A stretch of DNA of 64,000 nucleotides from an uncultured Opitutia bacterium. Lineage in GTDB: Bacteria; Verrucomicrobiota; Verrucomicrobiia; Opitutales; Opitutaceae. The DNA lies in contig CAIMFY010000110.1 in assembly GCA_903840415.1 (NCBI GenBank), positions 1-64,000 of the forward strand, given 5' to 3'. The notes beneath the pieces were generated by a model. It had not been told where the DNA came from. It saw only the letters and a list, made by a program, of their open reading frames with translations, and did not search any database. Of this stretch, positions 1-64,000 are shown piece after piece. Made by a program: the position numbers and the translations under genes. The stretch's first letter is position 1; each line of letters begins with the position of its first letter.

Positions 1-108
1 TATATCGAGACGTTTTACAACCCGACGAGACGCCACAGCTCGCTCGGTCAGATCTCACCTGTGGCCTACGAAATACAACAACAACCGAAAGACATCAAAG
101 CCGCCTGA
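1..108 (+). CDS. IS3-family transposase OrfB, C-terminal end only
   Basis: The reading frame is open from the first base and ends at a TGA at 106-108, giving the last 35 residues of a DDE integrase-type transposase. The motif FYNPTRRHSSLGQISPVAYE is the hallmark C-terminus of IS3-family OrfB proteins (rve domain), where the residues around the last catalytic Glu helix are followed by N-x-x-R-x-H-x-x-L. Only the tail is inside the window, so whether the element is complete cannot be judged. It lies next to vsr and a serine recombinase, in keeping with a mobile or genomic-island region. Confidence 0.85.
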   Translation, partial: YIETFYNPTRRHSSLGQISPVAYEIQQQPKDIKAA

Positions 109-140
109 ATTGGTGTCCATTCTTTCGAGGCAAGCCCAGT
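109..140 (+). repeat. Putative right terminal repeat of the IS element
   Basis: Immediately after the transposase stop the sequence ggtgtccattctttcgaggc and the following bases resemble the terminal inverted repeats of IS3-family elements, which normally lie within a few tens of bases of the orfB stop. The left end is outside the window, so the inverted partner cannot be seen and the exact boundary is uncertain. Confidence 0.35.
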
Positions 141-180
141 TACCTGTTTAGGGTGCGGCAAGAAAAATTCACGGACTTGT

Positions 181-597
181 TCACTGGGGAACCAAGAACT
201 TACGCACTCTCCTGACTAATCTCGCCGCTCGTTTCTTGACGAGGTCATGTTCCCAGACCCGCAGGATGCGCCAGCCTTTGGCTTTGAGCTTCCGATTAAC
301 TTCCCGGTCACGCTGCCGATTGCGAGCTATCTTGCGTTGCCAGAATAAACGGTTGGCGTGGGGCCTGTGCCCATGAATTGGGCAACCATGCCAGAAGCAG
401 CCGTCCACGAACACAGCCAGACGCTCCTTCTGGAAAATGAAGTCAGGTCTGCCGACAAGTTTTGAACCTCTGCGCCAGCCCGTGATGCGGTTGGCGCTGA
501 ATATCGCCACCAACCGCAACTCTGTGCTCTTATTTCCGGCGCCCCTGATACGGGACATCCGCTCGGAACGTTCGGGCTTGGAAAGGAAGTCGGCCAT
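181..597 (-). CDS. vsr: Very short patch repair (Vsr) endonuclease
   Basis: This is a 138-residue protein of the Vsr family, which nicks DNA 5' of the T in T:G mismatches that arise by deamination of 5-methylcytosine. The N-terminus (MSRIRGAGNKSTELRL, about residues 14-29) is the typical family start. The core GRPDFIF holds the likely metal-binding Asp at residue 52. VFVDGCFWHGCP (62-73) holds His70 and the cysteines of the structural zinc site, and the C-terminal GWRILRVWEHDL is also conserved. Length is close to the usual 135-155. Vsr genes normally lie beside a Dcm-type cytosine methyltransferase, and none is visible here. The gene diverges from the serine recombinase, with an AT-rich gap of about 130 bases between them, and both probably belong to the same island. 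Confidence 0.9.
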   Translation of the reverse strand: MADFLSKPERSERMSRIRGAGNKSTELRLVAIFSANRITGWRRGSKLVGRPDFIFQKERLAVFVDGCFWHGCPIHGHRPHANRLFWQRKIARNRQRDREVNRKLKAKGWRILRVWEHDLVKKRAARLVRRVRKFLVPQ

Positions 598-729
598 AAT
601 GGGCGGAAGGAGCTTACGAAACCGATGAAATTACATAACAAGCTAAGGAGTAAAATCTAAAGTAAAAAACAACACTATTTCTTTAAATATCGTGTTGCCC
701 TTGATGGATGTTGGCGCCAATCTTTTGTC

Positions 730-1419
730 ATGAAAGAGAAGGTTAAGGCGTTCTCGTATCTGAGGACTTCGGGAAAAGGCCAAATTGGCAACGGCGGGTT
801 TCCTCGTCAGCGCGATGCGGTGAACCGTTACGCAAAGGCCAACCGCATTGTCATCGTGCAGGAGTTTAGTGACGAAGCCGTGAGCGGCACCACAGACGCG
901 ATGGACCGCCCCGGCCTGACTGACCTATTCGTGGCGCTGAACGCCAATGGGGTACGGACCGTTATCGTGGAGAATGCCACCCGCCTTGCTCGTGACCTAA
1001 TGATTTCGGAAATCATCCTAGGGGAGTTCCGCAAGATTGGCGTTCGGGTTGTGAGTGCAGACGGCGGCTTCGATATATGCCAAGAGAATGAAGACCCGAG
1101 CGGAAAACTCATCCGCCAAATTTTAGGTGCGGTTGCCGAGTGGGAAAAATGCGCCTTGGTCCAGAAGTTGCGCGCCTCCCGTCTTCGCATTCGTCGCGCT
1201 GGTGGAAGGTGTGAAGGCAAAAAACCATACGGTCACACCCCCGAGGAGGCCAAGGTTGTGGATTCGATTGTGGAGTATCGGAAGTCAGGAATGAGCTATG
1301 TCGCCATTGCCGGGCAGTTGAACGCCAGCGGCGTCAAATCTCGCTCGGGCAAGGCGTGGCATCCGACTCAGGTTCAACGGGTGCTGATGCGCAGCAAATC
1401 AACCAAGGTTGCCGCATGA
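730..1419 (+). CDS. Serine recombinase (resolvase/invertase family)
   Basis: This 229-residue protein carries an N-terminal resolvase domain (about 5-150) and a short C-terminal DNA-binding part. The motif FSYLRTSGKGQ places the nucleophilic serine at residue 14. The conserved arginines of the active site fit ATRLARD (about 83-89). The C-terminus (about 165-220) looks like a helix-turn-helix of the Recombinase type, with the K.A.WHPTQVQRVL ending seen in that family. It is much shorter than the large integrases of about 500 residues, so it is more likely a resolvase or invertase than the integrase of a big island. Two small genes follow and the first overlaps its stop codon, suggesting one transcription unit. 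Confidence 0.9.
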   Translation: MKEKVKAFSYLRTSGKGQIGNGGFPRQRDAVNRYAKANRIVIVQEFSDEAVSGTTDAMDRPGLTDLFVALNANGVRTVIVENATRLARDLMISEIILGEFRKIGVRVVSADGGFDICQENEDPSGKLIRQILGAVAEWEKCALVQKLRASRLRIRRAGGRCEGKKPYGHTPEEAKVVDSIVEYRKSGMSYVAIAGQLNASGVKSRSGKAWHPTQVQRVLMRSKSTKVAA

Positions 1420-1706
1420 ACCACCCAGAGAACCACAGCCAGTTTGTGAAGTTCAGGCGGTTGCCTGCCCCGGCGAATTGCTCCGTTCATGCAACCGTCT
1501 ATGCGGAGCAGGGCTTGAATGTTACAAACTTCGAGGTGGAGCACTACGCGAGACTCTGGGGGCGCAAGGTTACCGAGATTCGTTTTGAAACGTACAAGGG
1601 CGATATATTGCCAGTGATTGTGTTCAGCGGCGGTCTTTCCGCTGCGGTTTATTGCGACCCAGAGTGCAACGCGCCGGGATATCTCGGAATTGATTGGGCA
1701 ATCTGA
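1416..1706 (+). CDS. Small hypothetical protein coupled to the recombinase
   Basis: The ATG at 1416 overlaps the recombinase stop (ATGA), which is why I prefer it over the in-frame upstream start at 1356; that gives 96 residues. No signal peptide, membrane helix or known motif is visible. The sequence is mixed, with two cysteines near the C-terminus (CDPEC spacing). The arrangement indicates translational coupling with the recombinase, so it could be an accessory factor or simply island cargo. I do not recognise the family. Confidence 0.6.
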   Translation: MNHPENHSQFVKFRRLPAPANCSVHATVYAEQGLNVTNFEVEHYARLWGRKVTEIRFETYKGDILPVIVFSGGLSAAVYCDPECNAPGYLGIDWAI

Positions 1707-1713
1707 ACCACCA

Positions 1714-1998
1714 ATGACCGTCACCCATTACATCGCTGAGTTCACCGACGCCGACGGCAAGCAGTTCGTGGGGGAGGTCTTCTGGGACAAGTACCACCAA
1801 CGCCAATTGCAGGTCACAATTTGTCCAAGGCTCGATGAGCACATGCTGGATTATCCCATCTGGAAAAGTTCGGGGATTTACCGAATTCAAAACCGTGCCG
1901 AGATGGAGAAGATGGTAACCAAACTAGAATCCAAAGCATCCAAGCTGGGCCTGAGCTTGGAGTCGGAGAGGGTGACTCCGTTTGCTCCAAAAAAGTGA
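1714..1998 (+). CDS. Small hypothetical protein, third gene of the recombinase unit
   Basis: The reading frame from the ATG at 1714 gives 94 residues and starts 7 bases after the previous stop, so the three genes are probably transcribed together. The protein is soluble by appearance, with charged residues and a helical C-terminus rich in Glu and Lys (EMEKMVTKLESKASKL). No family is recognised. An in-frame start at 1618 would extend it into the previous gene and seems less likely. Confidence 0.55.
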   Translation: MTVTHYIAEFTDADGKQFVGEVFWDKYHQRQLQVTICPRLDEHMLDYPIWKSSGIYRIQNRAEMEKMVTKLESKASKLGLSLESERVTPFAPKK

Positions 1999-2959
1999 AA
2001 AGGTGGTGTATCTTCCGACGATGGCGACCTTTCCCAGAAACATTGTCCAATCGAACGCCGATTAATTCGAAGATGAAGAATCGCAATTAGCGCATTTCTC
2101 CTCGTAAAACCTTTAAATTACGTGTCAAATGTGCGGGCTGGCAGCGGGGTTGCGGATAGTGCCACTATGGTGCCATTATTTTGGCATTTTGGTGCAAAAA
2201 TGTGCATTCATGTGCCGATAGCTACCTCTTAAAGAAAATCCATTAAGCCTAAAACACAAGGCTCAGAAGCCTGTGCCTTACGGTGTAGCGGTTCGAGTCC
2301 GCTCCCGGGCACCAACTCGTTTTCAGAGGTAAAACGGGTTGGTTTTTACGAAAGGTGATTTCGGACAAAAAGGGCGAATGTTGACGAATTTCAGTCAACA
2401 TTTAGCCAACATTTTGGACGGGCGTTTGCCGCTGGCTCGAGACGGGCAGTGCTCAGATGGAGCAGCGCGCTGCTGGCGGGCGGGCACTGGAGCAACTTAA
2501 GAGGAGACTGGGGCGACGGCGCCGTCTCGTCTGTTACACAGGCGTGATGCAGCCGACCTAGCCCCCGCGAGGAGATGACTTGGTTGTGTTCTGTTGCGGC
2601 CGTAGCCCTGCCCACTCTCGCGCATCGGCCGGCTCCACCAACTCGTGATAGTGCCGATCGATCACCTATTCGGTAGTGCCACCTTCGCGCGCTACCTTTG
2701 CGTCATTGGTCAAGATCTGACGACGGCTATCCCGGCGTTTACTCGGGTCACCGCAGCGTCGCAAGATAAGGCGATTCTCAATTTGGCTCGGCAGCTTGCC
2801 GCAGCGGCTGATCAGTATTATCTAGAGAATGGATGCTCGACTGTGCATCCAGCGATCTTATCGGGCCTACGTCGGCGACCCCAGGTGTTTTTGCACAAAC
2901 CGTAGTAGCAGAAACGGAATACTCACTTCCATTCGCCAAGCCATGGCGCCACGACGGGC
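1999..2959. other. Long non-coding stretch at the island boundary
   Basis: About 960 bases without a convincing gene. The first 250 are AT-rich compared with the rest of the window. The stretch contains the tRNA-Leu 3' fragment (listed separately), a 7-bp inverted repeat TGTTGAC/GTCAACA at 2379-2400, and an 11-bp direct repeat CACCAACTCGT at 2310-2320 and 2636-2646. A GTG-initiated 86-residue open frame at 2645-2905 has no recognisable features and I do not call it. Confidence 0.6.
2262..2314 (+). tRNA. 3' half of a tRNA-Leu (CAG-like), probable integration-site remnant
   Basis: The segment ends in a complete T-arm and acceptor strand. The T-stem AGCGG (2287-2291) pairs perfectly with CCGCT (2299-2303) around the loop TTCGAGT. 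It is followed by the acceptor half CCCGGGC, discriminator A and an encoded CCA (2304-2314). Before it is a long variable arm and CTCAGAA, which fits an anticodon loop with CAG (leucine). Upstream there is no D-arm and no GCCCGGG acceptor partner, so the 5' half is missing. Integrases often use tRNA 3' halves as attachment sites, so this is best read as one end of an integrated element. Confidence 0.7.
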
Positions 2960-3886
2960 CTACTGCGGCAGCTCATCCAAGACGCCGTGCAGCACCTTGG
3001 CGGTGTTGGCAAAAACCTCCCCCAAGTCGCCAATCTTGATCGTATTCGGGCCGCGCTGGCCGCCGGCGAGATCACTGAGGCCGCGGATCACCAGAAGCGG
3101 TTTTTCGTTGGCCCAGCACACTTGGGCATAAGCGGTCGATTCCATGTCGAGGCAGCGCGCCTGCCAGACCCGGAAGACCCACTCGCGGTATTTGGCATTA
3201 TCGAGAAAAACCGTTCCGGAGACGCCTACTCCGCCCATCGTGACGTGCACGCGCTGGCCCGATTTAGTCAACATTGGTAATTTAGGCAGGGCCCTGCGGG
3301 CCGCATCGAGCAGGGCCGCATCGGCCGGGAAGTCGGGCATCGCCTGCGGTTTCTCCAAGCCGGTGCGGACCACCCGGACGCTCATGGGGAAAACCATGCC
3401 GAAATTCTCTAGCTTATTGGCGGCGACAAAAGCCGGCTGGATGTAGCCGCCCTGGCCGTCCTCGTTCAGGTAGGCCGCCTCAGCGTGGTAGGCCCATCGT
3501 TCGGGGATGACAACATCGCCGACTTGGAGAGCGGGATCGATGCCGCCGGCGATGCCGGCAAAGAGCACGTGCGTTATCGGAAAATGATCGAGGGCAAACT
3601 GCAGCTGGAAGGCCGCGTTCACCAAACTCGATCCCGCCTGAAAGATGATCACGTCATGGCCGTCCACCACGCCACGGTCAAACCGCACGCCCTGCAGAAT
3701 GATGGTGGAAAAGCCGTTAGGCTTTGCATTGACGCCGAACTCTTGGTGCAGGGCCGCCAGCTCGAACGGAAAGGCTCCGAGCAGCGCGATCAGCGGCTTC
3801 GCTTCCGGGGCGCCGAGCGGGGCAGTCGCGCCGGAGAGCGAAGTGGAAAACAATACGATCAGGCCCAGACGGAAATGAAATTTCAT
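2960..3886 (-). CDS. Exported nucleoside phosphorylase/nucleosidase family protein
   Basis: The product has 308 residues from the ATG at 3886; a start 30 bases upstream is possible but would place charged residues before the signal sequence. A signal peptide (MKFHFRLGLIVLFSTSLSG) is followed by a PNP_UDP_1 domain of the kind found in MTA/SAH nucleosidases. LLGAFPFELAAL is the first strand and substrate Glu region. LFAGIAGGIDP is the glycine loop. CLDMESTAYAQV is the ribose-binding Met-Glu motif, and RGLSDLAGG holds the catalytic Asp. Cytoplasmic MTA/SAH nucleosidases are about 230 residues and lack a signal peptide, so this one probably acts in the periplasm on salvaged nucleosides. The exact substrate cannot be told from sequence. 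Confidence 0.8.
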   Translation of the reverse strand: MKFHFRLGLIVLFSTSLSGATAPLGAPEAKPLIALLGAFPFELAALHQEFGVNAKPNGFSTIILQGVRFDRGVVDGHDVIIFQAGSSLVNAAFQLQFALDHFPITHVLFAGIAGGIDPALQVGDVVIPERWAYHAEAAYLNEDGQGGYIQPAFVAANKLENFGMVFPMSVRVVRTGLEKPQAMPDFPADAALLDAARRALPKLPMLTKSGQRVHVTMGGVGVSGTVFLDNAKYREWVFRVWQARCLDMESTAYAQVCWANEKPLLVIRGLSDLAGGQRGPNTIKIGDLGEVFANTAKVLHGVLDELPQ

Positions 3887-3985
3887 GTCCCTCGCGCGCA
3901 GCATGAGGCAGGCCAATGACTGCCATTTTCAGGCGACCGGCGCGCCGAGGCATCCAGACCCCCCTCCTTTTTTTCTTTTGAGGGG

Positions 3986-4429
3986 TCAAAAAAACTTATG
4001 CGGTCGCTCGGTGTTAGAATTCGACGTGGCCACCGATGCGTTCGCGCGTTTGAAACCGCCGTCCCGAAGATGGTGCCTTTGGGGTGCCGCGTTGCTCGGG
4101 AGTATATCAGCGGCTGCAGTGGCGTTGCCGTTGTTCGCCGAATAGTAGCTCATCGCACCTTGATCCACATTCACCGGGCTGGCGCCGATCAAAAACAATC
4201 CCGTGGGAAAATAGTCTGGCAAGCCTGTGGCGCTCGCAAAGGGCCCCAAGGTCGTGCCATTGACGTGGATGACTTGCGCCACCGGATCCCAAGTCAGGCT
4301 GCCGCTCTGCTTCCAATACGTAATGTTGTCGCGAGGCGGGACATAGTTGGGGCGCGAGCCATAGTTGTGATAGTAGCTCACGCCGGTGGTGATCGTCGAC
4401 GAACGGAACGGCGAATAGGCATGATCGAA
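3986..4429 (-). pseudogene. Remnant of an unidentified protein gene
   Basis: The frame is open on the minus strand from just below a TAA at 4430-4432. No ATG lies near the expected start; the only candidate is a GTG at 4381, which would give 131 residues. The composition is protein-like (SYYHNYGSRPNYVPP, TWDPVAQVIHVNGTTLGPF), rich in Asn, Thr and Tyr like surface or pseudopilin-associated proteins. The end of the frame (HHLRDGGFKRANASVATSNS) looks like read-through sequence. I read it as the tail of a decayed surface-protein gene, though an intact short gene cannot be excluded. Confidence 0.35.
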
Positions 4430-4473
4430 TTAGCCTTCGTCGCGTATCGCGGAGAGTCTACCCAGAGAAAGCG

Positions 4474-6012
4474 TCATTCAAGCGCCGCAGTGACTTCTTC
4501 ATCATCGAGCTTGTGGTCAGGGTGGCGCATCAACAACACGAGCGGCAAAGCTAGCAGTGCGATGATAAACATGATGTAGAAATCGTCGAGAAACGCGACC
4601 AACGCCGCCTGTTTCGTGACGAGAGCATCGAGCATTGCCCTGCCGGTAACCGTCCCGGGATCGAGCATGTCTGGCAGATGCTGCATCGGCGCACGGAACG
4701 GTTGGATGTATTCTGAGAGCGACGCGTGGATCTTGTGGGTGTTCTGTCCAAGCAGAAAAATCATCACCGAAATTCCGATGCTGGAGCCGATGTTGCGGGA
4801 CAGGCTGAACAGCGCCGTGCCCGAAGTCCGGAGATCAGCGGGAAGCGATGAAAAGGTGATGACGCTCATCGGAATGAAAATAAATCCGAGTCCGAGACCC
4901 TGAATGACACCCGTTGAGACCAGCATTGACGGCGTCACATCCAGGGAGAACCGGCTCATCTGCCACAGAGCCACTGCGGTGAGGACAAGTCCCAGTGCCA
5001 CCATCCAACGCGCATCCACCCGGGCTAATAGGCGCCCGACAATCATCATGGCCACCATTGTGCCGATGCCCCGGGGCGCCAAGAGGATGCCCGCATCGAG
5101 GACCGGATAACCCAAAAGCGTTTGCAGGAACGGCGCGAGCAACGCCAGGGTTGCCAGCAGGATCACGCCGATCACAAAAATAAAAATGATTCCGGTGACA
5201 AAATTTCGGTCCCGGAAGAGACGCAGATCCAGGAACGTGCGCTCGGCGGTCAGGTTGTGGACCACGAAAAGATAGGCCGCGAGTCCGGAGCACGCCGCCT
5301 CGATCATGATTTCCGGCGAATCGAACCATTCGAGTTGTTCGCCGCGATCGAGCATCATCTGCAGCGACCCAATCGCCAGCGCCAGAGTGATGAATCCAAA
5401 CCAGTCAAAAAAGAGTCCCGGGGTCGCCTCCGTGCGCTTCATGTAGGCGACCAGACCCAAAATCGTCAGCACGCCCACCGGCAAATTGATATAAAAAACC
5501 CAACGCCAGTTGTAATATTCCGTCAGCCAGCCGCCGAGGGTCGGACCCAGAATTGGCCCGACCATCACGCCCACACCCCATAGCGCCATGGCGGAGCCAT
5601 GCTGCTCTTTCGGGTATTCATCGAGCAGCACCGCTTGGGAAAGGGGCACAAGCGGCGCGCCGAAAACGCCCTGGAGCAACCGGAACAGAACCATCTCATC
5701 CAGATTGGTGGCCATGCCGCACAGCAGCGAGGTGGCCGTGAACCCAGCAACCGAGAGTAGGAAAAAATTCTTTCGCCCCCAGCGCGCCGACAACCAACCG
5801 GTTGCGGGCATCATGATGGCGGCCGTGACAATGTAGGAAGTCAGGACGAGGTTGATCTGATCCTGCGACGCGGAAAGGCTGCTCTGCATATACGGCAGCG
5901 CGACATTGGCGATCGTCGTGTCCAAGGCCTGCATGATCGTCGCCAGCATCACGCAGATCGTGATGGCGCCGCGATGCGACGGGGCGGAAACTGCCGGGGT
6001 CGACGCGCCCAT
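4474..6012 (-). CDS. MFS drug efflux permease, DHA2 (EmrB/QacA-like) family
   Basis: This 512-residue inner-membrane protein has about 14 hydrophobic helices, the usual DHA2 length and topology. Helix 1 carries LDTTIANVALP, the DHA2 signature. WLSARWGRKNFFLL is the loop 2-3 antiporter motif, and GVGVMVGPILGPTLGGWL is the drug:H+ antiporter motif in helix 5. It starts one base after the HlyD-family gene stop and is the last gene of the tetR-tolC-hlyD-MFS operon. With its neighbours it should form a tripartite pump spanning both membranes, driven by the proton gradient. Substrates are unknown; EmrAB-like pumps export hydrophobic toxic compounds. Confidence 0.93.
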   Translation of the reverse strand: MGASTPAVSAPSHRGAITICVMLATIMQALDTTIANVALPYMQSSLSASQDQINLVLTSYIVTAAIMMPATGWLSARWGRKNFFLLSVAGFTATSLLCGMATNLDEMVLFRLLQGVFGAPLVPLSQAVLLDEYPKEQHGSAMALWGVGVMVGPILGPTLGGWLTEYYNWRWVFYINLPVGVLTILGLVAYMKRTEATPGLFFDWFGFITLALAIGSLQMMLDRGEQLEWFDSPEIMIEAACSGLAAYLFVVHNLTAERTFLDLRLFRDRNFVTGIIFIFVIGVILLATLALLAPFLQTLLGYPVLDAGILLAPRGIGTMVAMMIVGRLLARVDARWMVALGLVLTAVALWQMSRFSLDVTPSMLVSTGVIQGLGLGFIFIPMSVITFSSLPADLRTSGTALFSLSRNIGSSIGISVMIFLLGQNTHKIHASLSEYIQPFRAPMQHLPDMLDPGTVTGRAMLDALVTKQAALVAFLDDFYIMFIIALLALPLVLLMRHPDHKLDDEEVTAALE

Positions 6013-6013
6013 T

Positions 6014-7099
6014 TTAATCCTGCCGGTCGGAGCCGAAGAGATCGCCGAGGGTGCGGACGTGGCCAGTATCGATCCTCACCTCTGCGCTCATTCCGGCGCG
6101 AAGCGGACGGGCCGCATCATGGGCGCCGACTGAAATGCGAACGGGAATTCGCTGCACGACTTTGACCCAGTTGCCCGCGGCATTCTGGGCGGGAATGAGC
6201 GCGAACTCGGCGCCGGTCGCCGGACCGATCGCCTCCAGCCGTCCCTGCAATTCATGCTGCGGGTAGGTGTCGATCTCGATTCCCACCGGATCGCCGGTTT
6301 TCACGTAGGTGAGTTCGGTTTCCTTAAGGTTGGCCTCAATCCAGATATCATCGTTGGCGACCAGACTGAAGGCCGGCTGGCTTGCGGCCAGATATTTGCC
6401 GACCGGAAGATTGCTCAGATTGGTGATCGTGCCGGCGATGGGCGCCTTGATGATGGTTTTTTCGACATCGCGCTCGGCGGCCGCCAATTCCGCCTGGGCA
6501 GCGGCCACCCGAGCGCTCTTGGTGTCAGGCAGTTCCGGATCACCGTTGAGCGAAGCGAGCACCATGGTGGCGTCTTGCTGGAGAACATATACGTGTTTGC
6601 GCGCGAATTCCACGGCGTGCCGGGCTTTGTCGAGGTCGGCCTCGGTCGAGACATTGCCCGACGCCAGCGTTTCCTGCCGCTGTAGTTCGCGCGCGGCAAA
6701 CGCGATCTGTTCCTTGGCTTCTTCGACGAGGGCGAGTTTCTGGCGGTAGGTAGCGCGCAAGGTGGCAAGCTCCGTGCGAACGGAATTCAGACGCGCACGC
6801 GCCTCATCGACCCGGATGCGGTATAACGAATCATCCAGGCGAAAGAGCAGGCGACTCGCCGCGACCTGTTCGTTGTCCCGCACACCTACTTCCACCACGC
6901 TCCCCGCCACTTCGCTGGTGATCGTGAGTTTGTTGGCGTGAACATAAGCGTTGTCGCTCGTCACGATCCGGCCGCCATGAAGATAGAGGTAAACACCGAT
7001 CACGACGAGCAGCACCGGTCCACCGATGAGCAGGCCGCGGCGTAGGGCTCCACGACTCGGTTGGCGAGGGCGCGCATTTTCTTTAGCAGGTGGATTCAT
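6014..7099 (-). CDS. HlyD/EmrA-family membrane fusion protein
   Basis: The product has 361 residues. A short cytoplasmic N-terminus is followed by one membrane helix (LLIGGPVLLVVIGVYLYL, about 24-41). Next come the first half of the barrel-sandwich hybrid (TSDNAYVHANKLTITSEVAG), a long alpha-helical hairpin (about 85-205, rich in Glu, Ala and Arg), the second half (KAPIAGTITNLSNLPVGKYL) and beta-barrel regions. The hairpin length and single helix are typical of EmrA-type adaptors. It lies between the tolC-type gene and the MFS permease gene, starting 132 bases after the former ends and stopping one base before the latter begins. It should link permease and outer-membrane channel in the periplasm. 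Confidence 0.92.
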   Translation of the reverse strand: MNPPAKENARPRQPSRGALRRGLLIGGPVLLVVIGVYLYLHGGRIVTSDNAYVHANKLTITSEVAGSVVEVGVRDNEQVAASRLLFRLDDSLYRIRVDEARARLNSVRTELATLRATYRQKLALVEEAKEQIAFAARELQRQETLASGNVSTEADLDKARHAVEFARKHVYVLQQDATMVLASLNGDPELPDTKSARVAAAQAELAAAERDVEKTIIKAPIAGTITNLSNLPVGKYLAASQPAFSLVANDDIWIEANLKETELTYVKTGDPVGIEIDTYPQHELQGRLEAIGPATGAEFALIPAQNAAGNWVKVVQRIPVRISVGAHDAARPLRAGMSAEVRIDTGHVRTLGDLFGSDRQD

Positions 7100-7231
7100 A
7101 AATATGGGTGGTGAAAATTAGGTGTAGGTCGGTTTCGCAACGATCGCGGGCCGGGAATTGGGGCGGTTGGCCCGACCGATTTCGCGGCGTGGCGGCCCTG
7201 TTAAATTTAGATTTGCTCGGATTCTCTAGTT

Positions 7232-8590
7232 TTATTCGGGGACCGAGGTGGTGCCCGTCACCGCGAGCAGTCGCGCGGCGCTGACCGCGTAGTCATGCTG
7301 GGCCTGAGACTGATTCGAGCGGGCTTCGGTCAGCGCCGATTGAGCCGCGAGCACGTCGAGCTGATTGGCCGTCCCGGCGGACAATCGAGCTTGGGCCAGC
7401 CGCAGGCTTTCGGCCGCTTCTTCAACCACCTTCGCCGCTGACGCGAGGAGATCTGCGGCTTCCGCCACGGCGCGGTGCGCATTCCGAACCTCAAGATCGA
7501 TGCGGAGTATCAGTTCGTCCTGCACCGCCACCGCCTGCGCCGCTTGTGCGGTCGCTTGCTTCACGCGTGCCTGGTTCGCCCGACCGTCGAAAATCGACCA
7601 GTCGACCTGCGCGCCGAGCGTGAGGCCATTCAGTGTCTCGCCGAGACTGTTCGAATAGGTGGCCTTTCTCAGCGCATACCCGCCGACCAAACTCACTTGG
7701 GGTTGCTGGCCGGACTTCGCCAGTTTGATGTCTTCCTGGCCTGCCGAAATGATCCGCTCATTGGCCAGCAATTCGGGGCGATGGGCACGCGCGGCGTGGA
7801 TCGCGTCAGCCAAACCAAGGGTAACCGGCGGCACGGAAAGTTGTCCCTGCACTTCCAACTCCGTCTCGCCATCGTCGGTCGGTTCGACGGTTGCACCGAG
7901 CACGGTCCGAAGCGCATCCTGGTGGGCGCGGTAGGCGTTGTTGGCGCGGATGTGCGCCGGGCGGGCGTTGGCGACCGCGACGCTGGCTCGCAACACATCG
8001 AAATCGGATCCGGTCCCGGCTTTTCGCCGCACCCGCGCTTGCTCGACTTCCCGTTCCAAAACCTGAACGGCTTCCTCTTGCACCTTGATTTGTTCCCGTG
8101 CGAGCAACACGTCGAAAAAACTTTCTTCGACCGCAAAAATGGTCCGATTGACCGCGCCGGTCATTGTGTTCCGAGCGGCATCCAGCCGCTCCTGGGCGCT
8201 GCGCCGACGCGCATCCACGCCGCCGCCTGAGTAGACCAGTTGCCGAAACGCGACGCCAACCTGGCAGGCGTTTGGATCTGGCTTCGGCACTTGGTCGAAG
8301 CCAGGGATACCTTCAAACTGCCGTGGCTCCGAATAAGCAAACGAGCCGCTGAGGCCAACGCTCGGTAGTCGCAGTGCGTTCGCCTCCAACAGCACTCCGT
8401 CCTGCCGCGCCAATTGCTCCCGCATGCCGCGCAATCCCGGGTTGTGTTCAAGCGCGTAGCTCAATGCAGCGGGCAGGGTCAGCGGACGTGGCAGCGGTGC
8501 GACGGTTGCAGCCAGTGCGACACCGGAGAGTGCCAGGCAAAGCGTTAGCCCGAATCGTGTCGGGCTGGCAAATCGTGATTGGGTGGGCAT
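7232..8590 (-). CDS. TolC-family outer-membrane efflux protein
   Basis: The product has 452 residues with an N-terminal signal peptide (SPTRFGLTLCLALSGVALAA). Two OEP repeats follow, each beginning with helical segments such as LTLPAALSYALEHNPGLRGM and VTLGLADAIHAARAHRPEL, the recurrent TolC-family start. PQVSLVGGYALRKA is the outer beta-strand region. It should form the trimeric outer-membrane and periplasmic tunnel of the pump encoded downstream. It is the second gene after tetR, with a 143-base gap that holds no other gene. Confidence 0.92.
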   Translation of the reverse strand: MPTQSRFASPTRFGLTLCLALSGVALAATVAPLPRPLTLPAALSYALEHNPGLRGMREQLARQDGVLLEANALRLPSVGLSGSFAYSEPRQFEGIPGFDQVPKPDPNACQVGVAFRQLVYSGGGVDARRRSAQERLDAARNTMTGAVNRTIFAVEESFFDVLLAREQIKVQEEAVQVLEREVEQARVRRKAGTGSDFDVLRASVAVANARPAHIRANNAYRAHQDALRTVLGATVEPTDDGETELEVQGQLSVPPVTLGLADAIHAARAHRPELLANERIISAGQEDIKLAKSGQQPQVSLVGGYALRKATYSNSLGETLNGLTLGAQVDWSIFDGRANQARVKQATAQAAQAVAVQDELILRIDLEVRNAHRAVAEAADLLASAAKVVEEAAESLRLAQARLSAGTANQLDVLAAQSALTEARSNQSQAQHDYAVSAARLLAVTGTTSVPE

Positions 8591-8733
8591 GGGAAAGTTT
8601 CTTCGCGAGGCGGGTGGAGGACGACCTATTGCGATCCATCGCCGCTGCCGCGGTCGGAATCAGTCGCAACCAGAGTCGCCAGCAGCATCAAGATGATCAC
8701 AACGACAAGCATAAGAGGGCGACGGAAGTCCCA

Positions 8734-9345
8734 TCAGGGCTCGGACGCGGCACCGCGCACGAGGAGATCAACGATGGCCGAGAGGTGCGTCGCGGCGGAA
8801 TATTCGAGCCGGACATGGGAGCCCGTGCGGCGCAGCACGCCGGTGAAAACCATCCCGTTGAACAAATCGGCGAGCAGTTCTGGGTTCCCATCCTTCTGGA
8901 TCCGACCCTGGGAAATCGCGTGCTGCAGGCAGGCCACGAGCGCCTCGCGCAGCGGACGGAAGATGGCCTTAAACACCTGGCGTTCGTGGTCGCAGTGATG
9001 ATGGATCTCCCCGATCATCGCGCGGATCAGCGGCAGGTTGTCCCGAAGCAACTGTTCATACCGCCGCGCATGCTCGGCGAGGTCGGTGCGTAAATCGCCG
9101 GTCTCCGTCGTAGTCACGGACTGCGCGGCAGCGGTCTGCTTGCCGAAATTTTCGCCCACTACGGCCGCGAGCAGGCGCTCCTTCGAATGGAAGTGGCGGA
9201 AGAGCGTGACCTCGTTAACGCCGGCCTCGCCGGCGATAGCTCGGGTCGTCGCCCCGTTGAGCCCCTCGCGACCGTAGACCACCGCGGCCGCGGAGAGGAG
9301 CCGTCGGCGGGTTTCGGCGGGAGAGGTGGATCGCTTTGCTTGCAT
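8734..9345 (-). CDS. TetR-family repressor of the efflux operon
   Basis: From the ATG at 9345 the protein is 203 residues, the usual TetR size. Helix-turn-helix residues are at about 15-60 (TRRRLLSAAAVVYGREGLNG, then TTRAIAGEAGVNEVTLFRHF, the recognition helix region). The C-terminal part is the variable ligand and dimerisation domain. Other in-frame starts are ATG at 9363, TTG at 9381 (the only one with a good upstream Shine-Dalgarno, GGAGGAGGG) and ATG at 9438. A perfect 20-bp palindrome covers the start at 9345. It is the first gene of the tetR-tolC-hlyD-MFS series, so it very likely represses its own operon until the pump substrate binds. Confidence 0.88.
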   Translation of the reverse strand: MQAKRSTSPAETRRRLLSAAAVVYGREGLNGATTRAIAGEAGVNEVTLFRHFHSKERLLAAVVGENFGKQTAAAQSVTTTETGDLRTDLAEHARRYEQLLRDNLPLIRAMIGEIHHHCDHERQVFKAIFRPLREALVACLQHAISQGRIQKDGNPELLADLFNGMVFTGVLRRTGSHVRLEYSAATHLSAIVDLLVRGAASEP

Positions 9346-9363
9346 GCAAGTAATTACTTGCAT
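9344..9363 (-). promoter_or_regulatory. Perfect 20-bp palindrome, probable TetR operator
   Basis: ATGCAAGTAATTACTTGCAT reads the same on both strands over all 20 bases and sits exactly at the 5' end of the tetR gene, overlapping the ATG candidates at 9363 and 9345. TetR regulators typically bind such palindromes at their own promoters. No second copy is visible in front of the tolC gene, which supports a single autoregulated operon. The assignment is an inference from position and symmetry. Confidence 0.75.
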
Positions 9364-9438
9364 AGTTTTGGCGCGACACAAGCGAAAAGTCCACCCTCCT
9401 CCAAGAGGATCCTTAGATGGAGACTCGGGTTCATTCAA

Positions 9439-9789
9439 ATGCTTGGGCCAATTTTCCTCCCAGTTTCAACAATTGTGCCCCACGGGATCGCCGCAACTCT
9501 CCGAGAAAATGCCCTTTTCTGCGCCCTGCTGATGGAGACGTTGGCCCCCTCTATCGGGATCGAGCCTCGAATGGCTTACACGGCGGGACTGCTCCGGTCT
9601 ATCGGCCGGGTCTTGTTGGATCTGGCCGCTCAGCAGGATTTGCGGAAAATGGAGATTCCGGCGCTGCCGCTCGACAACTTGATTGCTTGGGAACGTGGTC
9701 TCTTCTGCGGTCCGGCGTCAGAATTTTCTGAGCGACTTCTCGGTCGGTCGTGGGTAAGTTTCGATCTGCCACCGAATGGGTCTCGATGA
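9439..9789 (+). pseudogene. Truncated HDOD-domain protein
   Basis: The frame encodes about 116 residues resembling the middle of an HDOD domain. HGIAATLRENALFCALLMET and MAYTAGLLRSIGRVLLDLA match the family pattern in which the second normally reads AFTAGLLHDIGK or similar. LIAWERGLF followed by a broken Trp-x-x-x-x-x-Pro end completes the match. The N-terminal third of the domain and everything after it are missing, and HDOD proteins are normally 270 residues or more. The fragment ends at a TGA that overlaps the next start. I read it as a gene remnant, though a mini-protein cannot be excluded. Confidence 0.5.
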
Positions 9790-10325
9790 AAACCGCGCAT
9801 ATTGTTTCTGGACTCTTACTCGCGGCAGGGATCAATCTGCTGGTTGGGGCGCCTGCTCAAGACGTGCAGATTACCGCACCAGCGCGAAAAGTTTCGCCGT
9901 CACTAACGGACAAGAGCGGAGGTCCAGCTCCGGTGGGGCCCGCATACGACAGTTCCCGCCACGGTGGTCTCGAAGACACGGTGGAAATCGTCAGCGTGAC
10001 GGAGCAAAAGCCCGATCCCAGCGGGCGCCGCAAGGTGACAATCCGGGTGCACTACGCTCTCATCCATTATCCGAAAGGTGTCCTGAGCCTCGGTTTTAAT
10101 CTGAAATCTGCGACCCAGTTTGTCCGCGTGACCGACCAGCCCGTGATGGCGGGTTCCGAGGATATCGAGCTTTCCGCCGCCATAGTGCCAGTGACGTGGC
10201 CCAAGGATCAACCGTTCAAGCTTTCTGTCAGCCTCTCCGCTGAGCCGCATCCCAATCAATGGTCGTTGCTCGCGGCGGTAACCCAAGCCATGACACGCCC
10301 CGCCGCGCCCTCAGCGACGCATTGA
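9786..10325 (+). CDS. Exported protein of unknown function
   Basis: The ATG at 9786 gives 179 residues starting with a signal peptide (KTAHIVSGLLLAAGINLLVG). The mature part reads as beta-rich (VTIRVHYALIHYPKGVLSLG, VTWPKDQPFKLSVSLSAEP) and may fold as an immunoglobulin-like sandwich. I do not recognise the family. The in-frame upstream start at 9750 is disfavoured because it adds charged residues before the signal. The start overlaps the stop of the HDOD remnant. Confidence 0.65.
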   Translation: MKTAHIVSGLLLAAGINLLVGAPAQDVQITAPARKVSPSLTDKSGGPAPVGPAYDSSRHGGLEDTVEIVSVTEQKPDPSGRRKVTIRVHYALIHYPKGVLSLGFNLKSATQFVRVTDQPVMAGSEDIELSAAIVPVTWPKDQPFKLSVSLSAEPHPNQWSLLAAVTQAMTRPAAPSATH

Positions 10326-10606
10326 TATAGCGGCCTGCGATCGTGGCTCCGTTGATCTTTGGGGCGCTCAAAGCGATCGATTTTTTCGTTGGGCTAGAGT
10401 TCCTCGTTCATGCGCAAGGTGTCCGATTTTCTGGAGCCGGATCCGGTTTGGCGTGAAGAGATGTTGCGGAAAGATAATCCCGGATTTGCACATTCTGCCT
10501 TCGTGCGGGCTCGGTCTAGGTATTCTCAGCCGTTGCGGACCGGGTGGCGGTCGCACTAGAAATTAGGGCGAAAATGAAACGAACTGTTCGGTCCTGATCG
10601 TCTGCC

Positions 10607-11530
10607 ATGAGTCAAATCGATCCCAAGCTCAAAGACCTGCTGCTGCGCGAGGCGCATCTGCGGCTTAGCCGTGAAAAGCTGACGCCGGTCTGGGCAGAGA
10701 AGGAGGCGGAGTTGCGCGCCATCCAGGCGACGAAGCCGACGTTCTGGCCGGTTTTTTCGCGACGAAAACGCGCGGACGGTGAGGCACGGCTCGGCGAGGT
10801 CCAGCAGACCTTGGGCGTGCTCCGCGAGGGCGTGCGAGTGCTCGACCGGATCGAGCCGCAGATCAAAAAGCAAATCACCGAGGAGATCGGAAACCTCCTG
10901 CGCGCCGATCATCCGGAATACGTGGAGGCGCTGGCGGCGCTGCGGCAGAAGGACGACTGGGTGCGGTGCGTTGCGCGATTTGGCGAAAAGATCCACGATT
11001 TCGCGAGCCAGCTGGGCAACGTCCGCAATCTCGCCTGCTCGAGCAATGCGCGCAAATCGAACGCTTACTCGCAGAATGCAGGGCAGGCGTTTCAACTTGC
11101 GATTGAGGCGGCGCAGAAGGTCGAGGACGAGGTGGCGTTTGCCAACCGGATCTCGGATGCGCGGGCGCGGATCTTTGTCGCGCACGGTTTCAAATCCCGG
11201 CCGCTGCCGAAGCTGGACCCAACGGGGTTTGCGGCGTGGGTGGCTCGCATCCGGGCGCTGCCGTTGGCCGAAGCGCAGTTGCAGTTCGATCAGCTGTTCG
11301 AGCAAACCAAGAAGCTTTACGACGCCGGTATTTCGGAATTGCGCTCGCTCGCCGAAGCCGCTGACGCGCAGCAAACCGGGGAGGTGCACGGCGCGTTGTT
11401 CATCAAGTGGCAGCAGTTTCGCGCGCAGGTCGCGCCGGAGATCTTTCCGGGTGACACGGAGCGGATCATCGAGGAAACCGAGCGCATGCTGGCCGACTCC
11501 GCGGACGTCCCGGCGTCGGTTTCGGCCTGA
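10607..11530 (+). CDS. Hypothetical coiled-coil protein
   Basis: This 307-residue soluble protein consists almost entirely of helix-forming residues, with heptad-like stretches at about 10-45 (LLLREAHLRLSREKLTPVW) and 60-100 (LGEVQQTLGVLREGVRVLDR). It has no signal peptide, membrane segment or catalytic motif that I recognise. Codon use is like the neighbouring genes. The gene stands alone on its strand, with about 280 non-coding bases in front of it. Confidence 0.7.
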   Translation: MSQIDPKLKDLLLREAHLRLSREKLTPVWAEKEAELRAIQATKPTFWPVFSRRKRADGEARLGEVQQTLGVLREGVRVLDRIEPQIKKQITEEIGNLLRADHPEYVEALAALRQKDDWVRCVARFGEKIHDFASQLGNVRNLACSSNARKSNAYSQNAGQAFQLAIEAAQKVEDEVAFANRISDARARIFVAHGFKSRPLPKLDPTGFAAWVARIRALPLAEAQLQFDQLFEQTKKLYDAGISELRSLAEAADAQQTGEVHGALFIKWQQFRAQVAPEIFPGDTERIIEETERMLADSADVPASVSA

Positions 11531-11533
11531 GGC

Positions 11534-11734
11534 TTACTCCCGGTTGCCGCCGAAAATCGCCGGGTGCAGTTCGAGGCGGGCAAGCCAAAAACCGGGCGCG
11601 TGATCGACGCGGTCGTTGTAGTCCGCCACCAGCGCGTTGTAGTGGCGGACGATCGCGATTTCGATGAGGCGGGAGTGCTCGCGTTGTTTTTCGAGTTCGA
11701 CGAGCAGCGCGCCGGCGGCTGCACATTGCGCACC
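11534..11734 (-). pseudogene. C-terminal remnant of a helical protein
   Basis: On the minus strand a frame runs from just below a TAA (11735-11737) to a TAA at 11534-11536 and encodes a clearly protein-like sequence (LLVELEKQREHSRLIEIAIV followed by RHYNALVADYNDRVDHAPG). It resembles the end of LemA-like helical proteins (RHYNALVADYN), but the match is short. There is no start codon. The frame is broken where the upstream part should join. This is a decayed gene end between two intact genes. Confidence 0.4.
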
Positions 11735-11757
11735 TTACCAAGTCGCGCCAGTCGTGA

Positions 11758-13512
11758 TCAAAAGAAGGTGTTAAACGGTGCGCGGTTGTCGCGGGCGAAC
11801 GGATCGCCGATCGTCAATGTGGGCGAGGAAGTGTAACCCGTGCCGGCATTGGTGATCGTGACACCAGTAACGACCCCGTTACTCACTGTCACGGTTCCCG
11901 CCGCTCCGGTGCCCCCGCCGCCGGTGAACTTTACCGGAGACGTTGAAGTATAATTTGTGCCGCCGTAAACGATGCTAACTCCAGTCACCGCTCCGCTGCT
12001 AACCGCGACAGTTCCGGTGGCGCCACTGCCTGCGTAGGGGGATTTCTTTAGCTCTGCCCAAGCGGCAAGCACGAGGGTGGAAACCGCCAAGCTGTTTTTG
12101 TCGCCGTTCGGGTCGCTGGCGATGTTGGCTAGTTGGGTGTCGTAGTGGCACTTGGCGTTGCCCGTGAGCTTGAGGGTATTGCAGATCACCGAACCGTGGA
12201 TTTCATCGTCGTCGCATTCGACGGCAGCATTCGGGCAGTAGAGCGCGACCTTATGGCTGGCCCCGCCGCAGCTTAATTTCACGGATTGAGTCTGGTTGGA
12301 GGTGCAGGTGCCCCAAATCGTCGCATTGCTGGGTGTGCCTGTGAGATTATTGAACCCGCCACCTTCCATGTCGATATTGTGGCTGGTATAGAGGCTCAGA
12401 TGCGCGTTGAGGTTAGTGCAGTTGAGCGCGTTGTTGCCCCAACCATAGTGGTTCCCGTTGCCGCCATTTCCGTTACCTTGTTGGTTTCCGTTCCCATTAC
12501 TCTGGCCGAAGTTGTTTTGGTTCGAATTCGCGCTGGTGCCGATTATGAGTTGGGCGTTATCCGAGCAGTTCACATCACCATCGGAAATGAGATCTACCAG
12601 ATCGTTGACGTAAATGGCCTCATTGTTGTGCAGGTCGACGCCCGAGCAGTGGTAACGATAGCGTCCCGTGGTGGCGTCAGGATGATCGCCTGTGCGAGGG
12701 AGCGTGACCGCTGAATTGATGTGATTTAGCTCGATTGGGGTGCTCGAGGGAGGCGTGGAATTAGTGAGATTGACGCTGTAGTCGGTGCGCACGCGCGTGG
12801 CGTCGACACTCGTGCCGCTCGGGGTCGTGGCCCCACGCACACTGCAACTGGAGGGCCAGGTGGAATCTGATCGGTGCGTGGCGTAACCATAGACGCTGCC
12901 AGTGCCGCTGCAGGCCACGCTGACCGCACAAATGCTACCGCGGTCGGTGCGATTCGTCGACGTGTTGTAGGGACCCTTGGTGGAATCGAAGCCGTCGATG
13001 ACGTTGTTGCCGGTCATGGTGACGCCGCCTTTGGCGACCACACCACCCGACCAAACCTGACGCTTCGTGCCGGAAATGCGGATCTGTTTCACGATCGGGT
13101 TCTGGCTGGGAAGGGTGACGACGCTGGCAGCGGTGAGCACGGGCGTCGCGGTGTTGGCCCCGTCGATGCGGAGATACATCGCGCCGGTCGCCTGTTGGAA
13201 GGTGAAGCCGCTGGTGATCGATTTGACGAGAGCGGTGGCCGAATCAGCCGGGACTGTCCAGCCGTTGGCGGTGGAGGCGTTGCCGCTGTTGAGCGAATAT
13301 ATCGCTTCCTCGATAGCCCCCTCAGCGAGATTGAGGGCAACGGCATCGTAGAAGGAACGCGTGGCCATCTTCGCCTCCTGCGAGGAGCGATAGAGAAAGC
13401 CAGCGGCGATGACAGAGGTGACGGCCGCGAGCACGAGCACACTGATGATCGCGCTACCGCGATCAGTGCGTCGTGGATTTGGCCCGCATGGTGAATTGAG
13501 CGGAGATGACAT
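11758..13512 (-). CDS. PilX-like minor pseudopilin or pilus-assembly protein
   Basis: The product has 584 residues. The N-terminus carries a basic stretch, then RGSAIISVLVLAAVTSVIAAG, a membrane helix as in PilX N-terminal domains, and a long helix (AVALNLAEGAIEEAIYSLNS). The central region is rich in Ser, Thr and Asn and holds a glycine-asparagine stretch near residues 340-370 (for example GQSNGNGNQQGNGN). The C-terminus (about 505-570) has two repeats of the type GTVTVSNGVVTGVTITNAGT followed by GYTS, seen in phage tail and adhesin proteins. It overlaps the upstream PilW-like gene by 50 bases, indicating coupled translation. The role, as part of a type IV pilus or secretion pseudopilus tip, is inferred. 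Confidence 0.7.
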   Translation of the reverse strand: MSSPLNSPCGPNPRRTDRGSAIISVLVLAAVTSVIAAGFLYRSSQEAKMATRSFYDAVALNLAEGAIEEAIYSLNSGNASTANGWTVPADSATALVKSITSGFTFQQATGAMYLRIDGANTATPVLTAASVVTLPSQNPIVKQIRISGTKRQVWSGGVVAKGGVTMTGNNVIDGFDSTKGPYNTSTNRTDRGSICAVSVACSGTGSVYGYATHRSDSTWPSSCSVRGATTPSGTSVDATRVRTDYSVNLTNSTPPSSTPIELNHINSAVTLPRTGDHPDATTGRYRYHCSGVDLHNNEAIYVNDLVDLISDGDVNCSDNAQLIIGTSANSNQNNFGQSNGNGNQQGNGNGGNGNHYGWGNNALNCTNLNAHLSLYTSHNIDMEGGGFNNLTGTPSNATIWGTCTSNQTQSVKLSCGGASHKVALYCPNAAVECDDDEIHGSVICNTLKLTGNAKCHYDTQLANIASDPNGDKNSLAVSTLVLAAWAELKKSPYAGSGATGTVAVSSGAVTGVSIVYGGTNYTSTSPVKFTGGGGTGAAGTVTVSNGVVTGVTITNAGTGYTSSPTLTIGDPFARDNRAPFNTFF

Positions 13513-14014
13513 ATTCGGAGGTGATGGTTGAGGCGACCAGCCGGAGCATACGAAGGCTCAGCTGGACTTGTTTGACTTGCACGAGACTGGTGGTCGGCGA
13601 GCTGTTTCCGTCGTAGTAGTAAAACGCGAACGTTTGCACGTCGCGGGCGAAAGTCTGTGTGCCGGTGCTATCCTGACGCTTGACCGTGCCGGACACTGGG
13701 TCGAAATTCCAGACGACGTCTTGGGTCGCGCTCGCATCGGGGACAGTGGGCACGAGGACGTCGATGTTGCTGGAGGTGAAATTCACGACATCAGTGGCAG
13801 AGCGCATGTCCTGGCCGAGTTGTTCGAGGAGCTTGCGCGCTTGGGCGTTCATGTCGCCGTAGTTGGTGAGCGAGCGGTCGCCGCGGGCGATGAAGACATA
13901 CGAGGTGAGCAACGCCAACGTGAGCAGCATCACGAGCGTGAGCGAAATCATCAGCTCAAGCAGAGAGAAACCGGCGATTGGCCGATGGGGATGACTATGG
14001 AGCCCAGCCTGCAA
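13463..14014 (-). CDS. PilW-like prepilin
   Basis: The product has 183 residues. The type III prepilin signal PIAGFSLLELMISLTLVML places the processing site after the Gly of AGFSLLE (about residue 15), and the Glu at mature position 5 needed for pilin assembly is present. The C-terminal domain is beta-rich. The length and its position between PilV-like and PilX-like genes fit PilW, a minor pilin that primes pilus assembly. It overlaps the upstream gene by 20 bases and the downstream gene by 50. Confidence 0.85.
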   Translation of the reverse strand: MQAGLHSHPHRPIAGFSLLELMISLTLVMLLTLALLTSYVFIARGDRSLTNYGDMNAQARKLLEQLGQDMRSATDVVNFTSSNIDVLVPTVPDASATQDVVWNFDPVSGTVKRQDSTGTQTFARDVQTFAFYYYDGNSSPTTSLVQVKQVQLSLRMLRLVASTITSEYVISAQFTMRAKSTTH

Positions 14015-14513
14015 AGTAGTAGTCGCTCAGACCTTTTTCACCGAACCGGGTGATCAGGTTGCGCTGGTAGGAGGTTCCAGCCTCGCTCCACGTGACCGTG
14101 AGCGTGACCGAGATTTCACCGAGTTGTGGCGCCGCCGAGGCGACGAGGGTGGTGAAGTTACCCGAGATGGCGAACCCTTGCGTGAAATTCGACGCAAAGC
14201 CCTCGGTCGAGAGCTTGGAGGAGAAGTCCACGGGCTGCGTCTGCGCAGCGTAAGTTTGAAGGGTCGCGAAACTTTTCAACCGCAGATCCTCCATCACCGA
14301 CTGGACGACTTGGCCGGCAAGCGTGACCATGCGGGCGTGGCGGGTGAACCCATAGGCCCGAGAGAGGGCGGTGAGGCTGCCCATGATCACGAAGCCAAGC
14401 ACCACCGCGGCGATCATCACTTCGGCCATCGTCATGCCGCGGCTACGATGCCGCCCGACTCCTGAGGAGTAGCTGAGCGACGTGGCGTCGAATTGGAGAG
14501 CGGTGGTGTTCAC
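13995..14513 (-). CDS. PilV-like prepilin
   Basis: The product has 172 residues, the first gene of the overlapping trio on this strand. The cleavage motif is RGMTMAEVMIAAVVLGFVIM, with the cut after Gly and a Glu at mature position 5. The hydrophobic N-terminal helix is followed by a small beta-rich domain. Order and overlaps suggest minor pseudopilins made together. The peptidase PilD/GspO and the pilus ATPase are not in the window. Confidence 0.8.
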   Translation of the reverse strand: MNTTALQFDATSLSYSSGVGRHRSRGMTMAEVMIAAVVLGFVIMGSLTALSRAYGFTRHARMVTLAGQVVQSVMEDLRLKSFATLQTYAAQTQPVDFSSKLSTEGFASNFTQGFAISGNFTTLVASAAPQLGEISVTLTVTWSEAGTSYQRNLITRFGEKGLSDYYFAGWAP

Positions 14514-14716
14514 GATTCTGTAATAGAGGTGATAAGAGAATCCGGTGGCGTCGAATCTGGATACTACTCCGCGGGCTGCGTAGTTCCGCTGCTAACCCGC
14601 TGCGGGCAACACGGAGGCAGCCCACCGTGCTTTGCGAAGGTGCGGCGACGTAAGTCTAGGTGGTATCGCGAATTTGTTTGAGTGGGCCTGAGGTTGACCG
14701 TCGTAATGATTGGGCT

Positions 14717-16156
14717 GTGAGCGATCCGCCGAGGAAAAAAAATCCGTGGGCCAAATTCCTCGCCAAGCAAGGTGTGGCGCCGCCGCCGTCCGAGCCGTCG
14801 GGCGGCACTACTCCTCCCAAGGCAGATTATGTTGAGCTTCCGCGGGCGGTCGATCCAGCTAATCCACCTGTAGCGCGACCTGCGAAGCCGGCCAATCCGT
14901 GGGCCAAGGCGCTCGCCCGGCAAGGCGTAAAGCTTCCATCGTCCGAGCACTCGGCCTTGCCCGCATCAGCGGAGACACCGCTGTCTGGTCCGCCTGTTCC
15001 GTTCCCGCGCGGAGAGTCTCCGGTGCGACCTAGTCTACCACCAGTCGCGGCGAAGTCATCAGCCGTGCAGTCGCCGCTCGCAGCCACCGGTGTGCCGGTT
15101 GACGCCCCCACGTCTTGGGGCCGTGCGAGCAGTCGCACTCATCAGGTCTCGGATGAAATGGCGGCTGCGCTCAAAAAATTGGCAGCGGAGTATGCGCCGT
15201 TGCCAATCACCGATGCGCCTTTTGTCAGTGCCAAGGAAAAGTTGCTGGAGGCGCGGGAGCAGCAACGCCTCCGGCGCTGGTGGCTGGCGAAGCTAGGGGC
15301 CGTCGTTGTCGGTGCCATCGTGGCGCTCTATTTATTCGTGTCATTTGCGCTGTTTCGTTTCCCGTCGGATGAGGCATTGGCCGATCAGGCGCAGAAGACG
15401 GCTCGAGCAGTCTTGCCGCTTTATTCGAGCAACGATCAACCACTCCAGATTGACCAAGCGGTGGCAGTGCTGAGTGACGTCTTCGATTCGCACGACATTC
15501 GCTACCATGCCGAGATCACGCTGCGGCTACGCGAACCTCTTTACGGTCTCGCCACGACCAACGGCACTTTGGTTTATCGGATGATGCAGGAGAGTCTGCG
15601 TCTGACGCGGGAGCAGGAAATAAATCTCAATCTCTTCCCCTCGAACGATGGTCCGCAGCCTCCTGACCTTCCGCAGCTCATCCAACTCCTGCATCCGGCC
15701 GGCTCACCGCTGGTCGTACGCGTGCCGTTTGAGGCCAAAAAATTTGGCTGGAAGTGGCGGATTGCGCCCGCCCAGCTCGCGAACCGCGTAGCAAAGAATT
15801 TCTTCGAGGGTGCACCGCTCAACCATTTCAATGATGCGCCGTATTTTATTTTTGGCATCCCTGAAACCATGGCGGATGTCCGCGAACGCACCAGTCAGGC
15901 CCGCGCTTACATCGTGGCGATCTCAAAGGAAATTCAGCGGCGCACCGCGGGAGGGACGGCCGCGGCCGATCTGCCTGTGGTCGGGATGACTCCCGAGGCA
16001 AGCTCCGATCCCGGCGCCGGCTCCGGCGCGGCTGCCGCATTTCCTCCAGTCCCGTCTGATGCGGCTCCCAATTCGGTCCTACTCCCCGGTGTCCGGCGAC
16101 CATTCGATCCGAACAAGCCAGCGGTTGCACCCGAGAAACCGACAAAGCCAAATTAG
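14717..16156 (+). CDS. Single-pass membrane protein of unknown function
   Basis: I choose the GTG at 14717 (479 residues), because the upstream in-frame start at 14660 adds nothing conserved. The N-terminal 140 residues are rich in Pro, Ala and Ser and contain the repeated motif NPWAKFLAKQGV and NPWAKALARQGV. A membrane helix follows (LGAVVVGAIVALYLFVSFAL, about residues 195-215). The second half has no motif I recognise and ends in a Pro-rich tail. The NPWAK repeats before the helix may be a protein-binding site on the cytoplasmic side. The gene diverges from the pseudopilin trio. Confidence 0.65.
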   Translation: MSDPPRKKNPWAKFLAKQGVAPPPSEPSGGTTPPKADYVELPRAVDPANPPVARPAKPANPWAKALARQGVKLPSSEHSALPASAETPLSGPPVPFPRGESPVRPSLPPVAAKSSAVQSPLAATGVPVDAPTSWGRASSRTHQVSDEMAAALKKLAAEYAPLPITDAPFVSAKEKLLEAREQQRLRRWWLAKLGAVVVGAIVALYLFVSFALFRFPSDEALADQAQKTARAVLPLYSSNDQPLQIDQAVAVLSDVFDSHDIRYHAEITLRLREPLYGLATTNGTLVYRMMQESLRLTREQEINLNLFPSNDGPQPPDLPQLIQLLHPAGSPLVVRVPFEAKKFGWKWRIAPAQLANRVAKNFFEGAPLNHFNDAPYFIFGIPETMADVRERTSQARAYIVAISKEIQRRTAGGTAAADLPVVGMTPEASSDPGAGSGAAAAFPPVPSDAAPNSVLLPGVRRPFDPNKPAVAPEKPTKPN

Positions 16157-16298
16157 TCGCCGCGTAGTCCACGCTGACTTGGCCTCTCTGCACCCGTGCG
16201 GTGAACTTGCAGTGTGTGGACCGGACTTGGCGCGCGCCGTAACTGGCGTCTGTTGTCTTCAAGCTTGGCGACCACGGTTCTGGAGGTATCAACATCCC

Positions 16299-17633
16299 AT
16301 GGCTTCCCCCCATTCGGCTTCTGCCGCGCCCGCGCCCAAGGCGTGGTGGCGGCTTTCCCTCAGTCAGCAAATCCTGCTCGGCCTTGTGGTCGGCGCTTTT
16401 TTGGGTTGGTGGCTCAATGGGCTCCCCGCCGCGGGCAAGGCGACATGGGTCGATTGGCTCATCCTGCTCCGTGACACGTTTCTCCACCTCATCAAGGCGA
16501 TGATCGCGCCGTTGGTCTTCGCCAGCGTCGTGCAGGGGATCGCGGGGACCGGCGACATGAAGAAGGTGGGCCGAATTGGCGCCAAGGCGCTGCTCTATTT
16601 TGAGATCGTCACGACCGCGGCGCTCGCGGTCGGGCTCCTCGTCGTCAACTTTACCAAACCGGGCGTCGGCGTGAAGCTGACGGCCAGCGCCGGCGCGCTC
16701 GGGGCCGCGGTGCAGACGAAACCGCTCACGTTCTTCGAGACGGTGCTGCACGCGTTTCCCACGAGCATCATCGATGCGATGGCGAAGAACGACGTGCTCC
16801 AAGTCGTAATCTTCGCGTGCCTCTTTGCGATGGCCGTCATTGCCGCGGGCGAGCGGGGCAAGCCTATCCTCGTGTTCTGCGATTCGCTTACGCAGGTGAT
16901 GTTTCAGTTCGCGGGCATCATTATGAAATTTGCGCCCTTCGGCGTCGGCGGCGCGATCGCCGTCACGGTCGGCGCGCAGGGTCCCGAGGCGTTGCTGAAT
17001 TTGGCGAAGCTGGTCCTCTCGCTTTATGCGGCGCTAGTGATCTTCGTGGTGTTCGTGCTCGGCACGGTGATCGTGATTGCGCGGGTGCCGCTGATGGCGT
17101 TCTTCCGCGCGGTGCGCGAGCCGTTCACAATCGCGTTCTCAACGGCTAACAGCGAGGCGGCTTTGCCGAAGGCGTTTGCGCTAATGGAAAAACTTGGGGT
17201 GCCGCCAGGCATCGTCGCCTTCGTGCTGCCGGCTGGCTACACGTTCAACCTCGACGGCTCCACGCTTTATCTCGCGATGGCCTCGGTCTTCGTCGCGCAG
17301 GCGTCGGAGACGGTGACCGGCATCCATATGGGCGTCGGCCAGCAAATCACAATGATGCTCACGCTCATGCTCACGTCGAAGGGCGTGGCCGCCGTGCCGC
17401 GCGCCTCGCTCGTCGTGCTCATCGCCGCGCTGCAAAGTTTCAATCTTCCCCTTGAAGGCGCTGCGATGATCCTGGGCGTCGATGCGCTGATGGACATGGC
17501 CCGCACTTCGGTGAACGTCGTCGGCAACTGCCTCGCGAGCGTGGTGGTCGCGCGCTGGGAGGGCGAGTTCGACGATGCGAAGGCGCAGGCGAATTTCGGC
17601 ACGCCCGCCGCCGCGCTCAGGGCTGACGAGTAG
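16299..17633 (+). CDS. Dicarboxylate/amino-acid:cation symporter (DAACS family)
   Basis: The product has 444 residues from the ATG at 16299, with GGAGGT 11 bases upstream. The family motifs are clear: AFSTANSEAALPKAF (serine-rich reentrant loop 1), LPAGYTFNLDGSTLYL with the NLDG Asn-Asp pair in helix 7, and TSKGVAAVPRASLVVLIA (reentrant loop 2). About eight membrane helices are visible. It imports C4-dicarboxylates, glutamate or aspartate with Na+ or H+ across the inner membrane. The sequence does not settle the substrate. The following TIR gene starts 91 bases downstream. Confidence 0.92.
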   Translation: MASPHSASAAPAPKAWWRLSLSQQILLGLVVGAFLGWWLNGLPAAGKATWVDWLILLRDTFLHLIKAMIAPLVFASVVQGIAGTGDMKKVGRIGAKALLYFEIVTTAALAVGLLVVNFTKPGVGVKLTASAGALGAAVQTKPLTFFETVLHAFPTSIIDAMAKNDVLQVVIFACLFAMAVIAAGERGKPILVFCDSLTQVMFQFAGIIMKFAPFGVGGAIAVTVGAQGPEALLNLAKLVLSLYAALVIFVVFVLGTVIVIARVPLMAFFRAVREPFTIAFSTANSEAALPKAFALMEKLGVPPGIVAFVLPAGYTFNLDGSTLYLAMASVFVAQASETVTGIHMGVGQQITMMLTLMLTSKGVAAVPRASLVVLIAALQSFNLPLEGAAMILGVDALMDMARTSVNVVGNCLASVVVARWEGEFDDAKAQANFGTPAAALRADE

Positions 17634-17724
17634 CGGTTGCCCTCGGCCCGGTGCACCCGGCGGCGCGTTTCTCCTCGTCAGCCTGCCGGGTGATGGTCAC
17701 TCATTGTCGCGTCGTTCCCCGACT

Positions 17725-20073
17725 GTGACCGAGCCCGCTCTCGCTGCCGCCATTTTTCTCAGCTACGCCCGTGAAGACACGGACGCTGCGCGTCGCATTG
17801 CCGAGGCGTTGCGGGCGTTTGGCGTCGAAGCGTGGTTCGACCAAAATGAACTGCGCGGTGGTGACACCTGGGATCAAAAAATCCGCGGGCAAATCCGCGC
17901 CTGCGCGCTGTTCCTGCCGATCATCTCCGCTCGCACGCAGGGGCGGGCTGAGGGCTATTTCCGTCGCGAGTGGAAACTCGCCGTCGAGCGCACGCACGAC
18001 ATGGCGGCGGGCGTCGCCTTCATCGTGCCCGTCGTGATCGACGACACGTCTGAGGGCGAAGCCGCGGTGCCGGACGAATTCATGCGCGTGCAGTGGACGC
18101 GCCTCGCGCACGGCGTGCCCACGCCGCAATTCGTCGAGCAAATTAAACACCTCCTCGTGGCTCCGCGTAAAGCTGCCGCCGCCACGCGGCCGGCGTTTCC
18201 GATCGCGGCATCAGTTGTTGCCTCCGCACCGCCCACTGCCGCGCCGCGCACCTCCGGGTTTCCGAAGTGGATCGTCGCGGTTGTGGGCCTCGCCATGCTC
18301 GCGGTGAGCGCGTTTATCGCACTGCGACCGGCGACGAAGGAGCCGGCTGCCCCTCCGAAAATTTCGGTTGAAAAGAATCCGGCGACAGTTGCTGCCGTGC
18401 CCACGCTACCGCCGCTCAGCGAAAAATCCATCGCCGTGCTCCCTTTCGCCAACCTCAGCGCCGACAAGGAAAACGAATTTTTCACCGATGGCGTGCATGA
18501 CGATGTCATCACCAACCTCGCAAAGATCCGCGACCTGAAGGTCATCTCGCGCACCTCGGTGATGACCTACAAAACCGGCGAGCGAAACCTGAAGAAGATC
18601 GCCGCCGAGCTCGGCGTGGCGAACGTCCTCGAAGGCAGCGTGCGTCGGGTCGGCAGCAAGGTGCACATGAACGCGCAGCTGATCGACGCGCGCACGGACG
18701 AGCACCTGTGGGCCGATACCTTCGACGGCGACGCGAGCGACATCTTCGCCCTCCAAGCGAGCCTCGCGCAAAAAATCGCCGCCGCGCTCAAGGCGACGCT
18801 CACCCCCGGCGAACGATCGCTGATTGAGCGCCGGCCGACGCAGAATGCCGAAGCATACGGTCTGTTTCTGCGCGCCAAGTCGTTGGACGATTTGCTCACG
18901 CCACGCAGCGGCCTCGCGAAATACGAGCAGGCGGCCACGCTTTACGCGCAAGCGACCGCCCGCGACCCGGAGTTTGCACTCGCTTTCGCGCGGCTCACTT
19001 ACGTGCACGCCATCATGTATTGGTTTGGTGGCATGGATCCGACGCCTGCCCGGCGGGCGCTGGCCCAAGCCGCGATGGAGGCGACCGAGCGGCTTTCGCC
19101 CAATGCACCCGAAACTCACATCGCGCGTGGCACCATGGCTTATTTTTGCGACAATAATTGGGGGCGGGCTCTCGGGGAATATCGGGAGGCTGAGCAGGAG
19201 TTGCCCAACGATGCCCGATTGCAGTCCTTGATCGCCTTCACCCACCGCCGGCTCGGCCAGTGGCGGGATGCAGTCAGCCATCTGGAGCATGCGCTGGAAC
19301 TGAACCCCGCCGATTATTACTCCGGCACCCAACTGGCGCTCTTCTTGATCGACTTGCGGCAATTCGCCGCCGCGCGCGACCTCGCGCGCCGTCTCGTGCC
19401 GCTGGCGCCGGCCGACAGCTTCGTGCTCGATTTGGCGGTGCGGGCCCAATTCGGGCTCGATGGCGACCGTTCGGCTTTTATTCAAGCCATCGCCGCACTG
19501 CCCCCAGCGGACGATGATCCCACGGGACTGCGCGCCGCCTATCATCTGGCGATGCTGATGGGCGATCTTACCAAGGCGGATCGTGCGCTGGCCGATCCGC
19601 GGTGCACCGGAATTGACGGTTTGGGTGGCATCATCGTTGAGCCGGCGGCGCTGCACCGCGCGATGATCGCCTGGCTTCAAGGTCGAAACGAAGAGGCGAA
19701 GCGATTCGCCGACGAGGCGATTGCATGGCAGCGCGGCCAGAAGCTGGCGCCGCGGCAACAGCCCTATGTGGCGCTCAGTATCGCCCGGGCCAAAGCGTTC
19801 GCTGGCCGCGCCGCTGAGGCGATGCCGGAACTGCAGGCGACCGTGGCGCTGGCGCTTAAACTTGATGGTTATGGCGGCCGGTCTGCGATGCTGGAGGCGG
19901 GACGGGCCTACGTCGCGCTCGGCCGCCGCGAGGAGGCATTGGCGCTGTTGCAAGCAATGATGCACAACCCTGCCGGCCAGTCGCCGAATGAACTCCGCCT
20001 CGACCCGCTCTGGTCACGCCTCAAGGACGATCCGCGGTTCGAGGAAATTCTGAAATCGGCGAAGTCGCTGTGA
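17725..20073 (+). CDS. TIR-transmembrane-TolB_N-TPR protein (TIR paralogue 1)
   Basis: The product has 782 residues from the GTG at 17725. The TIR domain (about 8-145) has AIFLSYARED, the WFDQNELRGGDTWD loop, and FRREWKLA with the likely catalytic Glu at 82. An Ala-Pro linker leads to one membrane helix (WIVAVVGLAMLAVSAF, 182-202). A TolB_N/FlgO-like domain follows (about 235-370, starting KSIAVLPFANLSADKENEFF), then helical TPR-type repeats to the end. Topology suggests a cytoplasmic TIR and a periplasmic sensor, or the reverse. It is most like paralogues 2-4 (ELRGGD type), which lie 27 kb away. The role is probably signalling or defence through NAD cleavage. Confidence 0.85.
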   Translation: MTEPALAAAIFLSYAREDTDAARRIAEALRAFGVEAWFDQNELRGGDTWDQKIRGQIRACALFLPIISARTQGRAEGYFRREWKLAVERTHDMAAGVAFIVPVVIDDTSEGEAAVPDEFMRVQWTRLAHGVPTPQFVEQIKHLLVAPRKAAAATRPAFPIAASVVASAPPTAAPRTSGFPKWIVAVVGLAMLAVSAFIALRPATKEPAAPPKISVEKNPATVAAVPTLPPLSEKSIAVLPFANLSADKENEFFTDGVHDDVITNLAKIRDLKVISRTSVMTYKTGERNLKKIAAELGVANVLEGSVRRVGSKVHMNAQLIDARTDEHLWADTFDGDASDIFALQASLAQKIAAALKATLTPGERSLIERRPTQNAEAYGLFLRAKSLDDLLTPRSGLAKYEQAATLYAQATARDPEFALAFARLTYVHAIMYWFGGMDPTPARRALAQAAMEATERLSPNAPETHIARGTMAYFCDNNWGRALGEYREAEQELPNDARLQSLIAFTHRRLGQWRDAVSHLEHALELNPADYYSGTQLALFLIDLRQFAAARDLARRLVPLAPADSFVLDLAVRAQFGLDGDRSAFIQAIAALPPADDDPTGLRAAYHLAMLMGDLTKADRALADPRCTGIDGLGGIIVEPAALHRAMIAWLQGRNEEAKRFADEAIAWQRGQKLAPRQQPYVALSIARAKAFAGRAAEAMPELQATVALALKLDGYGGRSAMLEAGRAYVALGRREEALALLQAMMHNPAGQSPNELRLDPLWSRLKDDPRFEEILKSAKSL

Positions 20074-20095
20074 GTGCGAACGCCGCGGCGCCACC

Positions 20096-20737
20096 TCACG
20101 CGTAGCGATCCTCCGTCCACGGATCGGCGGTGTTCGAGTAGCCACGGACTTCCCAGAAGCCGAGTTTGTCCTCGGCGAGAAACGTGATGCCGCTCACGAA
20201 CTTCGATCCTTTCCACGCGTAGAGTTTCGGAATGATCACCCGGGCGGGGCCGCCGTGTTCGCGTGGCACAGGGCGCCTGTCGAACGACGTCGCGACGAGC
20301 ACGTCGTCGTCGAGACACGCGGCGAGCGCGACGTTGGTCGAGTAGCCATCGTAGCTCGTGAAATAAACGAATTTCGCGGCGGGCTTTGGTTGCACGAGTT
20401 CGTAGAGCGTCGTGAACGCCACACCGCCCCAGCGGCAGTCGTATTTGCTCCACGTCGTCACGCAGTGAAAATCGCTCACGTCTTCGACCTGCGGCAGCGC
20501 GTGAAATTCCTTCCACGACAGCGTCGCAGGTTTTTCGACGAGGCCGTCGAGCTTGAGCGCCCATTTCTCGTGCGCGATTTCCGGCTGCACGCCGAGATCG
20601 AGCACGGGAAAACCGATGGTGAGTTTCTGGCCGGGCGGCAGCCGATCGCGCGAGGCGACGGTGCGCGCGGTCACGCCACGGGCCTTTTGTTTTTCAGCCC
20701 ACTTCTGCTTGGCCTCGATGTAGCGTTCCTTCGACAT
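20096..20737 (-). CDS. Sulfite-oxidase-like molybdopterin oxidoreductase
   Basis: The product has 213 residues from the ATG at 20737. It is an oxidoreductase molybdopterin-binding domain: VSDFHCVTTWSKYDCRWGGV carries the Cys expected to bind molybdenum, and YSTNVALAACLDDDVLVATS and HGGPARVIIPKLYAWKGSK are conserved pocket segments. It has no signal peptide and no haem or dimerisation domain, so it is a short cytoplasmic family member with unknown substrate. The upstream membrane-protein gene ends 41 bases away and may be cotranscribed. Confidence 0.85.
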   Translation of the reverse strand: MSKERYIEAKQKWAEKQKARGVTARTVASRDRLPPGQKLTIGFPVLDLGVQPEIAHEKWALKLDGLVEKPATLSWKEFHALPQVEDVSDFHCVTTWSKYDCRWGGVAFTTLYELVQPKPAAKFVYFTSYDGYSTNVALAACLDDDVLVATSFDRRPVPREHGGPARVIIPKLYAWKGSKFVSGITFLAEDKLGFWEVRGYSNTADPWTEDRYA

Positions 20738-20778
20738 GGCGCGAAACGTAGGTCGGTCGGAGCCGTGCGCAAGCGCGG

Positions 20779-21282
20779 CTATTCCACCGCGAGCGCCCGT
20801 GCGACTGGCCCGCGCCGACGGAAATAATACAGCGCCATGCCGCCTTGGTAGAAAAACGTCACAACCGCCACCGCGTAGTAAGTCGATTTGTAAATGAAGC
20901 CGACAAACTTGTCCGGCGTCCAACCGGCGGCTTCGAGCGAAACTTTCATGTCATCAGTCACGGCGGCGAGCAGCGGTGCGAGCGCGGGGTGGAGGAGTCG
21001 AAGACCGCAATAGCCGACCACCGTTGAGAGCAGAAACAACTGGCTGCCCACGAGCCAGTTCATCCCGCGCACCTCGCCGTGCTCAAGGAGTGTGGCGCCG
21101 TGAAGTTCGATCGCGCCGGCCCCGGCCACCAGCAACCCGACCACCGCGCCGACCACATCGCCCGCCAGCGCCGAGATGAGTGCGAACACGCCCGAAATCA
21201 CCGCCACGCTCATTCCGTCGAGTCGCGCTACGCGCAAAACGCGGTGCAGTGTCTCTTCCGGCAGGAATGGTGGTGGTTTCAT
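20779..21282 (-). CDS. Multi-helix membrane protein
   Basis: The product has 167 residues from the ATG at 21282. It has at least four hydrophobic helices (for example MSVAVISGVFALISALAGDV, VVGAVVGLLVAGAGAIEL and a final STYYAVAVVTFFYQGGMALY). I do not recognise a family. It precedes the sulfite-oxidase-like gene on the same strand but does not resemble the haem-binding YedZ subunit, so a partnership is only possible. A longer antisense frame over hrpA continues beyond this start and is not a real extension. Confidence 0.65.
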   Translation of the reverse strand: MKPPPFLPEETLHRVLRVARLDGMSVAVISGVFALISALAGDVVGAVVGLLVAGAGAIELHGATLLEHGEVRGMNWLVGSQLFLLSTVVGYCGLRLLHPALAPLLAAVTDDMKVSLEAAGWTPDKFVGFIYKSTYYAVAVVTFFYQGGMALYYFRRRGPVARALAVE

Positions 21283-21330
21283 GGAAGGTTTGTCATTCCC
21301 GCGCGGACGCCGAATCTCAAGCCTCTTTCC

Positions 21331-24300
21331 GTGCCGCCGCGTCCCGCCCAGCCCATTCGCTACCGTCTCGAGTTCCCGCCCGAACTCCCGATCACCGCGC
21401 GCGTGGAAGAAATCACGGTGGCCATCGGAGCGCATCAAGTGGTGATTCTCGCTGGCGAAACGGGCTCCGGCAAGACGACGCAGATTCCGAAAATGTGCCT
21501 CGCCGCCGGGCGCGGCGTCAACGGTCGCATCGCCTGCACGCAGCCGCGACGCGTCGCGGCGCTGTCGGTTTCGCGGCGCGTGGCCGAGGAACTCGGTGTC
21601 GAGTGGGGCGGTGTCGTCGGCGCCAAAATCCGTTTCAACGATCAGACCACGTCGCAGACCGTCATCAAATTTCTCACCGACGGCATGCTGCTCGCCGAAG
21701 TGCAGGGTGACCCGATGCTGCGCGACTACGACACGATCATCATCGACGAGGCGCACGAGCGATCGCTTAACATCGACTTCCTCCTCGGCCATCTCCGCAC
21801 GCTGCGTTACAAGCGGCCCGACCTGAAAATCATCGTCACCTCCGCGACGATCGACACGGCGATGTTTAGCGCGGCGTTCGACGGCGCGCCGGTGATTCAA
21901 GTCGAGGGTCGCACGTTTCCCGTCGAGGTGATCTATGCGCCGCTCGATGGGATGGGCAGCGATTACGCGCCCGACGACGAGAACGAGGAAAAGGACGACA
22001 AGGAGGCCGTCGCCTCGGCGAAGGCCGAGGCGTTGCACTACATTGACGGCGCTGTCGAAGCCGTCGAACGTGTGGTGCGCGAGAGCACGAGCGGCGATAT
22101 CCTCGTATTTCTCCCGAGCGAGCGCGACATCCGCGAGTTGGGCGATCTCCTTGAGGGCCGGCGGCTGCGCGACTGCGAAGTGATCCCGATGTTCGGGCGC
22201 CTCTCGAACTCCGAGCAGCAACGCGTCTTCGCGCCGACGCAGCGCCGCAAAATTGTCCTTGCCACCAACATCGCCGAGACGTCGCTCACGATCCCCGGCA
22301 TCCGTTTCGTGGTTGATACCGGCCTCGCGCGGCTGAGCCGCTACTCGCCGCAGGCGCGCACACGCCGCCTGCCGATCGAGCCGGTGTCGCAATCGAGCGC
22401 CGACCAGCGCAAGGGCCGCAGCGGCCGCGTCGCTGATGGCGTTTGCATCCGGCTCTATTCCGAAAAGGATTTTCTCGAGCGGCCGCGTTTCACCCAGCCG
22501 GAAATCCAGCGGGCGAATCTCGCCGACGTCATCCTGCGCCTGAAGGCGTTCGGCCTCGGCGACATCGATCGGTTCCCGTTCATCAACATGCCCGCGGTGA
22601 AATCCATCCGCGCCGGCTATGCGCTGCTCGATGAACTTGGCGCGCTCGAGGAAGCGGCGCCCGGCGTCGAGAGCTGGGCGCTGACCTCGCTTGGCAGCGA
22701 ACTCGCTCGCCTCCCGGTCGATCCGACCGTTGGCCGGATGATTTTGCAGGCGCGCGCGGAAAAAGCCGTGCGCGAAGTGCTCGTGATCGCCGCGGGCCTT
22801 TCCATTCAGGATCCTCGCGAGCGACCGCTCGACAAGCAGCAGCAGGCCGACGCCGCCCACCGTCGCTTCGCGCATCCCGACTCCGATTTTCTCACTCTGC
22901 TCAACGTCTGGGACGCGTGGCACGATCAGTTTGAAAACCTTTCTCAGGCGAAACTCCGCCGCTTCTGCCGCGATCATTTTCTCAGCTACACGCGGATGCG
23001 GGAGTGGCGCGACATTCACGCGCAGTTGTTCGACGTGCTGCGTGAACGCGAGGACTTTAAGCTTTCGTCCGCGTTTCACGGACTAAAAACCGTTGATGAG
23101 AAAACCACGGTCTTCGGCACGCCGAGCTACCGGGCGATTCACCGCAGCATTCTCGCCGGGCTGCTCGGCAACATCGCGACGCTCGACGAAGAAAACGGCG
23201 GCTACAAGGCGACACACGATCGCCGCGTGGGATTGTTCCCCGGCTCGGTGCTGTTCAAGCGCGACGAGTCGAAGCGAAAGTCGAAAGATGCCCCGTCTGG
23301 CGACGCGAAGAAAAATCAGAACAAGACGCCCCGCTGGATCATGGCCTCCGAAATCATGGAGACCTCGAAGCTCTACGCCCGCACCTGCGCGCGGCTCGAT
23401 CCGCTGTGGGCGCTCGATCTCGGCGTGCATATTGTGCGGGTGGCGCACAGCGAGCCGTTTTGGAACGAGAGCGCCGGCCGCGTGATGGTGAAGCAGCGCA
23501 CGCGACTCTACGGCCTCGAAATCGAGAGCCGCGCCATTGGCTACGGCAAGATCGAGCCGGCGCACGCGACGGAGATATTCATCCGCGAGGCACTCGTGAA
23601 CGACACCGTCACCTTTCCGCTCGACTTCATTGCGCACAACCGCGCCGTCCGCGAAAAAGTCGAGGACGCACTCACCCGCGCCCGCGACAGCGGATTCCTC
23701 AATGTCGATGAGGCCGCGTATCGTTTCTACGCCGCGCGGCTCGAGAATATCTCCACCGTCGCGGAACTAGTCGACCTGGTGCGTGAGCGCCGCGGTGCCG
23801 AGCCGAAGTTCCTGATGATGACGCCGGACGACCTGCGTGATCCGGCTACGATCGCGCACGACTCCGCGGCGTTTCCGGCCGCGCTGCCGATCGACAACCG
23901 CGCGCTGCCGCTCAACTATGCCTACAAACCCGGCCAGGCCGACGACGGCGTAACGCTCGACGTGAGCGTGCGCGAAGCCGAGGCGCTCACGCCTGCTGCG
24001 CTCGACTGGGCGGTGCCCGGCCACCTTGCCGAAAAAGTCGAACACTACCTGCGTGCGACCCCGAAGGACGTGCGCCGTCTGTTTGTCCCGCTCACCGAGA
24101 CTGCGAAGCGCCTCGCCGAGCAAGTAGGCGCGCGCGACCGGTTGACCGCGCGGCGCGAGTCGTTGCCTCAGGCGCTCGCGGCGCAAATCGCCGAGCGCTT
24201 CCGTGTCGCGCTCGATCCGGCGGTGTGGGACGACAAGCCACTGCCGGATCATCTGCGCGTCCGGGTGCGGGTGGTTGATGACAAGGGCCGCGAATTGGCG

Positions 24301-25371
24301 GCGAGCCGTGAACTCGCCGAGATTGATGCGGCGCTGCATTTGCAGAAGCGCACCGCGAGCGCGGCGGTCGCACGCGTTGAGCCCGAGGCGTGGCGGCGCG
24401 CCCGCGCCCAATGGGAAACACTGGCGCACACGACGTGGAGTTTTGGCGAATTTCCCGAACGCGTGCAGGTGACAGAGCAGGCGGGCGTGCCGGTGTTCGC
24501 GTTTCCGGGGCTGCAGACACTAAAGGACGGTGTCGCCCTGCAACTTTTCAAAACGCCCGAGGAAGCCGCGGCCGCAACGCGCGCTGGTCTTCCCGCGCTC
24601 TTCGATCGCCAGCTGTCGCACGACCTCGGCTGGCTCGAACGCGACTTGCGCGCCGTGCGGATGCTCGGCCCGCTGCTCACGACACTCGCGCCCGCGGACG
24701 AATTGCAGGCGCACGCGTTCGATACGATTCGCCGCTGGCTATGCGGCCGGCGGGTCGAGCCCCTAACGGCGGCGGCGTTTGCCGCGGTGCTCGATCGGGC
24801 GAAGGCGGACATCCGCGGACTCGTGCCGCGCTTCTGCGATTTGCTGAAGGAGATCATGGCCGCGCGACAGGAGCTGTTGATCCAACCGAAGCCCTACTCC
24901 GGGCTCGACGCCGATCTTGCGGCGCTGTTGCCACCGGATTTTCTGCGCACGACGCCCTATGCGCAGCTCGCGCATTTTCCGCGCTACCTGAAGGCGATGA
25001 AACTCCGCTCCGACCGCTGGCGGCAAAATCCGGCGAAGGACGCCGAGCGTGCCGCGCAACTTGCGCCCTATGCCGCGGCCGTTGCGAAGCTGCGCAGCCG
25101 CGACGGCGCGGAGGCGTTCCGATGGCAGGTGGAGGAATTCCGCGTGAGCCTCTTCGCGCAGGAACTCGGCACCACCGAGCCCGTGTCCGCGGTGAAACTT
25201 GATCGCGCGCTCGCGTCGCTTCAGTCGGGCCATTCGCCAACGCGCATCGAAATTTCGTCGACGTCGGCGCCCGGATCTGCACCGAAACCAATCCTCAGCG
25301 CGCCAGTCGCTGCGAAAAAATCCACCCCGCTGAAGAATCTCAGCGCGCTCGACAAGCTCTTCCCGCGCTGA
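21331..25371 (+). CDS. hrpA: ATP-dependent RNA helicase HrpA
   Basis: The product has 1346 residues from the GTG at 21331, close to the usual 1300. Motif I GETGSGKT is at 42-49, motif II DEAH at 139-142 and motif III SAT at 170-172. The C-terminal part of the core is rich in conserved QSSADQRKGRSGRVADG (motif VI). The HA2 and OB-fold region and a long C-terminal DUF3418 region follow. It is a DEAH-box helicase, probably acting on mRNA or stalled ribosomes. An in-frame ATG farther upstream is in the divergent gene and is rejected. It is convergent with the LLM oxidoreductase, 10 bases apart. Confidence 0.95.
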   Translation: MPPRPAQPIRYRLEFPPELPITARVEEITVAIGAHQVVILAGETGSGKTTQIPKMCLAAGRGVNGRIACTQPRRVAALSVSRRVAEELGVEWGGVVGAKIRFNDQTTSQTVIKFLTDGMLLAEVQGDPMLRDYDTIIIDEAHERSLNIDFLLGHLRTLRYKRPDLKIIVTSATIDTAMFSAAFDGAPVIQVEGRTFPVEVIYAPLDGMGSDYAPDDENEEKDDKEAVASAKAEALHYIDGAVEAVERVVRESTSGDILVFLPSERDIRELGDLLEGRRLRDCEVIPMFGRLSNSEQQRVFAPTQRRKIVLATNIAETSLTIPGIRFVVDTGLARLSRYSPQARTRRLPIEPVSQSSADQRKGRSGRVADGVCIRLYSEKDFLERPRFTQPEIQRANLADVILRLKAFGLGDIDRFPFINMPAVKSIRAGYALLDELGALEEAAPGVESWALTSLGSELARLPVDPTVGRMILQARAEKAVREVLVIAAGLSIQDPRERPLDKQQQADAAHRRFAHPDSDFLTLLNVWDAWHDQFENLSQAKLRRFCRDHFLSYTRMREWRDIHAQLFDVLREREDFKLSSAFHGLKTVDEKTTVFGTPSYRAIHRSILAGLLGNIATLDEENGGYKATHDRRVGLFPGSVLFKRDESKRKSKDAPSGDAKKNQNKTPRWIMASEIMETSKLYARTCARLDPLWALDLGVHIVRVAHSEPFWNESAGRVMVKQRTRLYGLEIESRAIGYGKIEPAHATEIFIREALVNDTVTFPLDFIAHNRAVREKVEDALTRARDSGFLNVDEAAYRFYAARLENISTVAELVDLVRERRGAEPKFLMMTPDDLRDPATIAHDSAAFPAALPIDNRALPLNYAYKPGQADDGVTLDVSVREAEALTPAALDWAVPGHLAEKVEHYLRATPKDVRRLFVPLTETAKRLAEQVGARDRLTARRESLPQALAAQIAERFRVALDPAVWDDKPLPDHLRVRVRVVDDKGRELAASRELAEIDAALHLQKRTASAAVARVEPEAWRRARAQWETLAHTTWSFGEFPERVQVTEQAGVPVFAFPGLQTLKDGVALQLFKTPEEAAAATRAGLPALFDRQLSHDLGWLERDLRAVRMLGPLLTTLAPADELQAHAFDTIRRWLCGRRVEPLTAAAFAAVLDRAKADIRGLVPRFCDLLKEIMAARQELLIQPKPYSGLDADLAALLPPDFLRTTPYAQLAHFPRYLKAMKLRSDRWRQNPAKDAERAAQLAPYAAAVAKLRSRDGAEAFRWQVEEFRVSLFAQELGTTEPVSAVKLDRALASLQSGHSPTRIEISSTSAPGSAPKPILSAPVAAKKSTPLKNLSALDKLFPR

Positions 25372-25381
25372 GCGTCGGCAG

Positions 25382-26371
25382 TTACTTTCCCTTCCGCACT
25401 TGTGCGACGAGCTCAAACGACCGGAGTCGCGCCGCGTGATCGAAGATCGCGGAAACGACCATCAGTTCGTCCACCTGGGTTCGCTCCAGAAAGTTCTCAA
25501 GGCCACGCTTCACCGTCGCGGGTGAGCCGACGACTGCTTCGCGAAACGCGTTTCTGACCATCGCTTCTTCCACGCGGGACCAGAGACCATCCATCGTGTC
25601 GACGGGCGGCGGCAGCGGACCGGGCATGCCACGACGGAGCTTCACGAAACCCTGTTGCTGAGACGTGAAGAGCCGCTCCGCCGCCGCGTCGTCGTCGTCG
25701 GCGTAAACCCCGATCGCAGCCATCGCGTAAGGTTGTTTAAGTGTTTCCGAAGGTCGAAATTTTTCCCGGTAAATGTCCAGCGCCTCCTCAAGGTAGTCCG
25801 GCGCGAAGTGTGACGCGAACGCGAAGGGCAACCCGAGCGCGGCGGCGAGCTGTGCGCTGAAGAGGCTCGACCCAAGCAGCCAGATCGGCACCGCGAGTCC
25901 GCCGCCGGGCACGGCTTGCACGGCTTGGTTCGGGACGACGGGGCGGAAGTAGGCCTGCAATTCTCGCACATCATCCGGAAATGAATCGGCGGGATCCTGA
26001 TGTCCGCGGCGCAGTGCACGCGCCGTGAGCTGGTCGGTGCCCGGCGCGCGGCCGAGCCCGAGATCGATGCGGCCGGGAAATAGCGCCTCGAGCGTGCCGA
26101 ACTGCTCGGCGATCACGAGCGGCGCGTGGTTCGGCAGCATCACGCCGCCTGAGCCGACGCGAATCGTCTTCGTGCCCGCGGCGAGGTGGCCGACGACGAC
26201 TGCGGTCGCGGCGCTGGCGATGCCGGGCATGTTGTGATGCTCGGCCACCCAGTAGCGGCGATAACCGAGTCGCTCTGCGTGCCGCGCGAGATCGAGCGAG
26301 CGCTGCAACGCCTCACCCGCCGTGCCGCCCTGCACAATCGGCGAAAGATCGAGTATCGAAAACGGAACCAT
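25382..26371 (-). CDS. LLM-class flavin-dependent oxidoreductase (luciferase-like)
   Basis: The product has 329 residues and is a TIM barrel of the bacterial-luciferase-like monooxygenase group. The motifs are typical: [18 protein letters not shown] at the N-terminus, [53 protein letters not shown] and [20 protein letters not shown]. It uses FMNH2 or F420H2 and oxygen or another acceptor. The short variant resembles MsnO8-like family members. No flavin reductase is adjacent, and the substrate is unknown. Confidence 0.88.
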
Positions 26372-26413
26372 GCTGCACGGTGCTCAACTGCGCCGACTTT
26401 TCCAACCGCGCCG

Positions 26414-26851
26414 TCAGTCCGTCTCCTCGATATCGTCCGGCAGTTCGTTGCGGTCGTCGGCGGAGCGGGGGAAATGATCGGCGAGGAGGGCGCCGGCGTG
26501 CTCGATGCCGTGGACGAGGCCGGCGGTGAAATCGCCGCGTTTGAAATGCTCCGTCATCGCGACGGCGAGTTCGGTCCAGAAGGCGTCGCCGCATTTTTCG
26601 TGAACCGCCGTGTCGCCGATCACAGCGAAGGTGCGCGAGCGCGGCGCGAGGAGGATGAGCACGCCGTTGCGGTGCGACGTGGCCGTCATGCCGAGGCGTT
26701 CGAATTGTTTTTGCGCCTCGGTGACGGGCTCGGCGATTTTTCGACGCGAGATCACGACGCGGATTTCGCCGGAGGTTTTCTTCTCCGCGTCGCCGATGGC
26801 GGCGACGACGCGCGGGTGATCGATTTTGGGGAAGGTAAAGAAAAGGCTCAT
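26414..26851 (-). CDS. TPM-domain protein
   Basis: The product has 145 residues from the ATG at 26851, which I choose because it begins directly before the TPM domain. The conserved core is DAEKKTSGEIRVVISRRK, then RNGVLILLAPRSRTFAVIGD and FKRGDFTAGLVHGIE. Such proteins are predicted membrane-associated or soluble TPM phosphatase-family members. It ends 41 bases before the convergent gene and follows the Gly-rich TPM protein by 4 bases. The trio lemA-TPM-TPM is a common conserved operon; its cell-envelope role is not settled. Confidence 0.8.
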   Translation of the reverse strand: MSLFFTFPKIDHPRVVAAIGDAEKKTSGEIRVVISRRKIAEPVTEAQKQFERLGMTATSHRNGVLILLAPRSRTFAVIGDTAVHEKCGDAFWTELAVAMTEHFKRGDFTAGLVHGIEHAGALLADHFPRSADDRNELPDDIEETD

Positions 26852-26855
26852 GGGT

Positions 26856-27626
26856 CTACCAACTCCCTCCCGCGCCGCCGCCGCCGAAGCTGCCGCCACC
26901 GCCAGAAAAACTTCCGCCGCCACTGCCACTGCTCCCGCCGCCGGATGAGCCGCCGCCCCATCCGCCGGTGGTGATCCAGGGCGTGACAATGCCGCGTCGG
27001 CTGTAAACCGCGCTGCGACGGGTCGCCGCGCGAATCAGGCTCAGGACGATGACGCCGACAAAAATCAGCGTCATCACGCCGCCGCCGATGTCGCTACCGC
27101 CGCGGCCGTCGGCGACGGTGCGGCCGGTGCCGCGATATTCGCCGCGCGTGGCGGCGAGCAGGGCGTGGACGCCGGCCGTGACGCCGCCCGTGAAGTCGCC
27201 GGCGCGGAAGCGCAGCGTGATTTCGTTGGCGACGATCTGTTTGCAGAGCGCGTCGGGCAGCACGCCTTCGAGGCCGTAGCCGACTTGGATGAAAAGCTTT
27301 CGGTCCTGAGAAAAGATGAACAGCACCGCGCCGTTTTTCTTGTCGCGCGTGCCAACGCCCCAGGCCTGTGCGACGCGCACCGTGTAGTCCTCGATCGCGG
27401 AGTCGGACGCCATGTGCGGAAAAATCGCGACGACGATCTGGTTCGAGGTGGCGCGCTCGAATTGCGCGAGTTCGTCGTTGAGGCTGCGCGCGGCGGCGGG
27501 CGAGACGATACCGGCGTAGTCGTTGAAATGATCGCGCGGCGTCGGCGGAATCGTTTCAGCAGCGCGGGCGGCGCTGGCGAGAATCAGGAGCGCGCCGAGC
27601 AGGGGGAGGAGGAAGCGCCAGCGCAT
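26856..27626 (-). CDS. Exported TPM-domain protein with Gly-rich tail (YgcG-like)
   Basis: The product has 256 residues. A signal peptide (RWRFLLPLLGALLILASAAR) is followed by a TPM domain (about 35-165: FNDYAGIVSPAAARSLNDEL and GAVLFIFSQDRKLFIQVGYG). A membrane helix follows (GGGVMTLIFVGVIVLSLIRA), then a strongly glycine-rich C-terminus of alternating GGGS and GGGG blocks. This architecture is typical of YgcG proteins, which occur with LemA. It starts 41 bases after the lemA stop. Confidence 0.85.
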   Translation of the reverse strand: MRWRFLLPLLGALLILASAARAAETIPPTPRDHFNDYAGIVSPAAARSLNDELAQFERATSNQIVVAIFPHMASDSAIEDYTVRVAQAWGVGTRDKKNGAVLFIFSQDRKLFIQVGYGLEGVLPDALCKQIVANEITLRFRAGDFTGGVTAGVHALLAATRGEYRGTGRTVADGRGGSDIGGGVMTLIFVGVIVLSLIRAATRRSAVYSRRGIVTPWITTGGWGGGSSGGGSSGSGGGSFSGGGGSFGGGGAGGSW

Positions 27627-27667
27627 CTGAGAAAATTTTCAGGTCGAAGCCGACGACGGTTTCGCGC

Positions 27668-28297
27668 TCACGGCGATTTCTTCGCGCCGAAGTCGAAGTT
27701 CACGGCCGGCGGCTTGTCGGAGCCGGCGGCCGCGGTGAAGTAGGGGCGCACGGTGTGGCCGAACATGCCGGCGAAAATCACGGCGGGGAAACTGCGCTGC
27801 GCGGTGTTGTAGGCCTGCACGGCGTCGTTGAATCGGCCGCGCTCGACACTAATGCGGTTCTCCGTTCCCTCGAGTTGCGCCTGCAAATCACGGAAACCGG
27901 CGGTGGCGGTCAGCGTTGGGTAGCGCTCGGCGACGACGAGCAGCCGCGAGAGCGCGCCGCCGAGGGCGCCCTGCGCTTTTTCGAACTCGGCGAATTTCGC
28001 CGGATCGGTCGGCGCGCCGCCGGCGGGGAGTTGCACGCGCCCGACCGAGGCGCGGGCTTCGGTGACCTCGGTGAGTGTGGATTTCTCGAAGTTGGCGGCG
28101 CCCGCAACGGTGTTGACGAGATTAGGGATGAGGTCGGCGCGCCGCTGATAGACATTTTGCACCTGGGCCCACGCGGCGTCGGTTCCCTGCTGGAGCGTGA
28201 CGAGGCGGTTGAAGATGCCGCTCACATAAAGCGCGACAATGATGGCGAAGGCGATGAAGGCGCCGAAGACGGCGAGAAGAATTTTTCCAGCACTCAT
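27668..28297 (-). CDS. LemA-family membrane protein
   Basis: The product has 209 residues from the ATG at 28297. A short N-terminus leads into one membrane helix (ILLAVFGAFIAFAIIVALYV), then a helical bundle with the LemA motifs LQQGTDAAWAQVQNVYQRRA, DLIPNLVNTVAGAANFEKST and ISVERGRFNDAVQAYN. LemA proteins are anchored with an extracytoplasmic four-helix domain of unclear function. It is the first gene of the lemA-TPM-TPM operon and diverges from the CBS gene 173 bases away. Confidence 0.92.
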   Translation of the reverse strand: MSAGKILLAVFGAFIAFAIIVALYVSGIFNRLVTLQQGTDAAWAQVQNVYQRRADLIPNLVNTVAGAANFEKSTLTEVTEARASVGRVQLPAGGAPTDPAKFAEFEKAQGALGGALSRLLVVAERYPTLTATAGFRDLQAQLEGTENRISVERGRFNDAVQAYNTAQRSFPAVIFAGMFGHTVRPYFTAAAGSDKPPAVNFDFGAKKSP

Positions 28298-28470
28298 GGT
28301 GGCGAGACGGAAAGCGCGATCGCCGCGCGCCGCAAGGGGCATCGCGGTTGAATTTGCCGGAAAGATTCCAATGCCAGCGGTCTGCTCTTGGTGCTTCAGC
28401 CCGCGCCGCCTTTCGGATTGCGATGCGATCACGTCTTCCCACACTGCCGACAACCCCCTGAGTTTATCCC

Positions 28471-28914
28471 ATGAATGTTCCCATCTCCGCCCTGTTGGAT
28501 CGCAAAGGCGCCGTCGTGCACTCCGTCGCACCGACACTCAGTATCTATGACGCTGTGGCGGAGATGAACCGCCATCGCATCGGCGCCATCGTGGTGCTCG
28601 ATGGGGCGCGCCTCGTCGGTATTTTTACCGAGCGCGATGTGCTGCGCCGCGTCGTCGGCACCGGTCTCGATCCGCGCCATGCGCTCGTGGCGGATGTGAT
28701 GACGCCCGGCGTGATCACCGTCACGCGCAGCACCACGACCGACGAGACGATGATCATTTTTACAGAAAAGCGCTGCCGGCATCTGCCGGTCGTCGACGGT
28801 GATCGGCTCATCGGCGTGATCTCGATCGGCGACATCACGCGCTGGGTGACTGAGGCGCACCGCGCCGAGGCCGAGCATTTGAAAAACTACATCACAGGCG
28901 GATTTCCGTCGTGA
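28471..28914 (+). CDS. CBS-domain pair protein
   Basis: The product has 147 residues consisting almost wholly of two CBS domains. The first repeat ends around GTGLDPRHALVADVMTPGVI and the second spans STTTDETMIIFTEKRCRHLP to GVISIGDITRW. CBS pairs bind adenosine nucleotides (AMP, ATP, SAM) and act as energy sensors or regulators, and stand-alone pairs are common. No attached catalytic domain is seen. The effector cannot be predicted from sequence. Confidence 0.88.
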   Translation: MNVPISALLDRKGAVVHSVAPTLSIYDAVAEMNRHRIGAIVVLDGARLVGIFTERDVLRRVVGTGLDPRHALVADVMTPGVITVTRSTTTDETMIIFTEKRCRHLPVVDGDRLIGVISIGDITRWVTEAHRAEAEHLKNYITGGFPS

Positions 28915-28998
28915 GCCTGTTCGGTGAGGAACTTCGAGCCGGGGCAGTCGAGGCGCGCATTTGACGCCAGCGGCGTGGTGGCACAGCGTGATGCCGTC

Positions 28999-29799
28999 AT
29001 GAAAAAACTCTTCCTGTTGCTCGTCTCTGTTGCCGTTGCCATGCAAACCCACGCCAAAATCATCACCAAGTCCGTGGCCTACGAACACGCCGGCACGAAG
29101 CTGGAGGGTTACCTCGCTTACGATGATGCGGTCGTCTCCACCGCGCACCCGGCGCCCGGCGTGCTCGTGGTGCCCGAGTGGTGGGGGCTCAATGACTACC
29201 CGAAGGGTCGCGCCGAGCAGATCGCGAAGCTCGGCTACGTGGCGTTTGCCGCCGACATGTATGGCGCCGGCGTGGTGACGACTGATCCGAAAAAGGCCGG
29301 CGAACTCGCGACGCCGTTCTACGGTTCGCCGCTGATGGCGGCGCGCGCCCAAGCCGGGATCGATCAGCTGCTCGCGACGGGACTCGTCGACGCCACCCGC
29401 GTAGCGGCGATCGGATATTGTTTTGGTGGTTCGACGTGCCAGGCGCTGGCCTTCAGTGGCGCGGCGCTCAAGGGCGTGGTGAGTTTTCACGGCGGCCCGG
29501 TGCCCGTGCCTGCCGATGCGGCGACGAAGGTGAAAGCCAAAATCCTGATCTGCCACGGCGCGGTGGATCCGTTTGTCAAAAAGGAGGATCTCGACGCGCT
29601 GCTCAAGGGGCTCGACGGCGCGAAGCTCGATTACCAGTTCATCAGCTACGCGGGTGCGGTGCATGCGTTCACCAATCCGGGCGCCGACAAAATCGCCGCC
29701 GCCACCGGCCTGCCGATCGCCTATAACGCCGCGGCCGATGCGCGCTCGTGGCGACACATGCAGGCGTTTCTCGCGGAGATTTTCGCGGTGAAACCGTGA
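28999..29799 (+). CDS. Exported dienelactone-hydrolase-family protein
   Basis: The product has 266 residues from the ATG at 28999, chosen because it gives a clean signal peptide (KKLFLLLVSVAVAMQTHAK). The upstream in-frame start at 28924 adds unrelated sequence. Alpha/beta hydrolase motifs are GVLVVPEWWGLNDYPKGRAE, the nucleophile elbow IGYCFGGS (Cys), HGAVDPF (Asp) and YAGAVHAFTNPG (His). The Cys-Asp-His triad is that of dienelactone hydrolases, but the signal peptide points to a periplasmic substrate, which is unknown. It overlaps the next gene (GTGA). Confidence 0.88.
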   Translation: MKKLFLLLVSVAVAMQTHAKIITKSVAYEHAGTKLEGYLAYDDAVVSTAHPAPGVLVVPEWWGLNDYPKGRAEQIAKLGYVAFAADMYGAGVVTTDPKKAGELATPFYGSPLMAARAQAGIDQLLATGLVDATRVAAIGYCFGGSTCQALAFSGAALKGVVSFHGGPVPVPADAATKVKAKILICHGAVDPFVKKEDLDALLKGLDGAKLDYQFISYAGAVHAFTNPGADKIAAATGLPIAYNAAADARSWRHMQAFLAEIFAVKP

Positions 29800-30248
29800 G
29801 CGTTTTGACGCTGGGCCGCGGACGCTGGCGGGTCGCCGTGATGGCGATCGCAGTCGGTGCGCCGCTCGGCGGTTGCGTCGTCTATGAAGTGGCGAGTGCG
29901 CCGGTGAAGGTGGCGGTGGGCGCCGCGGGAGTGGCCGGCGGCGTGGCGGTCGGCACGGTAAAGGTCGCCGGCTCGGTGGCGGGCGGTGCGATCAAGCTCG
30001 CGGCCGGCCTCGCGCGGGCCGGGGCGGTGACATTTGTCGACGGCGCCAACAACAACCAGGTCACGCGCGTGCCATGGCGCACCGGCATGACGATCGCGAG
30101 CGCCGGCGACGCGGCGAACGTGAAGCTGGTGCAGCGCCCGGTGGATGTCGTGCGCGACGGTCAGTTGGTTTTTTCGGCGACAAACGGCGTGGATAAAACC
30201 GCCAGCGCTCCCGTGACCGGGGGCGACGTGGTGCAAGTGGGAAAGTAG
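29796..30248 (+). CDS. Small lipoprotein of unknown function
   Basis: The product has 150 residues from a GTG at 29796 that overlaps the dienelactone hydrolase stop. The start of the hydrophobic run and the lipobox GAPLGGC give a type II signal peptide. The first mature part is glycine and valine rich (VGAAGVAGGVAVGTVKVAGS), as if it were a membrane-inserting or flexible segment. A small polar domain follows. No family is recognised. The overlap suggests coupled expression with the hydrolase. Confidence 0.65.
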   Translation: MSVLTLGRGRWRVAVMAIAVGAPLGGCVVYEVASAPVKVAVGAAGVAGGVAVGTVKVAGSVAGGAIKLAAGLARAGAVTFVDGANNNQVTRVPWRTGMTIASAGDAANVKLVQRPVDVVRDGQLVFSATNGVDKTASAPVTGGDVVQVGK

Positions 30249-30291
30249 GGGCGGGCTTGCATCGCCGCGGGCTTTCGCCTTTTTGGCGCGC

Positions 30292-30708
30292 ATGGATCTC
30301 GCCGCCGCCCGCACTCACATCGCCGCCGCATTCGCGCGGATGAATGCCGCCTACGGGCAGCCGGTGTTCGACGAATGGGCCGTGCTCGGACTGGGTGGCG
30401 CGCGCGGCGTGCTCGCCTATGTCGGACCGCGGCCGGATAGTTTTCGCCGCAGCCTGCCGGAAGATGCCGCGCCGCTGCGTGCCGAGGCCGCGGGCCAGCC
30501 CCACTCGGTCGGCGACCTTGTTTTTGCGATCGAGACGGGCGGGACGCGCCACGATGTGTTTCTGCGGCTCGGCGATGCGAGCTACCTCGTCTGCAACCAC
30601 ACCGCCAAATCGATGGCGGACATCCGCGCGAATCCCGGCTGGTTGAAGGCGCAAGCGGTGCTGTTCGATCTCGGCGAAAAGTTTCGCGCCGATCCGCTGG
30701 CGGAATAG
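30292..30708 (+). CDS. Hypothetical cytoplasmic protein
   Basis: The product has 138 residues from the ATG at 30292; a TTG start three codons upstream is possible. Motifs visible include PVFDEWAVLGLGGARGVLAY and GGTRHDVFLRLGDASYLVCN. It has no signal peptide and no membrane helix. I do not recognise the family. Its codon use matches the neighbours, and a similar size and strand suggest a real gene. Confidence 0.6.
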   Translation: MDLAAARTHIAAAFARMNAAYGQPVFDEWAVLGLGGARGVLAYVGPRPDSFRRSLPEDAAPLRAEAAGQPHSVGDLVFAIETGGTRHDVFLRLGDASYLVCNHTAKSMADIRANPGWLKAQAVLFDLGEKFRADPLAE

Positions 30709-30732
30709 GACGTGCCGGCCCGAGCGAGTTTT

Positions 30733-31776
30733 TCAGGTCAGCAGCCCCGCGCCGACGAACCACGCGTAGGCCGCCACCAGCGGCCAGCCCATCCACTTTG
30801 GCAGCCCCTGCGCGATAAGCACGCAAAGCCCATGCACCACCGCCGCTCCGACGAGGATCGCGAGGCCCGTTTCAAAAAACTTCGGCACGGCGATCGGTGT
30901 GATCATCGCGCTCAGGCCGACGCACAGCGGGATGCAGATGTGGCCGTCGCCGATCTGCGAGGCGTAGGCGATGTCGGCACGGCGGCGCGCCGCGTAGTAG
31001 AACGCGAGGAGCGCATTCGGCAGCACCATCAGCCAGCCGCTCAGCCAGCCGAGATGCTCGGCGTTGACGAAGCCGCCCTTTTGTCCGGAGAGCCAGGCGA
31101 CGAGCCAGTCGATGCTCGCATAGAGGCCGTAGGCTCCGATCAGCACGATGAAAACGTCGAGGTAGAACAGCGCGCCAAACGAGTGCCGCTGACGGATGTT
31201 GTGCTTCAGGACGTCGAAGACTTGGAAGCACTGCCAAAACAAAAACAGCGCCACGAGCACGAGCCCGTCGTTGGCATCAAGTTTGCCATCGGCTCCGAGC
31301 ACCCACGTCACGCCACTGAAAAAAACCACGGCGGCGAGCGTGAGGAGAAGCGAGAGTCTGTTGAGCTGGTGCTCGGTGTCGTCGCTGGCGGACGCGGCGC
31401 CGCCGTCGGACGCTGACGGTGCCGCCGACTTTTTCTTCGTGCCGGATTTTTTCGCACCGGCGCGCAGATCGAGTCCCCACACGAGGGCGGGCAGGCCGAG
31501 GACGAGCGTGAGATTGGTGACGTTGTTGACGAGGCAGTTGGTCAGCACTTCCTGCCCCGGCCCGCGCCGCGCCGCGATGATCGCGACAAAGATCAAATTT
31601 CCGAGGCCCGAGCAATAGGGCATCACCAGCGTGCCGAGCGCCGTGCCTTCGAGCCCGTGTTTGAGCATCGCATCGAGCCGCCAGATCATGAGGAGCGACG
31701 CGCCGAGAAAAATCGCGAGATACGTCCAGACGCTCGTGAACCCGAGCGTGTCGATGGTCTCCGAAAGCGCGTTCAC
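30733..31776 (-). CDS. Sodium/calcium exchanger-like membrane protein
   Basis: The product has 347 residues from a GTG at 31776 that overlaps the stop of the ATP-binding gene (GTGA). It shows about ten hydrophobic helices in two halves separated by a charged, Ala-Ser-rich loop (KKSGTKKKSAAPSASDGGAA). Both halves have helices resembling the repeats of the Ca2+/cation antiporter superfamily (GTALGTLVMPYCSGLGNLIF, LTNCLVNNVTNLTLVLGLPA). The exact ion is uncertain. The pairing with an ABC ATPase is odd: no other permease is adjacent. Confidence 0.7.
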   Translation of the reverse strand: MNALSETIDTLGFTSVWTYLAIFLGASLLMIWRLDAMLKHGLEGTALGTLVMPYCSGLGNLIFVAIIAARRGPGQEVLTNCLVNNVTNLTLVLGLPALVWGLDLRAGAKKSGTKKKSAAPSASDGGAASASDDTEHQLNRLSLLLTLAAVVFFSGVTWVLGADGKLDANDGLVLVALFLFWQCFQVFDVLKHNIRQRHSFGALFYLDVFIVLIGAYGLYASIDWLVAWLSGQKGGFVNAEHLGWLSGWLMVLPNALLAFYYAARRRADIAYASQIGDGHICIPLCVGLSAMITPIAVPKFFETGLAILVGAAVVHGLCVLIAQGLPKWMGWPLVAAYAWFVGAGLLT

Positions 31777-32558
31777 GACGGCGGAAAAACGAGCCGCAGG
31801 CGATCGCCGCGGCGCGCGAGCAGGAGCGGGGCGCGAAAGGTGACCGAGAGGTTCGCCGAAGTGAGCACGGCGGGGCGCGAGCCGGCAGCGACGACTCGGC
31901 CATCGCGCAGCAGCAGAGCGTGCGTGAAGGCCGGCGTGATTTCCTCGACGTGATGCGTGACGAGCACGAGGGCGGGGGAGTTTTCCCGGCGCGCGAGCCG
32001 CTCGACAAAACGCAGGAATTTTTCCCGCGCGACCGGGTCGAGCCCGGCGCACGGCTCGTCGAGAATCAGCAGCCGCGGCCGCGCCATGAGCGCGCGGGCG
32101 ATGAGCACGCGCTGGCGTTCGCCCTGCGAGAGATAAGCCCACTCGCGGTCCGCGATCCGGGCGAGGCCGACGAGCGCGAGGAGTTTTTTCGCGGCGCTGC
32201 GATCGGCGCGCGTGCCGGCGTGCCAGAGATCGAGCTGGGCGTATTTCCCGCTGACCACGGTGTCGAGCGCCGGCTCGGCGGGCGGGATCGAGGCGGCAAA
32301 CGCGCTCGTGACTACGCCGATTTGCAGTCGCAGTTCGCGCCAGTCGCTCTCGCCGTATTTTCGGCTAAGTAGCGAAATCTCTCCTGCCGTCGGGGAGAGA
32401 AAGCCGGTGAGCGCCTTCAGGAGCGAGGTCTTGCCCGAACCGTTCGCGCCCAGGATCACCCAGTGTTCGCCGGGCCCGACGCGCCAATCGACACCGCGCA
32501 AGATCGCGGTGCGGCCGCGCTGCAGGCGGAGGCCGGTGATTTCGAGGACGGGTGACAT
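31773..32558 (-). CDS. ABC transporter ATP-binding protein
   Basis: The product has 261 residues from the ATG at 32558. Walker A is GANGSGKT (about 37-44), the ABC signature is YLSQGERQRVLIARALM, Walker B is RLLILDEPCAGLD and the switch His is in LVTHHVEEI. The family resembles PhnC/ModF-type single ATPases. It overlaps the stop/start of the exchanger-like gene, so the two are coupled, and no canonical permease is next to it. The substrate is unknown. Confidence 0.88.
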   Translation of the reverse strand: MSPVLEITGLRLQRGRTAILRGVDWRVGPGEHWVILGANGSGKTSLLKALTGFLSPTAGEISLLSRKYGESDWRELRLQIGVVTSAFAASIPPAEPALDTVVSGKYAQLDLWHAGTRADRSAAKKLLALVGLARIADREWAYLSQGERQRVLIARALMARPRLLILDEPCAGLDPVAREKFLRFVERLARRENSPALVLVTHHVEEITPAFTHALLLRDGRVVAAGSRPAVLTSANLSVTFRAPLLLARRGDRLRLVFPPS

Positions 32559-32619
32559 CGGGCGCAAGTCTGCGCGCGCGGAGTTGCGCCGGTCAACCGC
32601 GGGCCTCAACTTCCCGGTG

Positions 32620-33585
32620 ATGTGGCTGCGAATTCTTTTTATCGGACTCTGCCTGCCCGTCGCGCCGTGGGTGCAGGCGTGGGGCCGGCTGGGCCACGAG
32701 GCGATCGGCACGCTGACGAGCGGGTTGCTGCACGAAAAGGCGCGGCTGCAGGTAAAGAAGCTCCTCGGCACCGAGGAGCTGGCGGAGGCCTCGGTGTGGC
32801 TCGACGAGTTGCGCGCGGCGGGAACGGGGACGGGCCCGCTCGCCAAGGACGCCGACGCCGCCGCCTTCAACAAAAAATTTCCCGACAACCACCTGTGGCA
32901 CTTCGTCAACTTGCCGCTCGAGACCCCGGCCTACTCGGACTCCAGCCGCTTCGCCGACGCCAACGACATCGTCCACCAGATCAACGCGTCGATCGCGGTG
33001 CTTGAAGGCAAATCGCGGCGATTCACGCCGGCGCAGGCCCTGCGCGTGCTCATCCACCTCGTCGAGGATTTGCACCAGCCGTTGCACGTCGGGACGGGTT
33101 ATTTTGATTTTCGCAATCCGCACACGCCGAAACTCATCGCCGTGCCGGGCGAGCGCACGGCGAGCCACGGCGATCTCGGCGGCAACAAAGTGCTCCCCGG
33201 CCACTCGAAGTTCGACACGCTCCACGCGTATTGGGACACCGTGCTGGTCGAAAAAATCGCCGGCACCGTCAACGCCGACAAACTCGCCGCGCATCTGCAC
33301 ACGAGCATCGCCAGCGCCACGTGGCGCTCGACGGGCGACTATCACGCGTGGGCCGAGGCGTGGGCGACGGACAGCGTGCATGAAGCTGCCGCCGCCTACC
33401 GCGGGATCGTTTTCACCAACGCGAAAGTGAACGGCGAGAGCGAGCGCAAGACGCTCGAAGCGATCGAGGCCGAGCTGCCGAAAGACTACGAGGCCGAGCA
33501 AAAGCTCCGCGCGCAGGCGCAACTGGCGAAGGCGGCGTTTCACCTCGCGGAGCTGCTCAACGCGATCGATTGGAAGGTGCCATGA
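32620..33585 (+). CDS. S1/P1-type nuclease
   Basis: The product has 321 residues from the ATG at 32620 with a signal peptide. The mature N-terminus should begin WGRLGHEAIG, where the amino group and side chain of the N-terminal Trp and the His bind zinc in P1-type nucleases. HLWHFVNLPLET, FTPAQALRVLIHLVEDLHQP and GDLGGNKVLPGHSKFDTLHA continue the three-zinc site. It degrades single-stranded nucleic acids outside the cytoplasm. It is followed by three genes joined by ATGA overlaps. Confidence 0.9.
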   Translation: MWLRILFIGLCLPVAPWVQAWGRLGHEAIGTLTSGLLHEKARLQVKKLLGTEELAEASVWLDELRAAGTGTGPLAKDADAAAFNKKFPDNHLWHFVNLPLETPAYSDSSRFADANDIVHQINASIAVLEGKSRRFTPAQALRVLIHLVEDLHQPLHVGTGYFDFRNPHTPKLIAVPGERTASHGDLGGNKVLPGHSKFDTLHAYWDTVLVEKIAGTVNADKLAAHLHTSIASATWRSTGDYHAWAEAWATDSVHEAAAAYRGIVFTNAKVNGESERKTLEAIEAELPKDYEAEQKLRAQAQLAKAAFHLAELLNAIDWKVP

Positions 33586-33950
33586 ACGCGCCCGTGAAAA
33601 TCTACACACTCGCCCAGTGCAGCACGTGCCGCGACGCGACCCGATGGCTGCGCGAAAACAAAATCACCTTTGCCGAGCGCGCGATTCGCGAGACGCCGCC
33701 CACGCTCGAGGAGCTGCGGGCGATGTTCGCGGCGCACGGCGGCAATGTCCGGAAACTTTTCAACTCCTCCGGCCTCGAATATCGCGCACAGAAGCTCGCC
33801 GAGAAACTTCCCGTGCTCACCGAGTCGGCGGCGCTCGCGCTGCTCGCCGGCAACGGCAGTCTTGTGAAGCGGCCGTTTCTCCTCGGTGCCGGCGTCGCGC
33901 TCGTCGGCTTTGACGCAAAAGCTTGGGCGGCGGCATTTCCTAAAAAATGA
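33582..33950 (+). CDS. ArsC/Spx-family thioredoxin-fold protein
   Basis: The product has 122 residues from an ATG at 33582 overlapping the nuclease stop. The CSTCRDATRWLREN stretch near residue 12 gives a C-x-x-C-like active site of the ArsC/SpxA family, and the family-typical RETPPTLEELRAMFAAHGG follows. Length is that of YffB/ArsC-like proteins of about 115-140. Function as an arsenate reductase is not established. No arsenic genes are near. Confidence 0.8.
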   Translation: MNAPVKIYTLAQCSTCRDATRWLRENKITFAERAIRETPPTLEELRAMFAAHGGNVRKLFNSSGLEYRAQKLAEKLPVLTESAALALLAGNGSLVKRPFLLGAGVALVGFDAKAWAAAFPKK

Positions 33951-34486
33951 AAACCGGCCGCATCCAGCTCCGCCTGCGCGAACTCGCCCAGTTGTTCAAC
34001 TCGATGGATCCGTCGCCGTTTCTCGACCGGGATCTGGACGCCGATGCGGAGGAGTTTATTATGAGCTGGGCGCGCGAGCACCCGAAGGATCATGAGTTGG
34101 AGCTGACGATTCACCTCGCCACGCCGCCGCCGGAGGATCGCGCGGCGAGCATCGAGGAGGCGGTGCATCATTATTTTGCGATGCGTTCGCAGATGAAGCA
34201 GCATGAATTCCAGCAACTGATGCGGCGCGGCTGGCGGAGCTTGATCATCGGGCTCTCGTTTCTCACCGGCTGCCTTTTTCTCGGCGAATTTGCCAGCCGG
34301 CTCGGCCCCGGCACCGGCGCGAATATCGTGCGCGAGGGCCTGACGATCATGGGTTGGGTCGCGATGTGGCGACCGCTAGAGATTTATCTCTACACGTGGT
34401 GGCCGGTGCGCGACGAACAGAAGCTGCTTGCACGGTTGACGCGGATGCGTGTGCACCTCGTGCTACCGGCCGACACCAAACCATGA
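33947..34486 (+). CDS. Membrane protein of unknown function
   Basis: The product has 179 residues from an ATG at 33947 overlapping the previous stop. An N-terminal soluble part contains LRELAQLFNSMDPSPFLDRD and EEFIMSWAREHPKDHELEL. Two hydrophobic helices follow (WRSLIIGLSFLTGCLFLGEF and an IMGWVAMWRPLEIYLYTWW region). I do not know a function for this family. The four-gene run with ATGA overlaps suggests one operon. Confidence 0.65.
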   Translation: MKTGRIQLRLRELAQLFNSMDPSPFLDRDLDADAEEFIMSWAREHPKDHELELTIHLATPPPEDRAASIEEAVHHYFAMRSQMKQHEFQQLMRRGWRSLIIGLSFLTGCLFLGEFASRLGPGTGANIVREGLTIMGWVAMWRPLEIYLYTWWPVRDEQKLLARLTRMRVHLVLPADTKP

Positions 34487-34740
34487 GCGCGTCCGCCCCC
34501 AATCCCTTTCGTCAGACCGTTGGCTGGCTCGCCACGCACACGCGTTTTCCGGCGAGCCGGCTGGAGTCGCGCGCTGAAACGATGATCTGCATGGCGGCGC
34601 TGGCGGCGGCGGCGGAGGAGGTCGAGCGCGAGCGGCACCTGATTCAGAGTAGCAATGCCGCCCTGATGTCCGCGCACCGCACGATGGCCAACCGCCGCAA
34701 GCAGGTCCATTTCAAGTGCGACAACAGCGCGAAGGTGTGA
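34483..34740 (+). CDS. Small helical hypothetical protein
   Basis: The product has 85 residues from an ATG at 34483, overlapping the previous stop. It is rich in Ala, Glu and Arg (AAEEVERERHLIQSSNAAL), suggesting one long amphipathic helix, with no signal peptide and no recognised family. The overlap supports translation with the genes before it. Confidence 0.55.
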   Translation: MSASAPNPFRQTVGWLATHTRFPASRLESRAETMICMAALAAAAEEVERERHLIQSSNAALMSAHRTMANRRKQVHFKCDNSAKV

Positions 34741-34813
34741 GCGGGCGGGCGGGAGAAATTGGCTGTAACTTTCCGCTGCGTGGCGGGTTCTTGGGTCAAC
34801 ACCCAAACTCTGC

Positions 34814-35758
34814 ATGAAACTCATTCCCCGTTTTGCCCTCGCGGCCGGCTTGCTGACCCTCGCTCCATTCGCGGCGCACGCCAAGATCGAGCGCATCGTC
34901 GAAAAATCCTTCACCGTCTCGCCCGGCGGCGCGCTGCACGTCGAAACCTCGGGCGGCGAAATCCGCGTCACCCTGTCTGCCGACGGCGTGGCGAAGGTCA
35001 CGGCCCGCGAGCGCATCCGCGCCAACGGCGACGCCGAGGCGGATGAGTTGCTCAAGAAACTCGATCTCGCGATCGAGCAGACTGGCAACAGCGTTTCGGC
35101 GTCCGCCAAATACGAGAGCCAGTCGATCGGGTTGCACTTTGGATCGTGGCCGCCGGTGCAGGTCGATTTTATCGTGAGCGTGCCCGCGAGCTTTTCCGCC
35201 GACGTCCACACCTCGGGCGGCGGCATCACCATCGGCGATTTGGTCGGCAAGGTGAACGCGCGCACCTCGGGCGGCGGCATTTCGCTCGGGAAACTCGGCG
35301 GCGAAGTCGACGCGCGCACCTCGGGTGGCAGTGTGACGCTGGAGGAAGCGCGCGGCGCGGCGACACTCCATTCGTCGGGTGGCAGCATCACCGTTGGCCG
35401 CGTGCTCGGATCGGCGGAGATTTCCACTTCGGGCGGCAGCATCAAGATCGACTCCGTGCAGGGCGCGGTGCACGCCAACACTAGCGGCGGCAGCGTGCGC
35501 GCCGGCATCTCCGGCCCGCTCAAGGAAGACTGTGTGCTCAGCACTTCCGGCGGTTCGGTGAAAGTGAGTGTCGACAAATCCGCGGCCTTTCACCTCGACG
35601 CTTCGACCAGCGGCGGCAGCGTCGATGCCGAGGGCCTCACGATCACCCTCGAAAAATCCAGTCGCAATCGCAGCCAGCTCGCGGGCGACGTCAATGGCGG
35701 CGGCCCGCTCCTCAAGCTGCGTTCGAGCGGCGGCGGGATTTCGGTGCGGACGAATTGA
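34814..35758 (+). CDS. Exported DUF4097-like beta-solenoid protein
   Basis: The product has 314 residues with a signal peptide (KLIPRFALAAGLLTLAPFAA). The middle and C-terminal parts consist of short repeats around TSGGSV or TSGGGI (for example NARTSGGGISLGKLGGEVDA and SSGGSITVGRVLG), a pattern seen in DUF4097 proteins that fold as beta-helices. Such proteins are exported and may be surface-attached. A gap of 73 bases follows the small helical gene. The role is unknown. Confidence 0.8.
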   Translation: MKLIPRFALAAGLLTLAPFAAHAKIERIVEKSFTVSPGGALHVETSGGEIRVTLSADGVAKVTARERIRANGDAEADELLKKLDLAIEQTGNSVSASAKYESQSIGLHFGSWPPVQVDFIVSVPASFSADVHTSGGGITIGDLVGKVNARTSGGGISLGKLGGEVDARTSGGSVTLEEARGAATLHSSGGSITVGRVLGSAEISTSGGSIKIDSVQGAVHANTSGGSVRAGISGPLKEDCVLSTSGGSVKVSVDKSAAFHLDASTSGGSVDAEGLTITLEKSSRNRSQLAGDVNGGGPLLKLRSSGGGISVRTN

Positions 35759-35819
35759 GCGGGCAACCTGCGCGACAACGCGCTCGCCTCGCTACCGCCG
35801 CGCAGTTCAATTTTATCGC

Positions 35820-37331
35820 ATGACGATCGATGCGGCGTTTTCCGAACTGACCACGCGAGTGAAGCGCGTCCACACCCTGGGCCTGATCGGAGAACTGCTC
35901 GGGTGGGACGAGCAGGTGAACTTGCCGCCCGGCGGCGCTGAGCAGCGCGCCGCGCAACACGCCGCCCTCGCCGAGGCACAGCACGAGGCCGCGAGCGCGG
36001 CGCGGCTGGGGGAGTTGCTGCTGGAATTGGAGCAGCAGGACGCGACGCTGAGCGCCGATCAGCGTGCGGTCGTCGTTCAGGTGCGACGCGACTTCGATCG
36101 CGCCACGAAGTTGCCGGCGGACTTCGTCCGTGAAAAGGCGGCGCAGGGCAGCCGCGGCTACCATGCCTGGGCAAGGGCGAAGGCGGCGGACAATTTTGCG
36201 GGCTACGCGCCAGTGCTGGAAAAAAATCTCGAGTTGGCCCAGTGCGAAGCCACCTACCTCGGCCGGGGCGCCGCGCCCTATGATGCGATGCTCGACAAGT
36301 TCGATCCGGGGCTGACGGCGGCGGCAGTCGAGAAACTTTTTACCGAGTTAAAGCGCGATCTCGTGCCGCTCGTCCGCGCGATTACGGCGTCGCCGGTGGC
36401 GGCGCAGGCGAGGGCGGTGAACGCGAAGTTGCGCGGCTTTCCGGTGGCGGATCAGCAGGCTTTTCTGCGCGAAGTCACCGCGGCGCTCGGCTTCGATTAC
36501 ACCCGCGGGCGGATCGACGTTTCGCTGCATCCGTTTTGCTCCGGCACGGGTGGCGATGTGCGAATGACGACCCGCTTCAACGTCGATGCCCCGCTCGATG
36601 CGCTGTTCAGCTCGATCCACGAGACGGGTCACGGGCTTTACGAACAGGGTTTGCCCGTGGCTGATCTTGGCACCGCGCTCGGCATTCACGCGGGCATGGC
36701 GGTGCACGAATCGCAGAGCCGGCTCTGGGAAAATCAAGTCGCGCGCAGCCGCGGATTCTGGCGGCACTTCGAGCCGCGCTGGCGCGCCCTGTTTCCGATG
36801 CAGACGGAGGCGCTTTCGGCCGAGGAGCTTTACCTCGCCGTCAACGCCGTCGAGCCGACGCTCATCCGCGTCGATGCCGACGAGGTGACTTACAACCTAC
36901 ACATCGTGCTGCGCTTCGAGCTGGAGAAAAAACTTTTCGCGGGCGAACTCGCGGTGCGCGATCTGCCGGCGGCGTGGCGTGCGGCGTCGCGCGAACTCGT
37001 CGGGCTCGAACCCGCGACCGATCGCGAGGGCGTGCTGCAGGACGTGCATTGGAGCGACGGCGCGTTCGGCTATTTTCCGAGCTATTGTCTCGGCAACATG
37101 ATCGCGGCGCAGCTCTGGTATCGCGCGCTGGCACTGCGACCGGCGCTGGAGGAAGATTTTGCCCGCGGCGATTTTTCGTGGCTGCTGGGCTGGCTGCGCA
37201 CCGAGGTTCACTCCCACGGTCGAAAATTCAGCGCGCTCGAACTCGTCCGCCGCGTGACAGGCGAATCACTGTCGCCGCAGCCACTCGTGCGCTATTTGCG
37301 CGAACGCTACGGCGCGATCTACCTGCGCTGA
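35820..37331 (+). CDS. M32-family carboxypeptidase (Taq-type)
   Basis: The product has 503 residues from the ATG at 35820, the normal size for the family. The zinc motif HETGH is at 267-271 (SSIHETGHGLYEQGLP), and the third ligand region is the GIHAGMAVHESQSRLWENQV stretch, a family hallmark. GGDVRMTTRF and the C-terminal GYFPSYCLGNMIAAQLWY are also conserved. It is a cytoplasmic metallocarboxypeptidase with broad specificity. The TatD gene begins 1 base after its stop. Confidence 0.93.
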   Translation: MTIDAAFSELTTRVKRVHTLGLIGELLGWDEQVNLPPGGAEQRAAQHAALAEAQHEAASAARLGELLLELEQQDATLSADQRAVVVQVRRDFDRATKLPADFVREKAAQGSRGYHAWARAKAADNFAGYAPVLEKNLELAQCEATYLGRGAAPYDAMLDKFDPGLTAAAVEKLFTELKRDLVPLVRAITASPVAAQARAVNAKLRGFPVADQQAFLREVTAALGFDYTRGRIDVSLHPFCSGTGGDVRMTTRFNVDAPLDALFSSIHETGHGLYEQGLPVADLGTALGIHAGMAVHESQSRLWENQVARSRGFWRHFEPRWRALFPMQTEALSAEELYLAVNAVEPTLIRVDADEVTYNLHIVLRFELEKKLFAGELAVRDLPAAWRAASRELVGLEPATDREGVLQDVHWSDGAFGYFPSYCLGNMIAAQLWYRALALRPALEEDFARGDFSWLLGWLRTEVHSHGRKFSALELVRRVTGESLSPQPLVRYLRERYGAIYLR

Positions 37332-37332
37332 C

Positions 37333-38133
37333 ATGGGCCTCATCGACACACACACGCACCTCGAAACCTTCTCACGCGCAGGCACTCTTGCCGCGACGCT
37401 TGGGCGCGCCCGCGAGGCCGGTGTCGAGGCGATGATCGCAATCGGCACGTCACCGGACGACTGGGTGCTTTATCGCGGCATCGCTTTCGAAAATCCTGGC
37501 TTCGTTCACTACGCGGTGGGGTTGCATCCGTGCGCAGTCGATGCCGGCTGGGCGGCGGCGGTCGCGCAGATCGAGAATTTCTGGAGCGAGCCGTCACCGC
37601 GCCCCATGGCGCTGGGCGAATGCGGGCTGGATCGATTTCACCTACCGAAGGAGGCCGCAGAGGCCGAGATGATCTTTGCGTGGCAGCGCGCGGCGTTTGC
37701 GGCGCAGCTGGAAATCGCGAAACGTCTGGCGTGCCCGGTGGTCGTGCATTCGCGCGGGGCGTTCCGCGAGAGCGTGGCGATGATTGATGCTAGCGGTGTC
37801 GATTGGAATCGCGTGGTGTTTCACTGTTTCACGGAAGGCGAGGCCGAGATGGCTGAACTCACGCGGCGTGGCGGCTGCGGTTCGTTCACCGGCATCTTGA
37901 CCTACAAAAACGCGGCGACGATTCGCGCGGCGGCGAAAGCGCAAGGCCTTGGGCGTTTCATGGTGGAGACGGACGCGCCTTACCTCACGCCGCTGCCGCA
38001 TCGCGGCAAACCCAACGAGCCGGCGTTTGTGCGGCACACGGCGGAGTATGCCGCGAAGGAAATCTTCGGTGTCAGCGACGAGGAACTGGCGCTCGTGAGC
38101 ACCGCGAATGCGCGGAAGTTTTTTGGGATTTAA
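37333..38133 (+). CDS. TatD-family metal-dependent hydrolase
   Basis: The product has 266 residues. The metal-binding HxH is in DTHTHLETF (residues 5-13). GECGLDRFHLPKEAAEAEMI holds the Glu ligand, and VVVHSRGAFRES, FHCFTEGEAEM and MVETDAPYLTPLPHRGKPNE complete the active site. It is a TIM-barrel DNase/3'-5' exonuclease family member. It follows the carboxypeptidase by one base and is probably cotranscribed. Confidence 0.9.
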   Translation: MGLIDTHTHLETFSRAGTLAATLGRAREAGVEAMIAIGTSPDDWVLYRGIAFENPGFVHYAVGLHPCAVDAGWAAAVAQIENFWSEPSPRPMALGECGLDRFHLPKEAAEAEMIFAWQRAAFAAQLEIAKRLACPVVVHSRGAFRESVAMIDASGVDWNRVVFHCFTEGEAEMAELTRRGGCGSFTGILTYKNAATIRAAAKAQGLGRFMVETDAPYLTPLPHRGKPNEPAFVRHTAEYAAKEIFGVSDEELALVSTANARKFFGI

Positions 38134-38171
38134 TCGCGGAAACGCGACAGGGCCGAAACGGAACCAGGAAA

Positions 38172-38205
38172 ACAGAAAATCTCCCCGCCTTTCTGTGCTT
38201 TTTCT
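38172..38205 (+). terminator. Weak intrinsic terminator after the TatD gene
   Basis: ACAGAAA (38172-38178) and TTTCTGT (38190-38196) form a perfect 7-bp stem with an 11-base loop, followed by GCTTTTTCTC. It lies between the convergent TatD and HPr genes and could end transcription of the first. The stem is short and AT-rich, so the assignment is tentative. Confidence 0.45.
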
Positions 38206-38229
38206 CTTCCGTGCTTCTGCGATTCGGTC

Positions 38230-38529
38230 TTAAGCCTCGTCGAACTTGCGAGCGAAGAGCGCCTCGAGTTCAGCGAGCATCGCCGCGGCGTCGTCGCCGG
38301 TCGCGATAAACTTCACCTTCGAGCCTTTGCCTGCAGCGAGCATCATCAGGCCCATGATGCTCTTGCCGTTCACCTGCTCCTCGTCCTTTTCGACGAAGAC
38401 CTCCGCTTTGAACTTGTTCGTGATGCGGACAATCATGGCGGCGGGACGGGCGTGGATACCCATCTTGTTCTGCACGACCAGCTCTTTGACGAGTGGTTGG
38501 ACTGCAGGCGTGGCGTCGCTTTTGTTCAT
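38230..38529 (-). CDS. ptsH: HPr phosphocarrier protein
   Basis: The product has 99 residues from the ATG at 38529, with a 10-15 residue N-terminal extension over the usual 85-90. MGIHARPAA holds the phosphorylated His at residue 26, and [20 protein letters not shown] holds Ser57 (equivalent to Ser46), the HPr-kinase target. HPr transfers phosphate from EI to EIIA proteins in the PTS or acts as a regulator. No EI or EII gene is in the window. It diverges from kdsB, 75 bases away. Confidence 0.9.
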
Positions 38530-38604
38530 GGTTGCGGAAGAGTCGGCCAAAATCCGAGCGGAGGCCCCGGCTTGCAACTCAAAAACCAGCCGCCAGTGTG
38601 CCAT

Positions 38605-39354
38605 ATGATGTCACAGACCGCGATCATCGTTCCGTGTCGCCTTGAGTCTACCCGCTTCCCCCGCAAGCTCTTGCACCAGATTAAAGGGCGGCCGCTGCTC
38701 TTGTGGGTGGCGGAGCGCATTGCCCGCGAGGCCCCGGAATTTCCGCTGTGGTTTGCGGTCGATCACGAGCTGTTGCGGACGTGTGTGACGGATGCGGGCT
38801 TCCGCGCGATTATGACGAGTGGCACGCATCAGAGCGGCACCGATCGGCTGGCTGAGGCGAACCGCACTGTCCGCGCCGATCATTTGATCAACGTGCAGGC
38901 CGACGAACCGCTTGTGACAGGCGCGCAAATCCGCGCCCTGACGTCGCTGCTCGCGGGGGGCGCGCCGATGGCGACGCTGGCGACGCCGTTTCGGCGGGCG
39001 GAGGATTTCGCGAATCCGAATCAAGTGAAGGTCGTGCTCGCCCAGGCGGCGCGGCGCGCGCTGTTTTTCTCGCGGTCGCCCATCCCGTTTGCGCGCGACC
39101 GCGGTGGCGTGGTGGACGATGCGTGGGTGGCTGCCAACCCCTGCTACAAGCACCTCGGCCTCTATGGGTATCGGGCTGATTTGTTGGCGAAATTTGCGCA
39201 GCTGCCGCTGGGCCGGCTCGAACAAATCGAAAAACTCGAGCAACTCCGCGTGCTCGAAAACGGCTACGAGATCGCCTGCGACCTCACCGAAGATCTCACT
39301 ATCGGCGTCGACACACCCGAGGACGCGAAGAAGTTTGAGGCGTGGCTGGAGTAA
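38605..39354 (+). CDS. kdsB: 3-deoxy-manno-octulosonate cytidylyltransferase
   Basis: The product has 249 residues from the ATG at 38605 (a second ATG at 38608 is equally possible). It activates Kdo as CMP-Kdo for LPS inner core synthesis, in the cytoplasm. [20 protein letters not shown] is the nucleotide-binding N-terminus, [10 protein letters not shown] holds the metal-binding residues, and [12 protein letters not shown] and [20 protein letters not shown] are typical KdsB segments. It shows that the organism makes lipopolysaccharide. Confidence 0.93.
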
Positions 39355-39363
39355 GGCCACGCG

Positions 39364-40410
39364 ATGAAATTCCGCTGGCCCATTGCCCTGCTGGCATTGC
39401 TGTTGAGCGGTGGGTTAACCGGTTGCGTGAGCGACCTGCTGGCGCGGAAAATCGTCATGGCGCCGAATCGGCAGGGCACACCTTGGCCGGCGAAAGGTTC
39501 GCCGGCAGCAAAGCGGTTCGAGCAGACCTACGCGCAGCAATTTCGCGTGCCGGTTGGGCCGCCCGCGGCCGAGTTGGCAGTCGCGGTCGTCGAACCGGGT
39601 GACTACGCGTTCCGCTACGGCACGATGATCGAAACTAGGGCGGCCGGCCGGCGCGTGCCGAAATTCTCCGCGGATTGGAAATCTCTCGCGCCCAACGCGC
39701 CCTCCCTCGTCGCCCGCGGAACGATCGTAATCCTCCACGGGTTTCTCGCCTCGAAGGAGACGATGATGCACTGGGCACTGTTTCTCGCGCAGCAAGGTTA
39801 TCGCGCGGTGCTCGTCGATCTGCGCGGCCACGGACAATCGACGGGCGACTGGATCACGTTTGGCGCGAGGGAGGCGGACGATTTGGTGAAGCTGATGGAC
39901 GAATTGGAGCGGCGCGGGCTCGCGCCTATTGGCGCAGGCGTGCTGGGATCGTCGTATGGCGCGGTGATGGCGCTGCACTGGGCGGCGCGCGATCCGCGCG
40001 TGAAGGCGGTCGTGGCGCTCGAGCCTTTCAGCGATCCGCAGGCGGCGGTGGCGGAGTTCGCGCACGGATTTCCGCCATTCCAGAAAAAGATCGCGGGCGT
40101 GGGCGAGGAGACTTTTGGCATCGCACTAGAGCGCGCGCCGGCGCTCGCGGGATTCGCCTGGAGCGACGCAAGCGTGGTCGGCGCGATGAAGCGGCTGGGG
40201 GTGCCGGTGCTATTTTTCCATGGGACGGGCGACACGTGGATTTCGCCCGAGCATAGCCGCAAACTCGCCGCGCTGGCCCCGGCGGGGAGCCGGCTCGTGC
40301 CCGTGCCGGGCGATAATCACGAAACGCTCGGCGCCCGTCTCGATCCGATTGCGGACGAGGTGGCGGAGTGGTTCGAGCAGCTCGGCGGAAAAATAAATTC
40401 TCTACCATGA
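39364..40410 (+). CDS. Lipoprotein alpha/beta hydrolase
   Basis: The product has 348 residues. A type II signal (IALLALLLSGGLTGC) ends in a lipobox LTGC. The alpha/beta hydrolase domain has the oxyanion region VILHGFLASKETMMHWALF, the nucleophile elbow GVLGSSYGAV (Ser), an Asp near FHGTGDTWIS and a His in GDNHETLG. It is probably attached to a membrane of the envelope. Substrate is unknown. It overlaps the next gene (ATGA) and starts 9 bases after kdsB. Confidence 0.85.
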   Translation: MKFRWPIALLALLLSGGLTGCVSDLLARKIVMAPNRQGTPWPAKGSPAAKRFEQTYAQQFRVPVGPPAAELAVAVVEPGDYAFRYGTMIETRAAGRRVPKFSADWKSLAPNAPSLVARGTIVILHGFLASKETMMHWALFLAQQGYRAVLVDLRGHGQSTGDWITFGAREADDLVKLMDELERRGLAPIGAGVLGSSYGAVMALHWAARDPRVKAVVALEPFSDPQAAVAEFAHGFPPFQKKIAGVGEETFGIALERAPALAGFAWSDASVVGAMKRLGVPVLFFHGTGDTWISPEHSRKLAALAPAGSRLVPVPGDNHETLGARLDPIADEVAEWFEQLGGKINSLP

Positions 40411-41519
40411 AAACGAACAACGGTTTTGCGGTGGGGTTGGCGATGCTAGTGCTCGCCGCCCGGCTCGTGGCGGTCGAGTGGCCGGTGCGCGAGCGCATCG
40501 AGAACCAAGGTTGGACTATCGGCTTCACACCGGCTGACCGAACAGTGGCTGAGACCGTCGCGAAAAAAATTCCGGACCTAGAAAAGCGCCTGACCGCGAT
40601 CAACGCCGTGAAGACGGACTTCGGTGCCGAAGCCTTCGCGGCCCGGGCGGGCGAACTCGCAAGAAAGGCTGCGGCGGCCGGCGCGTGGCCAGGCGGCGAG
40701 GCGGATTTCCGCCGGGAGTTCGAGCGTGCCGCGGCGATCGTGCGCGAGGTGGAGACGGCGTTGCACGCGGCACTGGACCTGCACGCGATCGAAATCTGGC
40801 GGACCATGGAAGTGCGTGAGCGGATGAAATCAGGCGAGCCGTTGCCCGGCTTCAAATGGGACGCGAAAGAAAACCGACCGACGGTGAATTTCGCATTCAA
40901 CTGGAACGTGAGTGCGGAGACGTTTCAGTTGACGAAGACCATCGACATGCCGCCGGCGATCTTTCTGCGCCTCGAAAAGCTGGACGATCCGGCGGCGGAG
41001 GCGAGAGCGGCCAAGGATTTGGAGAATTGGGCGGCCATCGTGGAACAAATGTCCGGGAGCATGCAGCCGCTCGCCGTGCGGATGAGCGGATCAGTGGCGA
41101 TTGGGCGCGTGTTCAAGGCCGCGCTGGCGAATGAGCCGGCGACGACGTGGGTGCGCGAAGGGCTGACGGGCTATGTGTGGCGCGACGTCGTCCGGCATAG
41201 CGTGGCGGCGAAGTCCGCAGGAAATTATGCGGTGATGGTGGCGCAAATCCCGGTGGCGAAGACCGGCGACAAACCGTTCGATTTGGAGGTGTGGTCGGAA
41301 CCGGAAACGGAATTATACCAGATCCTCGCCCGGCAGGTATTCATCAACATCGCGGAGACGGACGGGCCGGCGGCGCTGGCGAAAGTGCTGGGTGCGTTTT
41401 GGCAGCTGCCGATCGAGCAGCGGACCTCGGCGAATCTGCGGCGGCTCTACCGTGCGCAAATGAATACCGGAATCGAAGCACGCGCGCCCCGGCGCAGTTT
41501 GGGCATGCCGGCGAAATGA
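40407..41519 (+). CDS. Exported protein of unknown function
   Basis: The product has 370 residues from the ATG at 40407, overlapping the hydrolase stop. The start has a signal peptide (TNNGFAVGLAMLVLAARLVA). The mature part is helical in its first half, with blocks rich in Ala, Glu and Arg (for example REFERAAAIVREVETALHAA), and otherwise mixed. I do not recognise the family. It is translationally coupled to the hydrolase and convergent with carA, 19 bases apart. Confidence 0.65.
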   Translation: MKTNNGFAVGLAMLVLAARLVAVEWPVRERIENQGWTIGFTPADRTVAETVAKKIPDLEKRLTAINAVKTDFGAEAFAARAGELARKAAAAGAWPGGEADFRREFERAAAIVREVETALHAALDLHAIEIWRTMEVRERMKSGEPLPGFKWDAKENRPTVNFAFNWNVSAETFQLTKTIDMPPAIFLRLEKLDDPAAEARAAKDLENWAAIVEQMSGSMQPLAVRMSGSVAIGRVFKAALANEPATTWVREGLTGYVWRDVVRHSVAAKSAGNYAVMVAQIPVAKTGDKPFDLEVWSEPETELYQILARQVFINIAETDGPAALAKVLGAFWQLPIEQRTSANLRRLYRAQMNTGIEARAPRRSLGMPAK

Positions 41520-41538
41520 GCGCCGGGGCGCGGGCAAA

Positions 41539-42708
41539 TCAGATTTTTCCGGCCTTCCGCGCTTCGACCATCTGGTAGAAATCGACGAACAGCGGATCGG
41601 CGTCGTTCGGGCCGGGCGCGGCTTCCGGGTGGTATTGCACGCTGAAAACCGGGAGCGTCGTGTGGCGCAGGCCCTCGACCGTCTGGTCGTTGAGATTGAT
41701 CTCGGTGACTTTCGCGCCGCGCTGTGCGAGCGATTTCGGGTCGGTGGCGAAACCATGGTTTTGCGCGGTGATCGAGACTTTGCCAGTCTCCAGGTTTTTC
41801 ACCGGCTGGTTGCCGCCGCGGTGGCCAAACTTGAGTTTGAACGTCGTGCCGCCGAGGGCGTGCGTGAGCATCTGGTGCCCGAGGCAAATCCCGAAGATCG
41901 GAAAGTCGGGCAACAGCGCGGTGACGGTCTGGTGGATGTAGGGCAGCGCCGCCGGATCGCCGGGGCCGTTCGAGAGGAAGACGGCGTCGGGTTGGTGCTC
42001 GCGGACTTGCTCGTGCGTCGCGGTCGCGGGGAACACCTGCACCTCGAAGCCGTGGTTCACGAGTTTGCGGTAAATGGAAAACTTTGCGCCGTAGTCGAAT
42101 GCGGCCACGCGGAATTTTTTCGCGGGCACGCCGGGGACATTCATCGTCGTGCCGACGGGGAGGTAGGGCGCGTTGTGGTTCGACGGATCATCGGCGCGCC
42201 AGAGGAACGGCTCCTTGCACGAGACGTCCTTCACGTAATCGGCTCCGGCCATGTCTTGCCAAGATTTCGCGCGGCGGACTGCATCCTCGTCAGAGATCGG
42301 CAGCGTCGAGAGGCAGCACTTCATCGCGCCATCGACGCGGAGTTTCTTCGTCAGCGCGCGAGTGTCGATTTCGCTGATGCCGGGGATGCCGTGCTGCGCA
42401 AGGTAGTCGCCGACGGATAGATCGCTGCGCCAGTTGCTGACGATCGGAGAGAGTTCGCGCACCACAAAACCAGAGCATTTCGGCGCGGCGGCCTCGGCGT
42501 CCTCGGCGTTGACGCCGTAGTTGCCGATCTGGACGGCGGTCATCGTCACGATTTGGCCGAAGTAGGACGGGTCGGTGAGGATTTCCTGATAACCCGTCAT
42601 CGAGGTGTTAAACACGCACTCACCGGCGATGGTGGCGTCGGCCCCAAAGGCGCGGCCGCGAAAGATCGATCCGTCTTCGAGCGCGAGGATGGCGGGTTTG
42701 GTGGACAT
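41539..42708 (-). CDS. carA: Carbamoyl-phosphate synthase small subunit
   Basis: The product has 389 residues from the ATG at 42708; further in-frame upstream residues are rejected as non-family. It hydrolyses glutamine and delivers ammonia to CarB for arginine and pyrimidine synthesis. The N-terminal domain has NTSMTGYQEILTDPSYFGQI. The class I amidotransferase has FGICLGHQMLTHAL with nucleophile Cys275 and QYHPEA with His360 and Glu362. carB is not in the window. A transcript may start in the 144 bases between it and kamA, which are divergent. Confidence 0.95.
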   Translation of the reverse strand: MSTKPAILALEDGSIFRGRAFGADATIAGECVFNTSMTGYQEILTDPSYFGQIVTMTAVQIGNYGVNAEDAEAAAPKCSGFVVRELSPIVSNWRSDLSVGDYLAQHGIPGISEIDTRALTKKLRVDGAMKCCLSTLPISDEDAVRRAKSWQDMAGADYVKDVSCKEPFLWRADDPSNHNAPYLPVGTTMNVPGVPAKKFRVAAFDYGAKFSIYRKLVNHGFEVQVFPATATHEQVREHQPDAVFLSNGPGDPAALPYIHQTVTALLPDFPIFGICLGHQMLTHALGGTTFKLKFGHRGGNQPVKNLETGKVSITAQNHGFATDPKSLAQRGAKVTEINLNDQTVEGLRHTTLPVFSVQYHPEAAPGPNDADPLFVDFYQMVEARKAGKI

Positions 42709-42852
42709 TAAAGCCGGACGAAAGAGCTTCGGGCGTCGCGTGCCAAGGGTTTTGTGTGTCGCAATGTTTCGCCGCCGCCGTCGCACCCGGAGAAATGTGC
42801 GGCGCCGGTTTGACAGCCGATCGTTAGCCACCTAACTGACGCCGCAATCCCG

Positions 42853-44052
42853 ATGCCCTACACCGAAGATCGCGCCACCTGGTTTGAAGGCCAAGGTCTC
42901 TGGCAGCACATTCCCGCTGCCGACTGGCACGATTGGACGTGGCAGTTGAAGCATCGCCTGACGACGACCGCGCAACTGGAGCAGTTCATGACGTTGACCG
43001 CCGAGGAAAAGGCGGGCTGCGAGTTTGCGAACCACAAGCTGGCCCTCGCGATCACACCGTATTTCTTCAACCTGATCGATCATTCGGACCCGAATTGCCC
43101 GATTCGCAAGCAGCTCATCCCGCGCGCCGGTGAGATGGTGCTCAGCGATGAGGAGCAACTCGACTCGCTCGGGGAAGACGAGCATTCGCCGGTCCCCGGC
43201 CTCGTGCATCGCTACCCAGATCGCGTGCTCTTTCTCGTGACGGATCGGTGCGCGGCCTACTGCCGGTATTGCACGCGCAGCCGGCTGGTCTCGAACGCTC
43301 AGGACTATAATTTCCATCCAGAATACGAGCAGGCGCTCCGTTACATCGAGTCGCATACCGAGGTGCGCGACGTGCTGCTGTCCGGTGGCGATCCGCTGCT
43401 CTTGTCTGACAAGAAACTCGAGCACCTGCTCGCACGGTTGCGCGAAATCAAGCACGTGGAGTTTATTCGGATCGGTTCACGCATCCCGGTGTTTTTGCCG
43501 CAGCGGATCACGCCGGAGCTGTGCGAGATTTTCAAAAAATACGGTCCGATCTGGATGAGCATTCATGTCAACCATCCGAAAGAATGCACGGCGGAGCTTC
43601 GCGACGCATGTGCGCGGTTGTCGTTTGCGGGCGTGCCGCTTGGCAACCAGAGCGTGCTGCTCGCCGGCGTGAACGACGATGCCGAAGTGATGAAGGCGCT
43701 CGTCCACCGGTTGCTGCGGATGCGGGTGCGGCCATATTACCTTTATCAGATGGACCTCATCACCGGTGGGGCGCACTTCAAGGTCGATGTTCGGAAGGGG
43801 CTGGAAATCATCCGGGCGCTGCGCGGTCATACGACCGGTTACGCCGTGCCGCAATACGTGATCGATGCGCCCGGCGGCGGCGGCAAGGTGCCGATTAATC
43901 CGGATTATGTTGAAAAGATCACCGACAACGAAGTGATCTTCAGAAATTACGAAGGACAGCGCTTCCACTATCCGTTAAAAAGCACGCCGCGGAAACTCGC
44001 CGGCGGTGCGCCGCTCCCAGCGACTGGAATTGAATCGATCATGGTGCACTGA
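42853..44052 (+). CDS. KamA-family radical SAM aminomutase
   Basis: The product has 399 residues. The radical SAM cluster motif is CAAYCRYC (C-x3-C-x2-C) in TDRCAAYCRYCTRSRLVSNA. DVLLSGGDPLLLSDKKLEHL and FIRIGSRIPVFLPQRIT are typical of lysine 2,3-aminomutases, and the PLP-binding Lys is in DAPGGGGKVPINPDY. Length fits KamA better than the shorter EpmB (about 340), but the substrate is not settled: no efp or lysine-fermentation genes are near. The gene diverges from carA. Confidence 0.88.
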   Translation: MPYTEDRATWFEGQGLWQHIPAADWHDWTWQLKHRLTTTAQLEQFMTLTAEEKAGCEFANHKLALAITPYFFNLIDHSDPNCPIRKQLIPRAGEMVLSDEEQLDSLGEDEHSPVPGLVHRYPDRVLFLVTDRCAAYCRYCTRSRLVSNAQDYNFHPEYEQALRYIESHTEVRDVLLSGGDPLLLSDKKLEHLLARLREIKHVEFIRIGSRIPVFLPQRITPELCEIFKKYGPIWMSIHVNHPKECTAELRDACARLSFAGVPLGNQSVLLAGVNDDAEVMKALVHRLLRMRVRPYYLYQMDLITGGAHFKVDVRKGLEIIRALRGHTTGYAVPQYVIDAPGGGGKVPINPDYVEKITDNEVIFRNYEGQRFHYPLKSTPRKLAGGAPLPATGIESIMVH

Positions 44053-44061
44053 GTCAGATTG

Positions 44062-44091
44062 TTGATGTCGAAAAGCGATTATTGATATAAA
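44062..44091 (+). promoter_or_regulatory. Candidate sigma-70-type promoter
   Basis: TTGATG (44062-44067) and TATAAA (44086-44091) are separated by 18 bases in an AT-rich stretch directly after kamA. The match to the consensus is good, though no transcription start is demonstrated. It could serve the RNA that ends at the terminator at 44264-44298 or the riboswitch leader farther down. Confidence 0.4.
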
Positions 44092-44200
44092 TTTAGTCAC
44101 TGGTTATCAGCGGTTTGCATTTTCGGAAAAAATGCGATGGTTTTCTTTGGGATATTTTTGAATGTTTTGAATCCCAGTCCGTCTATCCCCGCGTAGTCAG

Positions 44201-44221
44201 CACTGTCCTGGTAAGACAGTG
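44201..44221 (+). repeat. Short hairpin CACTGTC/GACAGTG
   Basis: A perfect 7-bp inverted repeat (44201-44207 with 44215-44221) with a 7-base loop lies between the candidate promoter and the terminator. It could be part of a structured leader or an operator. No T-run follows, so it is unlikely to be a terminator. Confidence 0.4.
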
Positions 44222-44263
44222 AATGTTTTTAGTTCTTACGGTTTGCTTGGTGTTAGGTCACTT

Positions 44264-44298
44264 GAGCCGCCCCTTCATTGGGGCGGCTCTTGTGTTTT
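44264..44298 (+). terminator. Strong intrinsic terminator hairpin
   Basis: GAGCCGCCCC (44264-44273) pairs perfectly with GGGGCGGCTC (44280-44289) around the loop TTCATT, and TTGTGTTTTC follows. It ends transcripts coming from kamA or from the candidate promoter upstream. It lies 96 bases before the riboswitch, so the riboswitch and receptor probably need their own promoter in between. Confidence 0.7.
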
Positions 44299-44393
44299 CG
44301 GCCTCCCAGTTGAGGCAAAGCAGGCCGTCGGCCCTGATTGGGCTGACGCAGATTCTACTTGCGCGCCGAACCATCGCGCATTGTGTGCGCGTT

Positions 44394-44494
44394 GCCTGTA
44401 GGGGTGTCCTCCGCGGAGGACTGAGACTGTGGCACGACCGGCCGCTCGACCCTTCGAACCTGAACGGATCATGCCGACGAAGGAAACAGCAGGC
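44394..44494 (+). ncRNA. Thiamine pyrophosphate (THI-element) riboswitch
   Basis: The segment shows the conserved TPP aptamer parts in order. Stem P1 is GCCTG (44394-44398) pairing with CAGGC (44490-44494). TAGGGGTGTCCTCCGCGGAG is the P2/P3 region, followed by GACTGAGA, the CTGAGA element that binds the HMP ring. CGACCCTTCGAACCTGAAC is the P4/P5 region, and GGATCATGCCGACGAAGG is the diphosphate-binding part. It sits 76 bases before the start of a TonB-dependent receptor. In TPP excess the fold would lower expression of that receptor; no alternative structure that sets the mechanism is proven. Confidence 0.9.
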
Positions 44495-44570
44495 GCCGCG
44501 ACGAGCGCCTTGGGGTGCGCGTCCAGCGCCCCTTCATGCGGGAGTTCTGTTTGGGCCGGGCATCACCAAC

Positions 44571-46925
44571 ATGAACCTACCGACCCGCATCCTCGTCCTC
44601 GCCGCAATCCTCGCGACCCAGCACGTTTCGCGTGCGCAGATCACACCGCCGCCCGTCACCACGCTCGCGCCCTATGTCGTGACCGGAGTGCCCGTTGACG
44701 AATCCGTCAACCCGCTCACGCGCGAAACCGATGGCGTGCTCGGCGACGCCCGCAACCCGCTCGCAACGCCGCGGGCGTTCAGCACCGTCACCGCGGCGCT
44801 GGTGAATGAGCGCGCGATCGACGGCTTGCGCGAGATTCTCCAGTTTACGCCCGGCGCCTACGCGCCGTCGAGTTACGGTGAACTCACCGTCGCCTACATC
44901 CGCGGCGATGTCGCCGAGGCCTACGTCAACGGCCAGCGCCGCAGCAACAACCTCTACGGCTACCTCCCATCGTTCAACGGCGTCGAGGCCGTCGATGTCG
45001 TGCGCGGGCCCGGTTCGGTCGTCTTCGGCGCGGGCTACCTCACCGGCGGTTACGTCAACTACGTCACCAAACAGCCGCTCTTCTCCGGTCCGGCGACGAC
45101 TGTCACCACGCGCTTCGGCACCTGGACGCCCGGCTCGCGCACCTCGTTTACCAACGGCTCCGTCCAAATCGACTCCACCGCGCCCGTCTCCGACAAATTC
45201 GCATGGCGCCTCAGCTACGAGGGGAAAACCGGCGACACGTTTTTCCAACGCGCTGGCGTGAAAGACGACCGCAGCGATCTCTTCGGCGCGTTTACGTGGA
45301 AACCGGATTCGATCACCACGATCGCATTCAACGCCCAGTGGCTTTTCCAAAACGCGCCCGAGTCGCTCGGCGTCAACCGCGTCACGCAGGACCTCATCTG
45401 GCATTCGCTTTATTTCACCGGCACTTCGGCCGACGGTGCTTACAACCCCGGCCCGATTCCCGCCGCCGGCGAGGTGAAGCTCCGTCGCGACGCCACGCTC
45501 TACTCGCGCGGCGACTATGCCGAAGCCCACGCCGGTTCCGCGCAACTCATCGCGACCTTCGTGCCCTCGCCGTCGCTCACCGTCGTGAACCGCTCGCTCT
45601 ACGATCGCGTGAACCGCGAGCGCTACCTCCAGATGGAATACGCCGAGTTCGTCCGGCAAGACACGTTTGAGAACCGCACCGAAGCCCACCTCGATCTGCC
45701 GTCGGTCGGCGAATTCCCGCAGTCGGTCGTCGCCGGTGCGACGGTGCGCTGGTCGAAAGTCCGCGCATTCGAAAACTACGCCAACGAATACCTCTACAAT
45801 TTCGACATCACCAACCCGTCGCAGGTCTTCAACGAGTCGCGCGCGTTTCCCAATTCCTACCTCCCTGGCTCGCCCGGTCCCAATGGCGTCCTCTTTTTCT
45901 CACCGGTGGATCCGGTTTATCCGCATCCCGAGACCGGCGATTCGCGCGTCTGGAATCCCGCCATTTTCGTGCAGGACGAAATCAAATTTTATCACAACAT
46001 CAGCCTCCTCGCCGGCGCGCGCCTCGACGATTTTTCCGCCCGCGCAACCGATCCGCTGCCGCCCGCCGGCACGAAGTCCGCCTCGGCGTCGGCGAGCAAG
46101 GCCGCCGCCTCCGGCGATGCGAGCCTGCTCTTCCGCCCGTCGCGCACCGCCAGCTACTATGTCACGTGGCAGGCGGTCGCCGCCCAACACGGCAATGTCG
46201 GCGGCGGCGGCATCAGTCTCCAATCCGACGGCACGCTCGACGCCAACGATCTCCGCGACCGCAGCGATCTGCTCGAGGCCGGCGCGAAGTTTTCATTGCT
46301 CGAAAACAAATTCTACACCGGCGCCGCGCTCTTCAAGCAAAAGCGCGCCCACACTTCGATCGGCGACGTGCATAGCGACATCCGGGTGAGCGGCCTCGAA
46401 CTCGATGCCATTTACCAACCGAGCACGAACTTCAGCGCGACGCTCAACGCCACCTTGCAGCAGGGAAAATATCTCAACACCGCGCCGTTCCAGCTCGGCG
46501 GCCGCTCGATCCTCGACACGTTTGCGCTCGGCCGCGGCCCCGGCGGCCAGGGCAACGCGACCACCAGCTTTTCGCCTTTCGACGATCAAGTCGGCGTGGG
46601 CGACTGGCCGCTCGTCGGTTTCTCGCACGTGCTTTTCAACGGCAGCGTGCGCTACCGTTTCGGCAACGGCTTCGGCGCCGGTCTCGATGGCCAGTGGCAG
46701 AGCCCGCAGCGCGGCAACCTCGACAACGAGTGGCACATTCCCTCGCAATACACACTCAACGCCTCGTTTTTCTACGAAGCGAAAAAATGGTCCGCGAATC
46801 TCGACGTGCTCAATCTTACCGACCAGCACAACTGGATCCACAACGGCGACGCTTACACCGCGAGCGGGCTCATCATGCAGGAACTCCCGCTGCGAGTGCA
46901 GGGCTACGTCAAGAAGACGTTCTGA
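44571..46925 (+). CDS. TonB-dependent outer-membrane receptor, probably for thiamine
   Basis: The product has 784 residues from the ATG at 44571 with a signal peptide (RILVLAAILATQHVSRAQ). The plug domain includes the sequence VDVVRGPGSVVFGAGYLTGG, and the C-terminus ends in the aromatic Phe (VQGYVKKTF) of outer-membrane beta-barrels. The barrel has many amphipathic strands. The TPP riboswitch upstream means that it is shut down when thiamine pyrophosphate is plentiful. So the cargo is probably thiamine or a precursor; the sequence alone does not show this. Needs TonB/ExbBD energy from elsewhere. Confidence 0.88.
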   Translation: MNLPTRILVLAAILATQHVSRAQITPPPVTTLAPYVVTGVPVDESVNPLTRETDGVLGDARNPLATPRAFSTVTAALVNERAIDGLREILQFTPGAYAPSSYGELTVAYIRGDVAEAYVNGQRRSNNLYGYLPSFNGVEAVDVVRGPGSVVFGAGYLTGGYVNYVTKQPLFSGPATTVTTRFGTWTPGSRTSFTNGSVQIDSTAPVSDKFAWRLSYEGKTGDTFFQRAGVKDDRSDLFGAFTWKPDSITTIAFNAQWLFQNAPESLGVNRVTQDLIWHSLYFTGTSADGAYNPGPIPAAGEVKLRRDATLYSRGDYAEAHAGSAQLIATFVPSPSLTVVNRSLYDRVNRERYLQMEYAEFVRQDTFENRTEAHLDLPSVGEFPQSVVAGATVRWSKVRAFENYANEYLYNFDITNPSQVFNESRAFPNSYLPGSPGPNGVLFFSPVDPVYPHPETGDSRVWNPAIFVQDEIKFYHNISLLAGARLDDFSARATDPLPPAGTKSASASASKAAASGDASLLFRPSRTASYYVTWQAVAAQHGNVGGGGISLQSDGTLDANDLRDRSDLLEAGAKFSLLENKFYTGAALFKQKRAHTSIGDVHSDIRVSGLELDAIYQPSTNFSATLNATLQQGKYLNTAPFQLGGRSILDTFALGRGPGGQGNATTSFSPFDDQVGVGDWPLVGFSHVLFNGSVRYRFGNGFGAGLDGQWQSPQRGNLDNEWHIPSQYTLNASFFYEAKKWSANLDVLNLTDQHNWIHNGDAYTASGLIMQELPLRVQGYVKKTF

Positions 46926-47021
46926 AGGCACCGACGACCCGCAATGTTACAAACCGGTCACGTGATGCTCGAAAGATTGTCACTTGAGTTACTGCCACCA
47001 CGCTGCGGGCTAAACTCGACG

Positions 47022-47375
47022 ATGAAAATCCACCTCTTCAACAAGGATCAGCAGGCCGAACTTTTTCCCGCTGGCTCGTCGGTGTTTAGCGAAGGGGACA
47101 AGGGCGACGAGATGTTCGCGGTCATCGACGGCCAGGTTGACATTGTGATCCGGGGTAAAGTGGTCGAGACCATGGAGGCGGGCGGGGTGTTTGGCGAGAT
47201 GGCGCTCGTGGAGGAATTGCCGCGCACTGCCGCCGCCATCGTGAAGTCCGACGCAAAGCTGGTGCGGATCGATAAGAAGCGTTTTATGTTTCTGGTGCAG
47301 CAGAATCCTTTCTTCGCGCTCCAACTGATGACCATCATGGCGGATCGTTTGCGCCGGATGAACGAGAAGCTCTGA
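47022..47375 (+). CDS. Stand-alone cyclic-nucleotide-binding domain protein
   Basis: The product has 117 residues from the ATG at 47022. It is a single CRP-like cNMP-binding domain: FPAGSSVFSEGDKGDEMFAV, GGVFGEMALVEELPRTAAAI and KLVRIDKKRFMFLVQQNPFF. The phosphate-binding cassette keeps the Glu of FGEMAL and the Arg of PRTA, so it can be expected to bind cyclic nucleotide. There is no DNA-binding HTH. It lies between the thiamine receptor and the first TIR gene of the cluster, 156 bases before the latter. A regulatory role for the cluster is possible, not shown. Confidence 0.8.
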   Translation: MKIHLFNKDQQAELFPAGSSVFSEGDKGDEMFAVIDGQVDIVIRGKVVETMEAGGVFGEMALVEELPRTAAAIVKSDAKLVRIDKKRFMFLVQQNPFFALQLMTIMADRLRRMNEKL

Positions 47376-47531
47376 TTCTGTTCGCGGTCCCCGGCGTTGG
47401 CGGGTGGCGGCGGCTTGCCGCTGGCGTTCATACCGTCGTCGCGACGTGAGTGGCTCCGTCGGGGATCGGCCCGTTTCTCCTCGTCACGCCGCAAGTTGCT
47501 TGTCACTGGTTTACGCGTTCCGTTCCCGTCC

Positions 47532-49895
47532 GTGTCTGATCCAACTTCCATGCCCGCGATCCGCGCGGTCTTCCTCGGCTATGCCCGCGAGGACACGGCT
47601 GCTGCCTGCTGCATTGCCGACGCGTTGCGCGGTTTCGGCGTGGAAGTGTGGTTCGACCAGAGCGAGTTGCGCGGCGGCGATGCATGGGACCAAAAAATCC
47701 GCCAGCAAATTAAGGACTGCGCCCTCTTCGTCCCGGTGATTTCCGCGCATACCGAGGCTCGGGGCGAAGGCTATTTCCGGCTCGAATGGAAACTCGCCGA
47801 CGAGCGCACCCACCTCATGGCGAAAGGCGTGCCGTTCCTCCTCCCCGTGGTCGTCGATGCGATCGCCGACGGCGACGCGATGGCGCCGGACAGTTTCCGC
47901 GCCGTGCAATGGACCCGCCTGCCCGCCGGCGCGCCGACACCGGAATTTGTCTCGCACGTGAAACGCCTGCTCGATGCGCCGCGTAAATCTCAGCCCGGCA
48001 GCGCGCGCCCCGCGTCTGCCGCTCCCCTCGCGGCCACTCCGCGCTCCACCGGAATTCCCCTGTGGCTCGGTGCCGTGGTGGGAATCGCGCTGCTCGGCGC
48101 TGTCGCCTTCTTCGCGCTGCGCTCCGCCCCGAAAGAAAGTGCCCCGGTCGCACCGGCAACCTCCGTCGCGGAAACGAAACCGACTCCCTCGCCTCTCACT
48201 CCCAGTCCGTTGCCCGCGGCGAGGAAAGTCGCCGACAAATCCATCGCCGTCCTCCCGTTTACAAACATGAGCGACGAGAAGGCCAGCGCCTTCTTCGCCG
48301 ACGGTGTCCACGAGGACATCCTCACAGACCTCGCGCTCATCCCCGAGCTCAAGGTCGTCTCGCGCACGACGGTCACTCAATATCGCGATACCAAGAAGAC
48401 GATGAAGCAGATCGGCGACGAGCTGGGCGTGTCCTACATTCTCGAAGGCAGCGTGCGCCGCGTCGGCAACAAAGTTCGAGTGACCGGCCAGCTCATCAAC
48501 GCGCGCACCGACGAACACGTCTGGGCGAAGAAATACGATCGCGACATCACCGATGTCTTTGCGATCCAAGCGAGCCTCGCCGACGAGATCGCGACGGCAC
48601 TGCAGGCCGCCATCACGCCGGAGGCCAAGAAGCAGATCGAGCGGCGGCCCACGGAAAACCCCGTCGCTTACGATGCGTTTCTGCAAGGCCGCGACACGAT
48701 CAATAAAATGCCCAGCGGTCGCCGCGCCGATCTCGTGAAGGCGGAAGGATTCTTCCAGACGGCCGTCGAGCAGGATCCGACCTTTGCGGTCGCTTGGGGC
48801 CAAATGGCAGCGGTGCATGCGCGATTATCGTTCTACAGTTTGGACGCTTCGCCCGAGCGACTGGCGCGCGGCGAGGCGGCTATCGCCAACGCCGTCCGGC
48901 TCGCGCCCGATTCGCCGGACGTGATTCGCTCCGTCGGCACCTTTGCCTACTACGCCCACCGCGACTACGTGACGGCGCGGGAGCAATACGAGAAAATCGC
49001 CCGACTTCAGCCTAACGATCCCACCGTGTTCGAGTCCCTTGGCTTGATTCAACGCCGGCAAGGCCACTGGGCGGAGTCGCTCGCCAATCTTCGTAAAGCC
49101 ACGGAACTCGACCCTGGCAACGCGGGCTACTGGCGAGGGCTGATCCAGTCGTTCCAGAATCTCCGCCGTTGGGACGAGGCCATCGCGGGCCAGCGCCGGC
49201 TGGTCGCCATGCTACCTGACAGCCGGCGTGATCGGCGAGCCTTGGCCGATTATGTTTTTTACGCTACCGGCTCGCGCACAGAACGTGACGCCTTTCTCAC
49301 TCGCGAAACCGCGACTGAGCCCGATTCACCTCTCAGCCTCATGATTCGAAAGGTCTACGCCGCACGCGATGACTATGCGGAGTTCAAGCGACTCGATGCG
49401 CTTCAACCATTCTACGACGGCGAGGATGAGTTCATCGGCTACCACGCGGATCAGGCGGTCAGAAGCGCCGCGGTTTACGCGGCCCACGGCGACATGGCTG
49501 CGGCCCGCGCGCGAATCGCGGATTTCCCCGCAGATTTTTGCGCTCGCTTGCAACGCGAGCCGACCAATCCTGTCGTTCTCTTCAATTTGGCGAGGGCCGA
49601 GGCACTCCTTGGGCACGGGGATGAAGCCGTGCGACTGGCCGAGAAAGCGCGGGAGCTGCTCCCCGAATCCCGCGATGCGCTGGACGGAACGAGCCACCTT
49701 GAGTTGGCGGCCGAAGTCTTCGCGCTGACGGGTGACAAGGACCGCGCGATCGCGCTGCTGACCCGCGTGCTGCAGGTGTCTTCTGGCGTCTGCGTTCGCC
49801 AGCTCCGGGAATATGTGGAACTCGCGCCGCTGCGCGGCGACCCGCGCTTCGAGGCGCTGCTCAACGACCCGAAGAACAGCGCCCCGCAGCTCTGA
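47532..49895 (+). CDS. TIR-transmembrane-TolB_N-TPR protein (TIR paralogue 2)
   Basis: The product has 787 residues from a GTG at 47532; an ATG at 47550 is the alternative. The TIR domain (about 10-148) has FLGYARED (Gly in place of the usual Ser), WFDQSELRGGDAWD and FRLEWKLA with the likely catalytic Glu at 85. A membrane helix is at about 177-196 (LWLGAVVGIALLGAVAFFAL). A TolB_N-like domain begins at about 235 (KSIAVLPFTNMSDEK), followed by TPR repeats to the end. It is the first gene of a three-gene TIR block: the next starts 3 bases after its stop. Its TolB_N domain is nearly identical to paralogue 3, so the two arose by recent tandem duplication. Confidence 0.87.
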   Translation: MSDPTSMPAIRAVFLGYAREDTAAACCIADALRGFGVEVWFDQSELRGGDAWDQKIRQQIKDCALFVPVISAHTEARGEGYFRLEWKLADERTHLMAKGVPFLLPVVVDAIADGDAMAPDSFRAVQWTRLPAGAPTPEFVSHVKRLLDAPRKSQPGSARPASAAPLAATPRSTGIPLWLGAVVGIALLGAVAFFALRSAPKESAPVAPATSVAETKPTPSPLTPSPLPAARKVADKSIAVLPFTNMSDEKASAFFADGVHEDILTDLALIPELKVVSRTTVTQYRDTKKTMKQIGDELGVSYILEGSVRRVGNKVRVTGQLINARTDEHVWAKKYDRDITDVFAIQASLADEIATALQAAITPEAKKQIERRPTENPVAYDAFLQGRDTINKMPSGRRADLVKAEGFFQTAVEQDPTFAVAWGQMAAVHARLSFYSLDASPERLARGEAAIANAVRLAPDSPDVIRSVGTFAYYAHRDYVTAREQYEKIARLQPNDPTVFESLGLIQRRQGHWAESLANLRKATELDPGNAGYWRGLIQSFQNLRRWDEAIAGQRRLVAMLPDSRRDRRALADYVFYATGSRTERDAFLTRETATEPDSPLSLMIRKVYAARDDYAEFKRLDALQPFYDGEDEFIGYHADQAVRSAAVYAAHGDMAAARARIADFPADFCARLQREPTNPVVLFNLARAEALLGHGDEAVRLAEKARELLPESRDALDGTSHLELAAEVFALTGDKDRAIALLTRVLQVSSGVCVRQLREYVELAPLRGDPRFEALLNDPKNSAPQL

Positions 49896-49898
49896 GCC

Positions 49899-52259
49899 AT
49901 GAGCGAAGCGACCTCCGCCATCTTCATCAGCTACGCGCACGAGGACGCCGTCGCGGCGGACCGCATCGCGGAGGCGCTGCGCAGCCACGGCATCGAAGTG
50001 TGGTTCGACCAAAACGAACTGCGCGGCGGCGAGGCGTGGGACCAAAAAATCCGCGGTCAGATCCGCTCCTGCACGCTGCTGATTCCAATTGTTTCCGCGC
50101 ACACGCAGGGGCGCGGCGAGGGTTATTTCCGCCGCGAGTGGAAACTCGCCGCGGAGCGCACGCACGACATGGCGGCGGGGATTCCGTTTCTCGTGCCCGT
50201 CGTGATCGATGACACCGCCGAGTCCGCGGCGATGGTGCCGGAGGAATTCATGCGCGTGCAGTGGACTCGCCTGCAGCACGGCCGGACGACGCCGCAATTC
50301 GCCGCGCAAGTGAAACGCCTGCTCGAAGCGCCGCGCGCCGCTGCACCCACGCGACCCGCATTTCCCGTCGCGGCGCCGGCCGCGACTGCCGTGCCCGCAC
50401 CGGCCGTCGCCGCGCCGGGCGCGACCGGCGTTCCGATCTGGGCGGTTGCGGCGGGTGGCGTCGTGTTGCTCGGCGCCGTCGCTTACTTCGCGCTGCGTCC
50501 CGCGCCGAAAGAGCCGACCGCGCCGGCGAAAGTGGCTGCGGAAACCAAAGCTGCGCCAGCTGCTGCGCTCGCACCCGCTGCGCCGAAAGCCGCCGACAAA
50601 TCCATCGCCGTCCTCCCGTTCACCAACATGAGCGAGGAGAAGGACAGCGCGTTCTTCGCCGACGGCGTCCACGAAGACTTGCTCACCAACCTCGCGCTCG
50701 TGCCCGAGTTGAAAGTCGTTTCGCGCACGACGGTCACACAGTATCGCGACTCGAAAAAAACGATGAAGCAAATCGGCGACGAGCTTGGTGTCGCCTACAT
50801 TCTCGAGGGCAGCGTGCGCCGCGTAGGCAACAAAGTCCGCGTGACTGGCCAGCTCATCAACGCCCGCACCGACGAGCACGTCTGGGCGAAAAACTACGAC
50901 CGCGACCTCACCGACATCTTCGCGATTCAGGCCAGTCTCTCGCAGGAAATCGCGAGCGCGCTGCAGGCGGCCATCACGCCATCGGCGCAGAAATTCCTCG
51001 AGCGCCGGCCGACCGAAAATCCGGTTGCCTATGACGCGTTTCTCAAGGGCCGAACCATCCGCAACACGATGGTCAGCGGCCGGCCGGCGCCACTCAAGCA
51101 GGCGGAGGAGTTTTTCCAGTCCGCCGTCGATCAGGACCCGAAGTTTGCCGCCGCGTGGGGCGAGCTCGCCGTGGCGCATGCGCTGCACGCGTTTTGGGAA
51201 ATCGACAAGACGCCCGCCCGCCTCGCGCGAGGCGATGCCGCGATTGCGCACGCCGTGGAGCTCGCGCCCGACTCGCCCGATGTGATCAGTCAGGTCGGCA
51301 CCTACGCCTATTACGCGCACCGTGATTACGCCAAGGCCACCGAGCAGTTTGAAAAGCTCGCTCGCCTCAAGCCGAACGATCCCACGGTATTCAGTTCACT
51401 CGGGCTGATCCAGCGTCGGCAGGGGCGGTGGGCCGAATCGCTGCTCAATACCCGCCGTGCCGCAGAACTCGATCCTGGTAACGTCAACAACTCGCGTAAC
51501 CTGATCTCGACGTTGCTGTCGGGCCGGCGCTGGCCCGAGCTGCTCGCGGAGCAGCGCCGATTGATGACATTGGTCGACGACAAGGTCCGCGCGCAGTCCT
51601 ACCTGGCGCGGCTTACGTTCTATGCGAGTGGCTCAACCAAGGAAATGGACGGTTTCCTCGCGAGCCTGCCGTCCGAAGAGGCGAGTTCTCCGGATCAGGT
51701 TCTCGTGCGCAAATCGATCGCGGAGGATCGTGGCGATTTTGCGGAATACATCCGCCTCGACCGGCTTCAGCCTTACAACAACATCGATGGGCAAGAGCGC
51801 TACAGGCAGGCGCTTGACGCCGCGACCGTTTACGCGGCCAGCGGGGATTTGGCGGGTGTGCGCCGCCGGCTTGCGGATTTCCCGGCCGAGTTGCGGGCCC
51901 GGATCTCGACCGAGCCTACCAACGCCCGCATCCGCGGCGAACTCGGTCTGATGGAGGCGCTGCTGCGCAACAAGAGCGAAGCCGTCCGCCTAGCGCGCGA
52001 AGGTGCCGAGATGCTGCCCGAATCGCGCGATGCGCTCGACGGTGTGAATTTTTCGCTTTGGATCCTGCTGCGAGTTTACGCGTGGACCGGCGACAAGGAT
52101 CGCGCCCTCGCCGCGCTGGAGCACCTCCTGCACATGCCGAGTCAAGCGGCGGCCGGAACCTACGCGCTTCGCTCCGGTCCGTGGCTCGCGCCGCTGCGCG
52201 GCAACCCGCGCTTCGAGGCGCTGCTGAACGACCCGGTGAACAACGCGCCGCTGTTCTAA
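49899..52259 (+). CDS. TIR-transmembrane-TolB_N-TPR protein (TIR paralogue 3)
   Basis: The product has 786 residues. The TIR domain (about 6-143) has AIFISYAHED, WFDQNELRGGEAWD and FRREWKLA (Glu80). A linker rich in Ala and Pro is followed by the membrane helix (IWAVAAGGVVLLGAVAYFAL, 180-199). The TolB_N domain starts at about 233 (KSIAVLPFTNMSEEKDSAFF), and TPR-type helical repeats follow. It lies 3 bases after paralogue 2 and 2 bases before paralogue 4, so the three are very likely cotranscribed. Close similarity to paralogue 2 drops in the TPR part, which suggests that the sensor ends have diverged. Confidence 0.88.
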   Translation: MSEATSAIFISYAHEDAVAADRIAEALRSHGIEVWFDQNELRGGEAWDQKIRGQIRSCTLLIPIVSAHTQGRGEGYFRREWKLAAERTHDMAAGIPFLVPVVIDDTAESAAMVPEEFMRVQWTRLQHGRTTPQFAAQVKRLLEAPRAAAPTRPAFPVAAPAATAVPAPAVAAPGATGVPIWAVAAGGVVLLGAVAYFALRPAPKEPTAPAKVAAETKAAPAAALAPAAPKAADKSIAVLPFTNMSEEKDSAFFADGVHEDLLTNLALVPELKVVSRTTVTQYRDSKKTMKQIGDELGVAYILEGSVRRVGNKVRVTGQLINARTDEHVWAKNYDRDLTDIFAIQASLSQEIASALQAAITPSAQKFLERRPTENPVAYDAFLKGRTIRNTMVSGRPAPLKQAEEFFQSAVDQDPKFAAAWGELAVAHALHAFWEIDKTPARLARGDAAIAHAVELAPDSPDVISQVGTYAYYAHRDYAKATEQFEKLARLKPNDPTVFSSLGLIQRRQGRWAESLLNTRRAAELDPGNVNNSRNLISTLLSGRRWPELLAEQRRLMTLVDDKVRAQSYLARLTFYASGSTKEMDGFLASLPSEEASSPDQVLVRKSIAEDRGDFAEYIRLDRLQPYNNIDGQERYRQALDAATVYAASGDLAGVRRRLADFPAELRARISTEPTNARIRGELGLMEALLRNKSEAVRLAREGAEMLPESRDALDGVNFSLWILLRVYAWTGDKDRALAALEHLLHMPSQAAAGTYALRSGPWLAPLRGNPRFEALLNDPVNNAPLF

Positions 52260-52261
52260 AA

Positions 52262-54622
52262 ATGAGCGACGCCACCAAAGCCGTTTTTCTCAGCTACGCC
52301 CGCGAGGACACCGCGGCGGCGCGGCGCATCGCGGATGCGTTGCGGGCCTTCGGCGTCGAGGTGTGGTTTGATCAAAGCGAGCTGCGCGGTGGCGACTCGT
52401 GGGACACGAAGATTCGGACGCAGATCAAAACGTGTGCGCTGTTTGTGCCGCTCATCTCGCAGCGCACGGAGGAGCGGCACGAGGGCTACTTCCGCCGCGA
52501 GTGGAAACTCGCCATCGATCGCACGCACGACATGGCCGGCAGCAAGGCCTTCATCGTGCCCGTGGTGATCGACGGGACGCGCGAGGCCGACGCGTCGGTG
52601 CCGGAGGAATTCATGCGCTACCAGTGGACACGGCTTGCCGACGGCGAGCCCACCCCGGAGTTTGTGATGCAGGTGAAGCGACTGCTGGAGGCGCCGAAAA
52701 AGTCGGCGGTCACCGCGGCGCCGAAGGAGAGTTTGTCTGTGAAGCCCGTGTTGGTTTCTGCGCCCGCACACACCTACGAATCCGCACCAGCGGCGTCGCG
52801 TTTACCCGTCGTGCTAGGCGGCATTGCGGTGGCCGCGATTGTGGTGGCGATTTATTTTGCACTGCGTCCGGCCACGAAAGAGCCCGTCGCGGCCTTGCCG
52901 CCGCCGCGGCCGGTGGCCGAGGCCAAGACAGCGCCGGCTCCGATCGTGGCCGCGCCGGCGATCAACGAAAAGTCCCTCGCCGTCCTGCCGTTCGCCAACA
53001 TGAGTGAGGAGAAGGACAGCGGGTTTTTCTCCGACGGCATTCACGAGGACATTCTGACAAATCTCGCGCTCATCCGCGAACTGCACGTCGTTTCGCGCAC
53101 CTCGGTCATGCAGTATCGCAATACGATGAAGACGATCCGCCAGATCGCGCAGGAGCTCGGCGTCGCCTACGTGCTCGAGGGCAGCGTGCGGCGCGCGGGT
53201 AACAAGGTGCGCGTGACCGGCCAGCTCATCCGCGCCGCGACCGACGAGCATGTCTGGGCAAAAAATTACGACCGCGATCTGACGGACATTTTTTCGATCC
53301 AGAGCGCGCTCGCGACCGAGATCGCCGGCGCGTTGCAGGCTGCGCTCTCACCGCAGGAGAAGCAACTCCTTGACCGCCGTCCGACCGACAATCTCGCTGC
53401 CTACGACGCCTACGTGAAGGCGCGGCAGCTGCGGCAAAATGTTAGCAGTGTGCTGGGTGATTGGCTCCAAGCTGAGGTTCTGTTGAAGCAGGCGGTGCAG
53501 CTCGACCCCAAGTTCGCGGCGGCTTGGGCTGAGTTGGGTGCGTTTCATGCTCAAGGTTATTTCAACGAGATCGATCACTCGCCCGCGCGACTCGCGACGG
53601 CAAAGGAGGCCATCGAGACGGCCGTGCGGCTGGCACCCGATGCGCCGGAGGTAATTGAGAAGCTCGGCGATTACTATTACTACGGTTATCGGGACTACCC
53701 ACGCGCCACCGAGCAATACCAGCGCCTCGCGGTCTTGCGGCCAAACGATGCCGCCGTCTACGGATCGCTTGGCCTCATTCACCGTCGGCAGGGTCGTTTC
53801 GCGGAATCGTTGGGTGAATTGCGCCATGCGGCTCAGCTTGAGCCGGGCAACTTGCGCTATGTGCGGACACTCGGAGAACTCACGCTGGCCCTTTGCCTCT
53901 ACGAGGAGGCCGCCATCGCACAGCAGCGAGTGATCGCCCTCACGGCCGGCGACCTGGCCAACGTTGCGCAAGCCACCGCGATCCCCTTCCTGGCCCGCGG
54001 ATCATTGCGGGAAGCGGACGAATTGATCGCGAAGCTTTCGCCGGAACAGCGACACGATCCGCTGGTGGTCGGGCTGCTCAAGAATTTTGCCCTCGCCGCG
54101 GGCGATTTCAAAGGCTTCGTGGCGCTCGATCAGCAACTTCGCTACTACGATGGCTTCGGCAGCCCGCATGGCGCGCAGGATCTGAATGCCGCTTACGTGT
54201 TCGCGGCCCTCGGCGATCGCATCGCGGCAAAGGCGCGCGCTGCCGACGCGGTGGCCGATCTCAAGGCCCAATTGGAAAAACAGCCCGGCAGCGCAACCCT
54301 ATGGTCCAGTCTTGGCGGCGCCTACGTGTTGCTTGGAGATCGGGTCGAGGCGCTCCGATGTGCCCAGCAGGCAATGAACCTCGTCCCCGAGGCGAAAGAT
54401 GCGGTGGCTGGCCCAGGCTTCAGCCTGACCTACGCCTCATGCCTCGCTTGGCTCGGCGATAAGGACCGCGCGCTGGCCGAGCTGGCGAGACTGCTGCGCA
54501 CGCCGTTTGGCGAGAATATTTACTCGGCAAAATTCGGCACCGCGTGGTTCCCGCTGCGCGGCGACCCGCGCTTCGAAGCGCTCGTCAGTGATCCGAAGAA
54601 CAACGCGCCGATCGTGCCGTGA
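52262..54622 (+). CDS. TIR-transmembrane-TolB_N-TPR protein (TIR paralogue 4)
   Basis: The product has 786 residues from the ATG at 52262, 2 bases after the previous stop; the frame upstream is a shadow of paralogue 3. The TIR domain has AVFLSYARED, WFDQSELRGGDSWDTKI and FRREWKLA (Glu80). The membrane helix is at 182-201 (PVVLGGIAVAAIVVAIYFAL). The TolB_N domain starts at about 236 (KSLAVLPFANMSEEKDSGFF). TPR repeats make up the rest. It ends the first TIR block; 75 bases later a pRiA4b-like gene begins. Confidence 0.87.
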   Translation: MSDATKAVFLSYAREDTAAARRIADALRAFGVEVWFDQSELRGGDSWDTKIRTQIKTCALFVPLISQRTEERHEGYFRREWKLAIDRTHDMAGSKAFIVPVVIDGTREADASVPEEFMRYQWTRLADGEPTPEFVMQVKRLLEAPKKSAVTAAPKESLSVKPVLVSAPAHTYESAPAASRLPVVLGGIAVAAIVVAIYFALRPATKEPVAALPPPRPVAEAKTAPAPIVAAPAINEKSLAVLPFANMSEEKDSGFFSDGIHEDILTNLALIRELHVVSRTSVMQYRNTMKTIRQIAQELGVAYVLEGSVRRAGNKVRVTGQLIRAATDEHVWAKNYDRDLTDIFSIQSALATEIAGALQAALSPQEKQLLDRRPTDNLAAYDAYVKARQLRQNVSSVLGDWLQAEVLLKQAVQLDPKFAAAWAELGAFHAQGYFNEIDHSPARLATAKEAIETAVRLAPDAPEVIEKLGDYYYYGYRDYPRATEQYQRLAVLRPNDAAVYGSLGLIHRRQGRFAESLGELRHAAQLEPGNLRYVRTLGELTLALCLYEEAAIAQQRVIALTAGDLANVAQATAIPFLARGSLREADELIAKLSPEQRHDPLVVGLLKNFALAAGDFKGFVALDQQLRYYDGFGSPHGAQDLNAAYVFAALGDRIAAKARAADAVADLKAQLEKQPGSATLWSSLGGAYVLLGDRVEALRCAQQAMNLVPEAKDAVAGPGFSLTYASCLAWLGDKDRALAELARLLRTPFGENIYSAKFGTAWFPLRGDPRFEALVSDPKNNAPIVP

Positions 54623-54697
54623 CCGAAGTGGCGGCGCCGAGGGCAGGCGCGGCGAACGCTTGCCCGCCGCCCGCGGGATGGTTCAAATCTCGACCGC

Positions 54698-55294
54698 ATG
54701 ATCGGTCTCCATGAAGGCAAAGGCTCGCCGCTGAAAAAGAAACCGGCGGAGCGCGTGATTTCCCTCCGACTCAACGTCGTGTTGTGCCGACCGCAAATCT
54801 GGCGGCGGCTCATCGTGCGCGAGTCGATGTGGCTCTCGCGGCTCCACGACTCGATTCAGGTGGCGTTCGACTGGTTCGATTACCAGACGCACGCGTTCAA
54901 CCTCGACGACCTGCGCTTCGGCAATCCGCTGAAGCGCGAGGAACTTACCATCGAGGACGATCGTGACATCACGCTCGCCGATCTCGATCTCGAGCACCGC
55001 GAACGGTTCACCTACGGCTATCACTTTGGCGACGGCTGGCAGATCGATCTCAAAGTCGAGAAATTTTCGATGGCCGAGAAGGGCGCGCAATATCCGCTCT
55101 GCCTCGCCGGCGAGCGCGCGGGTCCGCCGGAGGATTGCGGCGGCATCGAAGCGTTTCACGACATGCTCGCGTGCATCAAGGAGCCCGACACCGAGCTCGG
55201 CCGCGAATGGATCGAATGGCTCGGCCCCGACTACGATCCTGCCGCCTGCGACCTCGAAAAAATCAACAAGGCGCTGAAGAAACTCGGGAAGTGA
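54698..55294 (+). CDS. Plasmid pRiA4b ORF-3-like protein
   Basis: The product has 198 residues. The motifs LRLNVVLCRPQIWRRLIVRE, LSRLHDSIQVAFDWFDYQTH and FTYGYHFGDGWQIDLKVEKF are characteristic of the pRiA4b ORF-3 family, found as passengers in mobile elements and in chromosomes. The function is unknown. It lies on the same strand as the TIR block, 75 bases after it, and is convergent with the SLOG-like gene, 9 bases apart. Confidence 0.85.
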   Translation: MIGLHEGKGSPLKKKPAERVISLRLNVVLCRPQIWRRLIVRESMWLSRLHDSIQVAFDWFDYQTHAFNLDDLRFGNPLKREELTIEDDRDITLADLDLEHRERFTYGYHFGDGWQIDLKVEKFSMAEKGAQYPLCLAGERAGPPEDCGGIEAFHDMLACIKEPDTELGREWIEWLGPDYDPAACDLEKINKALKKLGK

Positions 55295-55303
55295 ACTTCC
55301 GCG

Positions 55304-56791
55304 TCAGTGCGACTCGGCGAAGCTCGTGATGGAGTGCCACTCGAAGACTTCCTGCAGCAGCGCGCGCTCGGCTTTCGCGACGACACGTTCGAGCGATCCC
55401 CACGTTTGCACGAAGGTCGCCTCCTTGCGCGCGGTCTCGAGGCGCACGCGCATCTCGCGGTAGCGGGCCACCCGCCGGTGGAGATCGTTGACCGAGATGA
55501 GCGCGAGAAATCCGCCTGCGAGCACGGGCAGCACGATGGGGCCAAAACCGTAAACCCACGTCGGCACCCAGACCGGTGGCACGGCCCCGGGGAAAGCAGC
55601 GTGCATGGCGTAGGCGGCGCTGAAAAACACCGCCAAGGAGGAGCTGATGAAAAATCCCGCGCGCAGCCGATTGAGTAGAGGCAGCGCCCGCGCTTCCTGC
55701 CGGGAAAAATAGGCGAGCTGACCGTCGATGCGTTCGCGCAGATAGCGTTGCTTGAACTGATCGAAGTTTACGCGGTGGGTGCGCGAAGAGCGGCGTTGCA
55801 GCACGTCGAGGGCGCGCCGGAGCGGCTCAAGGCCGGCCCAGTCGAAATCGTCGAAAAGCCGGAGCGACCGCGGCAGGCCCCAGGTGGCGATCGCGCTGCG
55901 GGTGATTTCGGCGGCGAGCCGGCAGCGCACCCAATCCTGCCGCCCGCGGTAGTGCAGGAGCGTAAGCGCCGCGCCCGTCGCGCCAAGCAGGCAGAGCAGC
56001 TTGCCCCACGGCAGCGCCGCATGATGGAGATTGAAGGCGAGCGTGGCCGCGGCGAGCGCCGTGGCCGTCATGAGCAGGCTGAGTGCGAGCGTGATGAGCC
56101 GTGGGATATGCGGAGCATGGGCGGTCGCGGCGTGATCGACCTTGAGATGAAACGCGAGCACGGTGCGCCGGCCCGGATCGTCTTCGCTCTCGGCGCTGGC
56201 GGAGCGAGTGGCCGGTGGCAAAGCGTTCAACTGCGCGAGATACCGGTCGCCGATCGTCAGGCGCGAAAAATTCTCGCGGCGCACGGCGAGCGTGCGGGCG
56301 TCGATGATGATTACAGGCCGGCCCATGTCGCGGGCATAGGCGACGATCTCGCCGGTGCCTCCGCGGCCGCGGGCGGGTTCACCGTCCCAGACGGCGACGA
56401 GCAGGTCGCAGTGGTTCACCGTTTCCACGCCGCAATCGAGATAGGAGTCGTCGCGGTGCGGTCGATCGCTGACGACGCCGACATGCTCGGCGTAGGCGAG
56501 GAGTGCCTCGACTTCGCGCCAGTCGTGGTCGCTGAAGTCGCGGCGAAATTCCACCGGCGGCAGCGGCAGCACCACCTCCCAGCCCATTCCGACCTTGAGC
56601 GCGGCGCGCGCGAACAGCATGTCGCTGCCGATGGCGATCGAGGAGAGTGCGAGCCACTCGACGCCCGGTTCCGCGCGCAAGCCGACGAGCACTTCGCGCA
56701 GGGTGCGTTCGACGCCGGCAGCGTCGCCAAGTTTTCGATGCCCTGAAAACCCGACCACGTGAAACAAAGGGAGTGGGGACGACTCGCTCAT
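55304..56791 (-). CDS. SLOG-like domain protein with four transmembrane helices
   Basis: The product has 495 residues from the ATG at 56791; M1 of a 6-residue-longer form is less likely. Residues 8-190 resemble the SLOG/LOG-type Rossmann domain: VVGFSGHRKLGDAAGVERT, LSSIAIGSDMLFARAALKVG, CDLLVAVWDGEPARGRGG and GGTGEIVAYARDMGRPVIII. Two membrane hairpins follow: about 231-253 with 262-281, and two more between about 390 and 455. SLOG domains bind nucleotide-derived ligands in conflict systems, often with 2TM (SLATT-type) effectors. The gene lies between the two TIR blocks and diverges from TIR paralogue 5, with 124 bases between the starts. Confidence 0.8.
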   Translation of the reverse strand: MSESSPLPLFHVVGFSGHRKLGDAAGVERTLREVLVGLRAEPGVEWLALSSIAIGSDMLFARAALKVGMGWEVVLPLPPVEFRRDFSDHDWREVEALLAYAEHVGVVSDRPHRDDSYLDCGVETVNHCDLLVAVWDGEPARGRGGTGEIVAYARDMGRPVIIIDARTLAVRRENFSRLTIGDRYLAQLNALPPATRSASAESEDDPGRRTVLAFHLKVDHAATAHAPHIPRLITLALSLLMTATALAAATLAFNLHHAALPWGKLLCLLGATGAALTLLHYRGRQDWVRCRLAAEITRSAIATWGLPRSLRLFDDFDWAGLEPLRRALDVLQRRSSRTHRVNFDQFKQRYLRERIDGQLAYFSRQEARALPLLNRLRAGFFISSSLAVFFSAAYAMHAAFPGAVPPVWVPTWVYGFGPIVLPVLAGGFLALISVNDLHRRVARYREMRVRLETARKEATFVQTWGSLERVVAKAERALLQEVFEWHSITSFAESH

Positions 56792-56915
56792 TGGGCGCGC
56801 GAATCGCACGCGGTCTCCCGTCGTGCGTCAACGGCGAAGCCGCCGTCCTGCCGCACATTTCCTCCTCGCTACGTCGGGCGGGGGCTTTTTTTGTAGGGTC
56901 TTCCCACTTCCCGCT

Positions 56916-58802
56916 GTGCCCGAGTCTGTCCCACCGACCTACGGCGCCGTTTTTCTCAGCTACGCGTCTCAGGACGCGGAGGCTGCGCGGCGCATTGCCC
57001 ACGCCTTGCGCGCGTCTGGGCTGGAGGTGTGGTTCGACCAGAACGAGCTCGTCGGCGGCGATGCCTGGGATCAGAAAATTCGCCGGCAAATTCGCGAGTG
57101 TGCGCTGTTTGTGCCGATTATTTCGGCGGCCACGCAGGCGCGCACCGAGGGCTATTTCCGTCTCGAATGGCGGCTGGCGGATCAGCGCACGCATTTGATG
57201 GGAAGGAACAAGGCATTTCTCGTGCCGGTGTGCGTGGACCAGACGCCCGATGCCGGCGCGGATGTGCCGGACTCTTTTCTCGCAGTGCAATGGACGCGCC
57301 TGCCCGGCGGCGAAACTCCGCCATCCGTCGCGGAGCACGTGCGCCGCCTGCTGACGGGTGGCGGGGCAACCCAGCCTCGTGCTACGGCGCCGGCTCTGAC
57401 GGCGCCACGTTTGGCCGACGCCGCGCCGGCGGTCGCGGGAAATTCCGTCGCGGTGCTCGCGTTCGCGAATCTCAGCAACGACGCGGAGAACGAATTTTTC
57501 TCCGACGGCATCAGCGAGGAATTGATCAACGTGCTCGTCCGCGTGCCGAGCCTGAAAGTCTCCGCGCGCACTTCGGCGTTTCACTTTAAGGGCCGGAACA
57601 CACCCATTCCTGAAATCGCGCGGCAACTCGGCGTGGCATATGTCGTCGAGGGCAGTGTCCGCAAAGCCGGCGATCGCGTGCGCATCACGGCGCAGCTCAT
57701 CAAGGCGGCGGACGGTTTTCACGTGTGGTCCGAGACCTTCACGCGCGACCTGAAGGACATCTTCGCGGTGCAGGATGAAATTGCCGGGCTCATCGCAAAA
57801 AGCCTCTCGCTCACCCTGGGCGCGGCGAACCGGGCGGTGCGCGAAGTAAATCCGGCGGCCTACCGGCTGTTCCTGGAGGGCCGGACGATTTTTAACCGGG
57901 AGGTGCCGTCTGAATACGATCGAGCCATCCAATGCTACCGGCAGTCGCTGGAAATCGATCCGGAGTCGGCGCTCACCTGGGCCTGGCTGGCCATGATCTA
58001 CGGCATGTCCGCCGGTTCGGGTATGATGTCGATCGCGAAGGGCAACCAGCTGGCGCGCGAGGCGGCGCAACGGGCGATCGCCTTAGATCCGGATCTGGCG
58101 AAAGGACACATGGCGCTGGCCTTCATCGAACTTCTCTATGGTTGGGATTGGAAGAAGGCGGCTGACTTGCTTGACCGGGCATCGACACTTGCTCCCGGAG
58201 ACTCGGATACGGTGGGCCTGATAGCTCATCTGGCATCCATCACGGGGCGGCCTGACCGGTCCGTCCCACTGGCCCGCAAAGCCGTGGAACTCGATCCGCT
58301 CAACTACTTCTCAAATTATGCCTTGGCGAGAAGCCTGGGCTTTGCGGACCGTTTTGACGAAATGGAAAAACAGGCGGAACACATGGTCACACTGAATCCG
58401 GCGGGGCTGCGGAGCCGGTTGTTCCTGTCTTTGGCCCGATTGCTTCAAGGCCGGGCCGACGAGTCGGCGCAAGCCGCCGAGGAAGTGCCAGCCGGTTGGG
58501 CCCGTCTGACTGCCCTGGCGGGTGCGCGGTTTGCCCAAGGGCGGATCGCGGAATCGGAAGCGGCGCTGGAAGAATTAAAGGAGAAGGATGGCACCCATGC
58601 GGCCTATCAGGTGGCGCAGGTGCACGCTTTCCGCGGCGAGATCGATCTCGCCTTTGCCTGGCTCGAAAAGAGCTATCAGATGCGGGATTCGGGGACCGCG
58701 CTCTTGAAATGCGATCCGCTCCTGCGCAATCTGCGCTCGGATTCCCGCTGGCTGCCGTTCCTGCGCAAAATGAATCTCGCCGACGAGCAATTGCATGAGT
58801 GA
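56916..58802 (+). CDS. TIR-TolB_N-TPR protein without membrane helix (TIR paralogue 5)
   Basis: The product has 628 residues from the GTG at 56916; the frame open upstream overlaps the divergent gene. The TIR domain has GAVFLSYASQDAEAARRIA, WFDQNELVGGDAWDQKI and FRLEWRLA (Glu84). A short Ala-Pro-rich linker leads directly into a TolB_N domain at about 175-310 (SVAVLAFANLSNDAENEFF), then TPR repeats. Unlike its neighbours it has no hydrophobic segment between TIR and TolB_N, so it should be soluble. It is the first of three genes; its stop overlaps the next start by 8 bases. Confidence 0.86.
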   Translation: MPESVPPTYGAVFLSYASQDAEAARRIAHALRASGLEVWFDQNELVGGDAWDQKIRRQIRECALFVPIISAATQARTEGYFRLEWRLADQRTHLMGRNKAFLVPVCVDQTPDAGADVPDSFLAVQWTRLPGGETPPSVAEHVRRLLTGGGATQPRATAPALTAPRLADAAPAVAGNSVAVLAFANLSNDAENEFFSDGISEELINVLVRVPSLKVSARTSAFHFKGRNTPIPEIARQLGVAYVVEGSVRKAGDRVRITAQLIKAADGFHVWSETFTRDLKDIFAVQDEIAGLIAKSLSLTLGAANRAVREVNPAAYRLFLEGRTIFNREVPSEYDRAIQCYRQSLEIDPESALTWAWLAMIYGMSAGSGMMSIAKGNQLAREAAQRAIALDPDLAKGHMALAFIELLYGWDWKKAADLLDRASTLAPGDSDTVGLIAHLASITGRPDRSVPLARKAVELDPLNYFSNYALARSLGFADRFDEMEKQAEHMVTLNPAGLRSRLFLSLARLLQGRADESAQAAEEVPAGWARLTALAGARFAQGRIAESEAALEELKEKDGTHAAYQVAQVHAFRGEIDLAFAWLEKSYQMRDSGTALLKCDPLLRNLRSDSRWLPFLRKMNLADEQLHE

Positions 58803-61800
58803 CGCCGTCAACAAAGCCGTCTTCCTCAGCTACGCGTCGCAGGACGCGGAGGCGGCCAAGAAAATCTGTTTTGCCCTCCGCGCCGTCGGCGTCGAGGTGT
58901 GGTTCGATCAAAACGAACTCGTCGGCGGCGACGCGTGGGACCAAAAAATCCGCCGCCAAATCAAGGACTGCACGCTTTTCGTCCCAATCATTTCGGCCAA
59001 CACCCAGGCGCGCACCGAGGGTTATTTTCGGCTCGAGTGGCGCATCGCTGATCAGCGCACGCACCTCATGGCGAAAGGCCGGCCGTTCCTTTTGCCCGTT
59101 GTGATCGACGACACGCGCGATGCCGACGCGCATGTGCCGGACTCGTTCACCGAAGTGCAGTGGACGCGCTTGCTTGGCGGCGAGACGACGGAAAAATTCT
59201 GTCAGCGCGTGCAAAAATTACTCGGCGGCGAAACTGTTTTCACTGGCTCCGATATAGGGGCGTCGCTTGACGGCACCCGTGGGCGAGGACGAGCCACGCT
59301 CCGACAAAACCCTTCGCGTTCGTGGCTCGCGCCGACACTCATCGGCCTCACGGCCCTCGCCGCCCTCGCCATCTGGCGCCCTTGGAAAAATCCCGCTTCC
59401 ACTGCCGCAGCTGTCACCACATCGCCACCCGTGGCCGCGACCGGCGCCACCACCGAAATCGCCCAAGTAAGGATGAAGCTGCGCCCGGATGAATGGACGC
59501 GGGCCGACTTCAACGCCTTCGCCCCGGTCGTCGACCGGTTGGTCCAAACCTACCCGGAAAATGGCGATGCGTGGGCGCTTCGCAGCATCGCCAGCAGCCT
59601 GCTCGTGATTCGTAATTTCGAGACAGGCACCAAGCCCCTCGAATCCGGCAAGGCCGCCATCGACACGGCCCTGCGCATGGCGCCCAACTCTCCGCTCGCC
59701 GAACTTGGGCTCGGCCTCCACCTCGTCGCGATGATCAGCCGCGGCGGTGATGTGCGCGCTTCGCGGCCGCACATCGAACGCGGACTCGCAGGTCTCCCCT
59801 CCGAGCCGCTCACGCGCTATGCTGAACTCGTTTCCTATTGGCTCGGTTATCAGTTCGAGGGCGCCGACCGGAGCGCGCACCAGTGGCTGGCCGCGGAGCC
59901 ACACGCGAGTTTCCCGGCGTGGATTCTCGGACAATCCTTCCTCGTGCGCCGCCAACCAGCCGAGTCCGTCAAATGGTCCGAGCAGGCCGCAGCCGATCCG
60001 GACATCACCGGCGCACGCGCCCTCGTGACCTTATTTGAAGCGCGTTACTACCTCCAAGCCGATCTTGCTGGAGCCCGCACCGCCCTCGATCGCGTGCCCG
60101 CCGGCCAGCGCGGCGTGCACCGGGTCGTCTCCTCCCGCTTTCTCCTCGCGATGGCCGAGCGCCATTTCGATCAAGCGCTGCAGGAACTCGCGCGCGTGCC
60201 CGAATCGATGTTGCTCGATCGCGTTTACCACGGACCCAAGGCGCTGCTGGCCGGATTCGCCCACCAATCCGCCGGACGCAATGAGGTCGCCCAGTCGCAA
60301 TTTCGTGACGCGGAGCGGATGCTGCGCGAAGAACTCACCCACGATTCTGAAAACCAGGAGTTGCGCACCGTCCTCGCCCTGAACCTTGCCGCGCTCGGTC
60401 GCAGCGACGATGCGCATCGCGAACTCGCCGCCATCGAACCGCTCCTCAACGACCAAGCTCCCACCGTCTACTCCGGCCAGCTCATCGCGCTCATTGCCCA
60501 AACCCATGGCCTGCTCGGCGACAAGGAAGCGCTGCGGCACTGGCTGCGCCGCACCATGGCGGAGAGAACGCAACTGCCGTTTACTCCCGCTTCATTGCGC
60601 CTCGATTCGCGTTTCGCCGCCTACTTGGACGACCCGGAGATTCAGGCGCAGCTGAAGGAATTCGCGTCGCTCGATCAACCGCCGGGAAATGCCGCTGCCG
60701 CAGCGCCCGACGCGCCCGCTGTAGCCTTGGCGAAGGCGGACCAAAAATCCGTCGCCGTCCTCGCTTTTGCGAATCTTTCTGACGACAAGGAAAACGAATA
60801 TTTTTCCGACGGCATCAGCGAGGAATTGCTCAACGTGCTTGGACGCGTGCCGGGGTTGCGCGTGGCGGCGCCGATGTCGGCGTTTTCGTTCAAGGGCAAA
60901 AATGTGCCGGCACAGGAGATCGGCCAGAAACTCAACGTCGCCTATCTTGTCAACGGCAGCGTGCGCCGCGCGGGCCCGGCAATCCGCGTCGTCGCGCGCC
61001 TCAGCCGTGCCGACACCGAAGAACAAATTTGGACGGAGAAATTCGAGGGCGAGGCGAGGAACGTGTTCGCGTTGCAGGACGAAATCGCGGGCAAGATCGC
61101 GGCCGCGCTGTCACTCAAGCTCGGCGCGTCGGCGCGCGCAGCCAAGCCAATCGATCCCGAGGCTTACCGGCTTTATCTCGAAGGCCGGCATCTCTGGAGT
61201 TTGCGCAACCTCGACTCCCTCGACGGCGCGGAAGTCGCGTTGGCGACGGCGCTGCGGATCGAGCCCGAGTCGGCGTTGATTCACGCCGGGCTCGCCGAAC
61301 TCTACGGCACCCGCGCGTCATATCGCAACATGGCCGCCCTGCCGGAAGTGGGTGATTTGAACCGCGCGACGGAAGAGGCTGACCGCGCGATCGCTCTGGA
61401 CCCAAAATTGTCGCACGGCTACGTGGCGCGAGCAACGATCGCTTGGGCGCGGCAGCACTACGCCGAAGCCGAACGGATGCTGCGGGAATCGCTGGCGCTG
61501 GCCCCCAATGATGCGCTGGCGTTCAACCGGCTCGGCGACGTGATGATCAGCGCCGGCCGGCTCGATGCCGGCTTGGAGAATTACCAACGTGCCTTGCAGC
61601 TCGATCCGCTTTCTCTTTTCATCGTGAAGGATGTCGTCCGGGAGTCGGCTTACGCGCATCGGTTTCAGGAAGCGATTGAGACCGCGACGCGTTTCGAGGC
61701 CGCCGCCCCGCGCGACGCGCGGTTAGTCATCGGTCGATTTCATGCGCAGATTCAACTCGGAATGGTGGAGCAGACGGCGGCCGAGCTCAAAGCGCTCCTG

Positions 61801-62166
61801 TCGACGATCACGCCGGATAATTTCCCCGGTTCGGGTGTGGTGGAGTTGGTCTTCTATTTGCGGGATGCGAAGCTCGAGGCGGAAAGCGAGGCGTTGGCCA
61901 AGGAGCTGCTTTCGCGCTACGGACCGAACACCTACCTCCACGCGATGGTGCTCATGGCGCGGGGCCGGACGGAGGAGGCGCTGCCGTTGTTGAAGCCGTT
62001 CCCTCCCGGATCGCAGGATCGACTTTATTGGAGTCCGATTTTCGACCCGGTGCGCGAGGACCCGAGGTTCCTGCGCAAAGTCGAAGAGTTGGGGGTCGCC
62101 GCGGAATACAAGGTCGCACGTGCGACGCTCGCGCGGATGCTGAAGGAGCAGGAGGCGAAAAAATGA
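58795..62166 (+). CDS. Large TIR protein with two helical-repeat regions (TIR paralogue 6)
   Basis: The product has 1123 residues. The TIR domain has KAVFLSYASQDAEAAKKIC, WFDQNELVGGDAWDQKI and FRLEWRIADQ (Glu81). A membrane helix follows at about 177-194 (WLAPTLIGLTALAALAIW). Then comes an extra helical repeat region of about 450 residues that the other paralogues lack, and only after that the TolB_N domain (about 650-790, beginning KSVAVLAFANLSDDKENEYF) and a second TPR region to the end. It overlaps paralogue 5 by 8 bases and the next gene by 4 (ATGA), which supports an operon. Confidence 0.86.
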   Translation: MSDAVNKAVFLSYASQDAEAAKKICFALRAVGVEVWFDQNELVGGDAWDQKIRRQIKDCTLFVPIISANTQARTEGYFRLEWRIADQRTHLMAKGRPFLLPVVIDDTRDADAHVPDSFTEVQWTRLLGGETTEKFCQRVQKLLGGETVFTGSDIGASLDGTRGRGRATLRQNPSRSWLAPTLIGLTALAALAIWRPWKNPASTAAAVTTSPPVAATGATTEIAQVRMKLRPDEWTRADFNAFAPVVDRLVQTYPENGDAWALRSIASSLLVIRNFETGTKPLESGKAAIDTALRMAPNSPLAELGLGLHLVAMISRGGDVRASRPHIERGLAGLPSEPLTRYAELVSYWLGYQFEGADRSAHQWLAAEPHASFPAWILGQSFLVRRQPAESVKWSEQAAADPDITGARALVTLFEARYYLQADLAGARTALDRVPAGQRGVHRVVSSRFLLAMAERHFDQALQELARVPESMLLDRVYHGPKALLAGFAHQSAGRNEVAQSQFRDAERMLREELTHDSENQELRTVLALNLAALGRSDDAHRELAAIEPLLNDQAPTVYSGQLIALIAQTHGLLGDKEALRHWLRRTMAERTQLPFTPASLRLDSRFAAYLDDPEIQAQLKEFASLDQPPGNAAAAAPDAPAVALAKADQKSVAVLAFANLSDDKENEYFSDGISEELLNVLGRVPGLRVAAPMSAFSFKGKNVPAQEIGQKLNVAYLVNGSVRRAGPAIRVVARLSRADTEEQIWTEKFEGEARNVFALQDEIAGKIAAALSLKLGASARAAKPIDPEAYRLYLEGRHLWSLRNLDSLDGAEVALATALRIEPESALIHAGLAELYGTRASYRNMAALPEVGDLNRATEEADRAIALDPKLSHGYVARATIAWARQHYAEAERMLRESLALAPNDALAFNRLGDVMISAGRLDAGLENYQRALQLDPLSLFIVKDVVRESAYAHRFQEAIETATRFEAAAPRDARLVIGRFHAQIQLGMVEQTAAELKALLSTITPDNFPGSGVVELVFYLRDAKLEAESEALAKELLSRYGPNTYLHAMVLMARGRTEEALPLLKPFPPGSQDRLYWSPIFDPVREDPRFLRKVEELGVAAEYKVARATLARMLKEQEAKK

Positions 62167-64000
62167 GTGCCACGGAAAACAAAGCCGTCTTCCTCAGTTA
62201 CGCGTCGCAGGACGCGGAGGCGGTGGAGCGCATCGCGGAGGCGCTGCGCGCCGCCGGCATCGAGGTGTGGTTCGACAAGAACGAACTCGTCGGTGGCGAT
62301 GCGTGGGACCAAAAAATCCGCCGACAGATCAAGGAGTGCGCGATCTTCGTGCCGGTGATTTCGGTGAACACCAACGCGCGCGCCGAGGGTTACTTTCGGC
62401 TCGAGTGGAAACTCGCCGTCGATCGTTCGCACCTGATGGCGGACGACGCGCCGTTTTTATTTCCTGTCGTCATTGACGATACCTCCGACGCCGCCGCGCG
62501 CGTGCCGGACAAATTCCGCGAGGTGCAGTGGACGCGCCTCAGTGTGAAAGACACGCCCGAGACGCTCGCGAAGCGTGTGGCAAGACTCCTCGGGCACGGT
62601 CCCGCGACGGAGCCGGAGCGTCTTCGCCCCGCCGAACGCCGCGAGGGCGCAGTGCCGGAGAAACCCCGGCTGGTGGGCCGCTTTGCCAGGGCGACGGCGT
62701 GGTCCGTCGCGGCGCTGATCGCAGGGTTGGTGGCTTATCTGGTCCTCAAACCGCGGCGCAGTCCCGAGGAGATCGCGAAGCTGCTTTCTCAGGTGCAAAC
62801 TATCACCGAGCAGGTGTCGAAGACCACCGGGGAAACGCGACCCGCTTCCAATTTGGCAATTTCCGAGGCGCGCCAGCTCGCGGCCAGCGCGCGGGCCATG
62901 AGCTTGGACAAATACGATTCGACGCCGGAAGACTACGCAGCGGCAGAAGTCATGGTGAAACGCGCGCTCGAACTCGATCCGAACGACGCGGAGATCTGGG
63001 CGCTGTCGTCGCACCTCAATTTTTCATTTGGGTCCCGCGGCTTCGATCATGCGCACTCGCGCGTGGCCGCGACCCGCAGCCAGGCCGAACGCGCGCTGAG
63101 CCTCGACCCCAACTCCCTGGATGGGCTTTACGCCCTCGCCCGCTGGCAGCGCGACAACGACGATCCGGCGATCGCCGAGGCGTCGTTCAAGAAAATCCTC
63201 ACGCGCGAGCCGCTTCATTCTGGAGCGCTCGCCGGTCTCGCGTGGATTTACGATCAAACGGATCGGGTAGATGAATCTGCGGCACTCTACGAGCGGGCCG
63301 CGGCCGCGCCGGGCGGCAACCCCGCGCTGGCGCGTTACACGGAATACCTGCTGTTTTTTCACCACGCGCGGTTCGAGGAGGCGGACCGCTGCATCCGGCA
63401 GTCGGTCGCGGCGCAGCCCTCCGCCAACTCGCAGGCCGGGCTCGCGATGGTGTTGCTCACGTGGAAGGGCGAGGCGGACGAAGCGGCGCACGTGCTCGCC
63501 TCGGGGCCGACTGCAGTGCGGAACGAGCCGCGCACGATTTGGACTACTGCGCTGGTGCAACTTTGCCAGCGCGCGCCCGAGGCGGCGTTGAAAACTCTAA
63601 ATCGTTTTTCGGATGATTACATTCAGGACAACTGGTTTGCCGGGCCGAAGGACTACTGGGTGGGCCGCGCACACGCGCTGACCGGACGCATGGAGGCTGC
63701 GCGCCTCGCGTGGGAATCAGGCCTCGCCGTGCTCGAAGCCCGCCTGAAAGCCGCGCAGCAAAACCGCTCGCTGCACTTGATGCGAGGCGAGCTGCTCGCG
63801 TGGCTGGGCCGGAACGACGAAGCGCTGCGCGAGGCGCGCACGGTGGCCGAGCTGGCGCGCAGCGACCGCGTGGCGTGGTTCAATTCGGAAGCGCGCATCT
63901 ACGCGGTGCTCGGGCGCGCGGACGACGCGCTGCCGCTGCTGGAAAAATTTCGCGCGGCGCCCGTCGGCCAGAACGTCGGCTGGCCGCTCACGGCCGCGCT
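62163..64000 (+). CDS. TIR-transmembrane-TPR protein, C-terminus outside the window (TIR paralogue 7)
   Basis: The frame is open from the ATG at 62163 to the last base (at least 612 residues). The TIR domain has KAVFLSYASQDAEAVERIA, WFDKNELVGGDAWDQKI and FRLEWKLAVDRSH (Glu81). A membrane helix is at about 180-197 (WSVAALIAGLVAYLVL). A short predicted coiled coil follows (SPEEIAKLLSQVQTITEQVS), then helical TPR-type repeats. No TolB_N domain is found in the part seen, unlike the others. The ATGA overlap with paralogue 6 shows coupled translation. The true end cannot be given. Confidence 0.85.
   Translation, partial: MSATENKAVFLSYASQDAEAVERIAEALRAAGIEVWFDKNELVGGDAWDQKIRRQIKECAIFVPVISVNTNARAEGYFRLEWKLAVDRSHLMADDAPFLFPVVIDDTSDAAARVPDKFREVQWTRLSVKDTPETLAKRVARLLGHGPATEPERLRPAERREGAVPEKPRLVGRFARATAWSVAALIAGLVAYLVLKPRRSPEEIAKLLSQVQTITEQVSKTTGETRPASNLAISEARQLAASARAMSLDKYDSTPEDYAAAEVMVKRALELDPNDAEIWALSSHLNFSFGSRGFDHAHSRVAATRSQAERALSLDPNSLDGLYALARWQRDNDDPAIAEASFKKILTREPLHSGALAGLAWIYDQTDRVDESAALYERAAAAPGGNPALARYTEYLLFFHHARFEEADRCIRQSVAAQPSANSQAGLAMVLLTWKGEADEAAHVLASGPTAVRNEPRTIWTTALVQLCQRAPEAALKTLNRFSDDYIQDNWFAGPKDYWVGRAHALTGRMEAARLAWESGLAVLEARLKAAQQNRSLHLMRGELLAWLGRNDEALREARTVAELARSDRVAWFNSEARIYAVLGRADDALPLLEKFRAAPVGQNVGWPLTAA

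What the first reader, a model, noticed from the sequence alone, without database searches (positions are those of the whole stretch)
44394..46925. TPP riboswitch controls a TonB-dependent receptor
The aptamer has the complete set of conserved parts (P1, CTGAGA, ATGCCGACGAAGG) and the receptor start is 76 bases later. Known: THI elements precede outer-membrane receptors for thiamine in Bacteroidota. Inference: this organism takes up thiamine or a precursor through a TonB-dependent channel, which gives the receptor a likely cargo.
Basis: partly seen in the sequence, partly recalled or inferred. Interest (0 to 1): 0.6.

Follow-up and report, generated by a model that had tools for sequence, protein, structure and literature searches.

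The report
Vitamin B1 switch controls uptake receptor
This bacterium appears unable to make vitamin B1, and its only B1-sensing RNA switch sits in front of an outer-membrane receptor that most likely imports the vitamin; its relatives keep the same switch but carry one of two different receptors behind it.

Summary
Observation confirmed. The TPP riboswitch (RF00059) at 44390-44502 passes Rfam's cut-off (57.4 against 54.3 bits) and is the only one found in the genome; a TonB-dependent receptor (784 aa) starts at 44571. The organism belongs to Opitutaceae (Verrucomicrobiota), not Bacteroidota. Its 98%-complete genome shows no ThiC, ThiE, TPK or ThiG above cut-off, but has ThiL and a PnuC-family gene: probably a B1 auxotroph that cannot use pyrimidine or thiazole precursors. 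In 61 family genomes ThiC is in 4 of 38 with such a receptor and 19 of 23 without.

Further: relatives carry this receptor family (A) or a distant one (B), never both in the genomes examined, behind the same aptamer, leader and first ~10 codons, with matching flanks in several genera: it looks like receptor replacement behind a kept riboswitch. In seven relatives a PnuC gene and a NadR-like kinase gene stand beside the riboswitch, a candidate for the missing thiamine kinase. My start-codon-hairpin idea was tested and not supported. Riboswitch-linked B1 receptors, and B1 uptake by Opitutales, are already in print.

The parts
44264..44289 (+). terminator-like hairpin with T-rich tail after the upstream KamA-family gene; suggests that the riboswitch-receptor unit has its own promoter after it
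   Evidence: 3 such sites found in 44000-47100, 3.9 expected from shuffles, so weak on its own; no sigma-70-like promoter found
44390..44502 (+). TPP riboswitch aptamer (RF00059)
   Evidence: 57.4 bits, E 1.3e-8; only one found in the genome
44491..44510 (+). hairpin AGGCGC/GCGCCT directly after P1
   Evidence: sequence; part of the expression platform by inference
44512..44532 (+). G+C-rich hairpin GGGGTGCGC..GCGCCCC followed by TTC; candidate attenuator with a weak T run
   Evidence: score 8.4; 1 of 30 shuffles as good
44539..44561 (+). conserved leader element, family consensus CGGGAGTCCGATTTGGGTCGGGC, shared by receptor types A and B
44571..46925 (+). TonB-dependent receptor, type A, 784 aa; first ~10 codons belong to the conserved leader block

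Best explanation
A TPP riboswitch in the 5' leader of a (probably single-gene) transcript holds down a TonB-dependent outer-membrane receptor when the cell has enough TPP and releases it when TPP is short. The cell cannot make thiamine, so the receptor brings thiamine (possibly its monophosphate) across the outer membrane; a PnuC-family protein encoded on the same contig takes it across the inner membrane; an unidentified kinase makes thiamine monophosphate and ThiL makes TPP. Shown by computation: aptamer, receptor class, no synthesis genes found, ThiL and a PnuC-family gene present, arrangement conserved in the family. Inferred: direction of regulation (off with TPP), cargo, inner-membrane partner. 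Least certain: the switching device, most likely attenuation by the hairpin at 44512-44532 competing with pairing of the aptamer's GAAGG (44479-44483) to CCTTC (44531-44535).
For: RF00059 above cut-off, sole copy found. Receptor Pfam domains, TonB-receptor fold in a model of mean pLDDT 70. No ThiC (11), ThiE (30), or ThiG above cut-off; ThiL over cut-off, 194.8 bits (31; 202.3 bits as a protein, 70); PF04973 at C110:166570-167103, 159 bits. In 61 family genomes: ThiC in 4 of 38 with a type A or B receptor and 19 of 23 without (p 1.8e-8); ThiE 4 of 38 and 22 of 23 (1.4e-11); PF04973 over 100 bits 37 of 38 and 5 of 23 (4e-10). First gene after 65 TPP places: type A 18, type B 19, thiC 19, thiM 6, 3 cut by contig ends. 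The 19 full type B receptors found by profile all lie right after a TPP element (36 with 8). Exception that fits: G032 has TPK and an SSF transporter beside its receptor, only a 35-bit ThiL match and a 21-bit PF04973 match.
Against: No expression or binding data. The window's hairpin is followed only by TTC; AUG accessibility does not differ between aptamer-closed and aptamer-open folds (93 leaders), and the window's own free fold does not show the GAAGG/CCTTC helix that two relatives show (52). Fisher tests ignore relatedness. The genome is draft (124 contigs), so absences are not absolute. Four receptor genomes (G004, G008, G035, G046) keep ThiC and ThiE (82). Type A is closest in sequence to siderophore receptors. 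In B. thetaiotaomicron the riboswitch-linked OMthi transcript hardly responded to thiamine (PMC5613172, passages). The PnuC-family gene of this genome was not read and could serve nicotinamide riboside.
Confidence: 0.85

Rival explanations
1. The receptor carries thiamine monophosphate (or TPP) rather than thiamine: ThiL is kept and TPK is absent, so an imported monophosphate would need no further kinase.
For: ThiL matched in 35 of 38 receptor genomes, in some below the curated cut-off; TPK (PF04263) in 1 of 38, G032. G049, rated 100% complete, shows neither ThiL nor TPK, which would fit import of TPP itself.
Against: PF04973 in 37 of 38 receptor genomes; characterised PnuC-type proteins carry unphosphorylated vitamins (recalled). 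A kinase-like gene sits with a PnuC gene beside the riboswitch in seven type B relatives.
Confidence: 0.2
2. The receptor is a siderophore or metal receptor that happens to lie after a TPP riboswitch, or serves some need other than vitamin uptake.
For: Best named family is TonB-siderophor, 90 bits, far below its 223.5-bit cut-off; nearest solved structures are siderophore receptors.
Against: The linkage to TPP is seen in 18 of 19 type A genomes of the 61-genome sample (in the 19th, G045, the element is cut by a contig end), and receptor presence tracks loss of thiamine synthesis (82).
Confidence: 0.05
3. The aptamer is a degraded relic and the receptor is constitutive.
For: Five of 28 model pairs are non-standard and the score is only 3 bits over the cut-off.
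Against: Conserved strands intact; aptamer up to 96% identical to those of other genera; the same-genus aptamer scores 65.7 bits.
Confidence: 0.05

Closest known systems
TPP riboswitch (THI element), Rfam RF00059
   Same: All conserved parts, over the curated cut-off
   Different: One base short before P4 and a few non-standard pairs; nothing that changes the class
OMthi (BT2390) of Bacteroides thetaiotaomicron, riboswitch-linked TonB-dependent thiamine receptor (PMC5613172, passages seen)
   Same: TPP riboswitch directly before a TonB-dependent receptor; mutants without the synthesis operon and OMthi need about 10 times more thiamine than those without the operon alone
   Different: In most Bacteroidetes of that study OMthi, pnuT and tnr3 form one operon, and B. 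thetaiotaomicron also makes thiamine; here the receptor stands alone and synthesis genes are missing. Orthology not tested: no BT2390 sequence was in hand
omr1 of bacterioplankton (PMC10881298, PMC12442306, passages seen)
   Same: TonB-dependent putative B1 transporter, in PMC10881298 with a nearby TPP element in SAR86 and Flavobacteriales; PMC12442306 states that Opitutales use uptake by omr1
   Different: Those works use a gene label from models and transcripts; two exchangeable receptor families and a common leader are not mentioned in the passages I saw
Putative thiamin TonB-dependent transporters in several sequence clusters (PMC2771747, passages seen)
   Same: Already shows that predicted thiamin receptors fall in different clusters
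   Different: Assignments there rest on co-localisation with PnuT and are called unproven; no Opitutaceae case in the passages I saw

Membership tests
TPP riboswitch RF00059 | Covariance-model score over the gathering cut-off | tested here: met
   57.4 against 54.3 bits
TPP riboswitch RF00059 | P1 to P5 pairings and conserved CUGAGA / GAACCUGA / CGAAGG strands | tested here: met
   23 of 28 aligned pairs standard; motifs present
TPP riboswitch RF00059 | Binds TPP and changes gene expression | not testable with these tools
   needs in-line probing or a reporter
TonB-dependent receptor | Plug and beta-barrel domains | tested here: met
   PF07715 36.2 bits, PF00593 37 bits, both over cut-off; fold match to Fiu, PiuA, FoxA (model mean pLDDT 70, plug region poor)
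TonB-dependent receptor | TonB box and dependence on TonB | not tested
   -
TonB-dependent siderophore receptor (TIGR01783) | Score over the curated cut-off | tested here: not met
   90 bits, cut-off 223.5
Thiamine receptor OMthi/Omr1 | Linked to TPP riboswitch | tested here: met
Thiamine receptor OMthi/Omr1 | Sequence orthology to BT2390 | not tested
   no reference sequence in hand
Thiamine receptor OMthi/Omr1 | Genome also has a PnuC/PnuT-type inner-membrane carrier | tested here: met
   PF04973 159 bits at C110:166570-167103, 122 kb away on the contig, not adjacent; thiamine specificity not tested
Thiamine receptor OMthi/Omr1 | Transports thiamine | not testable with these tools
   needs a binding or growth assay

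The most novel reading that the evidence does not exclude
In Opitutaceae one kept riboswitch unit (aptamer, leader and the first ~10 codons) has repeatedly had the receptor behind it exchanged in place between two distant TonB-receptor families, so the RNA fixes the vitamin and the protein is the replaceable part; and these auxotrophs make TPP by a salvage line of receptor, PnuC-type carrier, a NadR-like P-loop kinase acting on thiamine, and ThiL, without thiamine pyrophosphokinase.
Probability: 0.5. Interest if true: 0.65.

Novelty: new member of a known kind. Interest (0 to 1): 0.42.

Why it matters
It gives a vitamin cargo to a receptor that sequence search places nearest to siderophore receptors, and marks a large part of one Verrucomicrobiota family as probable B1 auxotrophs that depend on an outside supply. 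Two receptor families behind one riboswitch offer a natural experiment: same signal, same need, different protein, so residues that bind thiamine could be sought by comparing them. It also points to a testable gap, the enzyme that phosphorylates thiamine where TPK is missing.

Tried and rejected
Start-codon hairpin: the leader element and codons 4-8 form an imperfect inverted repeat across the AUG, and I first took this for an expression platform reaching into the gene. Against: pairing of 5' arms with other loci's coding arms was as good (96 loci, mean z -0.15; window 0.05), synonymous recoding gave stronger pairing than nature (mean z +0.57; window +1.20), both; RNAalifold on 45 of the 94 distinct segments gave 6 pairs, none covarying; none of the 20 proposed pairs is among the 25 highest in mutual information. 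In favour: helix Pa is 83% and helix Pb 70% paired over 91 distinct loci, slid versions at most 53% and 58%; Pa has 15 double changes against a mean of 5.8 (maximum 15) in row shuffles, but slid versions have 7 to 21; Pb has 33 against 26; AUG segments are somewhat more stable than shuffles (94 segments, mean z -1.51; thiC/thiM 16 segments, -0.93; loci without the element 28, -2.17; window itself +1.16). I drop it for the window and leave it weak for the family. The rare codons ACA (40 of 49 Thr at codon 5; 2.9% elsewhere in the same genes) and CGA (41 of 57 Arg at codon 6; 2.2% elsewhere) remain unexplained.

Also rejected: the ThiG match of G000 (20.6 bits over 45 positions, below cut-off) as a real ThiG. 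The promoter scan of 44000-47100 found no sigma-70-like site. Folds of aptamer-closed and aptamer-open leaders gave no change around the AUG. The SSF transporter of G032 as a common partner: no match at E 1e-40 in the other 60 genomes.

Full report
What is there. The aptamer at 44390-44502 is a TPP riboswitch: 57.4 bits, gathering score 54.3, E 1.3e-8, the only match over a gathering score in 64 kb and the only TPP match found in the genome (4.9 Mb, 124 contigs, 98% complete). It is followed by a hairpin at 44491-44510, a G+C-rich hairpin at 44512-44532, a conserved leader element at 44539-44561 and the receptor start at 44571. The receptor has Plug and barrel domains, matches the TonB siderophore family only weakly (90 bits, cut-off 223.5), and a model of it (mean pLDDT 70; much of residues 1-33 and 94-166 under 50) matches TonB receptors such as Fiu, PiuA and FoxA. 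Upstream lie a KamA-family gene (42853-44052) and carA; downstream a cyclic-nucleotide-binding protein. Among the neighbours scanned none is a thiamine gene.

Which organism. Receptors at least 40% identical in the named genome collection carry Opitutae, Opitutaceae, Opitutales or Verrucomicrobia labels (Lacunisphaera, Oleiharenicola, Cephaloticoccus and unnamed MAGs); those at 23-34% lie in Pseudomonas, Burkholderia, Sphingomonas, Methylacidimicrobium and a few others. The contig with the receptor of the same-genus genome G025 (26,249 bases) has the same length as a named 'uncultured Opitutae' contig in that list, so I take them to be the same record. The window is thus Verrucomicrobiota, not Bacteroidota.

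What the genome can make. ThiC is not found, ThiE is not found, ThiG only as a 45-position, 20.6-bit match below the cut-off, TPK is not found. ThiL is present (202.3 bits as a protein) and a PF04973 (PnuC-type) gene lies on the same contig at 166570-167103. From pathway knowledge, without ThiE neither HMP nor thiazole can be joined, so a precursor would be of no use; the cargo should be thiamine or a phosphate of it.

The pattern in the family. In 61 genomes of the family (drawn evenly by the tool), a type A receptor (the window's kind, 44% identity or more) is in 19, a second type B in 19, both in none (Fisher p 2e-4). ThiC is in 4 of 38 receptor genomes and 19 of 23 others; ThiE in 4 of 38 and 22 of 23; clear ThiG in 3 of 38 and 17 of 23; PF04973 over 100 bits in 37 of 38 and 5 of 23. 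Among the 51 genomes at least 90% complete with at most 5% contamination: ThiC 4 of 31 and 17 of 20. Genomes are related, so the p values are too small; but in the two genera where one sampled genome has a receptor and the other has ThiC (g2, g7) the contrast goes the same way, and g15 agrees for ThiE. Receptor genomes that keep synthesis: G004, G008, G035, G046. Non-receptor genomes without ThiC: G027, G051, G053, G058. Among receptor genomes ThiL is not matched in G022 and G049 and only at 35 bits in G032. G032 is the telling exception: it alone of the 61 has TPK, next to an SSF transporter and its type B receptor.

What stands behind the riboswitches. The 65 TPP places of the 61-genome sample are followed by type A (18), type B (19), thiC (19), thiM (6); three are cut by contig ends. 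With 103 further places (of 112 newly printed, whose printed list is the best-scoring part) the count over 168 places in 155 genomes is B 80, A 47, thiC 29, thiM 8, unclassified 4; again no genome shows A and B. In the whole family as held, 225 of 252 genomes have a TPP match.

Two receptors, one riboswitch. A and B are both TonB receptors but only distantly alike (profile alignment 23% identity, E 1.3e-17), and profiles of them pick different nearest solved structures: A the PiuA, enantio-pyochelin and FoxA receptors, B the pesticin receptor FyuA. Yet their aptamers form one group: mean identity between genera is 0.78 for A with B, 0.84 within A, 0.74 within B, and 0.59 and 0.58 to thiC aptamers. 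The leader element and the first 30 coding bases are as alike between A and B as within each (0.48 to 0.76 per six-base step), after which all comparisons fall to 0.3-0.4. This shared element was found in 96 of 125 receptor loci (A 36, B 60); of the 29 without it 16 are type B loci with a different hairpin directly before the start. Five of 45 genera with a classified locus hold both types (g4, g8, g37, g39, g45). Homologous flanking genes on the same side and strand were found between A and B loci in g4 (both sides), g37 (upstream in several pairs, both sides in one), g39 (upstream; 85-92% for the KamA-like gene, at unequal distances) and g45 (partial, at unequal distances), none in g8, where the B contig ends at the riboswitch. 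The best reading is exchange of the receptor in place; differential loss from an ancestral pair is the main alternative and was not tested with a tree.

How the switch works. By analogy with the class it should be an off switch (inference). A hairpin followed by at least three T in eight bases was found in 78 of 96 leaders; in 55 of 96 at most 1 of 30 single-base shuffles scored as well. CCTTY lies just before the leader element in 42 of 96 against 14.9 expected, and GAAGG is in the aptamer of all 96; CCTTY within 70 bases after the aptamer occurs in 45 of 96 receptor leaders and 6 of 37 thiC/thiM leaders. Folds without the closed aptamer pair GAAGG with CCTTC in two relatives, not in the window. 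So attenuation is my choice, with low confidence for the window, whose hairpin is followed by TTC only. A start-codon hairpin was tested and not supported (both sides under Tried and rejected); the conserved rare codons in the block are real and unexplained.

A candidate for the missing kinase. In type B relatives of genera g48, g9 and g20 a PnuC-type gene and a P-loop gene of family AAA_28, similar to the kinase part of NadR (74-78 bits, far below that family's cut-off of 341), stand divergently beside the riboswitch: in 7 of 9 loci of these genera with at least 1.5 kb of upstream DNA (not in G197 and G203); in the near genus g21 in 0 of 6 loci, one of which has only 820 bases upstream. As ThiL needs thiamine monophosphate, this gene may phosphorylate thiamine. 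But a PnuC gene with an AAA_28 gene also occurs in G012 (L319), which has ThiC and no such receptor, so a nicotinamide riboside role is possible. I could not read the neighbourhood of the window genome's own PF04973 gene.

Literature. Riboswitch-linked thiamine receptors are known from Bacteroidetes (PMC5613172, passages), a TonB-receptor gene in a TPP-riboswitch operon from Variovorax (PMC10409787, passages), omr1 from SAR86 and Flavobacteriales (PMC10881298, passages); Opitutales are said to use omr1 (PMC12442306, passages); predicted thiamin receptors fall in several clusters (PMC2771747 and PMC3400609, passages). A gut-genome survey lists PnuT among B1 transporters and ThiL or ThiN as last step (PMC6593275, passages). 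Searches (listings, open-licence papers only) showed no title or abstract start on the A/B exchange or on a ThiL-dependent line without TPK in Opitutaceae; papers outside that library were not searched.

Verdict. The finding is right and ordinary in kind; the surroundings add an apparent auxotrophy that makes the cargo assignment strong, and an exchange of receptors behind one riboswitch that deserves a proper tree and a bench test.

Noticed in passing
window 47397-54622 (+): Three tandem related genes with N-terminal TIR-like sequence; the first two scan as TIR_2 plus tetratricopeptide repeats, the third judged by eye.
   Followed up: partly
window 44539-44600 and the loci: Leader block with conserved rare codons ACA and CGA at codons 5-6 in many relatives (the window has ACC and CGC), shared by unlike receptors; no covarying structure found; function unknown.
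   Followed up: yes
L040, L041, L043, L044, L191-L193, L195-L200, L203, L205, L218 before the receptor start: 16 type B loci have a different hairpin (GGATCTCAA or a variant .. TTGAGATCC) directly before the start codon in place of the usual leader element; the listed segments among them fold at z -2.8 to -5.9; a likely separate expression platform.
   Followed up: partly
G049 (one contig, rated 100% complete), type B receptor: Neither ThiL nor TPK nor ThiE found; how it makes TPP is open, import of TPP is one possibility.
   Followed up: no
G032, L079:4731-6797 (+): TPK and an SSF symporter convergent with the type B receptor; the symporter has no match at E 1e-40 in the other 60 genomes.
   Followed up: partly
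   Followed up: no
G014:C387:13382-16041: A 36%-identical relative of the receptor lies next to a PF04973 gene, perhaps a receptor for another PnuC-type vitamin.
   Followed up: no
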